A stretch of DNA of 64,000 nt from Streptomyces antibioticus (GTDB taxonomy: Bacteria > Actinomycetota > Actinomycetes > Streptomycetales > Streptomycetaceae), in assembly GCF_001514065.1 (NCBI RefSeq), contig NZ_KQ948425.1, positions 110,578 to 174,577 of the forward strand, written 5' to 3'. Positions 1 through 64,000 of the stretch are shown piece by piece. A program made the translations under genes and the position numbers. Each line of letters starts with the position of its first letter. Position 1 is the stretch's first letter. The notes beneath the pieces were generated by a model. That model had not been told where the DNA came from. It saw only the letters and a program-made list of their open reading frames with translations, and did no database searches.

Positions 1-11769
<11,769 letters not shown>

Positions 11770-11773
<4 letters not shown>

Positions 11774-14700
11774 GCGTGGGATCCGTTCTCGCTCGTGGCC
11801 ATCAGCCGGTCGACCTCGTCGACCGTCAACTCGCCGCGCTGCAAGGCCTCCAGGACGTCCTGAAGCCGTGTGTCGGGCACCGTGGGCACCTGCTCCACGG
11901 CACCGCCGGGCGCGGGATCAGCCCAGTGACGTTCCGGGGCGAAGGGGTAGCCGGGCAGGGAGACCCGGCGGGGGGACGTACCCGGCGCGCGCAACGCTGA
12001 CCAGGTGATGTCGGCGCCGGCCGTCCAGGCCCTGCCCCACTCCAGGGGGTCCGCCGGTGCGGGTCCTACCGGCGGTGTGGCGCCCGGTGCAGCCGTCCCG
12101 GTGACGTAGCGGCCGGACCGGCCGCCGACGTAGGCGTCGAGCTGCTCGCGCAGCCCGTCCTGATCCGCGGCGACCAGTGCCAGCCGTGCGGTCATCGCGT
12201 CACGGCCCTCCTGGAGGGTGAACGCCAGGTCGTCCAGGGGGACTTGGTGACCGGCCAGATACTCGCTCAGACGCCCGGCCGCCGCCCGCAGCCGGTCCTC
12301 GTCACGTGCGGAGAGCACGAAGAGCCGGGGTCCGTACGGTGCGCTCGCGGCGGGCTCACGCGGGGGCGGTTCCTCCAGCAGGACGTGGGCGTTGCCGCCG
12401 CCGAAGCCCATCGAGCTGATGCCCGCCCGGCGCGGCACGTCCCGGCCGGAGGCGTCCTTGAGCCGGTCCCAGGGCCGGGTGGCGCCCACGATGTGGAAGG
12501 GGCTGCCCTCCAACTCCAGAAGGGGGTTGGGCCGTCGGTAGTGGATGCTGGCGGGCAGGGTCCCGTGCCGCATCGCCAGGACCACCTTCACCAGGCCCGC
12601 GATGCCGGCCGCCGCCTCGAGGTGGCCCATGTTGGACTTGATGGTGCCCAGACCGCACCAGGGTTCGCTCACCTCGCCGTGCTCACCGGTGAGTTCGGCG
12701 AAGGCCAGCCGCAGCCCTCGCACCTCGATCGGGTCGCCGACGACCGTGCCGGTACCGTGCGCCTCGACGTAGCTGACCGTGCGGGGGTCGACGCCGGCAC
12801 CGCGCAGTACGGAGGAGACCAGGCCTGCCTGGGCGGCCGGGTTGGGCACGGTGAGGGACTGCACATGGCCGCCGTGGCCGGTGCCGCTGCCCCGGACGAC
12901 CGCGTGGATGGTGTCACCGTCCGCGAGGGCCCGGCTCAGCGGCTTGAGCAGCACGGCGGCCACGCCCTCGCCGCGGACGAATCCGTCGGCGGACTCGTCG
13001 AAGGTGCGGCAGCGTCCGGTGGGCGACAGCATGCCGGTCTGGCCGAGCGCGACGTACAGCGGCTCGGTGAGCAGCAGGTGTACGCCGCCCGCGATGGCCT
13101 GGTCGCAGTCGCCGCCGCGGATCGCCTGGACGGCGGCGTGGAACGCGAACAGGGAGCTGGAGCAGGCGGTGTCGACGGACTGGCTCGGCCCGTGCAGATC
13201 CATGAGGTACGACACGCGGTTGGCGATGATGCAGTGGGCGAGGCCGCTGCTGGAGTGCGCCTCGCGGTCGCGGCCGAGGGCGGTGAGGTGACCGTCGTAG
13301 TCGTGCGAGGTGGCGCCGACGAACACGCCGGTGCGGGTGCCGCGCAGTGACGAGGGGCTGTGCCCGGCGTCCTCCACCGCCGCCCAGGCCGCCTGAAGGA
13401 ACAGCCGCTGCTGGGGGTCCATCAGGTCGGCCTCCAGCGGGGAGATGCCGAAGAAGGCGGCGTCGAACTCGGCGACGCCGTCGATGAAGGCGCCCCATTT
13501 GCTGTTGGTGCGGCCGGGGGTGCGCACCGGGTCGCCGTAGATGCGCCGCCAGTCGAACCGCTCGGCGGGGATCTCGGTGACCAGGTCGGCGCCGTCGCGC
13601 AGATTGCGCCACAGGGTGTCCAAGTCGGGTGAGCCGGGGAAACGGGCGGACAGGCCGACGATGACCACCGGGTCGTCGGTGACGTCCGGTTCATCGGTGA
13701 CCGCCGAGTTGTGGGTGATCGCCGGCTCATGGTCCCGCTGCGGCGGTGCGGGGGACTCGGACGCGATGACCGTGAAGCGGGCGCAGGCGTCGGGAGCGTG
13801 CTCGCGCAGATAGCGGGCCACAGCGTCGAGCGTGGTGCATTCGTAGAGCAGCACCTTGGGCAGCGGGCCGAAGTCCTGCTCCAGCCTGCGCACCAGCTGG
13901 ATCGCCCCGAGCGAGTCCAGTCCGTAGCGGTCGAAGGTCGCGGCGGGGTCCATGTCGGCGAGGGGCACGCGCAGGAACTCCGCGAAGACGCCCGCGAGAT
14001 GGTCGGCCAAGCCGTCCGCGACGCCGGCGCCTCGCGCGGGTCCGGACACCGCCGCCTCCGCGGCGGTCGTCGTCCCGGACGCCGCTGCCTGGGCGGGTAC
14101 TGGCCCGGTGGCCGCCGCCAGCAGCACGGACTGGTCGAGCTCGTCCTCCGGCAGACCCGCGGCGCCGAGCGCACGCACGCCTTCGAATCCCGCCGTCCGC
14201 AGTGCCGCGCGCCAGCGTGGGACGTCCAGGAGCGGGGCGCCGGGCAGCCGTTCGGCGGGCTCCTCGAAAGCCCACCAGCCCGGGATCATCCCGAACATCA
14301 GGGCCAGGTAGTCGAGATTGCAGGTGACCTCGTTGAGCACCAGTACTCCCCCGTCGGCCAACAGGCCGCGCAGCCGGCCAAGGCTGCGGGAGACACGCCG
14401 GGTGGCGTGCACGACGTTTGCGGCAAGGACCAGGTCCACGCAGCCGGGTGCGAAACCCTGTGCCGCCGGATCGGACTCCAGGTCCAGCACGTCGAAGCGC
14501 AGCGGCACCCCGCGGCCGCCGAACTCCTGCTCGGCGGCGCGGAAGAAGGACGCCGAGACGTCGGTGTAGCGGTAGTCGACGCGCGCGACGTCCTGGCCGA
14601 GGGTGGCGAGGAGCTGAAGCACCCGATCGGTGGTGCCTCCGGTACCCGCGCCCGCCTCGACGATCCGCACCGGCCGGCCGGGTTCGGCGGCGAGCCGTGC

Positions 14701-17700
14701 GGCGACGAAACCGTGCACGGCACGGGCGACGAGTTCGTTGTAGTGGTCGGCGATGGCGTTGCCCCGGTAGATGTCCGCGAGAACGTCCGGGTGGTCGCCG
14801 GAGAAGTACAGCTCCAGCGGGTCCACCCGGTCGGCCAGCACGTCGGGAAGCGCAGGCAAGCACTCGGCCACCAGACGTACATGGGCGGAGAGTTCGGGGT
14901 GCCGGGCGAGCAGGGCGCCCAGTTCCCCCGCCGCGAACGGGCTCGGATCAGCCGCGCGGCTGCGGCGCAGCACCCCCTCGATCACCCGGGTCAGCCGCTC
15001 GTACGAGGGGTCCGCGGCCAGCGTCTCCAGCGCCCCCGGCGCCAACGGGTCACGGCCCAGCCGGGCCCGCAGGTCGGCGTCGAGCATCCGGCCGGCGGTG
15101 ACACCGAGCCCCCGCAGGGCCTCGGCGACCTTTCGGCCGTCGTAGGAGGCGTCGCGCAGCCAGGCGTCGGCGGCCTGTTCCGCCGCGGCGGCAGCGGAGA
15201 CCGCCCCGCGGGAGGTGCCGGGCGTGGTGCCCTGTGTCCGCTGCGGCACGGACCCTGACGCGGCGTCGGGCGTGCTGCTCGCCGCGGGCAGGCTGGTGGG
15301 GGCCCGCCCGGAGTCCGGCTGCATCGTCCGTGCATGGCGCTCGCGGGCGAACGGGTACGTGGGCAGGGACACCCGTCGAGCCGTCGCCTCCGACAGCGCC
15401 GGCCAGGTGTCGGTGGTGCCGTCCGTCCAGCGGCGGGCGGCCCCCGCGGCGGCGTCCTCGGGGTCGCCGCCGACGAGCCGCACCCGGTCGCCCGTCAGCC
15501 CCGTGGCGAGCAGTTCGTCCAGGCCGCGAAGGAGCGAGCGCCGGTCGGCGGCGACGACGGCGGCCCGGGCGGGGAGCTGGAAGCGGCCGTGCTGGAGCGT
15601 CGCGGCGATCGAGGCGAGCGGTACGTCCGAGTCGGCGACGAAGCTCCGTTGACGGGCTATCACCTCCCTCAGCCGGTCGTCGTCCGCGGCGGAGTACGGG
15701 AACACCATCGGGCCGTCGGCCGGCACGCGGACCTCCGGGGCGTGCGGGGCCTGCTCCAGGACGACGTGGGCGTACGCCCCACCGAAGCCGAAGGAGCTGA
15801 CTCCGGCCCGGCGCGGCGTCCCGGCGGCCGTTTCCCACCGCTCGGTAGCCCGGTTGACGCGCAACGGGCCGCCGTCGAGCGTGCAGTAGGGGTTGGGGTG
15901 CGCGTATCCGGGCAGGGCGGGCAGGACGCCGTGCCGGACGGTCAGTACCGCCTTGACGAGCCCGGTCAGCCCGGCGGCCGCCTCGGTGTGGCCGAGGTGG
16001 GCCTTGGCGGTGCCCAGGACGCAGAAGCCGGTCCGGGAGGTGTGTTCGGCGAAGGCGGCGGTGAGCCCGTCGACCTCCACGGGGTCGCCGAGCTTGGTCC
16101 CGGTGCCGTGGGCCTCGAGGTATCCGATCGTGTCGGGGCTGATGCCCGCGTCGGCCCAGGCGGCGCGCAACAGGTCCGTCTGCCGGGCCGGGTTGGGGGC
16201 GGTCACGGAACCCGCACGACCGCCGTGGTTGACGGCGCTGCCCCGGATCACCGCGTGCACCGGATCGCCGTCACGCAGGGCGTCCGCGAGCGGCTTGAGC
16301 AGGACGGCCGCGACCGCCTCGGCGGGCGCGTAGCCGTCGGCACGTTCGTCGAAGGCGTGGCAGGCTCCGCTCGGCGACAGGGCGCCGATCGCGGACAGCT
16401 GGGTGTAGTGCCGAGGCGTGAGGATGAGGTTGGTTCCGGCGGCGAGGGCCATCCGGCACTCGCCGCGCCGCAGCGCGTTCACCGCGAGGTGGACGGCGTA
16501 CAGCGAGCCGGAGCAGGCGGTGTCGACGGTGAGGCTCGGGCCGCTGAGGTCGAAGAAATGCGAGGGCCGGTTGGCGGACATGGAGACCGCCGTGCCGATC
16601 GGCGCGTACGGGCCCTCGGCGTGCCCGGCGCGGATCAACTCCTCCTCGTGGTCGCGGAAGGAGCGGCCGACGAACACCCCAGTGTCGGAGCCACGCAGCC
16701 GGCCGGCGACCGCGGCATCCTCGGCGGTCTCCCACAGCACCTCCAGCAGCAGCCGGGTCTGCGGGTCCATGGCCTGCGCCTCGTCGCGGGACACGCCGAA
16801 CAGCGCCGCGTCAAAGCTGTCGGCGTCGGCGAGGAATCCGCCGCGCGGGCAGTCGGTGCGGCCGTCCCCGCCCTGCGGGTCGTAGACGGCCCGGTGGTCC
16901 CAGCGGTCCGCCGGGACGTCGGTGACGAGATCGTCGCCGTTCAGCAGGCGCTGCCAGAGCGTGGCGGTGTCGCGGGCGCCGGGGAAGCGTCCGGCCATGC
17001 CGATGACGGCGATGGCCCCGTCGGCGGGACGGTCGACGAGCCGTGCCGGGACCGTCTGTCCCGCCGTGGCCGACTCCGCCCACGCGACACCGACCGGTCC
17101 CGGTGTCTGTCGCGCCGGGGCGGTCCGGGCGAGGCGGGCGGTCTGCTCGGGGAACTCCGCGATCAGGTGGGCGGCGAGCTGTGGCACGTCGGGGTGGCGG
17201 AAGAAGACGGTCGGTACGAGCGCACAGCCGAGGTCGCTCTCGATGCGGTCGTTGAGGGCCATCAGATCGGCGGAGGTGAGCCCGAGGTCGAGGAATCCGG
17301 CCCGGTCCGGCGGGACCGGGGTGCCCAGTCTTTCGCGGACCAGTTCGTCGAGGTGGTCGGTGACGGCGTCGAGGACGGGATCGCCCGAGGTCATGGAGTT
17401 CGCCTCCGCGGCAGTGGCGGTGTCCGGGCCGGTGCGGGCCGCGGGCGGCTCGCCGTACGCGCGAGGGCCGCTGGCCGGCGGCAGGTCGCTGCCGGGGCTG
17501 CCCGCGCCGGCGGTGATCCACCGGCGCCTGCGGTCGAAACGGGTGAGGGCGAGCGGGGTGCGGCGCGGGGTGTGCCCCTCGGGGGCCTGTTCCAGCACCA
17601 CATGGCAGTTGGTGCCGCCGAACCCGAAGGAGGAGACCGCCGCGCGACGCGGGCTTCCGGTCGTCTCCGGCCAGGGGCGGCCGGCGGTGACGGGGTAGAA

Positions 17701-20700
17701 GGGGGTGCGTTCGAAGCCGAGCCGGGGGTGGGGGTCGGCGCAGTGCAGGGTGGCGGGCAGATAGCCGTGCTGGACGGCCAGCACCGTCTTCACCAGGGAC
17801 GCGATGCCGCCGGCGTGCAGCAGCGCGCCCACATTGGATTTCACCGAGCCGACGGCACAGTGCTGGGATTCGCTGCCGAGGCCGCGGTAGACCTCGGCGG
17901 CCGCGTGGATCTCGATCGGGTCGCCGAACCGGCTGGCCGAGCCGTTGACCTCCAGGTAGCCGATCGAGGGCGAGTCGACGCGGGCCGCCCGCAGCGCGGT
18001 GCGCAGCAGTTCGGTCTGCGCCTCGTGGCTGGGCGCGGTCAGGCCCAGGGTGCGGCCGTCGTTGTTCGCGGCGGAGGCGAGCAGGGTGGCGAGCACCTGG
18101 TCGCCGTCGCGCAGGGCCTGCTCCTCGGTCTTCAGGAGCACCATGCCGAGCCCCTCGCCCGGCACGGTGCCGGTGGCCTCGCGGTCGAACACCCGGCTGT
18201 GGCCGTCCCGCGAGAGCACCCCCGCACGGCCGAGGCCGAGATAGACGAAGGGATCGAGGAGCAGTTCACAGCCGCCGGCGACCGCGTAGTCGCACTCGCC
18301 GGCGAGCAGGCTCTGCACGGCCTGGTGGACGGCGACCAGCGAGGACGAGCAGGCCGTGTCCACGGCCAGGGACGGGCCACGGAAGTCGAACACGTGGCTG
18401 ATCTGGGTCGCCACCATGTTAGGCAGGGCGCTGACCAGCAGTTGCGGGGTGGTGGGCGGGCCGCCGATGCAGTTGCGGCGGACGTAGTCGTTGGCACCCA
18501 CGCCGAGGAAGACGCCGACACGTTCCCCGGCGAGCTCCTTGCGGGCGTAGCCGGCCCGGTCGAGCAGTTCCTGCGCCAGTTCCAGGGAGAGTCGCTGCTG
18601 GGGGTCCATCCAGGCGGCGTCCTGTTCGCTGATGCCGAAGAACTCCGCGTCGAACCGGTCGATCCCCTCGATGAACCCGCCCCACCGGGCGGCCTCGACA
18701 ACGTCCGGATCGGCCCGGTCGAACCAGTCCGGCGACCAGCGGTCGGCAGGCGTACGGGAGACGGAGTGGATGCCACGGACGAGGTTCTGCCAGAACTCCT
18801 CGACGGAGGCGGCACCCGGCACACGCACCGCCGCGGCCACGACGGCGATCCGCCCGGACGCCGACGGCCGCTCGCCGACGGGCCCCGGTCCTGCAGCCGC
18901 CGTCGCGGAGGGTGCCGCAGCCGCCTGCGGAGCCCCGCCGGAGGTGTCCGGCAGTGTGACCGGTTCGCCGACGGCCGGGAGTTCACCGGCCAGGTGATCG
19001 GCCAGCGCGCGCAGGGTGCGGCGCCGGGCCACCACGGACGGCACGACGGCGGTGCCGTAGCGCTGTTCGACGACGTCCAGGACACGCATGGCGGCGATCG
19101 AGTCCACGCCGTAGTCGCTGAGGTCCTCCTCCGGGTCGAGGTCCTCGACCGGCACCTTCAGCACGTCGGCGAAGATGCCCGCCAGCTCCTGGCAGAGGGC
19201 GTCGGCGTCCACCCCGGGGCGCTCGACGGCCGGGGTGTCGTGGTGCAGAGTGAGGCGGTGCTCCAGGCGCTCCACATCCCCACGGAACACGGCGAGTTGG
19301 GCGGCGGGGTGCCCGAGGGCGAACTCCAGCGCGGCCAGACCGTCGTTGGTGCTCAGCGGTTCGAGGCCGTTCACCTCCAGCACCGGCTGCTCCACGGCGG
19401 GGTTGATCCGCATGCCGCCGTCCGCCCACAGGGGCCAGTTGACCGACAGGGTGCGGCCGTGGCGTTCTCCGCGGCCCCGTAGGTCCTGGCGGTGGTGCGC
19501 GAAGGCGTCCAGGTAGCGGTTTCCGGTGGTGTAGTCGGTGGTGCCGATGGTGCCGAGCACCGAGGTGGTGGAGGAGAACAGCAGGAAGTAGTCGAGGCGG
19601 GCGTCCCGGGTCGCCTCGTCCAGCAGACGGGTGCCGGCGATCTTGGGCGCGATGACCCGGCGGATGCCGGCGATGTCCTTGCGGAGCAGCAGCCCGTCCT
19701 CGACCACTCCGGCGGCGTGCAGGACACCGGTGAGCGGGCCGAGGTCGGCGACGACGGCCGACACGGTGTCCGCCACCGCGGCGTGGTCGGTCACGTCACA
19801 GGGGTAGTAGCGGGCCTGTGCGCCCAGCGCGACGAGTTCGGCGACGGCCGCGGACTGCTGCGCGCCGTGTCCGGACCGGCCCAGCAGGGCGATCCGTACG
19901 CGTGCCCGCTCGGCCAGTCGGCGGGCCACCAGCCGGCCCAGGCCGCCGGCGCCCCCGGTGATCAGATAGGTGCCGCCGTCGCGGGCGAGGGGGACCTCCG
20001 CTGCGGCGGCCGTCGTCACCCGGCGGAAGCCGAGCACCTCGCGTCCCGCCCGACGGACCCGTACCTCGATGTCCTGCCAGGCCACGGCCTCGGCGAGCAC
20101 CGCCCGGCACTGCTCCACGACGCCGAAGGACGTGTCCAGGCACACCGTCTTCAGGGCCAGCTTGGGCTGTTCACGCCGGACGCCGCGGGCCAGGCCGCCC
20201 ACGGCCGCGTGCTCGGGGTCCTCACCGTCCGAGGCGTAGGCGTAGACCATGGGCACGGTGGCGGTGCACGAGGTCAGCCAGGCACGCGCCAGAGCGAAGG
20301 CGCTCTCGCGCGCCGCCGACGGACCGAGTGACGCGGTCAGGGGCCACAGGTCCAGGACCGCCGCCGGATCGGCGCCCTCGGCGCGCAGCGCCTGGGCGAG
20401 GGCCCGGTGGTCCTGCTCGGCGGTCGGATCGACGGTGAACTCGTCGGCGCCCTTCCGGGAGAACTCCGTCCCCGAGCGCACCGCCACCACCCGGGCCGCC
20501 ACCCGGCGCCGCAGTTCAGCCACCCGCCCGGCGTCGTCGTCCAGCACCAGCAGCACGCCGTCGGGCAGCTTGCCGCCCTCGAGGTCCTGCCGCGCCCACA
20601 CCGGTTCGTAGACGAGCAGGCCGTCCGGTACGGCGGTGGGGGCGGGGGCGGCCCAGGCCGCGGACACGGCTTCCGTGCCGGAGACCTCGGCGGGAACCGT

Positions 20701-23700
20701 CGGCTCCGTACCGACCGCGTGGCCGTCACCGTCCGCTGACCGGCCCGGCGCGTCCGTCACCCTGCCGGCCTCGCCTGAGGCCGGGCGCGGGGCAGCCGTG
20801 CCGGTCATCGGGATCCAGCACCGCTTGCGCTCGAAGGGATACGTCGGCAGCGGCACCCGGCGTCCGCTGTGCGTCGCCCAGTCGGTGTCCGCGCCACGGA
20901 CCCACGCCGCGGCCGTCCGCGCCGGGTCGGCGCCGTCCGCGCGGCCGCCGCCGTCGCGCCCGGGGCGGCCCGTGAACACCCGGGCGGGGTCGGCGTGTCC
21001 GGCGGCGTACGCGGTGAGCAGGTCCACCAGCTCAGCGTTGTCGTGGGCCACCACGGCGAGCCGGTGCTCCAGGGCGCGGCGGCCGGTGCGCAGCGTGTGG
21101 GCGACATCGGCGAAGGGCAGGTCCGGGTCCTCGCTCAGGAACCGGCGCAGCCGGTCGGCCTGCACCCGCAGGGCCTCGGGCGTACGGGCGGACAGCGGGA
21201 CGACCTGCGCTCCGGCGGGCCTCTCGGACGGTAGGCCGCCCTCGGGCCGGTACTCCTCCAGCACCATGTGGACATTGGCCCCGCCGAAGCCGAAGGCGCT
21301 GATCCCGGCGCGGCGCGGCGCGGTCCGTCCGGTGCGCGGGTCGAGGACCCGGGGCCACTCACGGCGTTCCCGCGCCACGTAGAAGGGGCTGTCGTCGAAG
21401 GGGATCTCCTGGTTGAGCCGCTCGGTGTGCAGCGTGGGCACGATGGTGCCGTGCCGCATCGACAGCAGCACCTTGGTGAGAGCGGCGATGCCCGCGGCGG
21501 CTTCCAGGTGGCCGACGTTGGACTTCAGCGAGCCGACCGCGCAGAAGCCGCGCCGGTCGGTGGAGCGGCGGTAGGCCTTGGTGAGGGAGGCGATCTCGAT
21601 CTGGTCGCCGAGGGTGGTTCCGGCGCCGTGCGCCTCGATGCTGGTGATGGTCTCGACGTCGACGTCGGCGCGGCGCAGCGCCTCCAGCACCACGCGGCCC
21701 TGCGCGTCCGGACTGGGCACGGCGAAGCCGCTGGTGCGGCCGGAGTGCTGGACGGCCGAGCCGCGGATGACGCCGTAGATGTGGTCGCCGGCCGCCTCGG
21801 CCTCGGACAGCGGGCGCAGCAGCACGGCGCCGACTCCCTCGCCGGGCACATAGCCGTCGGCGCCCTCGCCGAACACCCGGCAACGCCCGTCGGTGGACAG
21901 CAGGTTGTTCTCCGCCAGCCGAAGGTATTTGAAAGGGTGCAGGGAGAGGTTGACCCCGCCGGCCAGCGCCGCCCGGCACTCGCCGCGCCGGATCGCCTCG
22001 CAGGCCAGGTGGATGGTGGTCAGCGAGGACGAGCAGGCGGTGTCCAGGGAGACACTGGGGCCGCGGAAGTCGAAGGCGTAGGAGACCCGGCTGGTGATCA
22101 GCGAGAAGGTGGAGGCAACGATCTGCGGGTTGTCGCGGGCGAGTTGCTCCAGGGCGTGCAGCTGGTAGTCGTTCCACATCACGCCCGCGAAGACGCCGAC
22201 CGCGCCGCCGGTCTGCCCGACCAGTTGCTCGGGGGTGTATCCGGCGTCCTCGACGGTCTGCCAGGCGGTCTCCAGGAAGAGCCGTTCGTGCGGGTCCATC
22301 AACTCGGCCTGACGCGGGGAGATGTTGAAGAACAGCGGGTCGAAGTCCTCGACGCCGTCGAGGAATCCGCCCCACTTGCCGTGGGTCTTGCCGCTGACGT
22401 GCCGGCCGGGCGCGAACCAGGGCGTGTGGTCCCAGCGCGCGGGCGGCACCTCGCTCACGCAGTCGCGGCCGTCCCGCAGCACCTGCCAGAACTCGCGGAT
22501 GTCGGCGGCGCCCGGGTAGCGGCCGGCGAGGCCCACCACGGCGATCGGCTCGTCGTGGGCGTGCGGCGCCGGTTCGGGGCGGTGTGCCGCCCGGGTCTCG
22601 GCCCGCGGGGCGGCGGGCTGCTCGGCGACCGGTTCCTGCGGGGCGGGGGTGCCGCCGGGCAACGTGTGTCCCTGGCCCCGTAGATGGGCGGCCAGGCTGT
22701 TCACGGTGGGGTACTCGAACAGCAGGGTCGGGTACAGCTCGGTGTCGAGCAGCTTCTCCAGCGATACGGCGATCGTGAGCAGGTTCACCGAGTCCAGACC
22801 GAGGTCGTAGAAGCCCCGGTCCTGGTCCATCGGCGCGTCGCCGCTGCCGAGCGCCTCGGCCACGAGGTCGCTGATGGCCGTCTCCAGAGTGCGCTCTCCT
22901 TCCGCGGCCGGCGGGTCGGCCGGTTTCGGCGGGCGCGGCGCGGTCGGGACCTGCGCGGGGGCCGCGGCGCCCTCGGCGAGCCGGGTGATGAGGTCGGCGC
23001 TGCGTACCCGCTTGGCGCGGAACCCGGTGATGCGGGCGACGACGCTGCCGTCCGGGTGACAGATGTGCAGGTCCGCGGTGACGGTCTCGGCGTCCAGCTC
23101 GCGCTGCTCCACCCGCGGCACGAACACCTGTGCCGCGGCGCCGAGCGGGGCGTAGGCGCGGAACGACTCGATGTAGATCGGGATGAAGGGGCGCGCGGCC
23201 TGTTCCCGCTGGCCGGGCTCGAACTGGAGGAAGGGCACCAGGGTGGAGAAGTCCAGGGTCACCGGGTGGATGTGAAAGTGGTCCAGGTACTCCTGGGCGT
23301 CCGGGCCGAGCTGGACATCGCCGAGAGAGTAGCCGTCGCCGCGGTAGACGGTGCCGTCCACCTTCATGAAGTCCCGGTGGTGGATGTCCACTTGGCGGGC
23401 GAAGGCGTACAGCGTGTCGGCGTCGCAGATCTGGTCGGCCGCGGCCTTGAGCCGGTCGGTGTCGACGTGCCCGGCCGCCTCGGGCGCGGAAAGCCGGATC
23501 TCCGCCTGGAAGTTGGTCTCCCAGGCCTCGTCGAGCACGACTCCCGCGCTGACCGGCCTGCTGCGCACGGTCACCGGCAGCACGCCCTGCGGGGACGGGG
23601 AGTCCACGGCGATCTGGAGCTGCCGGTCCCGGTCGCCGGCGGCCACCACGGGTGCGATGAACAGGCAGCGGCGCAGTTCGGCCGCGGCCGGGTCCACGCC

Positions 23701-23877
23701 CGCATGTCGCAGGAGCCGCAGGACCAGGTCGAGGAAGAAGACGCCCGGCAGGACGGGCGTGCCGTGCACGAGGTGGCCGCGCACGATCTCGTCCTGGGCG
23801 GTGACGCTGGTGACCAGGTGTCGGCCGGCCAGTCGGTGCTGATCGGCTTCGAAGCGAGGATCAACCACGGTCGACAT
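11770..23877 (-). CDS. trans-AT modular polyketide synthase, second subunit
   Basis: 4035 residues. Domains in order: DH at the extreme N-terminus (full HxxxGxxxxP with H35 and P44; HPxxLD aspartate D209), ACP (GLDS near 358), KS (444-870, C615, H750), KR (1090-1470, TGGAGGLG near 1303), ACP (GVDS near 1587), KS with active cysteine C1843 but N1978 replacing the HGTGT histidine and GALLHAGG replacing GHxxAAxG, ACP (GLTS near 2196), KS (C2455, H2590), C-methyltransferase (EAGAGTGG near 3069), ACP (GLDS near 3317), KS (C3572, H3707), and a charged C-terminal docking tail. The N-terminal DH-ACP belongs to the KS that ends the upstream gene. KS-DH-ACP-KS-KR has the order of a dehydrating bimodule known from trans-AT systems. 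The second KS cannot extend by the usual chemistry and should only pass the chain on. The Shine-Dalgarno sequence GAGGAG lies in the last codons of the upstream gene. Confidence 0.95.
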
Positions 23878-23880
23878 AGG

Positions 23881-26800
23881 TCAGGTCAGCTCCTCGTGGA
23901 GTTCGAGCATGGGTCGGCGCACCGCACCGGCAGGCCGGGGACGGGGTTCGGGTTCGAGCGGGCCGGCGTAGGAGGGAACGTCGGCCGGGTCCGGGGTTCG
24001 GCTGGGCCGCGGGGGCACGGCAGCCGGGCCCGGACCGGTCTGGGACGGCACAGACGGCACCGGCGGGACGGAGCCCACGGGCAGACCGGGTTCCGGTTCC
24101 AGCGCGAGCAGTGTGCGGGCCGCCGGACGCGACGCCGGCGGCGCCGGCCGGTCGAGCCAGTGCCGGGTTCGGCGGTACGGGGCGGGCGGGAGGGGTGTGC
24201 GGCGGGGGTGATACCGCTCCCGCTCCTCGGGGAGCAGTTCGCGCAGCAGCACATGGGCGTTGGTGCCACCGAACCCGAAGGCGCTCAGCCCCGCCCGTCG
24301 CACACCGCACTCCGGTGTCCAGGGCTGCGCGGTGAGGGCCGGCCGGAACGGGGAGGTGTCGAAGGCGAAGCGCGGGTTGGGCCGCTCGCAGTGCAGGGTG
24401 GGCGCGATGGTGCCGTGGACGAGCGAGAGGATCACCTTGTGCAGCCCGGCCATCCCGGCGGCCATCAGCAGATGGCCCAGGTTGGACTTCACGCTGCCGA
24501 CCGCGCAGTGGCCGACCGCGTCCGTCGTGCGCCGGAAGGCGCGGGTGAGCGCTTGAAGTTCCATCGGGTCGCCGATCATGGTGCCGGTGCCGTGCGCCTC
24601 GACGTACGTCACCGTCTGCGCGCCGACTCCGGCCGCGGCCAGGGTGTCGGCGACCAGTTCCTCCTGGGCCTGGGGGTTCGGCGTGGTCAGCCCCATGGTG
24701 CGGCCGTCGTTGTTGGTCAGGCAGGCCTCGATCACCGCGTGGACGCGGTCGCCGTCGGCGAGCGCCCGGTCGAGCGGTTTGAGCAGCACCGCCCCGACTC
24801 CCTCGCCCAGCACGATGCCGTTGGCGGCGGCGTCGAAGACGTGGCAGGCACCGTCCGGGGACAGCGCGCCGGATGCACTCAGCTTGAGGAAGGGTGTCTC
24901 GTCCAGCAGCAGATCGCCGCCGCCGACCAGCGCCGCCTCGCAGTCACCGGCGGCCAGTGCGCGCAGGGCGAGCTGAAGCGCGGTCAGCGACGAGGAGCAG
25001 GCGCTGTCCACGGTGACGTGCGGGCCCCGCAGGTCGTAGACGTGGGCGGCGTGGGCGGCGATGAAGTTCTGGTTCAGGCCGGTGACGGTGTTGCGGTGCG
25101 GGACGGCCACCCGACTGCCGTAGGTGCTGGTGCCGGATCCCATGAAGAAGGAGATCCGCCGCCCGGCGACCTCCGCGCGGGAGTAGCCGGCGTCGCGCAG
25201 CGTCTGCTCGACCGTCTCCAGCGACAGCCGCACCAGCGGGTCCACGTGGCTCGCATCGGCGGGGTCGATGCCGAAGAACTCCGGGTCGAACTCCTCGATT
25301 CCGTCCAGGAACCCGCCCCACTTGCTGATGCTGCGGCCCGGCGCGGGCTGCGGGGCCCACAGCCGCCGGTGGTCCCAGCGGGAGGCGGGCACCTCGGTGA
25401 TGCCGCTGCGGCCGTCCCGCAGCAGCTGCCAGAAGTGCTCCAGGTCGGGCGCGCCGGGGTAGCGGCCCGCGGCACCGATGACGGCGATCAGGCCGGAACG
25501 TGTCTCGCGGGCGGGCCCGGTGGCGGAGATCGCCCCGCCCGTCTGGGCGGCCACGGTCGCCCGCGGCCGCTCGGCCCCCGACTCCTCGCGCATCCAGCGG
25601 GCCGTGCCCGTGGGGTGTGCGGCGCACAGGTGGGCGGCAAGTTGGGCGCAGGTGGGGTACTCCAGCACCAGCGAGGGTGACAGCGACTCCCCGACGCGCT
25701 CTTCGAGTTGGGCCACGATGGCGGCCACCAGGATGGAGTCGACGCCGAGTCGGGTGAAGTGCGTGTCAGGGCCGATCCGCTCGGCCGGCATCAGCAGGGC
25801 GCGGGCCAGCAGTCGGGCGACGGCCTCGGCGACGGCCGGCCGCAAGGCACCGTCGGGGTCCGGCTCGGGCATGGGCGCTTCCTCAGGTCCGGGGTCGGGG
25901 TCGGGTACTGGCCATACGGCGGGGTCGACGGCGGCCGCCACGCAGTGCGAGCGGCCCGATGCCAGGGCGGCCTCCAGGAGGTCCAGGCCCTGTTCGACGG
26001 TGTGCGGGGCGAAGCCGTGCTCCGCGTACCGGGGGCCGCGCACCTCGCCCATGCCGGCGCCAGCCCAGCTTCCCCAGGCCACGGAGAGGATCCGGCCCGA
26101 GCCGGAGTGCTGGGCGGCCACGGCGTCCAGTACGGCGTTGCCGGCGGCGTAGTCGGTGAGCCCGACGGCCAGTTCCGGCAGGGCGGCCGACAGCGAGGAG
26201 TACAGGACGATCCACTCCGGTGCGTCCTCGCGCAGCTCGGTCAGCAGCGTCAGCGTCCCCTCCCCCTTGGGCTGCCAGACGGCCCGTACGGAGTCCGGGT
26301 CCTTATGGACGAACGCAGGCGTCGCGCGGTCGACGGCCCCGGCGCAGTGCAACACTCCCCCGACGGGCCCGAGTTCCTCGCGGACTCGGTCGAGGAAGGC
26401 CCGCAGACCCACCGCGTCCGTCAACTCACCTGAGTGCAGCAGGAGTTGTACGCCCATCCGCTCCAGCTCCAGCAGTCCGGCGGCGCGTGGGTCGGAACTG
26501 CCCGCACTCCAGGCGGAGCGCGGCGGCAGCGGGCGCAGGCCAAGCAGGGCCAGCCGCCGCGCGCCGCGTTCGGCCAGTCGCCGCGCGGCGGCCATGCCGA
26601 GCCCGCCGGTGCCCCCGGTGATCAGATAGCTCCGCGACGCATCGACGCGCACCGGCGCCGACGCTGCCCGCGCCACCCGGACCAGGCGGGGCGCCAGCCG
26701 CCGGCCGCCGCTCAGCCGTACCTCGGGCTCGCCTGCGGCCAGGGCCAGTTCGGCCGCCACCAGGCCCAGCAGGGCCTCACCGTCGTCCGCGGACGTGTCG

Positions 26801-29800
26801 CAGGTGACCGTGGTGGCGGACACGTGGGAGTACTCGGCCCCGAGGGAGCGGACGAGTGCGGCCATGCGGGCGGCCAAGGGCGAGCCGGCCGCACCGGAGG
26901 TGAGGTGCAGCAGCCGCAGCGCACGGCCCTCGGCCGGCGCCACGAGGGCCTGCAACATGCCCACGCGCCCGAGTTGACCGGTCGGCGCCCGCCCTTCGGC
27001 CAGGTCGGTCAGGTCCGCCACCGCGTCGAGGCGGGGATGCAGCGAGCGCAGCCGCTGGCCCAGAGCCCGGCCCCCCGGGCCGTCGTCCGGTTCGAGTTCG
27101 TATTCGTCCCGGCCGAGCCGGGGCAGCGCGGATCGCTCCCGTACGACGATCCACTCGACCGCGTCGGTGCCGGGCAGGGCGGCGATCACCGGCAGCGTGG
27201 TGTCGCGGCCGAGCAGGAGGACGCATACGGGACGCGATCCGGTGGGGGTGGCAAGCACGGGCTGCACGGGCTGCCAGGAACGGCTCAACAGGGCGGGCTC
27301 GTACCGGACCAGCGTCGGGGCGGGCCCGGGGTCGCGCGCCTCCGGCAAGTGGACGTCGCTCTCCTCGCCGACGGTGCCCGCGGCACCTGGCGGGCCGTAC
27401 CGCCGGCTGGTGGTGAAGGGGTACAGCGGGAACCGGACACGCCGCCCGCCCCGAGGGAACAGCAGGGACCAGTCGACGCTGCCGCCCGCCGTCCACTCGC
27501 GCACCGCCTCCGCCAGGGGGCCCGCGAGTGCGGGCTGCGTGGCCATCTCGCGCCCCGCGAGGAAGTCGGCCAGGAGGGCACGCAGTTCGGCGGTGTCGTG
27601 GCAGACCAGCGCCAGCCGCTCCGGCAGTTCGGTGCGCCCGGTGCGGGAGGTGTGGGCGAGGTCGGCCAGCGGGGTGCCGTTGTCAGCGAGGAAGTCGTAC
27701 AGGCGCGCGGCGTAGGCGCGTAGCCGTTCGTCGTCGGTGGCCGACAGCGTGACGATCTGCGGGCCCTGATCGGTGGCCGGCGTGGCCGAAACGCCCTCCG
27801 GCGCCTCCTCCAGGACGGCGTGGGCGTTGGTGCCGCCGAAGCCGAACGAGCTGACGCCCGCCCGCCGGGGCTGCCGCGGTGCGCGCCGCTCCCAGGGTTC
27901 CGGGGCGGTGGCGAGCCGCAGGGTGCCGTCCGACAGGTCGATGTGCGGGTTGACCTCCTTCAGCAGGGGTGTGCCGGGCAGTGTGCGATGGCGCAGGGCC
28001 TGCACCACGGCGATCAGCCCCGCCATGCCGGAGGCCGACTCCAGGTGGCCGATCGAGGCCTTGACCGCGCCCAGCACACAGTCGGCGGGCTCGGAGCCGG
28101 TACCGCGGAGGGCCATCCGCAGCCCTTCGATCTCTATCGGGTCGCCCAGCTCGGTGCCGGTGCCGTGCGTCTCGACGTAACCGACCGAATGCCCGGGCAC
28201 CCCGGCGTCCCGGAGCGCGGCGGTGACCACCTCGGCCTGGGCGGACGGGCGGGGCGCGGTCAGGGAGTGCGCCCGGCCGCCGTGGCCGACGGCGATTCCA
28301 CGCAGTACGGCGTGCACGGGGTCACCGTCGGCGAGGGCCCGGGCCAGCGGTTTGAGCAGCACCACCGCCACGCCCTCGCCGCGGACATAGCCGTCGGCAG
28401 CCCGGTCGAAGGTGTGGCAGCGTCCGGTCGCGGAGAGCATCCCGGCGCCCGCCAGCGACGCGAAGTACGTGGGCGAGAGCAAGACGTTGACGCCCCCGGC
28501 CAGGGCCAGGTCGCAGTCGCCCGAGCGGAGCGCGGCGACGGCATGCCGCAGCGCCACCAGCGAGCTGGAGCACGCGGTGTCGACCGCCTCGCTCGGGCCG
28601 CGCAGGTCGAGGTGGTGGGAGACGCGGTTGGCGATGACGCTGTGCACGTTGCCGGTGGCGAGATGGGGGTGCGCGGTGTCGCCGCTGCGGGCGAGCAGTT
28701 CGGTGTAGTCGCTGAGGGTCGCCCCGGCGTAGACCCCCGTACGGGAGCCGGCCAGCGTGCGCGGATCGCGGCCGGAGTCCTCGATGGCATGCCAGCTCGC
28801 CTGGAGGAACAGCCGCTGCTGGGGGTCCATCAGCGCGGCCTCGCGCGGCGAGATGCCGAAGAACTCCGCGTCGAAGGCGTCCACGTCGGCGAGGAACCCG
28901 CCCTGTGGGCCGGTCCCGTCCGCCCAGGCCCGCACCGGGCCGCCGACCCGCTCACCGGGCGTGTCAGCGGCGCCGTCGGTGACGCAGTCCCGTCCGGCGA
29001 GGAGGTTCGCCCAGAACGCGTCCACGTCGTCCGCTCCGGGGAAGCGCCCGGCCATGCCGATGACGGCGATGGGCTCCGCCCCGGTGCCGGCGGGCGGTTC
29101 CGGCGTGCCGTCGGGGGCAGGAGACGCCTCCGGTGGGGGCACCGGTGCGGCGGCGACCCCGTGAGCCTGCGTCAGGTGGCGGCTCAACTCCGCGACCGTG
29201 GGGTGTTCGTAGACCGCCACCGGTGTCAGGGCGAGCCCGTAGACCTCGTTGAGCCGGTTGACCAGCCGGACCGTCTGCACCGAGTCCATGCCTACATCCC
29301 CGAACCGGTCGTCGGCGCGGAGCGCTTGGGCGGGCAGCTTGAGCAGGGCACGCACCTCGGCGGCGACCTGCTCGTGGACCGCTTCACCGGTCGCCCGGTC
29401 CCCCGCCGCCCGCGTGTCCACGCCGGCACCGCCGAGCACGGCGCTGATCCGGGCCTGGTCGCCATGGCCGACCAGATACGCGCCGGACTCGACCGTGAGC
29501 AGCTCGTCCAGGACGCGCAGCGCCTCTTCGGTGGCGATGGGCCGAAGTCCTGTGGTGGCTGCGGTGAGTTCGATGACGTCCTGCGGCATGCGCATGCCTC
29601 CGTCCCGCCACAGGGGCCAGGCCGCGGAGACGGTGCGCCCGTGCCGCAAGCCGCGCCGGCGCAGCTGCTCGCGCTGTGCAGCGAAGGCGTCGAGGAAGCG
29701 GTTGGCCGCCGCGTAGTCGCACTGGCCGGCGTTGCCCGTCCAGCCGACGAAGGACGAGGTCAGCAGCAGGAAGTCCAGGTCGTCGGAGCTGGTGAGGCGG

Positions 29801-32800
29801 TCCAGGAGCAGGGTGCCGTCCGTCTTCGGCGCCAGGACCCGGTGCAGGGACGGGGCGGTCTTGCCGGCCAGGGGGGCGTCCTCCAGCACTCCCGCCGCGT
29901 GGACGATTCCCCGCACCCCAGCGCCCAGTTCGCGGGCGCGGTCGAGGGCGGCACGCAGGGACTCCTCGTCGGTGATGTCGGCCCGCGCATACTCGGCGCG
30001 CGTCCCGTGCCGTGCGAGGTCGGCGAGGAGCCGCTCGGTGTCGGCGGAAGCCGGCGAGCGGCCGAGGAGGACGAGGGCGTCGACGCGGTGCCGCTCGGCC
30101 AGATGCCGGGCGACGATCCGTCCCAGCCCGCCGGACCCGCCCGTGATCACGACGGCGCCCCTGCCCCCGGTGTCCTGGCGCGACGGCTGCGCGGTCACCG
30201 TCCGCACCAGCTCGGGCCGCGGTGTCCAGCGTCGTTGCCCGTCCACCCGGACCTCGCGGTCCGTGCCCAGCGCCTCGGCCAACAGACCGGACAGCGGCGG
30301 GAGTCCGGACTGGGCGACCTCGATCCGGCCCAGCCGCAACCGCACCCCTTCCAGGGCCAGGGACCGGCCCAGCGCGTCCAGCGCGACCACGGCCGGCTCA
30401 CCCGGCCGGCACACGAGGGCGCAGTCGACCGGGCGCCCGGTCCGCGCCGACCAGCGGGCGAGGGCGAGCGGCAGCTCGACCGCCGCCTCCAGCGACAGCG
30501 GCGGACCGCCGAACTGACGCACATCCAGTACGACGATCCGGTCCGCACCGGAGTCCAGGAGCCCCGGCACCGCGTCCGCGTCCGTCGCGCGCAGTACCCG
30601 CACGCCGGCCGGCAGCGCACCGGGAGCGGAACCCGGCACCTCGGCGCCGACCGCCACCACCAGCAGCCCGACGTCGACGGCCAGGACGGGCGCGGCACCG
30701 GCGAGAACCCACGCCGAGCGGTAGAGCACCGTCTCGTACCCGGGCCCGGTGTCCGTCCCCGCCGTGACCGGCCCGGCCGCCTCGCCGCCGGGCGACGGCA
30801 CCGCCGCGGGCCGCCCCTCGTCGCTCGCGCTCACCCCGCCCGGCAGCAGCGATGCCGTGAGGCGGTCAGGCAGCCAGTGCCGTACGGGTGCGAAGCGCGT
30901 CGGGGGAAGCGGTATGCGGCGGCTTCCGGGCTCCGCGAGGTCGGCCCAGGGCAGCTCCGCGCCGTGCACCCACAGTCGGGCGGCCTGGGTCAGGTCCCCG
31001 GCGCGCATCCGTTCCCGCAGGAAGGCCGTGCCCTGCGGGCCCGCGCCGAACAGGTCGCCGAGCCCGGGCTGTCCGCCGAGCCGCCCGCTCACCAGGCCGG
31101 GCACGTCCTCGGGGTGCCCGGCGGCGATGCGTTCGAGCGCGGCGTGCAAGCGGGGGCGGTCCGCGGCGGGGAAGGCGATCCGTACGTCCCGTCCGGGCCG
31201 GCCGACCTGGAGGGTGAAGGCAATGTCGGCGAGACGGTGGTCCGGGGCGTCCAGGAGAGCGGCGCGCAGCCGGCCCGCGTAGTCCCGTACGTCCGCCTCG
31301 TCCTGGCCGGAGAGTACGACGAGACAGGGCCCGGCGGGGTGATCCGCGCTGTCGGCAGGCGGCGTCGGGGCCTCCTCCACCACCAGGTGGACGTTGACGC
31401 CGCCGGCGCCGAACGAGCTGAGTCCGGCCCGGAGCGGACCGCCGCGGGCCTGCCACGGCTCGGCGGTGCGCTGGATGAGGAAGGGGGTGCGGGCGAGGTC
31501 GAGGCGTGGGTTGACCGGGTCCGCGTGCAGCGTCGGTGCCAGCGTGCGGTGACGCAACTGGAGCAGCACCTTGGTGAGGCCTGCCACCGCCGCGGCGGAC
31601 TCCAGATGGCCGATGTTGCTCTTGATGCTTCCGATGCCGCACCGGGCATCGGCCTCCGTCTGCGCGCCGAACGCCTCGGTCAGGGCGCGCACTTCGATGG
31701 GATCGCCGAGCGCGGTACCGGAGCCGTGGGCCTCGACGTAGCCGATGGAACCGGGCTCGACACCCGCGGCGCGGTGCGCACGGAGCACCAACTCGGCCTG
31801 GGCCGTGGGGCTGGGCACGGTGAATCCGTTGGTCCGCCCGTCGGAGCCCGCGACGGCGGCGCGAATCACGCCGTGCACGTGATCGCCGGCGGCCAGCGCC
31901 CGGTCGAGCCGCTTGAGCACCACGGCGCCGACGCCCTCGCCGAGCACGAAACCGTCAGCCCCCGCGCCGAAGGCCTGGCAGCGGCCGCTTCGGGAGAGCA
32001 TGCCCATCTGCGCGTACTGCACGTGCCGCGCCGGGTGCAGCACCAGGTTGACGCCACCGGCCACGGCCGCGCCGACCTCACCGCGCCGTACCGCGCCGCA
32101 GGCCAGTTCCAAGGCGGTGCCGGAGGCGGAGCAGGCGGTGTCCACGGTGAGGCTCGGGCCGGTGAAGTCGAAGAGGTAACTGACCCGGTTGGCGATCTGG
32201 TAGCCCTCGGCCCACGGATAGGGGCTGTCCCCGGTGAGCGCGCCCACGGAGCTGAACAGGCCGTAGTCGTTGGCCATCGCGCCCACGTACACCCCGGTGT
32301 CGCGGCCGATGCCGGCGGGTGTGTAGCCCGCGTGCTGGAGTGCCTGGTGGGCGGTTTCCAGGAACAACCGCTGGCGGGGGTCCATCAGTTCGGCCTCGGC
32401 GGGAGAGATGCCGAAGAAGAGGGAGTCGAACTCGTCGACGCCGTCGATGAGGGCCGCCCACCGCGAGTAGGTACGGCCGGGGCCGCCGTCCGGGTCGTGC
32501 AGGGCGTCGTGGTACCAGCGCTCGGCCGGCACCTCACCGACGCAGTCCCGTCCGGCAAGCAGGTTGTCCCACAGCTCGTCGATGTCACGGGCGCCGGGAT
32601 AGCGTCCCGCCAGGCCGATGACGGCGACCGCGTCCTGGGCGTCGCGCGGTGGCGTCGCGCGCGCCGCGACGGGCGTGGTCCGCGGGGCGTCGGGGCCGGG
32701 AGCGGAGTGTTCCCCGGCGGCCCGGGTCTCGTCGACGGTGGCGGGGTGTTCCCGGGCGGCCAGGGTGTCGGCCAGGGCGCCGAGCGTGCGGTGCTCGTAC

Positions 32801-35800
32801 AGCAGCGTGGCCGGCAGTTCGCCGTACCACCGCTCCAGCGCGACGGCGGCGTCCACGACGGCCAGGGAGGAGGGCCGTAGTCGCTCCACCGTGGTGTCGG
32901 CGTCCAGGGTCGCGGCCGGCACACCGAGGGTGCGGGAGAGCACCTCCACGATCCGTGCGAGCGCCGGGCCCTGTCCGCCCGCGCCGGTCGGCTCGGTACC
33001 GGACGGGGCGGATGCGTCGGTTGCGGCGACCGATGGGTCCGCGGCCGAGACCCGCTCGGCGATCTCCACGAGTGCGGTGTGCCCGGGATGCGCCGGGGGC
33101 CGTACGGGGGCGGCCTGTTGCTCCTCCTGCGGCTCCTCCGGGAACGTCTCGGGCCTGAACGTCACGGCGGCGGCCGCCTCCACGGGCAGCTCGTACACCA
33201 CCGACCCGTCGGCCTCCTCGCGCACCGGGTCGCCGGCCACCGAGTCCAGGAACCGCCGTGCGGGCGCGTTGCGCTCGGTCGGCCGGTGCACGATGCGCAG
33301 GACCGCGCAGCTGTCGCGGACCTCCTCGGCCAGCCGGGCCAGGAAGGCGTGCTCGACCCCCTTGCCGAGCACACGGCAGCTCATCAGGTACGTCTCCAGG
33401 ACGGCCACCTCCCCCTCGGTGCGCAGCAGGGCCGCGCCGACGACGCCGTAGTCGCCGAACCGGTCGGCGACCCGGACGGTGCGGCAGCGCAGCGACGGGT
33501 CGTCCGCGAGCAGGGCGCGCAGCTCGGACACCTGCCGCCGTAGCGGCGCGATGTTGAACTGGTTGGTGCGCTGGGTGAGTTGGGCGACCCGCGTGAGGGC
33601 GTCGCCCGCCGCCTCGCGGACCTCGATGCGCAGGTCCAGGTCGCGGATGAAGTCGGAGAGCGTGGCGGAGGACGCGCGTAGCTCTCGGCGTCGGCCGGCC
33701 GTCTCGTAGAACGAGGCACGGCGGCGGTCCTCGTCGGTGACCTGGAGCCGGTCGAAGGCCCAGACGCGGTCCAGGAACGCGGGCAGGGCGGCGGGGTCGG
33801 CCGGGCAGGTGAGGGCGAGCACCTGCGGGCAGGCGGCGCGCAGGGCGGCGATCTCGACGGGGTTGTCGTCGATCATCACGAACGATTCGAGGCCGAGGTC
33901 GAGTTCGCGGGCGAGGCTCATGAGGTTGGCGGGCTTGGGTTGCCAGTCGACGCGGCGCGCCGTCAGGTGTTCCTCGCCCAGCGGCATGTCCTCGCGCAGC
34001 CGCAGCACCTCGGCGACGTCCCGCGCCTCGTTCTTGCTGGCCAGGCAGAGCAGGACCCCGCGGGACCGCAACTCCAGGGCCCACTCGTGCAGTCGGCGGT
34101 GTCCGGGCTCGACCGTGACGCCGTGCGGGCCGTCCTCGGCCAGCACACCGCTCCACAGGGTGTTGTCGCAGTCCAGCACCAGGACCTTGGCGGCGGGGAC
34201 GAGCGCGGCGCGGGTGACCCGGGCGGCGGCGGTGGCGAGGGCGGCGTATCCGGCGGCGGTGTACGGAATGTGCGCCATGCGCAGCCGTCCGGCGTCGTGC
34301 GCCGCGGCGAGGGCGGGGCCGCCGCCGCGCCACTCGTCGGCGTCGAGCAGATGCGCTCCCGCGACCGCCGCGAGGCCCTCGGCGAGCCGAGCGCGCAGCG
34401 GCGCCGTCGCCGCGGCGTCCGACCGCGGGGCATCGGGGCACAGCAGGACCAGCAGCGGTACGGCGGACCGCGCGCACAGCCCGGCCGCGGCGCCGGTGAA
34501 CTCGTCGACGGTCCGCGCGGGGTCGTCGCCGAGCCAGTCCTCCACGCGCAGCAGGATCAGGTTGCAGCCGGTCCGGTTGCGGCCCATGTCGCTGGTCGGG
34601 TCGAGGAGTTGCTGGAAGACCTGGCCGTAGTCGGCGAACACGGGCTCCAGACCGAGGTCCAGGCGGGAGGTCCAGGAGCGCAGGCCTTGGTGCAGCGGGT
34701 CGGTCGTGAACGTGGCGGCCACCACCAGGCGCCCGGTGTTCTGCTGGGGTGCCTCCTGGGCACCGGGGATGTCGAAGCGGTCGACGACGGCGACCTGCCC
34801 GCGCTCGGACGCGGTGCCGAGCCGGGCGACCACCGTCGCCGCGACCTGTTCGGTTGCCAGGGCGGGCTCGGCGTCGAGGACGGAGTCGGAGAACGCGGTG
34901 GGCATCCGTCCCGGCCGCAGCACGGTGCAGGCCAGCTCGGGGTGTTCCGCGGCGGCCGCCCGTACCAGGCCCTCCAGGGCCAGCTTGGCGCTGACGTAGT
35001 GCGACCAGCCGGGTGGCGGTGAGTCGACCCAGGCGGTGGAGACGGCGACCAACTGTCCGGCCGCCGCGGCGAGCGGGGGCAGCAGCGCGGCGAGCGGGAC
35101 CCTGACCAGTCGCAGGGCGTCGCGCAGGTAGTCGGCGGCGCGCTCGTCGGTCTGCGGTTCCAGGGCGAGGGCGGTGACCGGTGGGAAGGCGTTGAGGATC
35201 AGTACGTCCAGGTGCCCGTGTGCGCCGAGGATGCGGTCGCGGGCGGCCTCGGCCCAGGCGGGATCGGCGGCGTCGCCGGGCAGCAGGTGCACGCGGCCGG
35301 CCTGGTCGCCGAGGTCGGCACGGACCCGTCCGGCGTCGTCGGCGCTGCGCCGGTGTCCGACGTAGACGGTGTATCCGGCCAGCGCGAGGGCCTGACTGAG
35401 GCTCGCGCCGAGCCCCCTGCTGCCGCCGACCACCAGCGCCGTGCGGCCGGCTCCGGGTTCGCCGGCCGGGACCAGTTCGCGCAGTCGTCCCACGTCGGAC
35501 GGCGGGGCCGCACGCCGGGCCAGGGCGCGCACTTCGACACGACCGAGTCCGGGCAGCGTGCCGGCGAGGTCGATCAGTCCGTAGCGGGAGTCGGCCGAGG
35601 CCACCTCCCACTCGCCGCCGTCCGCCCTGCTGTCCCCGCTGTCGCTGTCGCTGTCCGCGCCGTCGTAGTGGACGGTCAGGCCGGACACCAGGGCGTCCCG
35701 GCCGGGCAGTTCCATGCCCGCCAGATAGCTGGCCCACCCCAGCGGAAGGGCCTGGCGGACGGAGATTCCGGCGGCGTGGGCGCCGATGTCCGTCAGCAGT

Positions 35801-36285
35801 TCGCGCCACTGGTCGGCGGCGACCGGGCAGCCGGCCCGGTGGCGGCGGCCCGGCCGTGCCCGGTCGGCGGTCATGGTCGCGGCGGTCGTGCGCCGGGGAC
35901 CAGGGATGTCCGCCGGGGCGTCGGCCGAGGTGCGGCCGGCCGCGGCGGTGACGGTGAGGTCGAGCAGCAGTCTGGTGCCGTCCATGACCCGTACGCGATA
36001 GCCGTCCTCGGTGCGTTCGACGGCGCGGCGGTAGGGCTGGCCCGGGTAGGCGGGCGCGTGGAACCGGGCGGCGATCCCGGTCAGGCGGCGGGGCGTGCGC
36101 CGGACGGGCAGGGCCGCGAGGGCGTACAGGGTCACCAGCGCGCCGTGCGCGATGGGGCGGCCGAAGGAGGTGCGGGCGGCGTAATCGGCGTCCGTGTGCA
36201 GGGGGTTGGCGTCACCGCTCGCGGCGGCGAAGCGCCGGATGTCCTCTGCGGTGATGCGGAACTCGCTCGAAGACACCTCGGTCAC
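23881..36285 (-). CDS. trans-AT modular polyketide synthase, first subunit with FkbH-type loading region
   Basis: About 4134 residues. The N-terminus is unusual: a MaoC-like hot-dog domain (1-115), a short-chain dehydrogenase (GGSRGLGAS near 282, YVSAK near 429), and an FkbH-like HAD domain with D705-C-D707-NT, followed by an ACP whose serine sits in PSSL (near 1137). Known FkbH domains move a glyceryl unit from 1,3-bisphosphoglycerate to an ACP, so this is probably the loading region, with the MaoC and SDR domains processing the starter (inference). Then KS (C1385, H1520), KR (TGGSGGLG near 2042), ACP (GMDS near 2328), KS (C2572, H2707 in ETHGTGT), KR (near 3217), ACP (GVDS near 3512), KS (VDSACSS with C3763, H3898) and a proline-rich tail of about 90 residues. 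The terminal KS pairs with the DH-ACP opening the next gene. The start is GTG in a GTGA overlap with the AT stop. A GTG three codons later (36276) is better spaced from GGAGAG and is an alternative. Confidence 0.94.
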   Translation of the reverse strand: MTEVSSSEFRITAEDIRRFAAASGDANPLHTDADYAARTSFGRPIAHGALVTLYALAALPVRRTPRRLTGIAARFHAPAYPGQPYRRAVERTEDGYRVRVMDGTRLLLDLTVTAAAGRTSADAPADIPGPRRTTAATMTADRARPGRRHRAGCPVAADQWRELLTDIGAHAAGISVRQALPLGWASYLAGMELPGRDALVSGLTVHYDGADSDSDSGDSRADGGEWEVASADSRYGLIDLAGTLPGLGRVEVRALARRAAPPSDVGRLRELVPAGEPGAGRTALVVGGSRGLGASLSQALALAGYTVYVGHRRSADDAGRVRADLGDQAGRVHLLPGDAADPAWAEAARDRILGAHGHLDVLILNAFPPVTALALEPQTDERAADYLRDALRLVRVPLAALLPPLAAAAGQLVAVSTAWVDSPPPGWSHYVSAKLALEGLVRAAAAEHPELACTVLRPGRMPTAFSDSVLDAEPALATEQVAATVVARLGTASERGQVAVVDRFDIPGAQEAPQQNTGRLVVAATFTTDPLHQGLRSWTSRLDLGLEPVFADYGQVFQQLLDPTSDMGRNRTGCNLILLRVEDWLGDDPARTVDEFTGAAAGLCARSAVPLLVLLCPDAPRSDAAATAPLRARLAEGLAAVAGAHLLDADEWRGGGPALAAAHDAGRLRMAHIPYTAAGYAALATAAARVTRAALVPAAKVLVLDCDNTLWSGVLAEDGPHGVTVEPGHRRLHEWALELRSRGVLLCLASKNEARDVAEVLRLREDMPLGEEHLTARRVDWQPKPANLMSLARELDLGLESFVMIDDNPVEIAALRAACPQVLALTCPADPAALPAFLDRVWAFDRLQVTDEDRRRASFYETAGRRRELRASSATLSDFIRDLDLRIEVREAAGDALTRVAQLTQRTNQFNIAPLRRQVSELRALLADDPSLRCRTVRVADRFGDYGVVGAALLRTEGEVAVLETYLMSCRVLGKGVEHAFLARLAEEVRDSCAVLRIVHRPTERNAPARRFLDSVAGDPVREEADGSVVYELPVEAAAAVTFRPETFPEEPQEEQQAAPVRPPAHPGHTALVEIAERVSAADPSVAATDASAPSGTEPTGAGGQGPALARIVEVLSRTLGVPAATLDADTTVERLRPSSLAVVDAAVALERWYGELPATLLYEHRTLGALADTLAAREHPATVDETRAAGEHSAPGPDAPRTTPVAARATPPRDAQDAVAVIGLAGRYPGARDIDELWDNLLAGRDCVGEVPAERWYHDALHDPDGGPGRTYSRWAALIDGVDEFDSLFFGISPAEAELMDPRQRLFLETAHQALQHAGYTPAGIGRDTGVYVGAMANDYGLFSSVGALTGDSPYPWAEGYQIANRVSYLFDFTGPSLTVDTACSASGTALELACGAVRRGEVGAAVAGGVNLVLHPARHVQYAQMGMLSRSGRCQAFGAGADGFVLGEGVGAVVLKRLDRALAAGDHVHGVIRAAVAGSDGRTNGFTVPSPTAQAELVLRAHRAAGVEPGSIGYVEAHGSGTALGDPIEVRALTEAFGAQTEADARCGIGSIKSNIGHLESAAAVAGLTKVLLQLRHRTLAPTLHADPVNPRLDLARTPFLIQRTAEPWQARGGPLRAGLSSFGAGGVNVHLVVEEAPTPPADSADHPAGPCLVVLSGQDEADVRDYAGRLRAALLDAPDHRLADIAFTLQVGRPGRDVRIAFPAADRPRLHAALERIAAGHPEDVPGLVSGRLGGQPGLGDLFGAGPQGTAFLRERMRAGDLTQAARLWVHGAELPWADLAEPGSRRIPLPPTRFAPVRHWLPDRLTASLLPGGVSASDEGRPAAVPSPGGEAAGPVTAGTDTGPGYETVLYRSAWVLAGAAPVLAVDVGLLVVAVGAEVPGSAPGALPAGVRVLRATDADAVPGLLDSGADRIVVLDVRQFGGPPLSLEAAVELPLALARWSARTGRPVDCALVCRPGEPAVVALDALGRSLALEGVRLRLGRIEVAQSGLPPLSGLLAEALGTDREVRVDGQRRWTPRPELVRTVTAQPSRQDTGGRGAVVITGGSGGLGRIVARHLAERHRVDALVLLGRSPASADTERLLADLARHGTRAEYARADITDEESLRAALDRARELGAGVRGIVHAAGVLEDAPLAGKTAPSLHRVLAPKTDGTLLLDRLTSSDDLDFLLLTSSFVGWTGNAGQCDYAAANRFLDAFAAQREQLRRRGLRHGRTVSAAWPLWRDGGMRMPQDVIELTAATTGLRPIATEEALRVLDELLTVESGAYLVGHGDQARISAVLGGAGVDTRAAGDRATGEAVHEQVAAEVRALLKLPAQALRADDRFGDVGMDSVQTVRLVNRLNEVYGLALTPVAVYEHPTVAELSRHLTQAHGVAAAPVPPPEASPAPDGTPEPPAGTGAEPIAVIGMAGRFPGADDVDAFWANLLAGRDCVTDGAADTPGERVGGPVRAWADGTGPQGGFLADVDAFDAEFFGISPREAALMDPQQRLFLQASWHAIEDSGRDPRTLAGSRTGVYAGATLSDYTELLARSGDTAHPHLATGNVHSVIANRVSHHLDLRGPSEAVDTACSSSLVALRHAVAALRSGDCDLALAGGVNVLLSPTYFASLAGAGMLSATGRCHTFDRAADGYVRGEGVAVVLLKPLARALADGDPVHAVLRGIAVGHGGRAHSLTAPRPSAQAEVVTAALRDAGVPGHSVGYVETHGTGTELGDPIEIEGLRMALRGTGSEPADCVLGAVKASIGHLESASGMAGLIAVVQALRHRTLPGTPLLKEVNPHIDLSDGTLRLATAPEPWERRAPRQPRRAGVSSFGFGGTNAHAVLEEAPEGVSATPATDQGPQIVTLSATDDERLRAYAARLYDFLADNGTPLADLAHTSRTGRTELPERLALVCHDTAELRALLADFLAGREMATQPALAGPLAEAVREWTAGGSVDWSLLFPRGGRRVRFPLYPFTTSRRYGPPGAAGTVGEESDVHLPEARDPGPAPTLVRYEPALLSRSWQPVQPVLATPTGSRPVCVLLLGRDTTLPVIAALPGTDAVEWIVVRERSALPRLGRDEYELEPDDGPGGRALGQRLRSLHPRLDAVADLTDLAEGRAPTGQLGRVGMLQALVAPAEGRALRLLHLTSGAAGSPLAARMAALVRSLGAEYSHVSATTVTCDTSADDGEALLGLVAAELALAAGEPEVRLSGGRRLAPRLVRVARAASAPVRVDASRSYLITGGTGGLGMAAARRLAERGARRLALLGLRPLPPRSAWSAGSSDPRAAGLLELERMGVQLLLHSGELTDAVGLRAFLDRVREELGPVGGVLHCAGAVDRATPAFVHKDPDSVRAVWQPKGEGTLTLLTELREDAPEWIVLYSSLSAALPELAVGLTDYAAGNAVLDAVAAQHSGSGRILSVAWGSWAGAGMGEVRGPRYAEHGFAPHTVEQGLDLLEAALASGRSHCVAAAVDPAVWPVPDPDPGPEEAPMPEPDPDGALRPAVAEAVARLLARALLMPAERIGPDTHFTRLGVDSILVAAIVAQLEERVGESLSPSLVLEYPTCAQLAAHLCAAHPTGTARWMREESGAERPRATVAAQTGGAISATGPARETRSGLIAVIGAAGRYPGAPDLEHFWQLLRDGRSGITEVPASRWDHRRLWAPQPAPGRSISKWGGFLDGIEEFDPEFFGIDPADASHVDPLVRLSLETVEQTLRDAGYSRAEVAGRRISFFMGSGTSTYGSRVAVPHRNTVTGLNQNFIAAHAAHVYDLRGPHVTVDSACSSSLTALQLALRALAAGDCEAALVGGGDLLLDETPFLKLSASGALSPDGACHVFDAAANGIVLGEGVGAVLLKPLDRALADGDRVHAVIEACLTNNDGRTMGLTTPNPQAQEELVADTLAAAGVGAQTVTYVEAHGTGTMIGDPMELQALTRAFRRTTDAVGHCAVGSVKSNLGHLLMAAGMAGLHKVILSLVHGTIAPTLHCERPNPRFAFDTSPFRPALTAQPWTPECGVRRAGLSAFGFGGTNAHVLLRELLPEERERYHPRRTPLPPAPYRRTRHWLDRPAPPASRPAARTLLALEPEPGLPVGSVPPVPSVPSQTGPGPAAVPPRPSRTPDPADVPSYAGPLEPEPRPRPAGAVRRPMLELHEELT

Positions 36286-37142
36286 CTCTCCGCGCCGACC
36301 GGCGCCGTTTCACGGATCTTCTCGATCAGCCCGGTGAGCACCTGGCCGGGGCCGACCTCGCGCAGGTGCGGGGCCGGCAGCCCCAGCAGGTAGCGCACCG
36401 AGTCGGTCCACCGCACCGGCGAGGTGAGCTGCCGCTTCAACTCGCCGGCCAGTCGGTCGTCGGTGTGCGGCCGGGCCGTGGTGTTGGCGACGACCGGAAT
36501 GCGCAGCGGGGCGAGGCGGTGGCGGTCCAGGACCCGGCCGAACTCCTCGGCGGCCGCTGCCATGTGGCGGGAGTGGAACGCCCCGCTGACCCGGAGCGGG
36601 ATCACGGCTTCGGCGTGGGTGCCGAGCGTGCGGCTCGCGTCCCGGACCGCGTCCTCGGCGCCGGAGACGACGATCTGGGTGGGGGCGTTGAGATTGGCGA
36701 TGTCGACCTCCGGGTGCGCGGCGAGCACGTCGCGCACCTGCTCCACGGACAGCCCGATCACGGCCGCCATCGCGCCAGGACCGGCCTTGGCCATGGCCTC
36801 GGCACGGTGCCGCACCACCTCCAGGCCGGTCAGGAAGTCGTAGGCGCCGGCCGCGAACAGGGCGACGAACTCGCCCAGGCTGTGCCCGGCCACGACATCG
36901 GGCACCTCGCCGCTCTCCCGCACGAGATCCAGGTAGCCCAGCGCGCCGACGACGTAGAGCGAGCACTGCGTGTAGCGGGTGTCGGCCAGTTTGTCCGCCG
37001 GTGCGTCCAGGCAGAGTTCCTCGATCGAGTAGCCGAGCAGCGCGTCCGCGCGCCGTACCAGGTGGGGGTAGCGAGGGAAGAGCTCGCGTCCCATGCCCTG
37101 CCGGTGGGCGCCTTGGCCGGGGAAGAGGTGGACAAGGGTCAT
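36282..37142 (-). CDS. free-standing malonyl-CoA:ACP transacylase (trans-AT)
   Basis: 286 residues, the usual length for a discrete FabD-like AT. The nucleophile elbow reads GHSLGEF (S88), and the second catalytic residue is H190 in GAFHSRHM, a motif typical of malonyl-specific enzymes. It begins with HLFPGQGAHRQGMG, the standard N-terminal signature. The three synthases next to it contain no AT domain, so this enzyme most likely loads malonyl units onto all their ACPs. GGAGGGA lies six bases before the ATG. Its stop overlaps the GTG of the first synthase gene, which implies translational coupling. It is a single AT with no fused second AT, oxidoreductase or hydrolase, although clusters of this type often carry AT-ER or tandem-AT fusions. 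Confidence 0.95.
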   Translation of the reverse strand: MTLVHLFPGQGAHRQGMGRELFPRYPHLVRRADALLGYSIEELCLDAPADKLADTRYTQCSLYVVGALGYLDLVRESGEVPDVVAGHSLGEFVALFAAGAYDFLTGLEVVRHRAEAMAKAGPGAMAAVIGLSVEQVRDVLAAHPEVDIANLNAPTQIVVSGAEDAVRDASRTLGTHAEAVIPLRVSGAFHSRHMAAAAEEFGRVLDRHRLAPLRIPVVANTTARPHTDDRLAGELKRQLTSPVRWTDSVRYLLGLPAPHLREVGPGQVLTGLIEKIRETAPVGAER

Positions 37143-37217
37143 GACGGGTCCCTCCGAGAAGAGGTAGGCGCGGGTGGGGCGCGCGAGGCCGGACGGGCGG
37201 CGGGACGGCCGGGTCGC

Positions 37218-39347
37218 TCAGGTGCGGACCAGAGCGGCCAGCCGGGTCCGCAGCACTCGGGCGGCCTCGGTCATCAGCAGGTCGGCGAGGGTGTCGGGAT
37301 GGCGGGCGCGCCAGTTCTCCAGCTCGGTGCCTGCCAGATAGCCGTTGAGGGCGCCCATGGCGGGTCCGCAGGCCACCTGGTAGTCGACCCGCCGGTCGCT
37401 GCTGCCGGACATGGCGAGCCGGGTGGACTGCACGAAGTACCACTTGAAGACGAGCGCCATACGGTGCTTGGGGTCCGCGTCCGCGCGTGCGAGTTCGGCC
37501 GGGTCGCGCGTGGCGTAGTAGGCGGCCGTCTCCTGCCAGATCTCCTCGAAGCGCCGCCTGAAGATACGTTCTTGCAGCTGGCGGCGGGTGGGCGCGTCGA
37601 TGGCGTCGAGGGAGTCGTAGCGCCGGTAGAGGTCGTAGAGCTTGTTGGCGCGGGCGGGGAAGAAGAGCCCCTTGCCGAGCACCTGGGCGCGGGCGCCGAT
37701 CTCCAGCATGTCGCCCGCCGGAACCATCATGGTGTCCTGGACGCCGGCCGACTGGAGCAGGTCCTTGACGTCGTCGGCGGTGCCGGCCTCGGGCGTGCAC
37801 TGGTTGATGCTGCCGGTCAGCACGAAGTCGGCGCCCAGCAGAAAGGCCGCCGCGATCGCTTCGGGAGTGCCGAGGCCGCCCGCCGCGCCGACGCACACGG
37901 AATGCCCGACGCCCGCGGCCGTGTCGCGCAGTCGGACGATCTCCGGGAGCACGGTGATCAACTGCCGCTGGTCGGTGTGCCCGCCGGAATCCGCCTCGAC
38001 GCACAGATCGTCCGCCATCGGCAGGTACGGCGCCAGCGCGGCCTCCTCAGCACACAGCGCGCCGCTGTCCAGGAGGGCCGCCACCAGATGGGCCGGGGCG
38101 GGTGCGAGGAAGGCCCGGGCGGACTCCGGCCGCGAGACCTTGCCAAGCACGCTGTTCGGCACGGCCACGGTGCCGTCGTCGCGCCGACGCACACCCGAGA
38201 GCCGGTAGCGGACCAGGGCCGCACTGGGCTGGAGGAAAGCGGCGGCCTCCACGCGCCGGACGCCGCGGGCGAGGAAGAGGTCGACCGTCTGCTCCTCCCG
38301 GCGCGGATGGTCCGGATGGGCCAGCAGGTTCATGCCGAACGGCCCGTCCGCACCGACGTCGGCACGGATGCGGGCGATGGCCTCGTCGATCTGTTCGGGG
38401 CGCAGCCCGCCGGTGCCGAAGTAGCCCAGCAGCCCCGACCGGCCCATTCTCGCGACCAGCGCGGCGGAGGCGATCCCCTTGTACATCGAGCCGCTGACGT
38501 AGGCGAGGCGTACACCGTGACGACGGCGGAACGCGGCGCTGCCGAGCGCCTCGCCATCGGCCTGCCGTACGCCGGCGGGTGCGAACCCGTCCAGGGTGGT
38601 CATCTCGCGCGAACTCCTCGGATAGGTGCGGCCACGGGGACGCGGCCCGCGTACACAGAGCGCGGCGCGCAGCCCCACGGGGGCGTCAAGGCGGTGGCAG
38701 GTCCACAGTTCGGGCTCAGGGACGGAGGCGGTCGGGCGCAGCACCGGACGCCCGTCCCGCCAGGTGAAGTCCACGTCCCCGAACGGCAGACGCAGTCCGA
38801 GACCCATGGCCTTGGCGAGGGCTTCCTTCAGCGTCCACAGCTGGACGAAGGCGGGATGGCGGTCCGGGCCCGGCAGAGCTGACAGCGTTGTCTGCTCGGC
38901 GGGCGTCAGGCAGCTGCGCAGCGGGGAGGGATCGTCGTCCGCGAGCCGTTCGACATCCACTCCGACCGGCCTGCCCGTGGAGATCGCGACGAGTGCAACA
39001 CCCGCCGAGTGCGAAAGGCTGAACTCCCGGCTGTCGCCGAGGTGTTCGGCGATGCGAGGCTTGCCGTACCGGTCCTCGGTGAAGTCCCAGTCCTCGGGCG
39101 GCACGGACGTCCCCTCGGACAGCGCGTGCCGCAACAGCCAGTGGGCGCGGATGTACTCGTCCCGGTCGGCGGACCGCAGGAAGCCTTCGGCGCGCTGTCG
39201 CTCCTCGGGGGCTAGCACCCGCAGGCGGTCCTGGCGGATGTCGTCCCCATCGCCCGGTTCGGGCCGGGCGAGGCGCAGGACGATGTCCGGTTCGGGTGAG
39301 ACCGGCTGGTGGATCGGCCGACCGCGGGCGTCACTGCCCGCGATCAC
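37218..39347 (-). CDS. Sfp-type phosphopantetheinyl transferase fused to a PfaD-type trans-enoylreductase
   Basis: 709 residues in one frame. Residues 1-235 are an Sfp-type 4'-phosphopantetheinyl transferase: GVDVE with the magnesium ligands D131 and E133, and WTLKEALAK with E175 and K179. It would convert apo-ACPs to the holo form. From about residue 249 the protein is a PfaD-like FMN-dependent enoylreductase (YFGTGGL, GGLGTPEAIAAAF, ADFVLTGSINQC), the kind that works in trans in AT-less synthases. The synthases here contain no ER domain, so any saturated position would need it. The start is GTG, overlapping the stop of the regulator gene (GTGA). An internal ATG at 38603 (residue 249), ten bases after AGGAG, falls exactly at the domain border and could give a separate ER. 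These two functions are normally separate proteins. Confidence 0.9.
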   Translation of the reverse strand: MIAGSDARGRPIHQPVSPEPDIVLRLARPEPGDGDDIRQDRLRVLAPEERQRAEGFLRSADRDEYIRAHWLLRHALSEGTSVPPEDWDFTEDRYGKPRIAEHLGDSREFSLSHSAGVALVAISTGRPVGVDVERLADDDPSPLRSCLTPAEQTTLSALPGPDRHPAFVQLWTLKEALAKAMGLGLRLPFGDVDFTWRDGRPVLRPTASVPEPELWTCHRLDAPVGLRAALCVRGPRPRGRTYPRSSREMTTLDGFAPAGVRQADGEALGSAAFRRRHGVRLAYVSGSMYKGIASAALVARMGRSGLLGYFGTGGLRPEQIDEAIARIRADVGADGPFGMNLLAHPDHPRREEQTVDLFLARGVRRVEAAAFLQPSAALVRYRLSGVRRRDDGTVAVPNSVLGKVSRPESARAFLAPAPAHLVAALLDSGALCAEEAALAPYLPMADDLCVEADSGGHTDQRQLITVLPEIVRLRDTAAGVGHSVCVGAAGGLGTPEAIAAAFLLGADFVLTGSINQCTPEAGTADDVKDLLQSAGVQDTMMVPAGDMLEIGARAQVLGKGLFFPARANKLYDLYRRYDSLDAIDAPTRRQLQERIFRRRFEEIWQETAAYYATRDPAELARADADPKHRMALVFKWYFVQSTRLAMSGSSDRRVDYQVACGPAMGALNGYLAGTELENWRARHPDTLADLLMTEAARVLRTRLAALVRT

Positions 39348-39862
39348 CCGCCCAGAGAGGCGGTCTTCTCGCGCTCCGCGTAGGTCGTCACCACGTTGGG
39401 GATCTCCCGGGCGATGAAGCCGAAGAGATGCTGGGTGCGGTCGAGCCGCTGCCGGCGCTCGGGGTCCTCGTCCTTGAGCGTCTCCTGCGCGTCGCGCAGG
39501 ATGCGGTCGAACTCGGGGATGTTGGCGAAGACTTCGAGAACGGCGTTGGGCCAGGACTCGTCGTTCATGTGCAGGGCGTACTCGTCGGTGCCCGGGATGT
39601 CCCTGCGCAGGACCACTCGGGCCGGGACGAGCTGGTCGGCGACGCGGTCGATGGCCGCGCGCGTGGTGCCGAGCCGATCGATGAGTTCCGCGGTGGTCTG
39701 CTCCACCGGGTCACTGATCATGAGCCAGCCGATGACGTGGCCCCGTTCGTGCGGCATGCCGTCGTTGCGCCAGTAGTAGTCGGCGACTCCCTCGACGATG
39801 ATGCGCTCGGCCGCGGTAAGACCGGCCAGTGCGTCGCCGGCTTCGTTCGCATCGGTTCCCAT
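39344..39862 (-). CDS. MarR/GbsR-like winged-helix transcriptional regulator
   Basis: 172 residues from the ATG at 39862, which has GGGGGA five bases upstream. The open frame extends further, but that part has no such site. The segment from about residue 20 (ADYYWRNDGMPHERGHVIGW) through TTAELIDRLGTTRAAIDRV matches the winged helix of GbsR/MarR-type regulators, and a helical C-terminal half probably dimerises. It is the first gene of the synthase operon and overlaps the next start by four bases, so it is probably co-transcribed with the biosynthetic genes and may act on its own promoter. The divergent SARP gene shares the same 231-base intergenic region. The ligand is unknown; the polyketide itself is one possibility. 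Confidence 0.8.
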   Translation of the reverse strand: MGTDANEAGDALAGLTAAERIIVEGVADYYWRNDGMPHERGHVIGWLMISDPVEQTTAELIDRLGTTRAAIDRVADQLVPARVVLRRDIPGTDEYALHMNDESWPNAVLEVFANIPEFDRILRDAQETLKDEDPERRQRLDRTQHLFGFIAREIPNVVTTYAEREKTASLGG

Positions 39863-40093
39863 AGGTATCCCCCATCCCTTCGGGCGGTGGCCCGGGTCGG
39901 CCCGCACTGGTTTCCAGTGGGTGCGCCACATCATGTCCGACCGGTCTGGAACGAACCTGACAGAAATCTGCAATGGCTGATCACATGCGCTTCACTCCCT
40001 GCGGAGGCGAAGGCCTCCTACCGAGACACTCGGCCACGTGTTCTCATGAGCGCGGTGACCCAGTCCCCCCCCACGACAGACGAAGGAACGGCT
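39863..40093. promoter_or_regulatory. divergent intergenic region between the operon and its SARP activator
   Basis: 231 bases without a gene. It must carry the promoter of the synthase operon on one side and of the SARP gene on the other. A perfect 8-bp palindrome GACCGGTC lies near 39938. I see no convincing -35/-10 pair and no clear SARP heptamer direct repeats by eye. Confidence 0.5.
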
Positions 40094-42019
40094 GTGTCCG
40101 CTGACTTAAGCTTTCGCCTGCTAGGAGCCATAACCGCACGCCAGGGGGTCCGTCACATCAGACTCGGCCCCGCGAAACAGCAGTGCGTGCTGGCCGCCCT
40201 CCTGATAGACGCCAACCGCGTCATCCCGGTCGACGCGCTCCTCGACCGGGTCTGGCACGACGCGCCACCGGCCACCGGCCGCGCGGTCCTCTACAGTTAC
40301 GTGGCACGGATCCGCCGATTACTGCCCCGCATCCCGGCGGAGCCCGAAGCCCCCGCCATCGTCCACTCCGCGGGCGGCTACATGGCCCAAGTCTGCCCGT
40401 CCCATGTCGACCTGCACCACTTCCGCGGACTCGTCGCCTCCGCCCGCGCGGTCGCCGCGTCCGAACCGGCGCTCGCCGCCGAGCGCTACCGCGCCGCGCT
40501 GGGTCTGTGGCAGGGCGAGCCCCTGCTCGGACTCACGGGCCCCTGGGTGGAGACGGTGCGCGAGGCCCTCACCAACGAGCGGACCTCCGCCCTGACGGAG
40601 TGCCACGCGTCCGAGCTACGGGCCGGACGGCACCTCACACTCCTGCCGGAACTGGAAGCCATCGCCACCGAACGCCCCTACGACGAGGCCTCCTTGCGCC
40701 ATCTGATGACGGCCCTGCACCGATGCGGCCGCGGCGCCGAGGCCGTCGCCCGCTACCACCACACCCGCCGGCTCCTCGCCGACGAACTCGGCCTCGATCC
40801 CAGCCCCGCCACGCAGGATCTGTACCAGGAACTGCTCCGGGCGACCGCCATGGCGGGCACCGCCCCGGAACCCTCCGGACCGCTCACCGAAGCCGGCCCA
40901 GGGATCCCGGCGGCCGCTCGCCCGGCCCAACTACCCCTGACCTGCCCCACGTTCACCGGCCGTTCCAAGGAACTACGCCTGCTTGATGAATTATTGACGA
41001 GCAGATCCAGCCAGAGACGAACGCTGGTCCTGGAAGGGCTGGCGGGCGTCGGCAAGTCCACGCTCGCCCTGCACTGGTCGCACCGTACCCGAGCGGAGTT
41101 CCCGGACGGCGAGTTGTACGTCGACCTGCATGGCAGCGGCCCCCAGCCGCCGCTCGACCCCGCGACCGCGCTCGCCCGCTGTCTGCGCCAGCTCGGCATC
41201 TCCGTCACCCCGCACCCGGGCGACTGGGACGAACTGTCGGCGCTGTGGCGGTCGGTCGTGGCCCAGCGGCGCCTGCTCCTGCTGCTCGATGACGCCGCCG
41301 ACGCCGAGCAGGTGGAACCCCTGCTGCCCGGCGGACAGGGGTGCGCCACCTTGATCACCAGCCGCAGACGCCTGGACCGCCTCGTGGTCCACCACCACGC
41401 CCAACGTCTGACGGTGCCCGCCCTCACCACACCGGAGTCCACCGAACTGCTGCGGCTGCTCCTCGGCCCGTCCCGGACCCAAGCCGAACCGGAGGCCGCC
41501 GCCCGGCTGACCGAGGCCTGCGCAGGACTGCCGTTCGCCCTTCAGGTACTCGCCGCCCGACTCCAACTGCGCCCAGAAGCCCCCCTGGCCACCACGGCCC
41601 GGCAACTCGACGCGTGTTCACCGCTGAACGTGCTGCGCACCGACTCCTCCGACACCATCTCGGTACGGGCCCTGCTCGACTCGTCCTTCGTGTCCCTGCC
41701 CACCGAGGCGCAGCGGCTCCTCCCGAGTCTGGGCTCCGTCCCCTCCCCCTCGTTCCGCGCGGAACACTTCGCCGCGCACGCCCGCTGCACACCGGCGGAG
41801 GCGGAACGGGTCCTGGGCGCCCTCGTCCGGGAGCATCTGCTGTCCGAGGACGGACCACAGGGGTACGTCGTGCACCACCTGGTCCGCTGCTACGCCGCGG
41901 AACACGCCGCCCGGCCGACCCGTCCCTCGCCGCCACAGAGCACAGTCCCTTCCCCGCCGCCGGATGCCCATCGGCCGGCGATCCGCGCGAACGCGTGCGC
42001 GACACCGCTGGCACCTTGA
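40094..42019 (+). CDS. SARP-family activator with NB-ARC ATPase domain (AfsR-like, short form)
   Basis: 641 residues from the GTG at 40094, chosen because AAGGAA lies five bases before it; an in-frame ATG at 40046 has no ribosome site. Residues 1-95 form an OmpR-like winged helix (SFRLLGA, GPAKQQCVLAALLI, VDALLDRVW), residues 100-250 a bacterial transcriptional activation domain, and from about 300 an NB-ARC NTPase with the P-loop GLAGVGKST and LLLLDDAADAEQV. It stops after the helical part of NB-ARC and lacks the long TPR tail of AfsR. Three leucines are TTA codons (40106, 40319, 40991), so translation should depend on the bldA tRNA. Its place divergent from the synthase operon makes it the likely pathway activator. 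Confidence 0.9.
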   Translation: MSADLSFRLLGAITARQGVRHIRLGPAKQQCVLAALLIDANRVIPVDALLDRVWHDAPPATGRAVLYSYVARIRRLLPRIPAEPEAPAIVHSAGGYMAQVCPSHVDLHHFRGLVASARAVAASEPALAAERYRAALGLWQGEPLLGLTGPWVETVREALTNERTSALTECHASELRAGRHLTLLPELEAIATERPYDEASLRHLMTALHRCGRGAEAVARYHHTRRLLADELGLDPSPATQDLYQELLRATAMAGTAPEPSGPLTEAGPGIPAAARPAQLPLTCPTFTGRSKELRLLDELLTSRSSQRRTLVLEGLAGVGKSTLALHWSHRTRAEFPDGELYVDLHGSGPQPPLDPATALARCLRQLGISVTPHPGDWDELSALWRSVVAQRRLLLLLDDAADAEQVEPLLPGGQGCATLITSRRRLDRLVVHHHAQRLTVPALTTPESTELLRLLLGPSRTQAEPEAAARLTEACAGLPFALQVLAARLQLRPEAPLATTARQLDACSPLNVLRTDSSDTISVRALLDSSFVSLPTEAQRLLPSLGSVPSPSFRAEHFAAHARCTPAEAERVLGALVREHLLSEDGPQGYVVHHLVRCYAAEHAARPTRPSPPQSTVPSPPPDAHRPAIRANACATPLAP

Positions 42020-42437
42020 CCGGGCACCGATGCCGGGCCGCCCGAAGGCCAGTCCGTCACCGTGGATTGTCCGGGACGGTTCACGGGCCGTTCAGGCTGG
42101 GGGCGGTGAACACCGTCACTGGCTTCGAACGAGTCTTATGGCCCCGGCGGAACGAGGCGGATTCCAGCGTTCACCGCAACACGGTGATCATTCCAGTGTT
42201 GCGACGAGCTCAGCGGCGCGCAGTGCGGTGATGGTGATGTGTCGAGGCCGTGCCGGCCGTGTCGAGGTAAAGGTCGCCCCCGCTGTTGACGGTGGGGTTG
42301 TGCGGGCTGCGCACGCTGGCAGGAGCGCCCATCATGGGCACGACTTCACTCTGCCCGCCCTTGGGCCGTCACCTGGACAACCTGCCTCGATACCGCCCGC
42401 GCGACGGCCCAGACGAGTAGTGGGTTGCGTCGCACCC
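42020..42437. other. intergenic region, no gene recognised
   Basis: About 420 bases between the SARP gene and the transposase remnant. Frames open across it, but none resembles a protein I know and none has a good ribosome site. The last part may be the degenerate left end of the IS256-type element. Confidence 0.4.
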
Positions 42438-43091
42438 GACAGTGTGCCCCTGCACGCCCCCGCCGAAGAAAATCTGGCCGCGGCGAGTCCCGATCTGCTG
42501 CGCGCGATGGTCAGGACGTTCGCCGACGTGCTCATGGCCGTAGAGGTCGATGCTCTCGGCAACGCTGAACACGGGCAGGTCAGCGACGAGAGAGTCAATC
42601 ACCGCAACGGGCATCGCCCGCGCGAGTGGGACACCAGGGCCGGTTGAACTGTCCATCCCCAAGCTGCGCCAGGGCAGTTACTTCCCGCACTGGCTCCTCG
42701 AGCGACGTCGCCGGGCCGAACAGGCCCTGATCTCAGTGGTCGCCACCGCCTATCTGCTCGGTGTCAGCACACGCCGAGTCGAGAAACTCGCCGAGTCCCT
42801 CGGCGTCACGCAGCTGCCGAAGTATCAGGTCCCGGCGATGGCCCGCCACCTGGACGAACAAGTCGCAGCCTGCCGCAACCGGCCCTTGGACCAAGGGCCT
42901 TATGCGTTCGTCTGGGTCGATGCACTGACCCTGAAGGTCCGCGAGGGCGGCTGGATCATCAACGTCCACGCGCTGGTCGCGGTCGGCGTCAACGCCGACG
43001 GCCACCGCGAGATCCTCGGCATCGACGTCGCCACCGCCAAGGACGGCGCCGGCTGACTGGCCTTCCTGCACTCACTGATCGCCCGCGGACG
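42438..43091 (+). pseudogene. IS256 (Mutator) family transposase remnant
   Basis: Recognisable from SVPLHAPAEENLAAASPDLL onward, with the family sequences FPHWLLERRRRAEQAL, VSTRRVEKLAESLG, VWVDALTLKVREGG and VNADGHREILG, which includes the first catalytic aspartate of the DDE triad. The frame shifts near 42647, just after DTRAG. A TGA at 43054-43056 stands where the family has tryptophan (GAGW), and homology ends at about 43091 in LAFLHSLIARG. The second half, with the rest of the DDE triad, is absent. The element is dead and its 3' part was replaced by the neighbouring fragment. Confidence 0.85.
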
Positions 43092-43337
43092 CGCTCCTGC
43101 AGTTCGCCCAGGCCCACCCGGACGGCGTCGCGCCCGTCCGGACCGGCGTGCACCAGGTCGGCCAGGGTGATCTCCCAGCCGGCGCGGTGGGTGCTGAGGT
43201 AGCCGAAGAAGAGTCCCCTGGGCCCTGAACGACAGCTGAGGATCGCGCAGCAGGCCGTTGGTGATCTGGGTGAACTGATCGGCCGCCATCACCCCCGGCA
43301 CAGTCCCGTCCCACGGCGGCTCACCGCGCTGTCCCAT
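43091..43337 (-). pseudogene. truncated helix-turn-helix protein of the Streptomyces MGQRGEPPWDG type
   Basis: The gene starts at the ATG at 43337, with GGGGAG seven bases before it. The N-terminus GEPPWDGTVPGVMAADQFTQ and the following LLRDPQLSFRAQG are typical of a helix-turn-helix family common on Streptomyces chromosomes and plasmids. A frameshift near 43228 moves the reading to LFFGYLSTHRAGWEITLADL, and the gene stops short where the IS256 remnant begins, so the C-terminal part is lost. The TGCGCA-rich block lies directly upstream of its start and may have been its control or replication region. I infer the family from sequence memory; its function is not established. Confidence 0.65.
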
Positions 43338-43453
43338 GCGCCGTCTCCCCGGGCTCACTGACGTGGCTCGGCGTGCCCCGCGAGCGTAGATGTGGTCTGG
43401 GCTGTTTCGTGCACGCGCGCAGGCGAGATCAATGTCCGCCAACTCAGCCAGCT

Positions 43454-43843
43454 GCCCTGACCAGGCCATCGACCAGGTCAGGCCGACCACGGTCACAGTT
43501 CGAGCACCCTTCACGGTGGTCAGGCGCGGTGGGGCATGGTCAGGCCGACCACGCCCCGACCACGCCGCGCCCTCAGCCCCTCCCGCCCGGCTGCGCAACC
43601 GGGCTGCGCAGCGTCACGCAGACCCGATGCGCAATGAGGACTGCGCAACCGTGACGGATGCGCAACGGCACGGCTGCGTCTATGCGCAGCGCCGGAGAAA
43701 ATCGCCGTCCGGATGGATGCGCAAGGCTCCGCAGCCTGTTGCGCACACCCCCTCTTTTGTTGCGCATGCCCGCCTCTGCGACTGCGCACCCCGGGCATGG
43801 GCTCGGTCCCCGCGCCTGACCTGGTCCATGGTCTGGTCAGGGC
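43454..43843. repeat. 30-bp inverted repeats bounding a 330-bp block
   Basis: The sequence at 43454-43483 and the reverse complement of 43814-43843 agree at 28 of 30 positions. Each arm is itself a rough palindrome of the form TGACCAGG-N7-CCAGGTCA. A shorter direct repeat, GGTCAGGCCGACCACG, occurs at 43476 and 43538. The right arm lies about 13 bases from the point where the UvrA-like coding sequence breaks off, as expected for the edge of an inserted element. Confidence 0.85.
43592..43788. repeat. array of ten TGCGCA palindromes (iteron-like)
   Basis: TGCGCA occurs at 43592, 43605, 43628, 43642, 43659, 43683, 43718, 43740, 43761 and 43783, with spacings from 13 to 35 bases; several copies extend to GATGCGCAA or CTGCGCAACC. 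Fewer than one copy is expected in a block of this size. It lies between the inverted repeats and upstream of the helix-turn-helix gene. An iteron-type replication origin or multi-site operator is plausible; spacing is too irregular for a CRISPR. Confidence 0.75.
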
Positions 43844-43855
43844 CGGCTGATGTAC

Positions 43856-43996
43856 TGCCAGGGAGGACTTACCCGAACCGGAGACGCCGACGAAGGCGAT
43901 CATCGCGTCCCGCGGGACGTCGACGTCGATGTTCCGCAGGTTGTTCTCCCCGGCACCCCGGACATGCACGAAAGGGGCGGCCGCGTCCTTGTCCAC
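43856..43996 (-). pseudogene. N-terminal fragment of a UvrA-like ABC ATPase
   Basis: Starting at the GTG at 43996, about 47 codons encode [20 protein letters not shown] followed by [13 protein letters not shown], the N-terminus and Walker A motif of UvrA and UvrA-like resistance ATPases. Homology ends abruptly after the Walker A at about 43856 and runs into the inverted-repeat block. The remaining roughly 700 residues are not in the window, so the gene was cut by insertion or deletion. Confidence 0.8.
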
Positions 43997-44258
43997 CGTT
44001 CGTGCTTACCTGATCATGCCGGGCACCGCGCGACAGACGCCGTCACGGGACCCCCGCTCACACGAGCACCCGCCAGTAACCCGGTAAGAGACGATTCAGT
44101 GCTTCCGGCCTGCTGCCGGCCGTCGTCCCGGATGGCTGATCTTCTTCCCCCGCCGGGCGCCCTCGGAGACTGAGATCGCGCATCAGTCGAAGAGAGCGTT
44201 TCCGTACTCGCCCTGGTCCATCCAACCGTCCCGCTGAGGGGATGAACCGCCTTCCGAC

Positions 44259-45251
44259 TCAACTGGATTCTCGAATCACGAGCTGGTTCGGCATGATCAC
44301 CGGATCTGCCGGTCCGCCGTCGATGAGTTGGAGGAGCAGGTGGACCGCGGCGGTCGCCTGGTCCGCCATGGGGCTGCGTATCGAGGTGAGTGCCGGGGTC
44401 GTGTAGGAGGCGGCCTCGATGTCGTCGAAGCCGACGACGGCCACATCCTCCGGGACGCGCCGCCCTGCCTGGTGGAGGACGCGCAGTGACCCGATGGCCA
44501 TGAGGTCGTTGGCCGCGAACACCGCGTCGAGTTCGGGGTCGTCCGCCAGAAGCTCGCGCATGGCCTGCGCACCCGAGGCTCGAGTGAAGTCCCCCAAGCC
44601 CACCATGGGGCGGCGGCCGGTGTCCTGAAGGGTCCGGCGGTACCCCGCAAGTCGTTCACGCGATTCGTGGAGTTCGAGGGGCCCGGTGATGGTCGCGATC
44701 CGGCGCCGCCCGCGCTCCAGCAGGTGACGCACCGCCAGTTCCGCCCCGCCCATGTTGTCCAGGGCTACGTAGGGAACATCCTGTGCGGAGGTGCGATTGA
44801 ACGAAACCACTGGCAGGTCTTGCCTGGCGAGGGCCGCCGGCAGGGGGTCCGTTCCGTGCAGGGCGACGAGGAGTACGCCGTCGACGTGCCCGCCCGCGAT
44901 GTACTGCTCCACCCGGAACCGGCTCTGGTCCGATTCCGCCAGCATGAGCACAAGACGCTTGCCTGCGCTCTCCAGTTCTCGGCTGATGGCGCGGACGACG
45001 GCGGAGAAGAGGGGATCGTCGGAGACGACGCCCTGAGGTGGGTCGGAGACGACCACCGCGAGGGTGTCCGTGCGACGGGTGACGAGGTTGCGGGCCGCTC
45101 CGTTGGGCACGTAGCCGAGTTCGCGTACCGCCTGCATGACGACGTCTCGGATCTCCGGGGCGACCGTCGCCTCACCGTTGATCACGCGTGAGACGCTCGA
45201 CTTCGACACCCCTGCCCGGGCAGCGACCACCTGCAGTGTGGGGCGCTTCAT
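44259..45251 (-). CDS. LacI-family transcriptional repressor
   Basis: 330 residues from the ATG at 45251, the usual LacI length. The headpiece reads TLQVVAARAGVSKSSVSRVI, a canonical LacI helix-turn-helix with hinge helix, followed by NGEATVAPEIRD. The periplasmic-binding-like effector domain follows (GGHVDGVLLVALHGTDPLP, FAANDLMAIGSLRVLHQAGR, VAVVGFDDIEAASYTTPALT). It diverges from the secreted GH16 gene, and the space between them holds two palindromes resembling the operators of Streptomyces sugar repressors such as CebR (TGGGAGCGCTCCCA). It therefore most likely represses the GH16 gene until an oligosaccharide binds. Whether it also controls the DUF1996 gene is not visible. Confidence 0.9.
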   Translation of the reverse strand: MKRPTLQVVAARAGVSKSSVSRVINGEATVAPEIRDVVMQAVRELGYVPNGAARNLVTRRTDTLAVVVSDPPQGVVSDDPLFSAVVRAISRELESAGKRLVLMLAESDQSRFRVEQYIAGGHVDGVLLVALHGTDPLPAALARQDLPVVSFNRTSAQDVPYVALDNMGGAELAVRHLLERGRRRIATITGPLELHESRERLAGYRRTLQDTGRRPMVGLGDFTRASGAQAMRELLADDPELDAVFAANDLMAIGSLRVLHQAGRRVPEDVAVVGFDDIEAASYTTPALTSIRSPMADQATAAVHLLLQLIDGGPADPVIMPNQLVIRESS

Positions 45252-45434
45252 GGCTGATCCGCCCCTGTGCCGCCTCCCGGGTCTGTGCGAGGGGAGGGTG
45301 TCGCCATCAAGGGCCTCCAGCTCTGCTTCGTGACGATGGCAACAGCATATCCGCAGGCAGCGCACCGTAAGCCCCCTCAGGGCACCTTAAAACTTTGCAG
45401 TTTCTCGCAGGCACCTCCTCAACACTCCCTCGGC

Positions 45435-45450
45435 CAGGGATCGTTCCCTG
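45435..45450. promoter_or_regulatory. LacI-type operator, distal copy
   Basis: CAGGGATCGTTCCCTG has perfect 6-bp arms around a TCGT centre. It lies between the LacI gene and the GH16 promoter and shares its arms with the proximal operator, so the divergent repressor may use it for autoregulation or cooperative binding. Confidence 0.7.
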
Positions 45451-45499
45451 AGCCTGGGACCATGCCGTTCCGCACATCAATCCCTTTGTGAAAGATGTA

Positions 45500-45528
45500 T
45501 TGACAGTCCCTGACGGCCCCAGCATTCT
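45500..45528 (+). promoter_or_regulatory. probable promoter of the GH16 gene
   Basis: A perfect -35 box TTGACA (45500-45505) is followed 17 bases later by CATTCT (45523-45528), which fits a -10 box moderately. The proximal operator begins seven bases downstream, at the expected start of transcription, a typical repressing position. Confidence 0.6.
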
Positions 45529-45534
45529 CCCCTC

Positions 45535-45548
45535 AGGGAGCGCTCCCT
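45535..45548. promoter_or_regulatory. LacI-type operator, proximal copy
   Basis: AGGGAGCGCTCCCT is a perfect 14-bp palindrome differing from the CebR consensus only at its outermost bases. It overlaps the predicted transcription start of the GH16 gene, about 30 bases before its start codon. Confidence 0.8.
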
Positions 45549-45576
45549 CAACTCTCCCCCACTTGAGGAGTCGCCC

Positions 45577-47289
45577 GTGCAAACTCAGCTGCGTCGCTTC
45601 GGCTTACTAGGGGCCGTAGTCGCCACCCTGCTCGCCCTTGTCTCCCTGCCCTCGCCTCCCGCCCACGCTGCCGAAGTCCTGCTCTCCCAGGGCAAGTCCG
45701 CCACCGCCTCGAGTACCGAGGGAGTCTTCACCGCCGGGGCCGCCGTCGACGGCGACCTGGGCACCCGTTGGTCCAGCGGGTTCTCCGACCCTCAGTGGAT
45801 CCAGATCGACCTCGGCGCCAGCTCTCAGATCACCCGGGTCGCTCTCAACTGGGAGACGGCGTACGCCAAGGCATTCAGGATCGAGCTCTCCAACAACGCT
45901 CAGGACTGGACCACTGTCCACCAGACCGCGGCCGGTACAGGTGGACCCCAGAGCATCACCGTGTCGGGCACCGGCCGCTACGTCCGCATGTACGGCACCG
46001 AACGGGCCACTCCGTGGGGCTACTCGCTGTGGGAGTTCCAGGTGTACGGCGCCGGCAGCACCAGCGACACCAGCACCCTCCTCTCCTACGGCAGGACAGG
46101 GTCCGCCTCTTCCTCTCAGAGCGACCAGAACTGCTGGGAGTGCACACCTGCCAGGGCCTTCGACCGCGACCCGGCCTCACGCTGGGCCACGAGTTCCACC
46201 ACGGGATGGGTCGACCCGGGCTGGATCTCCGTCGACCTCGGCGCCACGGCGCAGATCGACAAGGTAGTCCTGCAATGGGACCCCGCCTACGCCAAGTCCT
46301 TCCAGATCCAGGTCTCTTCGAACGGCTCCGACTGGACGCCGATCTATTCGACGACCTCGGGCACCGGGTTCAAGCAAACCCTGGCGGTCTCCGGCACCGG
46401 CCGCTACGTGCGCATGTACGGCACCGAGCGGGCCACCCCCTACGGCTATTCACTGTGGGAGTTCCAGGTGTACGGAACCGGCGGCGCCCCGAATCCCGCT
46501 CCCCCGCTGCCGAAGGACCCCGCCAACCCGCCACGACTGGTGTGGAGCGACGAGTTCGACGGCGCCCAGGGCAGCAAGCCTGACGCCTCGAAGTGGCGGG
46601 CCGACCCAGGCACCGGCCAGAACAACGAGCTGGAGTACTACACCGACCACCGGAACGCCTCGCTGGACGGAAACGGTCACCTCGTGATGGAGGCGCGCAA
46701 AGAGGCCACCGCTGGATCCTCCTGCCCGCGTGACCCGTTGAGCGGCAGCACGACCTGCCAGTACACCTCCGCGCGGATGAACACCGGCGCCACGTTCCAG
46801 TTCACCTACGGCCGCGTCGAGGCCCGCATCAAGGTACCCAAGGGCAACGGGCTGTGGCCCGCGTTCTGGATGATGGGCGCCGACTTCCTGACCGGCAGGC
46901 CGTGGCCGTACAACGGCGAGATCGACATCGTGGAGGTGCTCGGCAAGGACGTGAAGACCGCGTACTCCACGGTCCACGCCCCTGCTTACAACGGAGGCGG
47001 CGGCATCGGGTCCCCGTACCGGCTACCCGGCGACGCCGACTTCTCGGACGACTTCCACACCTGGACCGCCGACTGGAACAGCAGAGGGATCACCTACAGC
47101 CTCGACGGCCGCGTCGTGTTCTCGCTCGACAAAGAACAGGTGGAGCAGACCCGCGGGCCCTGGATCTTCGACCACCCGAACTACCTGATCCTCAACCTCG
47201 CGGTCGGAGGGGACTGGCCGGGCCCGACCGATGCCGGCACACCCTTCCCGGCAAAGATGCTCGTCGACTACGTGCGCGTATTCCAGTGA
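45577..47289 (+). CDS. secreted GH16 beta-glucanase with two F5/8 type C (CBM32-like) domains
   Basis: 570 residues from the GTG at 45577, six bases after GAGGAG. A signal peptide ends near AHA (residue 31). Two homologous discoidin-type carbohydrate-binding domains follow (about 33-160 and 165-305), both containing GTGRYVRMYGTERATP and YSLWEFQVYG. The C-terminal catalytic domain (about 315-570) has the GH16 motif GEIDIVE with E448, D450 and E453, plus WPAFWMMG, and ends in the family's usual VDYVRVFQ. It probably hydrolyses beta-1,3- or mixed-linkage glucan outside the cell; the exact substrate cannot be read. Codon 10 is TTA (45604), so expression may depend on bldA. The upstream palindromes indicate LacI repression. 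Confidence 0.93.
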   Translation: MQTQLRRFGLLGAVVATLLALVSLPSPPAHAAEVLLSQGKSATASSTEGVFTAGAAVDGDLGTRWSSGFSDPQWIQIDLGASSQITRVALNWETAYAKAFRIELSNNAQDWTTVHQTAAGTGGPQSITVSGTGRYVRMYGTERATPWGYSLWEFQVYGAGSTSDTSTLLSYGRTGSASSSQSDQNCWECTPARAFDRDPASRWATSSTTGWVDPGWISVDLGATAQIDKVVLQWDPAYAKSFQIQVSSNGSDWTPIYSTTSGTGFKQTLAVSGTGRYVRMYGTERATPYGYSLWEFQVYGTGGAPNPAPPLPKDPANPPRLVWSDEFDGAQGSKPDASKWRADPGTGQNNELEYYTDHRNASLDGNGHLVMEARKEATAGSSCPRDPLSGSTTCQYTSARMNTGATFQFTYGRVEARIKVPKGNGLWPAFWMMGADFLTGRPWPYNGEIDIVEVLGKDVKTAYSTVHAPAYNGGGGIGSPYRLPGDADFSDDFHTWTADWNSRGITYSLDGRVVFSLDKEQVEQTRGPWIFDHPNYLILNLAVGGDWPGPTDAGTPFPAKMLVDYVRVFQ

Positions 47290-47320
47290 TCGCACCTCCC
47301 CCGACGAGATCGATGAGACT

Positions 47321-47358
47321 CCCGGGCCGTCCCGCTCGCCCCCTCGGGACGGTCCGGG
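47321..47358 (+). terminator. hairpin terminator after the GH16 gene
   Basis: CCCGGGCCGTCCCG at 47321-47334 pairs with CGGGACGGTCCGGG at 47345-47358 with one non-Watson-Crick position and a 10-base loop. There is no T-tract, as is common in Streptomyces. It lies 32 bases after the stop codon. Confidence 0.7.
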
Positions 47359-47448
47359 ACACCCGGGTCCAGCACACACATGGCTCCCCCGTCTCTCCGT
47401 CTGACTATCAATCCGACGTCCAGTCCACCGCATTCCGTGAGGAGTGAA

Positions 47449-48819
47449 ATGCCCAGACATCCCGCCCGGCTCTACACGCTCTTAACAGGCGCGCTCGTGG
47501 TCCTGCTGGCCGCCGCACTCAGCCTGACCGTCTCGACCCCGAAGGCTCAGGCCGCCGCCATCACCGTCCAGGCAGAGTCCTACGCCGCCCAGTCGGGGGT
47601 GGCCCTGGAGGCGACCGCAGACACCGGCGGAGGAGACAACGCGGCGTTCCTCGCCACCGGTGACTGGATGCGCTTCGACAACGTCGACCTCGGGACCGCC
47701 GGGCGACTGACCGTGTCCGCTCGCATCGCCTCCGCTGCCGGCTCCGGCACCATCGAATTGCGCACCGCCACCGTGACCGGGCCACTTCTCGCCGTCATCG
47801 AGGTCGCGCCGACCGGTGGCTGGCAGACCTGGGTGACCCGGACCACCGAGGTCAGCACCCATCCCACCGGTGCGCAGACCGTGTTCGCCGTGATGCGCAG
47901 CACCACATCCGGCGACTTCGTCAACATCAACTGGTTCTCGTTCGCAGGCGACGCAGACGGCCAGGCCGCGGGCTGGGTCCCCGTCGACCAGGCCAAGTGG
48001 AACGCGCAGTTGGCACAGTTCCGCGCCATGACACCGGCCCCTGTGCCCGCCGGCGTGGTCCGCGTGCCCGAGTTCAACGCGACCTGCGCCTACAGCCACT
48101 CCAAGCCGGACGACCCCATCGTCCTGCCAGGCCTGCCCGGCGCCTCCCACATGCACAGCTTCTTCGGCAACAAGGCCACCGACGCGTTCTCCACCACCCA
48201 GTCTCTGCTCAACAGCAGAGCCACCACCTGCGCACCCGCCGAGGACCTGTCCGCGTACTGGATTCCCACCCTGTACGAGGGCGACAAGGCCGTCGAACCG
48301 CAGAACATGATCGTCTACTACGGCTCGCGCCTGTCCGACCCCTCCACGACCGTGCCCTTCCCGGAAGGTTTCCGCATGATCGCCGGCAATGCCAAGGCGC
48401 AGACTCCCACACCCGCCGGATCACCGGGCCAGTACTGGTGCGCCGGCCCTGGCGGTGAGATCGGCCGCAGTGCCGACGGCAACTGGCCGATCTGCGCTCC
48501 GACCGCATACCTCACCCACCAACTCGTCTTCCCCGACTGCTGGGACGGCAAGAACCTCGACAGCCCCGACCACAAGTCCCACGTCGCCTTCACCTACGAC
48601 GGGAAGTGCAGCGGCGCCTATCCCGTCGCCATCCCCAACCTCTCCTTCGTGGTCACGTATCCGACCCAGGGCAGCACGGCAGGCTTGCGACTGGCCTCGG
48701 GCATGGCATCGTCGGTCCACGGTGACTTCTTCAACGCATGGGACAACACGGCCCAGGGACAGCGCGTGAAGGACTGCATCACCCAGAAGGCCAAGTGCAA
48801 CTCCGCCGGCACATTCTGA
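47449..48819 (+). CDS. secreted CBM6-like and DUF1996 protein
   Basis: 456 residues from the ATG at 47449, preceded by GAGGAG. A signal peptide with a long hydrophobic core ends near AQA. Residues 38-165 resemble a CBM6-type carbohydrate-binding module (ITVQAESYAAQSGV, GGGDNAAFLATGDWM, VNINWFSF). The rest is a DUF1996 domain: ASHMHSFFGN, YWIPTLYEGD, HQLVFPDCWDGKNLDSPDHK and VHGDFFNAWD. DUF1996 proteins are extracellular and of unknown function, common in fungi and actinomycetes. Codon 12 is TTA (47482), again suggesting bldA control. Its place after the glucanase suggests a shared role in polysaccharide use, though the terminator and its own ribosome site allow independent transcription. Confidence 0.88.
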   Translation: MPRHPARLYTLLTGALVVLLAAALSLTVSTPKAQAAAITVQAESYAAQSGVALEATADTGGGDNAAFLATGDWMRFDNVDLGTAGRLTVSARIASAAGSGTIELRTATVTGPLLAVIEVAPTGGWQTWVTRTTEVSTHPTGAQTVFAVMRSTTSGDFVNINWFSFAGDADGQAAGWVPVDQAKWNAQLAQFRAMTPAPVPAGVVRVPEFNATCAYSHSKPDDPIVLPGLPGASHMHSFFGNKATDAFSTTQSLLNSRATTCAPAEDLSAYWIPTLYEGDKAVEPQNMIVYYGSRLSDPSTTVPFPEGFRMIAGNAKAQTPTPAGSPGQYWCAGPGGEIGRSADGNWPICAPTAYLTHQLVFPDCWDGKNLDSPDHKSHVAFTYDGKCSGAYPVAIPNLSFVVTYPTQGSTAGLRLASGMASSVHGDFFNAWDNTAQGQRVKDCITQKAKCNSAGTF

Positions 48820-49412
48820 CCCTGCCGCTGGCGTACGCCACGCTGTGGGCGCTGCTGGTGGTCGGCTGTACAGCCCCGCCGACCACCAGCACGTCGCCCG
48901 GCACACGCGTATCGCCCACGGCAGCCTCCTTCAGCCCGACCGACATCGCGTGGATCCAATTGATCATTCCCATGGAGGAACGCGCGCAGCGTTTGATCGA
49001 CCTGGCTCCCGCGCGCAAGGCAAGTCCGCGACTGGTGGCTCTTGCTGCCAAGATCGAGCCTTTGCTGCGCTCGGACCTGCAGAGCCTGCAACGGCTGTTG
49101 GGAGCTTCCGGGGTCCCTGACACCCGGCCTCACGAAGGGCACGACATGCCCGGGATGGTCAGCCTTGCCACCCTCAAGGACGCGGCTTCGGCCACGGGTG
49201 AGAGATTCGACCGGATCTTCGTCAACGCACTGCACGATCACCTTACGCACGTCGGAATGCTCAGCAGCAATGAGCAGACCCACGGTCGTGCGAGTGCAGC
49301 CACGCTGCTGGCAGCGACCATCGCCAAGGCCTCAACCCGACAACTTGGCTGGCTGGACGATGCCCGCCCAGCCCAAGCCACAGCACCCGACTCGTCCGTG
49401 ACCACGCAATAG
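48795..49412 (+). CDS. DUF305-like lipoprotein
   Basis: 205 residues if started at the GTG at 48795, four bases after AGAAGG and overlapping the end of the DUF1996 gene by 25 bases. An ATG at 48738 in the same frame would put extra residues before the signal sequence and is less likely. The signal sequence ends in the lipobox LVVGC, so the protein should be lipid-anchored outside the membrane. The body follows the two-repeat helical pattern of DUF305 (MPGMVSLATLKDA, ATGERFDRIFVNALHDHL), but the first histidine pair of that family is missing. DUF305 proteins are associated with metal or copper handling; with the histidines partly lost, I would not assign that function here. Confidence 0.7.
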   Translation: MQLRRHILTLPLAYATLWALLVVGCTAPPTTSTSPGTRVSPTAASFSPTDIAWIQLIIPMEERAQRLIDLAPARKASPRLVALAAKIEPLLRSDLQSLQRLLGASGVPDTRPHEGHDMPGMVSLATLKDAASATGERFDRIFVNALHDHLTHVGMLSSNEQTHGRASAATLLAATIAKASTRQLGWLDDARPAQATAPDSSVTTQ

Positions 49413-49453
49413 GAGCAGCAAGGCGCGAAAAGGGGTCGGCACGCGAGGGGCGA

Positions 49454-49470
49454 GCGGGCCTCTTGCCCGC
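49454..49470 (+). terminator. short hairpin after the lipoprotein gene
   Basis: GCGGGC, loop CTCTT, GCCCGC, followed by a run of C. It lies about 40 bases after the stop and may terminate the lipoprotein transcript. Confidence 0.5.
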
Positions 49471-49829
49471 CCCCCTCCCGAGGGAACCCCCTCGAACTGC
49501 ACGTCGTGGGCAACCAGGACGCGGTCGCTGAGAGCGTTGAGGAGGGTGGAGAACTCCCCCGGTCCGGTTGCCCCTGAGCGTCCGGGGTGACGATCACGAG
49601 AGACACCACGCGGCCCCGGCCGGCCCGCACCCCGGACCTCTCCACATTCGCCAACGCCCAGTCATGAACGTAGGCGAACGAGGTGGGTCACGTCGGGCTC
49701 GGACGACAGGAAGGACGGACCGTCCCGACGGTGCGAGCCGCACCGAGGTCACACCGCAGTGCGGTCGCGTTGACCGGTGCGCCCACGCCGCTGGTGACGT
49801 GCAGGGGTTTGACGGCGAGATACAAGGCG
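49471..49829. other. region without an intact gene
   Basis: I see no intact gene. On the minus strand near 49500-49560 one frame reads LSDRVLVAHDVQFE, which faintly resembles a DnaQ-type exonuclease segment, but it is too short to call. Confidence 0.3.
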
Positions 49830-50885
49830 GCCCGACCGCCATGTCCACGGAGCGCACTGTGCGGGTGGCGGTGTCGACGTCGATCCAGTCGTTGACGTAC
49901 GACTTGGTGGTGCCCCCGGACGCGACCTGGAAGGTGCCGCCCAGCGGCGGGATGCTGTGGGCGGGGTCCGCCTTCAGGTAGGCCTCGGCGGAACGGACGA
50001 CCTCCTTCTTGATGGTGCTGAGCGTGGTCGCAGCGGTGAGTGGGGAGCCGTCGGGGTTGCGCAGACCGAGGCTCTTCTCGTAGGCCGCGAACCGGGCCGC
50101 TATCTCTGCGGCTCCCGTAGGCGAGGGGTTCTGGCCGGTGGTGTCGCGGGTGTCGAGGACGTTGTAGAGCCACTCGTAGGCCGTGTCGGCGTTGCCGAGG
50201 TCGGTGATCGGGCAGTAGGCGTTGACCGCGAAGACGTGTCGCGCAGGGTGCTGCGTCCCTGGGCGTCGATGCCGGCGGCGCCGATCGCGGCGAGGTAGGA
50301 GCTGTACTGGGCGCTGTTGCCGGAAGCGCCCAGGATCGATGCCAGCGCGCCGCCGCCGCTGGTGCCGTTGACGACGATCCGCTCGGCGCTGCCGGGCATC
50401 GTGGTGTCGTTGAGACGCAGGTAGCGCACGGCGGCCTTGGCGTCGGTGACGGCCGCAGGTGCCTTGCCGGGCAACGTGCCGTCGGCGCCGACCAGTCCGC
50501 GGCTGCGGTTGGCGACGTCGACGAAGACGTAGCCCGCCTTCAGGGCGGCACCGATGTCGCTCGTCGTACTCGTGTAGGAGGCGCCGGCGGTCACGCTGGC
50601 GCGGATGTAACTGGCCATCCAGCCGCTGTTGTTCACCGCGAAGTAGATCGGCGCCTGCTGGTCACCGAAGGCGCTCTCGGGAACGAACACGTTCATGCTC
50701 TGGTAGCCGCAGGCGGTGTTGGGGATGATGGTGCTGCCCCCGCCCGGACCGCCGGGCTGCTGCGCCGCCGCGGTGACGCGGTTCGCGACGTAGCAGATCA
50801 TCCGCAGCAGCATCCTGGTCCGGTCTTCCGTCAGACCACTGTCAGTCGTCACCGGGCGCTGGCAGGTGGTCGATTTTGCGCGCAC
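49830..50885 (-). pseudogene. subtype-B tannase-like alpha/beta hydrolase, frameshifted and truncated
   Basis: On the minus strand the segments CGYQSMNVFVPESAF, GKAPAAVTDAKAAVRYLRLN, RIVVNGTSGGGALASILGAS and SAQYSSYLAAIGAAGID match bacterial subtype-B tannases and related esterases, with the nucleophile elbow GTSGG. Near 50240 the frame changes; the neighbouring frame continues with VFAVNAYCPITDLGNADTAY as the family does. Similarity fades near 49850 (DWIDVDTATRTV), before the region that should hold the catalytic histidine. No signal peptide is visible at the 5' end, and a duplicated regulatory repeat lies just upstream. The gene is almost certainly inactive. Its original substrate (a gallate or other phenolic ester) is only inferred from the family. 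Confidence 0.75.
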
Positions 50886-50913
50886 GATCGGGCCAGCCGT
50901 GGAGTCGCAGTCC

Positions 50914-51031
50914 GGTACCGCTGGATGCGGTACCCCTCACACTCCGTCAGCAGCAGTCCAGGTGGCATGGCCGCCATGTCTGTTCCGCGCAGTACGCCGG
51001 GGTCTGCCGGATCACACCCCAGCCGTGATCC
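50914..51031 (-). repeat. duplicated upstream regulatory repeat, copy 1, with 23-bp palindrome
   Basis: It shares order and most of its bases with 59348-59464: GGTACCGCTG, CCTCACACTCCG, then GGATCACACCCCAG. It ends in the palindrome GGATCAC-N9-GTGATCC (51009-51031). On the minus strand it lies just upstream of the tannase pseudogene, as the other copy lies upstream of the micro-peptide genes, so it probably carries a promoter and operator. Confidence 0.65.
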
Positions 51032-51106
51032 GGCCTGTCATCACCACCCACTCCTGCGAACCCGTGGGCGAGGGTGAGGACCTCGTAGCTGACGTCGACT
51101 GACGCT

Positions 51107-51517
51107 TCAGTTCTCAGGCGAGTCCGCTCCGTCGTGTTCGGCAAAGACCTCGCGTGCCACCGTATAGCTGTCAAACGCGCGAGCTACACCCGCGTAGACG
51201 GCCATCTGGATGAAGGCTTCGACGATCTCCTCCTTGGTCACGCCATTGTGCAAAGCGATCCGCAGCTGGCCCCGGAGCGGCTCGAGGATGCCCAGGCTCG
51301 CCGTGATGGTGACCGAGATGAGAGCACGGGTGCGCAGGTCGAGATGCTCGCTGCGAGTCCATACGTCACCGAAGGCGTGCTCGGTCGCGAGCCGCGTGAA
51401 GTCGTAGGCGTTGCCAGGTTCCGTCGGACCTGGATCGACATACGGCGCCAGGCTGAAACCGAGGATCTCCTCAGCGTTGTTCAGAGCGCGCGTGTAGTCA
51501 GCGCTGTGTTCCGTCAT
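51107..51517 (-). CDS. carboxymuconolactone decarboxylase-family protein
   Basis: 136 residues from the ATG at 51517; the frame opens earlier, but TEHSADYTRALNNAEEI is a natural start. The CMD domain spans about 45-125: DLRTRALISVTITASLG, QLRIALHNGVTKEEIVEAFI and QMAVYAGVARAFDSYTVARE. The AhpD-type CxxC is absent, so it belongs with gamma-carboxymuconolactone decarboxylase-like members rather than the peroxidases. True members decarboxylate 4-carboxymuconolactone in aromatic catabolism, but many relatives have unknown substrates. No other beta-ketoadipate genes are nearby. The neighbouring tannase remnant hints at a former aromatic-ester context (inference). Confidence 0.8.
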   Translation of the reverse strand: MTEHSADYTRALNNAEEILGFSLAPYVDPGPTEPGNAYDFTRLATEHAFGDVWTRSEHLDLRTRALISVTITASLGILEPLRGQLRIALHNGVTKEEIVEAFIQMAVYAGVARAFDSYTVAREVFAEHDGADSPEN

Positions 51518-51683
51518 GGCGCCATTCTGCGCGCTGCCGACCCAAGGCCATCGGACCGGCACGACCCTCGAAATAGTCCACTGTTGTCGAAGTCCACGCG
51601 AACGTCCCCGCCCCTGGTCGTGGGGAGTATGACCAGTGCCGCATCAGGCAACGTTTGCCCTCAAGAGCGACACCTGAGGAGAT

Positions 51684-52494
51684 TCAAAGAGGGCCATCAG
51701 CGAGGCCTGCCGCCTCCGTCGCCTCTTGAAGTTCCTCACGGGCTCCGCGAAGCTGCTCCTCCAGCTCGGCCACCCGGTCCCGGGCTCGTCCTGCGCGGGC
51801 GTCGGCGGCCTGCGTCGCGTCCTGCGCCCCGGTGAGGACGTCCTGGCTTCGGCAGGCCTGCGTCGCCGCCCCTTCGCTGCGCACCCGGGCCCGTTTCACT
51901 CGCTCGCGGCGCGCCTCCCCGCGCCGATCGGACTTGGCTGGCTGGGACTTCGTCCCGCGTGTCGGCGCAGACGCCGCAGCAGCCGGCGGCCGGGGGCGTT
52001 CCGGCAGGACCTCGGGGGTGACAACAGTGAAGTCCACCGTTGCGGATGGCGACTTGGTCAGCCGGGCCGCCGCCCATTCCTCAGCAACCTGCGGGTCGGC
52101 CAGCACGGTGCGCAGGATCTGCTCGACCTCGTGCCGCACCGCTTCCGTCAACGGCAGCCCAGCCTGCTGTGCGAGCTCGGCCGCCTCCCGCGACAGCAGG
52201 GTGATCATCTGGTGCTGTCGGCGGCTCGCCTGGCGCAGTTGCCCGGCATCCAGCGTCCGATGTGCCTGACGCAGCGCTCGCCCAGTTCAGCAGCCGCGCT
52301 ACTTCTTCCGGGCGCTGGCGTACGAACAGGTTCGACGCCCAGGCCGCGAGCGTGGGCCGCCGCAGCGCGGCGAGCCGCTTGGCCGCCTGCGTGTCCTTCT
52401 CCCAGCGGGCCTGCGCCACCCGCGCACCCCGGGCAGAGATGAACTCCTCGGGCCTCAGCCGGTACAACGCGTCGATGGCCTCCTCAACATCCAT
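51684..52494 (-). pseudogene. frameshifted coiled-coil protein of a Streptomyces hypothetical family
   Basis: The 5' part starts at the ATG at 52494 with DVEEAIDALYRLRPEEFISA and DTQAAKRLAALRRPTLAAWA. Near 52280 the frame breaks; the family sequence RQAHRTLDAGQLRQASRRQH continues in another frame into EAAELAQQAGLPLTEAVRHE and VEQILRTVLADPQVAEEWAA. The C-terminal part is an alanine/arginine/glutamate-rich coiled coil ending in ELEEQLRGAREELQEATEAA. Two single-base deletions in LLNW-ERLRQAH would explain the shift. The family is common in Streptomyces and its function is unknown. A sequencing error is possible, but nearby genes are also decayed. Confidence 0.65.
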
Positions 52495-52952
52495 ATCCCT
52501 CAGCCTCCGCCCCGCGGGGCGTCCCGGTGCCGGGCTGCGCCGCGTGACACGACGCATCCCGGCAGGCTTTCACCAGCACGGCCGAAGCCATTACGGCGAG
52601 ACACTGTGGGGCACGGGGAAAGGCCCGTCTCAGTCACAACTGGGAGAAGGCTGCCTTGTGGCGGCTGGACAGCCGACGATCTCGGGCCCAGGCCATATTC
52701 GGCGCTGGAACGGAGCAAGGAGCCACGGCGGTCGAAGCGGTGGTTGTGAAGGCAGCGCCGACCGCCTCGAAGACCGGCCGGTTCGCCGACGAGTTCGTCC
52801 TGGCGTCGGCGACGGTCGTCTCCTACAAGGACCTCTCCGCGGACACGAAGCGGCTCCTGCTCCTGCTGGCAACCGACCAACCGGCGCCTGCGGGCGCTGT
52901 GTTGGGCGTGTCGCGGATGACGACCAGCCGGAGCGGCCTGCAGCCTGAAAAC

Positions 52953-54131
52953 ATGACCGACCTGAGCCACGACCCGCGCTTCCTCCAGGACCCCTACCCC
53001 ACCTACGCGGCCGTGCGGTCCAGTTGCCCCGTGCAGCCCCTGCCCACCGGGTCCGGTGATCACCCCAGCTACGTGGTCACCGGCTACGCGGCAGCCCGGG
53101 AAGCCCTCGGCGACGCTCGGCTCTCGAAGGACACGGCCGCGTTCTTCGCGGGCAAGGAGTCACAGCGTCGGCTGCACCCGGCGGTGGCACACACCATGCT
53201 GGCCACCGATCCACCCCAGCACACCCGGCTGCGCAAGCTGGTGACCAAGGCATTCACGAACAAAGCCGTCGCACAGCTACGCCCGTTCATCGCCCGCGTC
53301 ACCGACGAGTTGCTGGATCAGTGGCCCGTCGGTGAACGCATCGACTTCGTGGCCGGCCTGGCGGTGCCGCTGCCGGTCATCGTGATCTGCGAACTGCTCG
53401 GCGTACCTGCAGGAGACCGCCCCGACGTCCAGCGCTGGTCCGGAGAACTGTTCGCGGCAGGCAACCCCGCCGCCATCGACGCGGCCTCGCATTCCCTGGC
53501 CGACTACATGACGACCCTCATCGCCGCCAAGCGCCTGAACCCCGGCAACTGCCTCCTCGACACACTCATCTCGGCTCGCGACGGAGACGACCGTCTCAGC
53601 GAAGAGGAACTGGTCTCCCTGGCGGTACTGCTGCTCGTGGCCGGGCACGAGACCACCACCAACTTCCTCGGCACCGCCACCCTCGCGCTGCTCCGGCACC
53701 CCGCCGCGCTGGATCGCCTCCACAAGAATCCGGACGACATCCCGGCCGTGCTCGACGAGTTGCTTCGATTCGACTCCCCCGTCAGCACCGCCACCTTCCG
53801 GTTCACCACCGAAGCCGTCACGCTCGGCGGTATCGACATCCCGGCCGGCACCCCGGTACTGATCGCCCTGGGAGCCGCCAACCGCGACCCGGCCCGCTTC
53901 CCATCATCGGACCTGCTCGACCTGGACCGGGACGCCACCGCCCACCTCAGCTTCGGCCACGGCATCCACCGCTGCGTCGGCGCTCCCCTGGCCAAGGCCG
54001 AGGCGGAGATCGCCCTGCGAGCGGTACTGAGCCGGTTTCCCGGAATCCGGCTCGCTGGACCAGCCGACCGGCTGGAGTGGCGCAACACGCGCCTCGTCCG
54101 CGGGCTCGTATCGCTTCCCATCCTGGTGTAA
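52953..54131 (+). CDS. cytochrome P450
   Basis: 392 residues from the ATG at 52953, close to the family norm of 400. Signature elements: I-helix LLVAGHETTTNF, K-helix ELLR, and the heme loop FGHGIHRCVGAP with C341 as iron ligand. The segment TDPPQHTRLRKLVTKAFT is typical of actinomycete CYP105/107-type enzymes. No ferredoxin or reductase gene is adjacent, so electrons must come from elsewhere. The frame stays open to 52656, with coding-like composition and another ATG at 52917; none of these starts has a strong ribosome site, so the N-terminus is uncertain. The substrate is unknown, and at 13 kb from the synthase operon it need not belong to it. Confidence 0.92.
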   Translation: MTDLSHDPRFLQDPYPTYAAVRSSCPVQPLPTGSGDHPSYVVTGYAAAREALGDARLSKDTAAFFAGKESQRRLHPAVAHTMLATDPPQHTRLRKLVTKAFTNKAVAQLRPFIARVTDELLDQWPVGERIDFVAGLAVPLPVIVICELLGVPAGDRPDVQRWSGELFAAGNPAAIDAASHSLADYMTTLIAAKRLNPGNCLLDTLISARDGDDRLSEEELVSLAVLLLVAGHETTTNFLGTATLALLRHPAALDRLHKNPDDIPAVLDELLRFDSPVSTATFRFTTEAVTLGGIDIPAGTPVLIALGAANRDPARFPSSDLLDLDRDATAHLSFGHGIHRCVGAPLAKAEAEIALRAVLSRFPGIRLAGPADRLEWRNTRLVRGLVSLPILV

Positions 54132-54369
54132 CCGTCCGACGGAGCACGAACGCCTACCTGCACGTTCACGCCGTGCCAGCGATGCTTGTGGGAAAAGTCG
54201 GCGCGTCCGTCGCCGATCCGGTCGGGGAACCGTCGCCCGCTCTCGATTCCGCTCCTCTGAGGTCAGGAGCCGGCGCGGCCGGGTCTGGGAGAAGACGTTT
54301 GTTCGGGCGCGATTGGTGCACACGATGAGCTGACACAGCCTTTATCTGACGAAACGGAGAGGCAGCACC

Positions 54370-54648
54370 ATGGGCATCATCGCGTGGATCTTCATCGGCC
54401 TGCTCGCCGGCGCCATCGCCAAGCTCCTGATGCCGGGCAAGGACCCCGGCGGCATCATCATCACCATGCTCATCGGGATCGCCGGCGGTCTGCTCGGCGG
54501 CTGGCTCGGCAAGGTCGCCTTCGGCGTCGACTCCATCGACGGGTTCTTCGACCTCTCCACCTGGATCGCCGCGATCGCCGGCTCCGTCATCCTGCTCGCC
54601 CTCTACCGCCTCGTCACCGGCAGCCGGCACTCGCACCGCCACGCATGA
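54370..54648 (+). CDS. GlsB/YeaQ/YmgE-family small membrane protein
   Basis: 92 residues. Three hydrophobic helices with the family's glycine pattern: GIIAWIFIGLLAGAIAKLLM, GGIIITMLIGIAGGLLGGWL and WIAAIAGSVILLALYRLV, with PGKDPGG in the first loop. The family (also called transglycosylase-associated) is small, stress-linked and membrane-embedded, with no proven activity. GGAGAGGCAGC precedes the ATG. A strong hairpin follows the gene, so it is probably monocistronic. Confidence 0.92.
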   Translation: MGIIAWIFIGLLAGAIAKLLMPGKDPGGIIITMLIGIAGGLLGGWLGKVAFGVDSIDGFFDLSTWIAAIAGSVILLALYRLVTGSRHSHRHA

Positions 54649-54683
54649 CCCCCTGAAGGCACAACGCCTCCGGACACCCCTGA

Positions 54684-54721
54684 GACGGCTCCCTCCCCTG
54701 TTCACAAGGAAGGGAGCCGTC
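54684..54721 (+). terminator. strong hairpin terminator after the GlsB-like gene
   Basis: GACGGCTCCCT (54684-54694) and AGGGAGCCGTC (54711-54721) form a perfect 11-bp stem with a 16-base loop, 35 bases after the stop codon. Confidence 0.85.
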
Positions 54722-55088
54722 AGCGTGTACGGGTGGACCACCCGGTGGTGGCCCGTACCCCCGAACAACGTGATCGTTGCGCCTCTCGCCGCGCCGGACG
54801 CTACGGCGCGAGCCGCCGTGTTGGAGGCGAATCGCGCCAGGCCCCCGAACGCGACTGCCCCGAATCCCTCCGCCCGCCCAGGCATGGCGCTGCGCCTCCT
54901 TCACCGTCTCCCCTACCCGCCGTACCCGGCAGGCCGGGGAGACGACCCAGCTCGCTGGCTGACCCGACCTCCATCACAGGAAGGGCAGTATTCCGGGTAG
55001 ATGCTGGAGATGCCCGGTGGCCTGCGCCAATGAAGGATGCAGGACCTCGTGGCGCTGTCCGTGGCGGCGACCGGAAGGATGAGTCGAT
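54722..55088. other. intergenic region, nothing recognised
   Basis: 367 bases. Several frames are open because of the GC content, but no family, signal or repeat stands out. GGAAGGATGAG near its end is the ribosome site for the next gene. Confidence 0.4.
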
Positions 55089-55805
55089 ATGGCACGTTCG
55101 CGTGCGGAAGCGAGCATCAGGCATCCACGGCACGAACGCAGGGGCGAAGCCCGGCTGCCTGCGGTCGTCGCGACGCTCGCCGCGATCGCCCTCTACTTGT
55201 TCCTGCCGCAGCGGCTGCTGATCGCTCCGCGCTACGTGCTGCCCGCCCTGGAGTGCCTGCTGCTCATTCCGCTGATCGCGATCAACCCGAAGCGTCTGAC
55301 CCGGCAGACGAAGGCGTTCCGGGTGCTGTCTCTCACGCTCGTGGCGGTCATTGCCGTCAGCAATCTCGTGGCGTTGGGCATCCTGGTCCACGAGCTGGTG
55401 TACGCCGGAGTGAAGGACGGCCGGTCCCTACTGATCGCGGCACTACAGGTATGGCTCACCAACATCATCGTCTTCGGCCTGGCCTACTGGGAACTGGACC
55501 GCGGCGGCCCAGTCAGCCGCACCCAAGTGCCCCGCTCGGCGCTACCCCTGGCGGATTTCCGTTTCTCGCAGGACGAGAATGACGACGCCATCCAAGAAGT
55601 GGCCGACGGCGCCAGCGGCACCTCCGACTGGGTCCCCACTCTCGTGGACTACCTCTATGTGTCGGTCACCAACTCCACGGCGTTCAGCCCGACCGACACG
55701 ATGCCGCTGTCGACCCGCGCAAAGCTCCTGATGAGCATCCAGAGCGTCTCCGCCCTGCTCACCTCACTCCTCGTGATCGCCCGAGCTGTGAGCATCCTCC
55801 ACTGA
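55089..55805 (+). CDS. uncharacterised multi-pass membrane protein
   Basis: 238 residues. A basic N-terminus precedes hydrophobic segments at about 26-42, 48-66, 80-102 and 112-134, and a final one at 212-236. Between the last two lies a hydrophilic stretch rich in D and E (FRFSQDENDDAIQEVADGAS), then YLYVSVTNSTAFSPTDTMPL, which resembles the pore and pre-pore region of two-helix ion channels or the matching part of DUF1345 proteins. I cannot assign a function. The ribosome site GGAAGGATGAG lies before the ATG. It stands alone, with no gene close downstream. Confidence 0.75.
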   Translation: MARSRAEASIRHPRHERRGEARLPAVVATLAAIALYLFLPQRLLIAPRYVLPALECLLLIPLIAINPKRLTRQTKAFRVLSLTLVAVIAVSNLVALGILVHELVYAGVKDGRSLLIAALQVWLTNIIVFGLAYWELDRGGPVSRTQVPRSALPLADFRFSQDENDDAIQEVADGASGTSDWVPTLVDYLYVSVTNSTAFSPTDTMPLSTRAKLLMSIQSVSALLTSLLVIARAVSILH

Positions 55806-56114
55806 CGGCCGGCCACACCAGCGACCGCCCACCGTAAGCAGTGAGGACTGGTGAAGGCAGCCCTGGGGCTGAACGTCCTGCCCGCTCTCGGGGGCAAGCT
55901 CGCAAACATGTCCGAGAAACTCTCTGGTCGCATCCGCGTTCGCGGCGGCGCGTCGGGGACGACGTGGGAGGCGCGTGCTGCGTCGGTGAGTGGGACAGCT
56001 CTGCGGGTGCCGGTTATCTCCCGGTCCGCAGCCCGGCGCCGGTCGCGTCGGGCTGCCCACGCGTGAAGGGGCTCCTCTTGCTCCCTCGTCCCAGCCTCCT
56101 GGTCCTCGTTGTCG
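55806..56114. other. intergenic region, nothing recognised
   Basis: About 310 bases between convergent genes. A frame open from 55851 encodes arginine-rich sequence typical of GC-rich non-coding DNA. I see no clear terminator hairpin. Confidence 0.35.
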
Positions 56115-56845
56115 TCAGACCCTAGACCAGGCCACCGTCTGCCCTTCAGGGGTGACGGTGACCTCGAACTGATCCAGGCCCGGGGCGCCGTCGCCGCGCC
56201 ATCGGGTGATGGTCTCCTCGACGTCGTCCCACAGGCGAGTGGGTCCGCCCCGGCGGACGGTCCCGGTCTCGCCGTCCTGAACGACGGCGGCCCAGGCGCC
56301 GGCGGCCACGTCGATCAGGAGGTGTTCCATTCGGCCGTCCGGGTCAAGGGTGAGTCGTTGCTCGTGGGGGGCGGCGAGCTGGGCGACGAACCGCGTACTC
56401 CAGTCGTCCAGAGCATCCGCATAGAGCAGGGTGGTGCGTTCCTCGCCGTCGTCGATGTCGGGCAGGAGGCCGAGCGGGGGCGGAAGCTGAGGGCGGGCGA
56501 TCATGAATGAGACGTGGCCGTCGAGGAGTGGGCCGCGGGCGGTGCCGTCCTCGCCGACGGTGAGCCGGGCGAGTTCGGAGGAGTGGAGCCACCCGGAGGC
56601 GGTGGCGAGGATGATCCCGCCGGGCCGGGTCTGCTCCACCCACGTATAGGGGAGCTCGGTGACCGCGCAGGTCGCAATCAGCCGGTCGTAGCGGGCGCCG
56701 TCGGGATGGCCGGCCAGCCCGTCGCCTGTGATCAGCAAGGGGGCGTACTCGGCGTGCCCGAGCGCGGAGCGGGCCCGGGTGGAGACCTCTGGGTCCACTT
56801 CCATGGACGTCACGAGGTCTTCGCCCAGGCGCGTAGCCGGTTCCG
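56115..56845 (-). pseudogene. C-terminal part of a graspetide-type (ATP-grasp system) O-methyltransferase
   Basis: The recognisable part begins at RLGEDLVTSMEVDPEVSTRA, the end of the SAM-binding fold of protein-L-isoaspartate-like methyltransferases, and continues with LLITGDGLAGHPDGARYDRL, YTWVEQTRPGGIILATASGW and SFMIARPQLPPPLGLLPDID to QFEVTVTPEGQTVAW. These features are characteristic of methyltransferases encoded with ATP-grasp peptide maturases. The first 100 or so residues, including the glycine-rich SAM loop, are missing; upstream sequence to 57005 is open but unrelated. No ATP-grasp enzyme or precursor gene is nearby, so this is an orphan remnant. The family call rests on remembered sequence patterns. 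Confidence 0.7.
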
Positions 56846-57132
56846 GCGGCGGCCCCCTTCCTGCATATTCGGTTCCCACCCCTACCGGGGCAGGCAACGA
56901 CGACCGGACCCTCTCGAACGCTCTCGGCCACCACGACAAAACCACCACCCGCCGGCTCAACGAGACGGGCGGGACCCGGAGCCGATACGCCGTTGGGGAG
57001 CACACACGGTCACCGGCAGGTTGGGTTCCTCGAGCAACTGGCGACAGTTGATTACGAGAGTCCGCCAGTACCGAGGCCGGATGACCCCAGTTGACGGCCT
57101 GTCGCGCTCAGGCTCAACCGCCCACAACACCG

Positions 57133-57180
57133 TCGGTGACAACCAGCCTGCCTATGTGACAACCATCGTGCTTCGGCTCA
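57133..57180. repeat. 48-bp direct repeat, copy 1
   Basis: It matches 57937-57984 at 40 of 48 positions, both beginning TCGGTGACAAC and ending CGCTTCGGCTCA or TGCTTCGGCTCA. The two copies flank the small membrane protein gene at 57458-57919. Confidence 0.8.
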
Positions 57181-57210
57181 TCTCATGAGCCGAAGCACGG
57201 AAGTTGTCAC
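57156..57210. repeat. long compound hairpin with GTGACAAC outer arms
   Basis: Outer arms GTGACAAC (57156-57163) and GTTGTCAC (57203-57210), inner arms CGTGCTTCGGCTCAT (57167-57181) and ATGAGCCGAAGCACG (57185-57199), all perfectly complementary, separated by matching 3-base internal loops and a CTC apex: 23 paired bases per side. Confidence 0.9.
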
Positions 57211-57457
57211 CAGGGGAGCCAGAAGAACCGGTGTACAGGACCGTCGAAGCGGCCTGGTTGTCACCAGCGAAGCACGCGGCTTGTCAGACATGCTCACTCG
57301 GCAGCCCTTCTATCACCAGGGGCGAAGATCGACAGCCTCTGGCTCCCCGAGGCGGTTCCATGCGGCGACACTTCACCACAACCGCGTCGCGCTCCTGTGC
57401 GTCCTACCACTGAGCGCCGGCAGGAGTCGGCTACCCCGGGGGATCAGGACGCGAGTC

Positions 57458-57919
57458 ATGCAGAAGTACGCGATCGTCCAGCACATCACACGGTTCTTTT
57501 GGCCTTGGCGTGGCGCGAAGCGGCAGCCGCCCACCTCCGTCCGGCGACTGGTGGGGCTCTGGCTGTTCGCGCTTGCCTTCGGGGCCGGGTTCACCGCGCT
57601 CGGCTGGGATGATGTCGACGGCAGCTTCCTCATGGCGCTGCTGCTCCTCTTCTATGTCGTCGACGACATCAGCGACGGGGTACCGCACCGCTGCCCGGCC
57701 GCACTGGCCGCGGTAACAGTCCTGTGGGGCGCCACCCGGCTCACCAGCGCCGTCCTGCCCGACTCCCTCGACAACGCCTGGGCGCAGAGCGCCGCCGCCG
57801 CTGTCGGTGTCACGCTCGGGTTGGCAGTGAGCGCAGCGATCACACGGCTTCCGGAGCACCGAACGCATCGACCCGTCGAGGGACACGACTCCGGGTTCGG
57901 CGGACAAGACTCCCGGTAA
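57458..57919 (+). CDS. uncharacterised four-helix membrane protein
   Basis: 153 residues from the ATG at 57458; GGGGGATCAGGA lies upstream. Hydrophobic segments are LVGLWLFALAFGAGFTAL, FLMALLLLFYVV, AALAAVTVLWGATRLTSAVL and AAAAVGVTLGLAVSAAIT, and the C-terminus is charged (HRTHRPVEGHDSGFGGQDSR). I recognise no family. The gene sits between two copies of the 48-bp repeat, which may mark it as part of a small transferred or duplicated unit. Confidence 0.6.
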   Translation: MQKYAIVQHITRFFWPWRGAKRQPPTSVRRLVGLWLFALAFGAGFTALGWDDVDGSFLMALLLLFYVVDDISDGVPHRCPAALAAVTVLWGATRLTSAVLPDSLDNAWAQSAAAAVGVTLGLAVSAAITRLPEHRTHRPVEGHDSGFGGQDSR

Positions 57920-57936
57920 GGACATAGCCGCCGACC

Positions 57937-57984
57937 TCGGTGACAACAAACCCGCCTTTGCGACACCAATCGCGCTTCGGCTCA
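57937..57984. repeat. 48-bp direct repeat, copy 2
   Basis: Partner of 57133-57180. It lies directly upstream of the helicase-tail pseudogene, whose first recognisable codons begin within a few bases of its end. Confidence 0.8.
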
Positions 57985-57986
57985 AC

Positions 57987-58654
57987 CGTCACCCGCGACT
58001 ACGCGAACGTCCACGGACACTGCCTGCCCGGCAACTCCGTCGTGTGGGACGACTTCGCCCTCGGAACGTGGCTCAAGACCCAGCGAGCCGCAGCCAAGAA
58101 GGCGCGTGAGAACTCCGCACGCCGCGCGAACGGGGAAACCGGCATCTCGTACGCCGAGGAAATGTCACCGTCCCGTATGCAGGCGCTCGAAGAGATCGAT
58201 CCCGGGTGGTGCCCGGAGTGGGAGCACCTGGGCACGCCGTCTGCGGTTGTTGCTCCGGCACGTCCAGGCCGGGGGCGCGCTGCCCGCCAAGGCGGGTGAA
58301 CTGGTGGTGCAAGACGAAGATCTCGCGGTGTGGATCGCCGGACAGACCGCTACGTGGGACAAGCTGACCCCGGCACAGCACCACCTCCTGGAAAGCCTCG
58401 GCATCGATCCGGACACTACAGAGCAGGTGCGGCCGGTGCGGCGGTCGCAGGATGAGTTGTGGGAGCGGAACATGGCCGCAGCCCGCCAGTTCCACGCCCG
58501 CGAGGGACACCTTCATGTGGGTCGCCAGCACCATGAGGACGTTGATGGAGAGCTTGTGGGCTTGGGGTCCTTCATCTCCAACGCCCGAAGGCGCGCAGAC
58601 AAGTTCAGCCCTCAACGACGCGATGCACTGACCGCGTTGGGCATGCCCTGGTAA
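57987..58654 (+). pseudogene. helicase-associated-domain tail of a large Streptomyces helicase, frameshifted
   Basis: The first part, VWDDFALGTWLKTQRAAAKK to MQALEEIDPGWCPEWE, and the second, LRLLLRHVQAGGALPAKAGE to GLGSFISNARRRADKFSPQR and DALTALGMPW, are helicase-associated repeats as found at the C-terminus of large Streptomyces DEAD/DEAH helicases. The frame changes by one base near 58225. The N-terminal helicase motor is absent. The stop after GMPW corresponds to the normal end of the family (often GMRW), so this is a true 3' end whose 5' part was lost. Confidence 0.75.
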
Positions 58655-58866
58655 TAGCCGAGCCTGACAGGGACGGTCCGGGCAGGGAACTGCGGGACAG
58701 CCGCGATGGCGGACGATCCCGTGAGGGGCGGCAGAGCACTCTGCCCATGCCCGGTGCAAAGCCTGCCGTCCCTGCTCAGCCACCAATACGGGCAAACGGA
58801 GCCCGGACTGCGCGCAGGCACAGCCCGGGCCCAACGACGCGTCCCGAGCTGACGACGCGTTCCCCT

Positions 58867-58989
58867 TTACGGAACGCCCGGCCCGCCACCGCAACAGGCG
58901 ACGGTCTGGGCCTGGTCGGCATTGGCAAGCGGCACTATCGCGAGCACCGCCGCCAAGGCCACGAACAAACCGAGTACAGCTTTGCGCAT
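58867..58989 (-). CDS. micro-gene for a secreted Cys-Cys peptide (paralogue 1)
   Basis: 40 residues from the ATG at 58989, with AGGAG five bases upstream. MRKAVLGLFVALAAVLAIVP continues to LANA, a textbook signal peptide with an A-x-A cleavage site, leaving a predicted mature peptide DQAQTVACCGGGPGVP. It is the last of three tandem paralogues on the same strand, 57 bases after the second. All share MRKA, the ADQ cleavage region and VACCGG. No lipobox is present, so the peptide should be released rather than lipid-anchored. I know no described family. The adjacent cysteines could form a vicinal disulfide, bind metal or be modified. Confidence 0.8.
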   Translation of the reverse strand: MRKAVLGLFVALAAVLAIVPLANADQAQTVACCGGGPGVP

Positions 58990-59046
58990 CACAACTCCTG
59001 GCGAGGGGAAACCTGGTGCAGCCCTTCTACTGCCGGTAAAAGACCG

Positions 59047-59163
59047 TTACGGCGGGATGGGATGGCCCCCACAGCACGCGACAGCCTGCAGCTGATCGGC
59101 GTTGGCAAGCGGCACTACGGCGAGTACCGCCGCCACGAACAAGCCGAGCGCGGCTTTACGCAC
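59047..59163 (-). CDS. micro-gene for a secreted Cys-Cys peptide (paralogue 2)
   Basis: 38 residues from the GTG at 59163, with GGAGG five bases before it. It begins MRKAALGLFVAAVLAVVPLA, has a signal peptide ending in ANA, and leaves the predicted mature peptide DQLQAVACCGGHPIPP. It starts 31 bases after the stop of paralogue 3, so the two are probably on one transcript. Compared with its neighbours, the hydrophobic core is two residues shorter and the tail is HPIPP instead of glycine-rich. Conservation of VACCGG between divergent tails argues for selection on that core. Confidence 0.8.
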   Translation of the reverse strand: MRKAALGLFVAAVLAVVPLANADQLQAVACCGGHPIPP

Positions 59164-59194
59164 TGTCTCCTCCTGGTTGGGAAGCGGGAGCTGG

Positions 59195-59320
59195 TCAGTG
59201 ATCCACCCCGCCACCGCCACCGCAGCAGGCGACGGTTTCGGTCTGATCGGCGCCAGCCAGAGGTGCCACGGCGAGCACCGCTGTCAGGGCGACGAACACA
59301 GCCAGCACGGCTTTACGCAC
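59195..59320 (-). CDS. micro-gene for a secreted Cys-Cys peptide (paralogue 3, first in the operon)
   Basis: 41 residues from the GTG at 59320, with GGAGG five bases upstream. It begins MRKAVLAVFVALTAVLAVAP, has a signal peptide ending in AGA, and leaves the predicted mature peptide DQTETVACCGGGGGVDH. It is the most upstream of the three and nearest to the regulatory repeat at 59348-59464, so its promoter probably serves all three. The identical ribosome site and first codons in paralogues 2 and 3 (GGAGGAGACAGTGCGTAAAG) show recent duplication. Confidence 0.8.
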   Translation of the reverse strand: MRKAVLAVFVALTAVLAVAPLAGADQTETVACCGGGGGVDH

Positions 59321-59347
59321 TGTCTCCTCCAAGTAGATGTCGAACCC

Positions 59348-59464
59348 GGTACCGCTGAACGCGGCACCCCCTCACACTCCGACGGCAGCAGCACAGGTTG
59401 CACGCCAACCGTGTCCCTTCCATGCAGCACCCCAGCCTCCCGGATCACACCCCAGACGTGATCA
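59348..59464 (-). repeat. duplicated upstream regulatory repeat, copy 2, with palindrome
   Basis: It corresponds to 50914-51031 in order and orientation and ends with GATCAC-N9-GTGATC (59443-59463). It lies directly upstream of the micro-peptide genes and probably contains their promoter and an operator. Confidence 0.65.
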
Positions 59465-59497
59465 AGCCTGCCGTCGACACCGCCCGCTCTCCCGGGC

Positions 59498-59621
59498 TGG
59501 GATAAGAACATCGCTGCGGCCCGCCAACCACACCCCCGCGAGGGGCACCAGTACGTACCGCGCCAACACAGCCAGCCCCGAACGACGCGGCGCCCTGACC
59601 GACTTGGGAATGCGCTGGTAG
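59498..59621 (+). pseudogene. second, more decayed helicase-associated-domain tail
   Basis: WDKNIAAARQPHPREGHQYV followed, in another frame, by ERRGALTDLGMRW and a stop. This matches the last 40 or so residues of the helicase-tail pseudogene that ends at 58654, with an internal deletion. The two tails bracket the micro-peptide genes. Confidence 0.65.
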
Positions 59622-59761
59622 ACGGCTGAGGCGGCGGGGAACGCGCGTACCGGGTTCACTAGCTGGCAGACGGTGCAGAGCAGTACACGACACCATTTTC
59701 AATCACTCGACCCCGGATCTTCGCTGTACCGTCTCCGCAGACGATTACGGGGAGGGTCGAG

Positions 59762-60067
59762 ATGGCCGGACGTTGGTACACAGCCCTGGGCGTGAACCTG
59801 CTGCTTGGAGTCCCGGCAGTGGTGCCGATTTGGCTGCTCTGGTTCCTGGCGGCGAACTGGGCAGGGCCTCGGGAACCCACAGAGAACGACGGCATGGCCC
59901 TGTGGCTGGTGATCATCGTCCCCGTCGTCGCTCTTTACCTGCTGCTCTGGTCTGCCGCCAACCGGCCTCTGGCACGCCGGACTTCGCTCGACGCTCGCGG
60001 CTACTGGTCGCTCAGCATCCTGGGTACTCTCCTGCCGACCGCCGCACTCATCTTCATCTCACCCTGA
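59762..60067 (+). CDS. small three-helix membrane protein, unknown function
   Basis: 101 residues, with GGGGAGGG before the ATG. Hydrophobic segments are at about 5-30 (VNLLLGVPAVVPIWLLWFLA), 45-65 (MALWLVIIVPVVALYLLLW) and 80-100 (YWSLSILGTLLPTAALIFIS). I recognise no family. It is followed by a hairpin and is probably transcribed alone. Confidence 0.65.
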   Translation: MAGRWYTALGVNLLLGVPAVVPIWLLWFLAANWAGPREPTENDGMALWLVIIVPVVALYLLLWSAANRPLARRTSLDARGYWSLSILGTLLPTAALIFISP

Positions 60068-60098
60068 TCGGATCGGCACGAATTGGGGGTCTGTCGGT

Positions 60099-60124
60099 GT
60101 GCAACCGACGATCATCGGTTACAC
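60099..60124 (+). terminator. hairpin after the small membrane protein gene
   Basis: GTGCAACCGA (60099-60108) and TCGGTTACAC (60115-60124) pair with one mismatch around a 6-base loop, about 30 bases after the stop codon. It could also be an operator. Confidence 0.55.
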
Positions 60125-60337
60125 CTGGGGCGCGGTTGTCAGCCTGAGGCGTTCTGACGGTGAAAGAGCACAGGTGGACAAGTCGGTGGCAGGCTGACCG
60201 TCGGTAAGAGACGATCACGGCGTGCACGGCCCTGCTCTTGTCGGATGCGCCCCAACTCGTTGAGCAGTGTGGTGCCGTGCTGACGTCGGATCGATGCTTG
60301 GCCTGGTGCTCTCCCCGCCGGGTCGGGAAGGACGCGT

Positions 60338-60754
60338 GTGTTGCTCGCTCTTGAAGATCGCTTGGCCATCACCGAACTGGTCTCGCTGCATGGTCATCTT
60401 GTTGACGACGGAAGCCTTGACCGGTTAGAGGAGTTGTTCACCGCCGATGTGGTCTACGACCTCACCGACTTCGGCCAGGAGCCGCTGTGCGGGGTGGCGG
60501 CCATCCGAGAAGCGGCCTGGGCGCTGGGAGCAGCCAACCCTGTCGCGCATCACGTCACCAACGTCGTCGTCACCGCGTCGGAGGACGGCCAGGTTCATGT
60601 CCGTTCCAAAGGGCTGGGTATCAAGGCCGACGGCTCCTGCGGTTCCGTCTCCTACGACGACACCGTGATGCGCACCGCTGACGGCTGGCGGATCAGCCAC
60701 CGCAGACTGTCGGCACGCCGAACTCCCTTGGGCGGGATGACAAAGCCCAGCTGA
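60338..60754 (+). CDS. SnoaL-like (NTF2-fold) protein
   Basis: 138 residues from the GTG at 60338, preceded by GGAAGG. The pattern LEDRLAITELVSLHGHLVDD, LDRLEELFTADVVYDLTDFG, HHVTNVVVTASEDG and TVMRTADGWRISHRRLSARR is that of the NTF2-like/SnoaL superfamily: an N-terminal helix pair, a central His and a closing strand after DGWRI. Members include cyclases, isomerases, dehydratases and non-enzymatic binders, so no reaction can be assigned. It converges on the IS5-type transposase with a hairpin between them. Confidence 0.8.
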   Translation: MLLALEDRLAITELVSLHGHLVDDGSLDRLEELFTADVVYDLTDFGQEPLCGVAAIREAAWALGAANPVAHHVTNVVVTASEDGQVHVRSKGLGIKADGSCGSVSYDDTVMRTADGWRISHRRLSARRTPLGGMTKPS

Positions 60755-60775
60755 CCAGGCACGTCGCGCCTGGTC
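60753..60775. terminator. hairpin between convergent SnoaL-like and transposase genes
   Basis: GACCAGGC (60753-60760) and GCCTGGTC (60768-60775) form a perfect 8-bp stem with a 7-base loop, directly between the two stop codons, so it may work in both directions. Confidence 0.75.
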
Positions 60776-61520
60776 CTAGCCGGTGAGAACGACATTGTGC
60801 AGGCGGGCGATGCCGAGCATGGCATCGTGGACACCATCACCCTTCAGGCGGCAGTCGCGAAGGATCTTCCAGGTCTTCATGCGCGCGAAGACGTGCTCGA
60901 CACAGGCCCGGACTCTACAGTGGGACGCGTTGTACTCCTTCTTCCAGGCAGGTAGTTCGTCCTGACCGCGCTCCCGGCGGTGCGCGATGACCATCAGGCC
61001 CGTGCCTTGCAATCCGCCGTCGGCGATGACAACGGGCCTTTCCGACAGCGGTTTTCGCTCCGGACAGTTCCCATGCCTTGCAGTCGTTCCGGTTCCGCGG
61101 CAGAGGCCGGCCGACGGCGACGACGACGAGCCGGGTATCGGCGTCGATCACGACCTGACAGTTGGTCACATACCCATAGCTCCTCGACTGCTCGGCGACA
61201 GTGTGATCACGGGTGGGGATCAGAGTGCCGTCCACGATCAGCACGGCCTCCTTGCGGAACCGCTTGCGCTGCGGCAGGGCGAGTAACGGTCCGAGATGCC
61301 CAATGATCCGCGCGGCAGCCGACTTGGATACACCGAACAGCCGACCGAGCTGCCGCGGCATCAGGTTCGTCCGCCAATACGCGGTGACCAGCAAGACCCG
61401 ATCGTGCAGCGGCAGACTCCACGGTCGCCCCTGGCAGGCCGAGTCCGCGCCTTGGCGCCGCAGAGTGGTGACCAGCTTGCCGAACTGCCGCGGGCTCAGC
61501 CGGCGAAAGGGACTATCCAT
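60776..61520 (-). pseudogene. IS5-family (IS427-like) transposase, frameshifted
   Basis: The N-terminal part (SPRQFGKLVTTLRRQGADSA, GRPWSLPLHDRVLLVTAYWR, PRQLGRLFGVSKSAAARIIG, VLIVDGTLIPTRDHTVAEQS) holds the helix-turn-helix and first catalytic aspartate. Near 61040 the frame changes; the rest (ADGGLQGTGLMVIAHRRERG, RACVEHVFARMKTWKILRDC, LHNVVLTG) lies in another frame. Some IS5 relatives use programmed frameshifting at an A-rich site, but none is obvious here, so decay is more likely. The upstream end shows GGGCTGTCCCGCAACGG near 61577-61593, typical of such IS ends; I could not find a matching left end. Confidence 0.8.
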
Positions 61521-61613
61521 GACGGCTCCGACGCCGTGATCAGACCAGACACCACAAGGTCATGTCGCCAAGAACAGCCGTTGCGGGACAGCCCTTACCG
61601 GGACTTCTGCCTC

Positions 61614-62552
61614 CTATTCTGGCACCGAAATGATCGTTCCGCTTTGGTCGAACCAACGCTCGCCCGTAGGGTTGCCGTTGGCGTCATAGTCAAAAACCTT
61701 CCGGAAATAGGGAAACTCGCGATCCGGCGATCTCCCAGCATCGGTTACGATCTCCTCAGTTGTGGGGAGGCCGAGCGCGTCGTAATAAACGATACGCGCT
61801 GTTGCCTCGCCGAGATAGCGCATCGTTTTCGTCGCGCGAACACCTGTTTTAGGGTTGTAGGTGTAGTACCAAACGTCGTCGAGTACGGCCCACGCGCCGG
61901 ACTCGTCCAGGGAGTACATTTTGTTTTCAATGACTCGGCACTGATCGTCGTACTCGAACTGCTTATAGTGGGCCAGAGTGCCATTATTGTAGACATTGAC
62001 ACGCGAGACGATCCCTGAATTCCATACGATGTTATAGCTGGCCCCGAGTGAGGCCATCTGCGACGTGGGCCCAATGCCGGCCGGCTGTCCAAGGTTGGAG
62101 ATATTGAGCCCCTTGTACCAGCGAGACCCGCTGTAGCTACCGTCCACACCACGAATTTTGTCGACCATTCGCTTCACGTTATGCGAGTAGAATTTCCGTT
62201 TAGTGAAGTCGATCCTGTGCAGGTGTGCGATACGATCCGGGACATTTTTCACCAATGGCTGCACGACGACAGGCAGGATGTAACTTTCTCGCTTATCCAT
62301 CACTGCACGAGAGAAAGCTTGCTCGAATTCAACTTCGCGTACATAAAATGAGTCGAGGGCGGCAGGTGATAGTGCGAAGCAGAAGTATCGGCTGTCCCTG
62401 ATTCCTTGCTCGATAGTCTTGTGAACTGAATCGCCAACCGTGAGTTCGATCGTATCGAGCCAGACGTCCAAACCATGGTCCACAAGATCTGCTGCCAGGC
62501 GATTCACGAATCGAGCATTGCGCCTGGAATAGGAAATGAAGAGATCGTGCAC
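61614..62552 (-). CDS. TIR-domain protein with YD-repeat-like C-terminal region
   Basis: 312 residues if started at the GTG at 62552, ten bases after AGAGGAG; this places the TIR domain at the N-terminus, as is usual. ATGs at 62573, 62630 and 62729 would lengthen it. Residues 1-135 are a TIR domain: HDLFISYSRRNARFVNRLAA, VWLDTIELTVGDS, and SPAALDSFYVREVEFEQA, whose first glutamate fits the NADase position. The C-terminal half contains YD-type strand repeats (LAHYKQFEYDDQCRVIENKM, VFDYDANGNPTGERWFDQSG). GC content is visibly lower than in the rest of the window, and transposase genes lie on both sides, pointing to horizontal acquisition. Many stand-alone bacterial TIR proteins act in phage defence by consuming NAD; that role is inferred here. 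Confidence 0.82.
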   Translation of the reverse strand: MHDLFISYSRRNARFVNRLAADLVDHGLDVWLDTIELTVGDSVHKTIEQGIRDSRYFCFALSPAALDSFYVREVEFEQAFSRAVMDKRESYILPVVVQPLVKNVPDRIAHLHRIDFTKRKFYSHNVKRMVDKIRGVDGSYSGSRWYKGLNISNLGQPAGIGPTSQMASLGASYNIVWNSGIVSRVNVYNNGTLAHYKQFEYDDQCRVIENKMYSLDESGAWAVLDDVWYYTYNPKTGVRATKTMRYLGEATARIVYYDALGLPTTEEIVTDAGRSPDREFPYFRKVFDYDANGNPTGERWFDQSGTIISVPE

Positions 62553-63084
62553 TGATTGCCAACTCCTCTGCATGTACGACCAGAGCGCGCGCACCGTGCC
62601 AAGCCTGCCATCTATGGGCTTCTCGTTCATGGACACAGCGCGGGCGAACCTTGTTTGTTCCGTGAGTCCCTGATCCTTGAGCGTACCGAAAACGCGTCGA
62701 TCCTCCGGCCACAATGAATCGAACCGCAACTACTCGGCCGCTGAGGCCTCTCCCACTCCCCGCGGCAGTTGGGCAGCTAACCTGACAGGCAGGTGAAGCC
62801 CCTGGTAGATGGGTTTTCGACCAAAGAAACGTCTCCACCAGAGGCTTCACACGCTTGTCTGCTCGTCCGGCGTCGAGCGCTGACAGGTCCACCACCGCCT
62901 GGCCGCCGCGCCCTGGCCGCCCGACCGTACCGCCACCTCGACGGTGCCCACTGTCCACCAGTGTGCCGTTACCGGGCGTACCCCGCGCCGGAATCCATCG
63001 CTCCACCATACGAAGGGTGATCCCACCATGCCGTTGTCGACGGTCACAGTTCTGGTTCAGGCCGCGATTCCGTGAATCCCCAGA
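62553..63084. other. region between the TIR gene and the ISL3 remnant
   Basis: It contains the possible 5' extension of the TIR frame (to 62729), a 17-bp inverted repeat (62793-62850), and the outer end of the ISL3 element. I see no separate gene. Confidence 0.4.
62793..62850. repeat. 17-bp imperfect inverted repeat
   Basis: GTGAAGCCCCTGGTAGA (62793-62809) and the reverse complement of 62834-62850 agree at 15 of 17 positions, with a 24-base spacer. It may be an IS end, an operator or a terminator for neighbouring transcription. Confidence 0.6.
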
Positions 63085-64000
63085 TCATGATCGAAGCAAG
63101 ATCCGGGTGCGGAGGAGGCGGAGCGAGGCCCGACCGTACATGGTGCGCTTGATCGTCTTGATGCGGTTGACATGGTCCTCGACGATGCCCGAACCCCACG
63201 CGAGAGTGAGGCCGGCGGTGACGGCATCCGGGTCGAGGCACAGTCCCTGCGCGAAAGCGAGGACCCGGGTGGTGCGTCGCGCTCGGCCTCGCGTACCCAG
63301 GGCAACAGTTGGTGGCCGCGCTGGTGTTGGAGCAGGTCGTGGAAGGTGCGCGCGAGGTCGCAGGCCCGTGCGATGTCCGGGCAGGCCAGGCGAACGCTCA
63401 GCAGTTCACGCTCCTCGTCGCGGCCCAGGGAGCCGCGAGGCAGCATGATCCACTTGGTGATCTTGCGTGGACTGGGGAGGGCTCCGCGGGCGGGTTCGAT
63501 AGTGCCGGTCCGCAGTCGGGCGACGTAGCGATGAACCGACAGGTCACTGCTGTGGTAGCCGCGTTCACAGATCTCTCGGTAGAGGGCGGCCGGGCCGGTC
63601 ACGCCCTCGGTGAACCGCTCGGTCAGATACTCGGTATAGGGCTCCAGCACGCCCCTGGGGTGCCCGATCCGGGAGGAGGCAAGCAGGGTGTCGGTGTCGG
63701 TGTCGCGGAAGCGGCGGACGGTCTTGCGGTCCAGGTGCAGGCGGCGGGCGATCGCGGAGACGCAGCATCCTTCCTGGAACAGGCGGTGGACGTCGGAGTA
63801 CCTGTCGACGGTGCGCACGGCCATCTTCGTAGGCGGCAGGGCCGGTGGCGGCAGCGGCTTGATGATCCTCCTGGGCGCGGACTCTAGCTCGGCGTCGGCC
63901 TGTTTCCGCAGGCAGACGCGGTGTTGAACGCAGGTCTTCTCGGCCGCTGCGGAGAGGTTGTGCAACAGGTGCCACCGATCAGCAACCTTCTGGGCACCTA
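63085..64000 (-). pseudogene. ISL3-family transposase, frameshifted and cut by the right edge
   Basis: The frame enters from the right edge as VADRWHLLHNLSAAAEKTCV, contains a resolvase-like helix-turn-helix (VHRLFQEGCCVSAIARRLHL), and continues to ARACDLARTFHDLLQHQRGH and LLPWVREAERDAPP. Near 63270 the frame shifts by one base, and the family's C-terminus (LAWGSGIVEDHVNRIKTIKR, MYGRASLRLLRTRILL) is read in the new frame to a stop at 63085. The N-terminal zinc-binding part is outside the window. Confidence 0.8.

Follow-up and report, generated by a model that had tools for sequence, protein, structure and literature searches.

Tandem micro-genes for putatively exported peptides with a conserved vicinal-cysteine core in Streptomyces

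Results

The window, a stretch of 64,000 nucleotides of Streptomyces antibioticus DNA, carries three successive micro-ORFs on the minus strand, each with its own Shine-Dalgarno site (Table 1). These ORFs had been pointed out in a preliminary description, and a second reading of the DNA returned all three, together with the same mature sequences. AGGAG or GGAGG lies immediately 5' of each frame, and the encoded peptides read VRKAVLAVFVALTAVLAVAPLAGA/DQTETVACCGGGGGVDH, VRKAALGLFVAAVLAVVPLANA/DQLQAVACCGGHPIPP and MRKAVLGLFVALAAVLAIVPLANA/DQAQTVACCGGGPGVP, where the slash marks the presumed cleavage position. The products of genes 2 and 1 are 79 and 73% identical to that of gene 3, and at the DNA level the array is a 106-nt repeat, with 63 and 75% identity to the reference copy and spacings of 180 and 151 nt. 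The span originally given for the unit, 58867-59320, is correct for the ORFs but too short, since a promoter-like block and a terminator-like hairpin also belong to it.

Table 1. Positions of the peptide array, its associated elements and flanking features in the window
Feature	Position	Strand	Remarks
Peptide gene 1	59195-59320	-	41 aa, GTG start, stop included; Shine-Dalgarno site 59321-59332
Peptide gene 2	59047-59163	-	38 aa, GTG start, stop included; Shine-Dalgarno site 59164-59176
Peptide gene 3	58867-58989	-	40 aa, ATG start, stop included; Shine-Dalgarno site 58990-59003
Promoter-like block GCAACCTG..CGGAGTGTGAGG	59370-59401	-	Exact match; about 50-80 nt 5' of the first start codon
Leader hairpin GCCGCGTTCAGCGGTACC	59346-59365	-	Folds in the window
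Small intergenic hairpin region, genes 2/3	59019-59042	-	Weak; counterpart of the GCCAGCGGAAGCGCTGG hairpin of other species
Terminator-like G+C-rich hairpin	58798-58832	-	No T run; predicted -31.2 kcal/mol for 43 nt
Orphan promoter-like block	50935-50966	-	Match to the block of the S. antibioticus genome; no peptide ORF behind
End of helicase-associated (HA) domain flanking the array	58451-58645	+	Pfam PF03457, E 6e-18

The array is flanked by the end of a helicase-associated domain and, on its other side (59498-59620), by a related DNA repeat (D2/D3) without a Pfam match. Elsewhere in the window, the region 11770-39347 (minus strand) and 39296-42019 (plus strand) holds very large ORFs (4035 and 4134 aa) that appear, from their translations, to encode modular polyketide synthases; judged in the same way, small acyltransferase-like and other ORFs and then a SARP-like regulator ORF belong to this region. 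A TIR-domain protein (TIR_2, E 5e-23) is encoded on the minus strand at 61614-62729, amid transposase remains.

When up to three mismatches were allowed, the promoter-like block was found five times in the S. antibioticus genome; four of these matches precede peptide arrays and one is an orphan, while the reversed control gave none. The orphan block and its leader now precede an ORF at 50100-50885 with a match to BD-FAE esterase, and the site looks like a dead peptide locus. Across 29 first copies, 69.7% of the leader structure is paired, versus 25.8-45.1% when the structure is slid, and its covariation score was equalled by four of 500 shuffles. Many first copies have CAACC about 80 nt before the start codon (among the 29, the motif falls at 70-79 nt eight times and at 80-89 nt three times), followed in order by a hairpin of the type CCGCTTCAAGCGG, a smaller hairpin and the ribosome site; the leader is absent from several first copies, for example those of L026, L032, L069, L075 and L079 (L, locus; G, genome).

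Between copies, other species carry GCCAGCGGAAGCGCTGG or a relative of it, and the element 3' of the last copy is AGGGCCCGTCAGCTTGCTGGCGGGCCCT or a relative. The 3' hairpin was aligned from 18 of 29 last copies, the 11 without a visible hairpin of that kind being omitted; in these 18, 91.2% is paired, versus 39-52% when slid. Of 500 shuffles of this alignment, 81 equalled the covariation score and 56 the pairing percentage, and because this is so frequent we regard the 3' hairpin as an instance of conservation, not of covariation. A scan for T-run terminators yielded nothing and did not pick up the hairpin at 58798-58832, a scan for sigma-70-type promoters was equally empty, and Rfam gave no match at E <= 1 in 57800-60300. 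An ECF-type promoter was weighed without being adopted. Many arrays look self-contained, with a promoter-like block, a leader hairpin, one to three ORFs and a terminator-like hairpin.

For the analysis of conserved residues, 43 distinct full-length peptides were aligned and four were added later, giving 47, all from Streptomyces. Matches that scored under 60 bits, exceeded 45 residues or had a start other than M or V had been excluded before counting, among them both L029 ORFs, L038, those of L076, L078, L083, L084 and L085, the fragments of L011, L012 and L031, and the 153-residue relatives described below. All 47 peptides have a ribosome site and exactly two cysteines, always within A-C-C-G. 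The core is TVACCG in 41, AVACCG in two, TIACCG in two, TAACCG in one and TTACCG in one. An invariant VACCGG had been proposed at first; ACCG is indeed constant and usually stands within TVACCG, but the second G is a variable position.

Cleavage sites and signal peptides were assigned by our own residue rules, according to which all 47 short precursors carry a Sec-type signal peptide. K or R occurs among residues 2-4 in every one; at position -1, 43 have A, three S and one V, at position -3, 46 have A and one T, and a Pro is found at -7 to -4 in 46 of the 47. The predicted mature peptides have 16 residues in 31 cases, 15 in seven, 14 in six and 17 in three. Their tails come in 31 different forms, with a Pro at most four residues after CCG in 42 of 47, and none of the 47 peptides fits either of the lipobox patterns used (G+LPP and a loose one). 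At the level of sequence, the early description of the products as secreted micro-peptides holds, with a basic N-terminus, an A-x-A-type site and a Pro kept in all or nearly all 47.

We calculated dN/dS by the method of Nei and Gojobori for the 43 peptides. Over the 903 pairs, the values are 0.18 for the signal peptide, 0.96 for the first four mature residues, 0.05 for TVACCG, 1.03 for the tail and 0.29 for the whole. In the same region order, 17 tandem pairs gave 0.25, 0.78, 0.06, 1.23 and 0.38, and 103 pairs of at least 85% identity gave 0.11, 1.27, 0.04, 0.92 and 0.22. The proportion of synonymous differences (pS), at 0.30 in the core, falls short of the 0.46 of the signal peptide, perhaps through codon bias. 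The uneven spread of substitutions across regions agrees with the suggestion, made when the genes were first noticed, that the core is selected; as judged from these comparisons, the signal peptide and TVACCG are under strong purifying selection and the other mature residues are nearly free.

Positive selection on the tail was considered but not adopted. In the four youngest tandem pairs, chosen for low head divergence from 13 comparable ones (17 in total, four with heads of unequal length), the heads are almost identical and the tails are not. Tail pN is 0.32 against a head pS of 0.115 (p = 0.002), but tail pS is also 0.31, and 42 of 216 sites differ in the 55 nt upstream. Since synonymous tail sites and upstream DNA change as well, diversifying selection is not asserted: a nearly free tail, or homogenisation of the heads, accounts for the young pairs as well as diversification does.

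Homologues with the frame kept occur both in the S. antibioticus genome and elsewhere across Streptomyces. In the former (10.1 Mb, 29 contigs), a profile search found 11 full-length copies at five loci (E 2e-24 to 8e-18) plus two fragments, at C4:356-427 and C4:300320-300382, and three weak matches (E 0.03-0.1) that chance probably explains. In a sample of 61 relatives, the only genome with the family was that of S. antibioticus itself. A genus sample of 392 genomes contains at least 28 with a match at E <= 0.01 and at least 13, S. antibioticus included, with a full-length copy at E <= 4e-17; G091 has truncated copies and a relative only, and 14 genomes have weak matches only (E 4e-4 or worse). 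At least eight of 394 genomes were positive in a family-level sample (one of 17 genera) and at least three of 296 in a phylum-level sample (one of 198 genera). The three samples overlap, and 19-25 candidates were scored per genome, which makes the counts lower bounds and the absences soft. GTDB contigs provided 14 loci from 13 genomes, all Streptomyces. There was no match in 72,556 plasmid records or 50,697 phage records, and none was confirmed in viral contigs. By these searches, the family is known so far from Streptomyces only.

On chromosome-scale contigs, whose ends we took as chromosome ends, six of 11 loci with full-length copies lie less than 300 kb from the end (G338, 42 kb; G152, 67 kb; G133, 234 kb; G320, 29 kb; G231, 21 kb; L027, 26 kb), and the others, namely a second locus of G152, those of G132 and G629 and two of G716, lie 0.7-3.6 Mb inside. 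At L033 the telomere genes tap and tpg adjoin the peptide locus (NF047542, 1028.5 bits; NF047541, 281.3 bits); no Tap protein above the family cut-off was found in the S. antibioticus genome, the contigs of which are not whole arms. A passage in Lorenzi et al. 2021 (PMC8627663) speculates that social genes reside on chromosome arms, and the peptide family is compatible with that picture as set out there, without testing it.

The neighbourhood was surveyed with our own gene calls and ORF filters, giving 112 proteins within 2.5 kb at 26 loci, in which we considered Pfam families with at least two members. By this measure the 112 neighbours include no recurring family of receptors, modifying enzymes, transporters or immunity proteins, and none of TPR, metal or redox type; small unnamed immunity genes might escape the ORF rules. 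A constant downstream gene of sulfur or cysteine metabolism is likewise absent, the neighbours varying by locus. The commonest Pfam family is the LysR substrate domain (six), followed by transposases and LysR/HTH domains (four each), and 81 of 106 families have a single member. All-against-all comparison of ORFs from 32 loci, made in search of a shared partner gene, gave no family in more than eight loci; the largest group consists of the peptide ORF with an upstream open frame in five loci and of a 153-residue secreted protein in three.

A LysR gene is divergent from the array at L026, L039, L075 and L077, and lies farther away, behind a transposase, at L080. We searched for it in the 392 genomes, scoring five candidates per genome, and rejected it as a cognate regulator: homologues of at least 79% identity occur in at least eight genomes, and for five of these eight neither the genome search nor a look at the surrounding 1.5 kb or so yielded a peptide. 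A LysR match at E <= 1e-60 is present in five of 14 peptide-bearing genomes and stands beside the peptide in three. We treat this gene as an optional companion. Secreted proteins are more frequent among near genes (13 of 39) than farther away (22 of 163; one-sided p = 0.005), an excess that, with a home-made signal-peptide rule, our own gene calls and related loci, is only a hint.

Several individual neighbourhoods deserve mention. A serine hydrolase of beta-lactamase fold is encoded directly upstream at L036 and L077, I36 or I36-like secreted proteins are found near L012, L032, L073 and L079, and EACC1-caspase conflict modules near two loci (L012:7068-9003 and L082:6331-8210). At L028:4648-6304, the sole such case noticed in 26 loci, an ECF sigma factor gene and a CU044_5270-like gene lie directly 5' of two peptide genes on the same strand. 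The 153-residue secreted protein (L031:960-1418, L076:5700-6161 and L083:6794-7255) combines a different mature domain with a signal peptide resembling those of the micro-peptides, possibly through signal-peptide swapping; it has no Pfam or NCBIfam match. Local rearrangement is indicated on the minus strand at L031:51-286, where two inverted fragments duplicate the C-terminal half of the peptide encoded nearby (LAGADQSVTVACCGGTPGFP), and at L026, L075 and L133 a stretch like ACTGTCGCCTGCTGGTGGCACGGG, seemingly a decayed extra peptide copy, lies just 5' of the first copy.

None of 43 members matched a Pfam, NCBIfam or PADLOC profile at E <= 0.01, and one of the 43 touched the unnamed PHROGs family phrog_22098 (E 0.007). 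The three window peptides gave just sub-threshold matches to unrelated models, and no related solved structure was found (best E 0.11). In the portions of the open-access literature available, no paper on the family was found, and the string TVACCG leads to a paper on CTX-M detection. Small exported peptides are a known kind, and we have not found a family with this vicinal-cysteine core described. That the family is real is nearly certain.

Discussion

We propose that the array is a compact operon of exported peptides that would act outside the cell as a pheromone-like signal by way of TVACCG, a reading derived from the DNA and its homologues to which we give a probability of roughly 40%. A precursor of about 40 residues would be exported by Sec and cleaved after A-x-A, releasing a peptide of 14-17 residues. 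As no other mature residues are kept, activity should reside in the hexapeptide core; the functional unit would be (T)VACCG, perhaps after further trimming outside the cell. Less surely, this core may be an extracellular pheromone-like signal common to streptomycetes, in which the vicinal cysteines, closed into a small disulfide ring or left as free thiols, may be what is recognised. Genes for its receptor and uptake would lie elsewhere than beside the array. A signalling role is favoured by the frame-kept homologues, the constancy of both cysteines, of ACCG and of the ribosome site, the kept cleavage residues, the low dN/dS of core and signal peptide, the self-contained anatomy and the missing lipobox. 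It is weakened by the lack of a recurring TPR receptor family among the 112 neighbours, by tails without clear diversifying selection and by the small share of positive Streptomyces genomes (at least 13 of 392).

The main rival is an extracellular metal- or redox-active peptide, in which the vicinal dithiol would bind a soft metal or react with thiols or oxidants and the flanks would merely be soluble. An invariant core with a free tail suits such a constant chemical target at least as well as it suits a receptor: ACCG alone is invariant, the other mature residues have dN/dS near 1, no cognate receptor gene is at hand, and several copies would raise the dose. We nevertheless hold it to be rather unlikely, given that the T and V preceding the cysteines are kept in most members, which is superfluous for simple thiol chemistry, and that no metal or redox Pfam family with two or more members recurs nearby. 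An antimicrobial or kin-competition peptide directed at related strains would agree with the frequent placement near chromosome ends, the patchy distribution and the tandem copies with unlike tails; with no immunity or modification family recurring among the neighbours, and with just two cysteines in a peptide of 14-17 residues, it is the less probable of these two. The suggestion in the preliminary description that the peptide might be modified has lost ground, no modifying-enzyme family recurring beside the genes, and the signal is preferred over a RiPP or bacteriocin for this reason and for the equal lack of a dedicated peptide-transporter family among the neighbours.

Two further explanations were weighed. 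Length, hydrophobic stretch and tandem intergenic copies recall toxins of the Hok/Ldr/Fst type and could point to an uncleaved membrane micro-protein, yet the A-x-A-type site and the preceding Pro are kept in nearly all members, conservation peaks in the mature core and Rfam found nothing in the region searched, which leaves this reading improbable. Adjacent Cys codons followed, in many arrays, by a kept terminator-like hairpin might suggest a cysteine-responsive leader peptide that attenuates a downstream gene; the entire signal peptide is under selection, however, as many as three ORFs follow one another, and the downstream genes vary by locus and often lie on the opposite strand, all of which makes an attenuator hardly credible.

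Returning to the extracellular signal, its boldest form would be an oligopeptide made on the ribosome and left unmodified, with which Streptomyces would broadcast one invariant vicinal-dithiol TVACCG with variable tails from a gene family of patchy occurrence, often near chromosome ends; we consider this form doubtful. If true, peptides would serve as a language in a phylum whose typical known signals are small molecules made by enzymes, for which gamma-butyrolactones are the example in the relevant parts of PMC10075063 and PMC4748050. A cheap test with a synthetic peptide is feasible for a family that has 11 copies in a single genome, a six-residue core under strong selection and no match in Pfam, NCBIfam or PADLOC, and the family profile offers a means of looking for such micro-genes.

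Among known systems, type I toxin peptides (Hok, Ldr, Fst) are of similar size and have a hydrophobic stretch and tandem intergenic copies; unlike them, the Streptomyces family keeps a predicted cleavage site and a mature core, and with regard to an antisense RNA antitoxin, Rfam shows no family at E <= 1 in 57800-60300. Precursors of RiPPs (lanthipeptides and others) resemble it as small genes with a kept leader, cysteines in the mature part and variable tails. In place of a leader recognised by enzymes, however, the Streptomyces peptides have a Sec signal peptide, and a RiPP is disfavoured because recurrent modifying enzymes are missing among the 112 neighbours. Enterococcal sex pheromones of the cAD1 type, derived from lipoproteins, share the principle of a short active peptide from a secretion precursor; a lipoprotein origin is disfavoured here because the lipobox is missing in all 47 peptides.

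The pheromone propeptides of Bacillota of the RRNPP type (Phr, PapR, NprX, AimP) are likewise short Sec-type precursors of a mature peptide of few residues. Tandem or duplicated signals also occur in such systems, as a section of PMC11343458 indicates, and in the account given in part of PMC10075063 they consist of two adjacent genes, for propeptide and receptor. The Streptomyces family has no recurring receptor family nearby, and a textbook RRNPP system is disfavoured for that reason. It differs from the RRNPP type also in the placement of its conserved part, which is internal (TVACCG) and is followed by a variable C-terminus.
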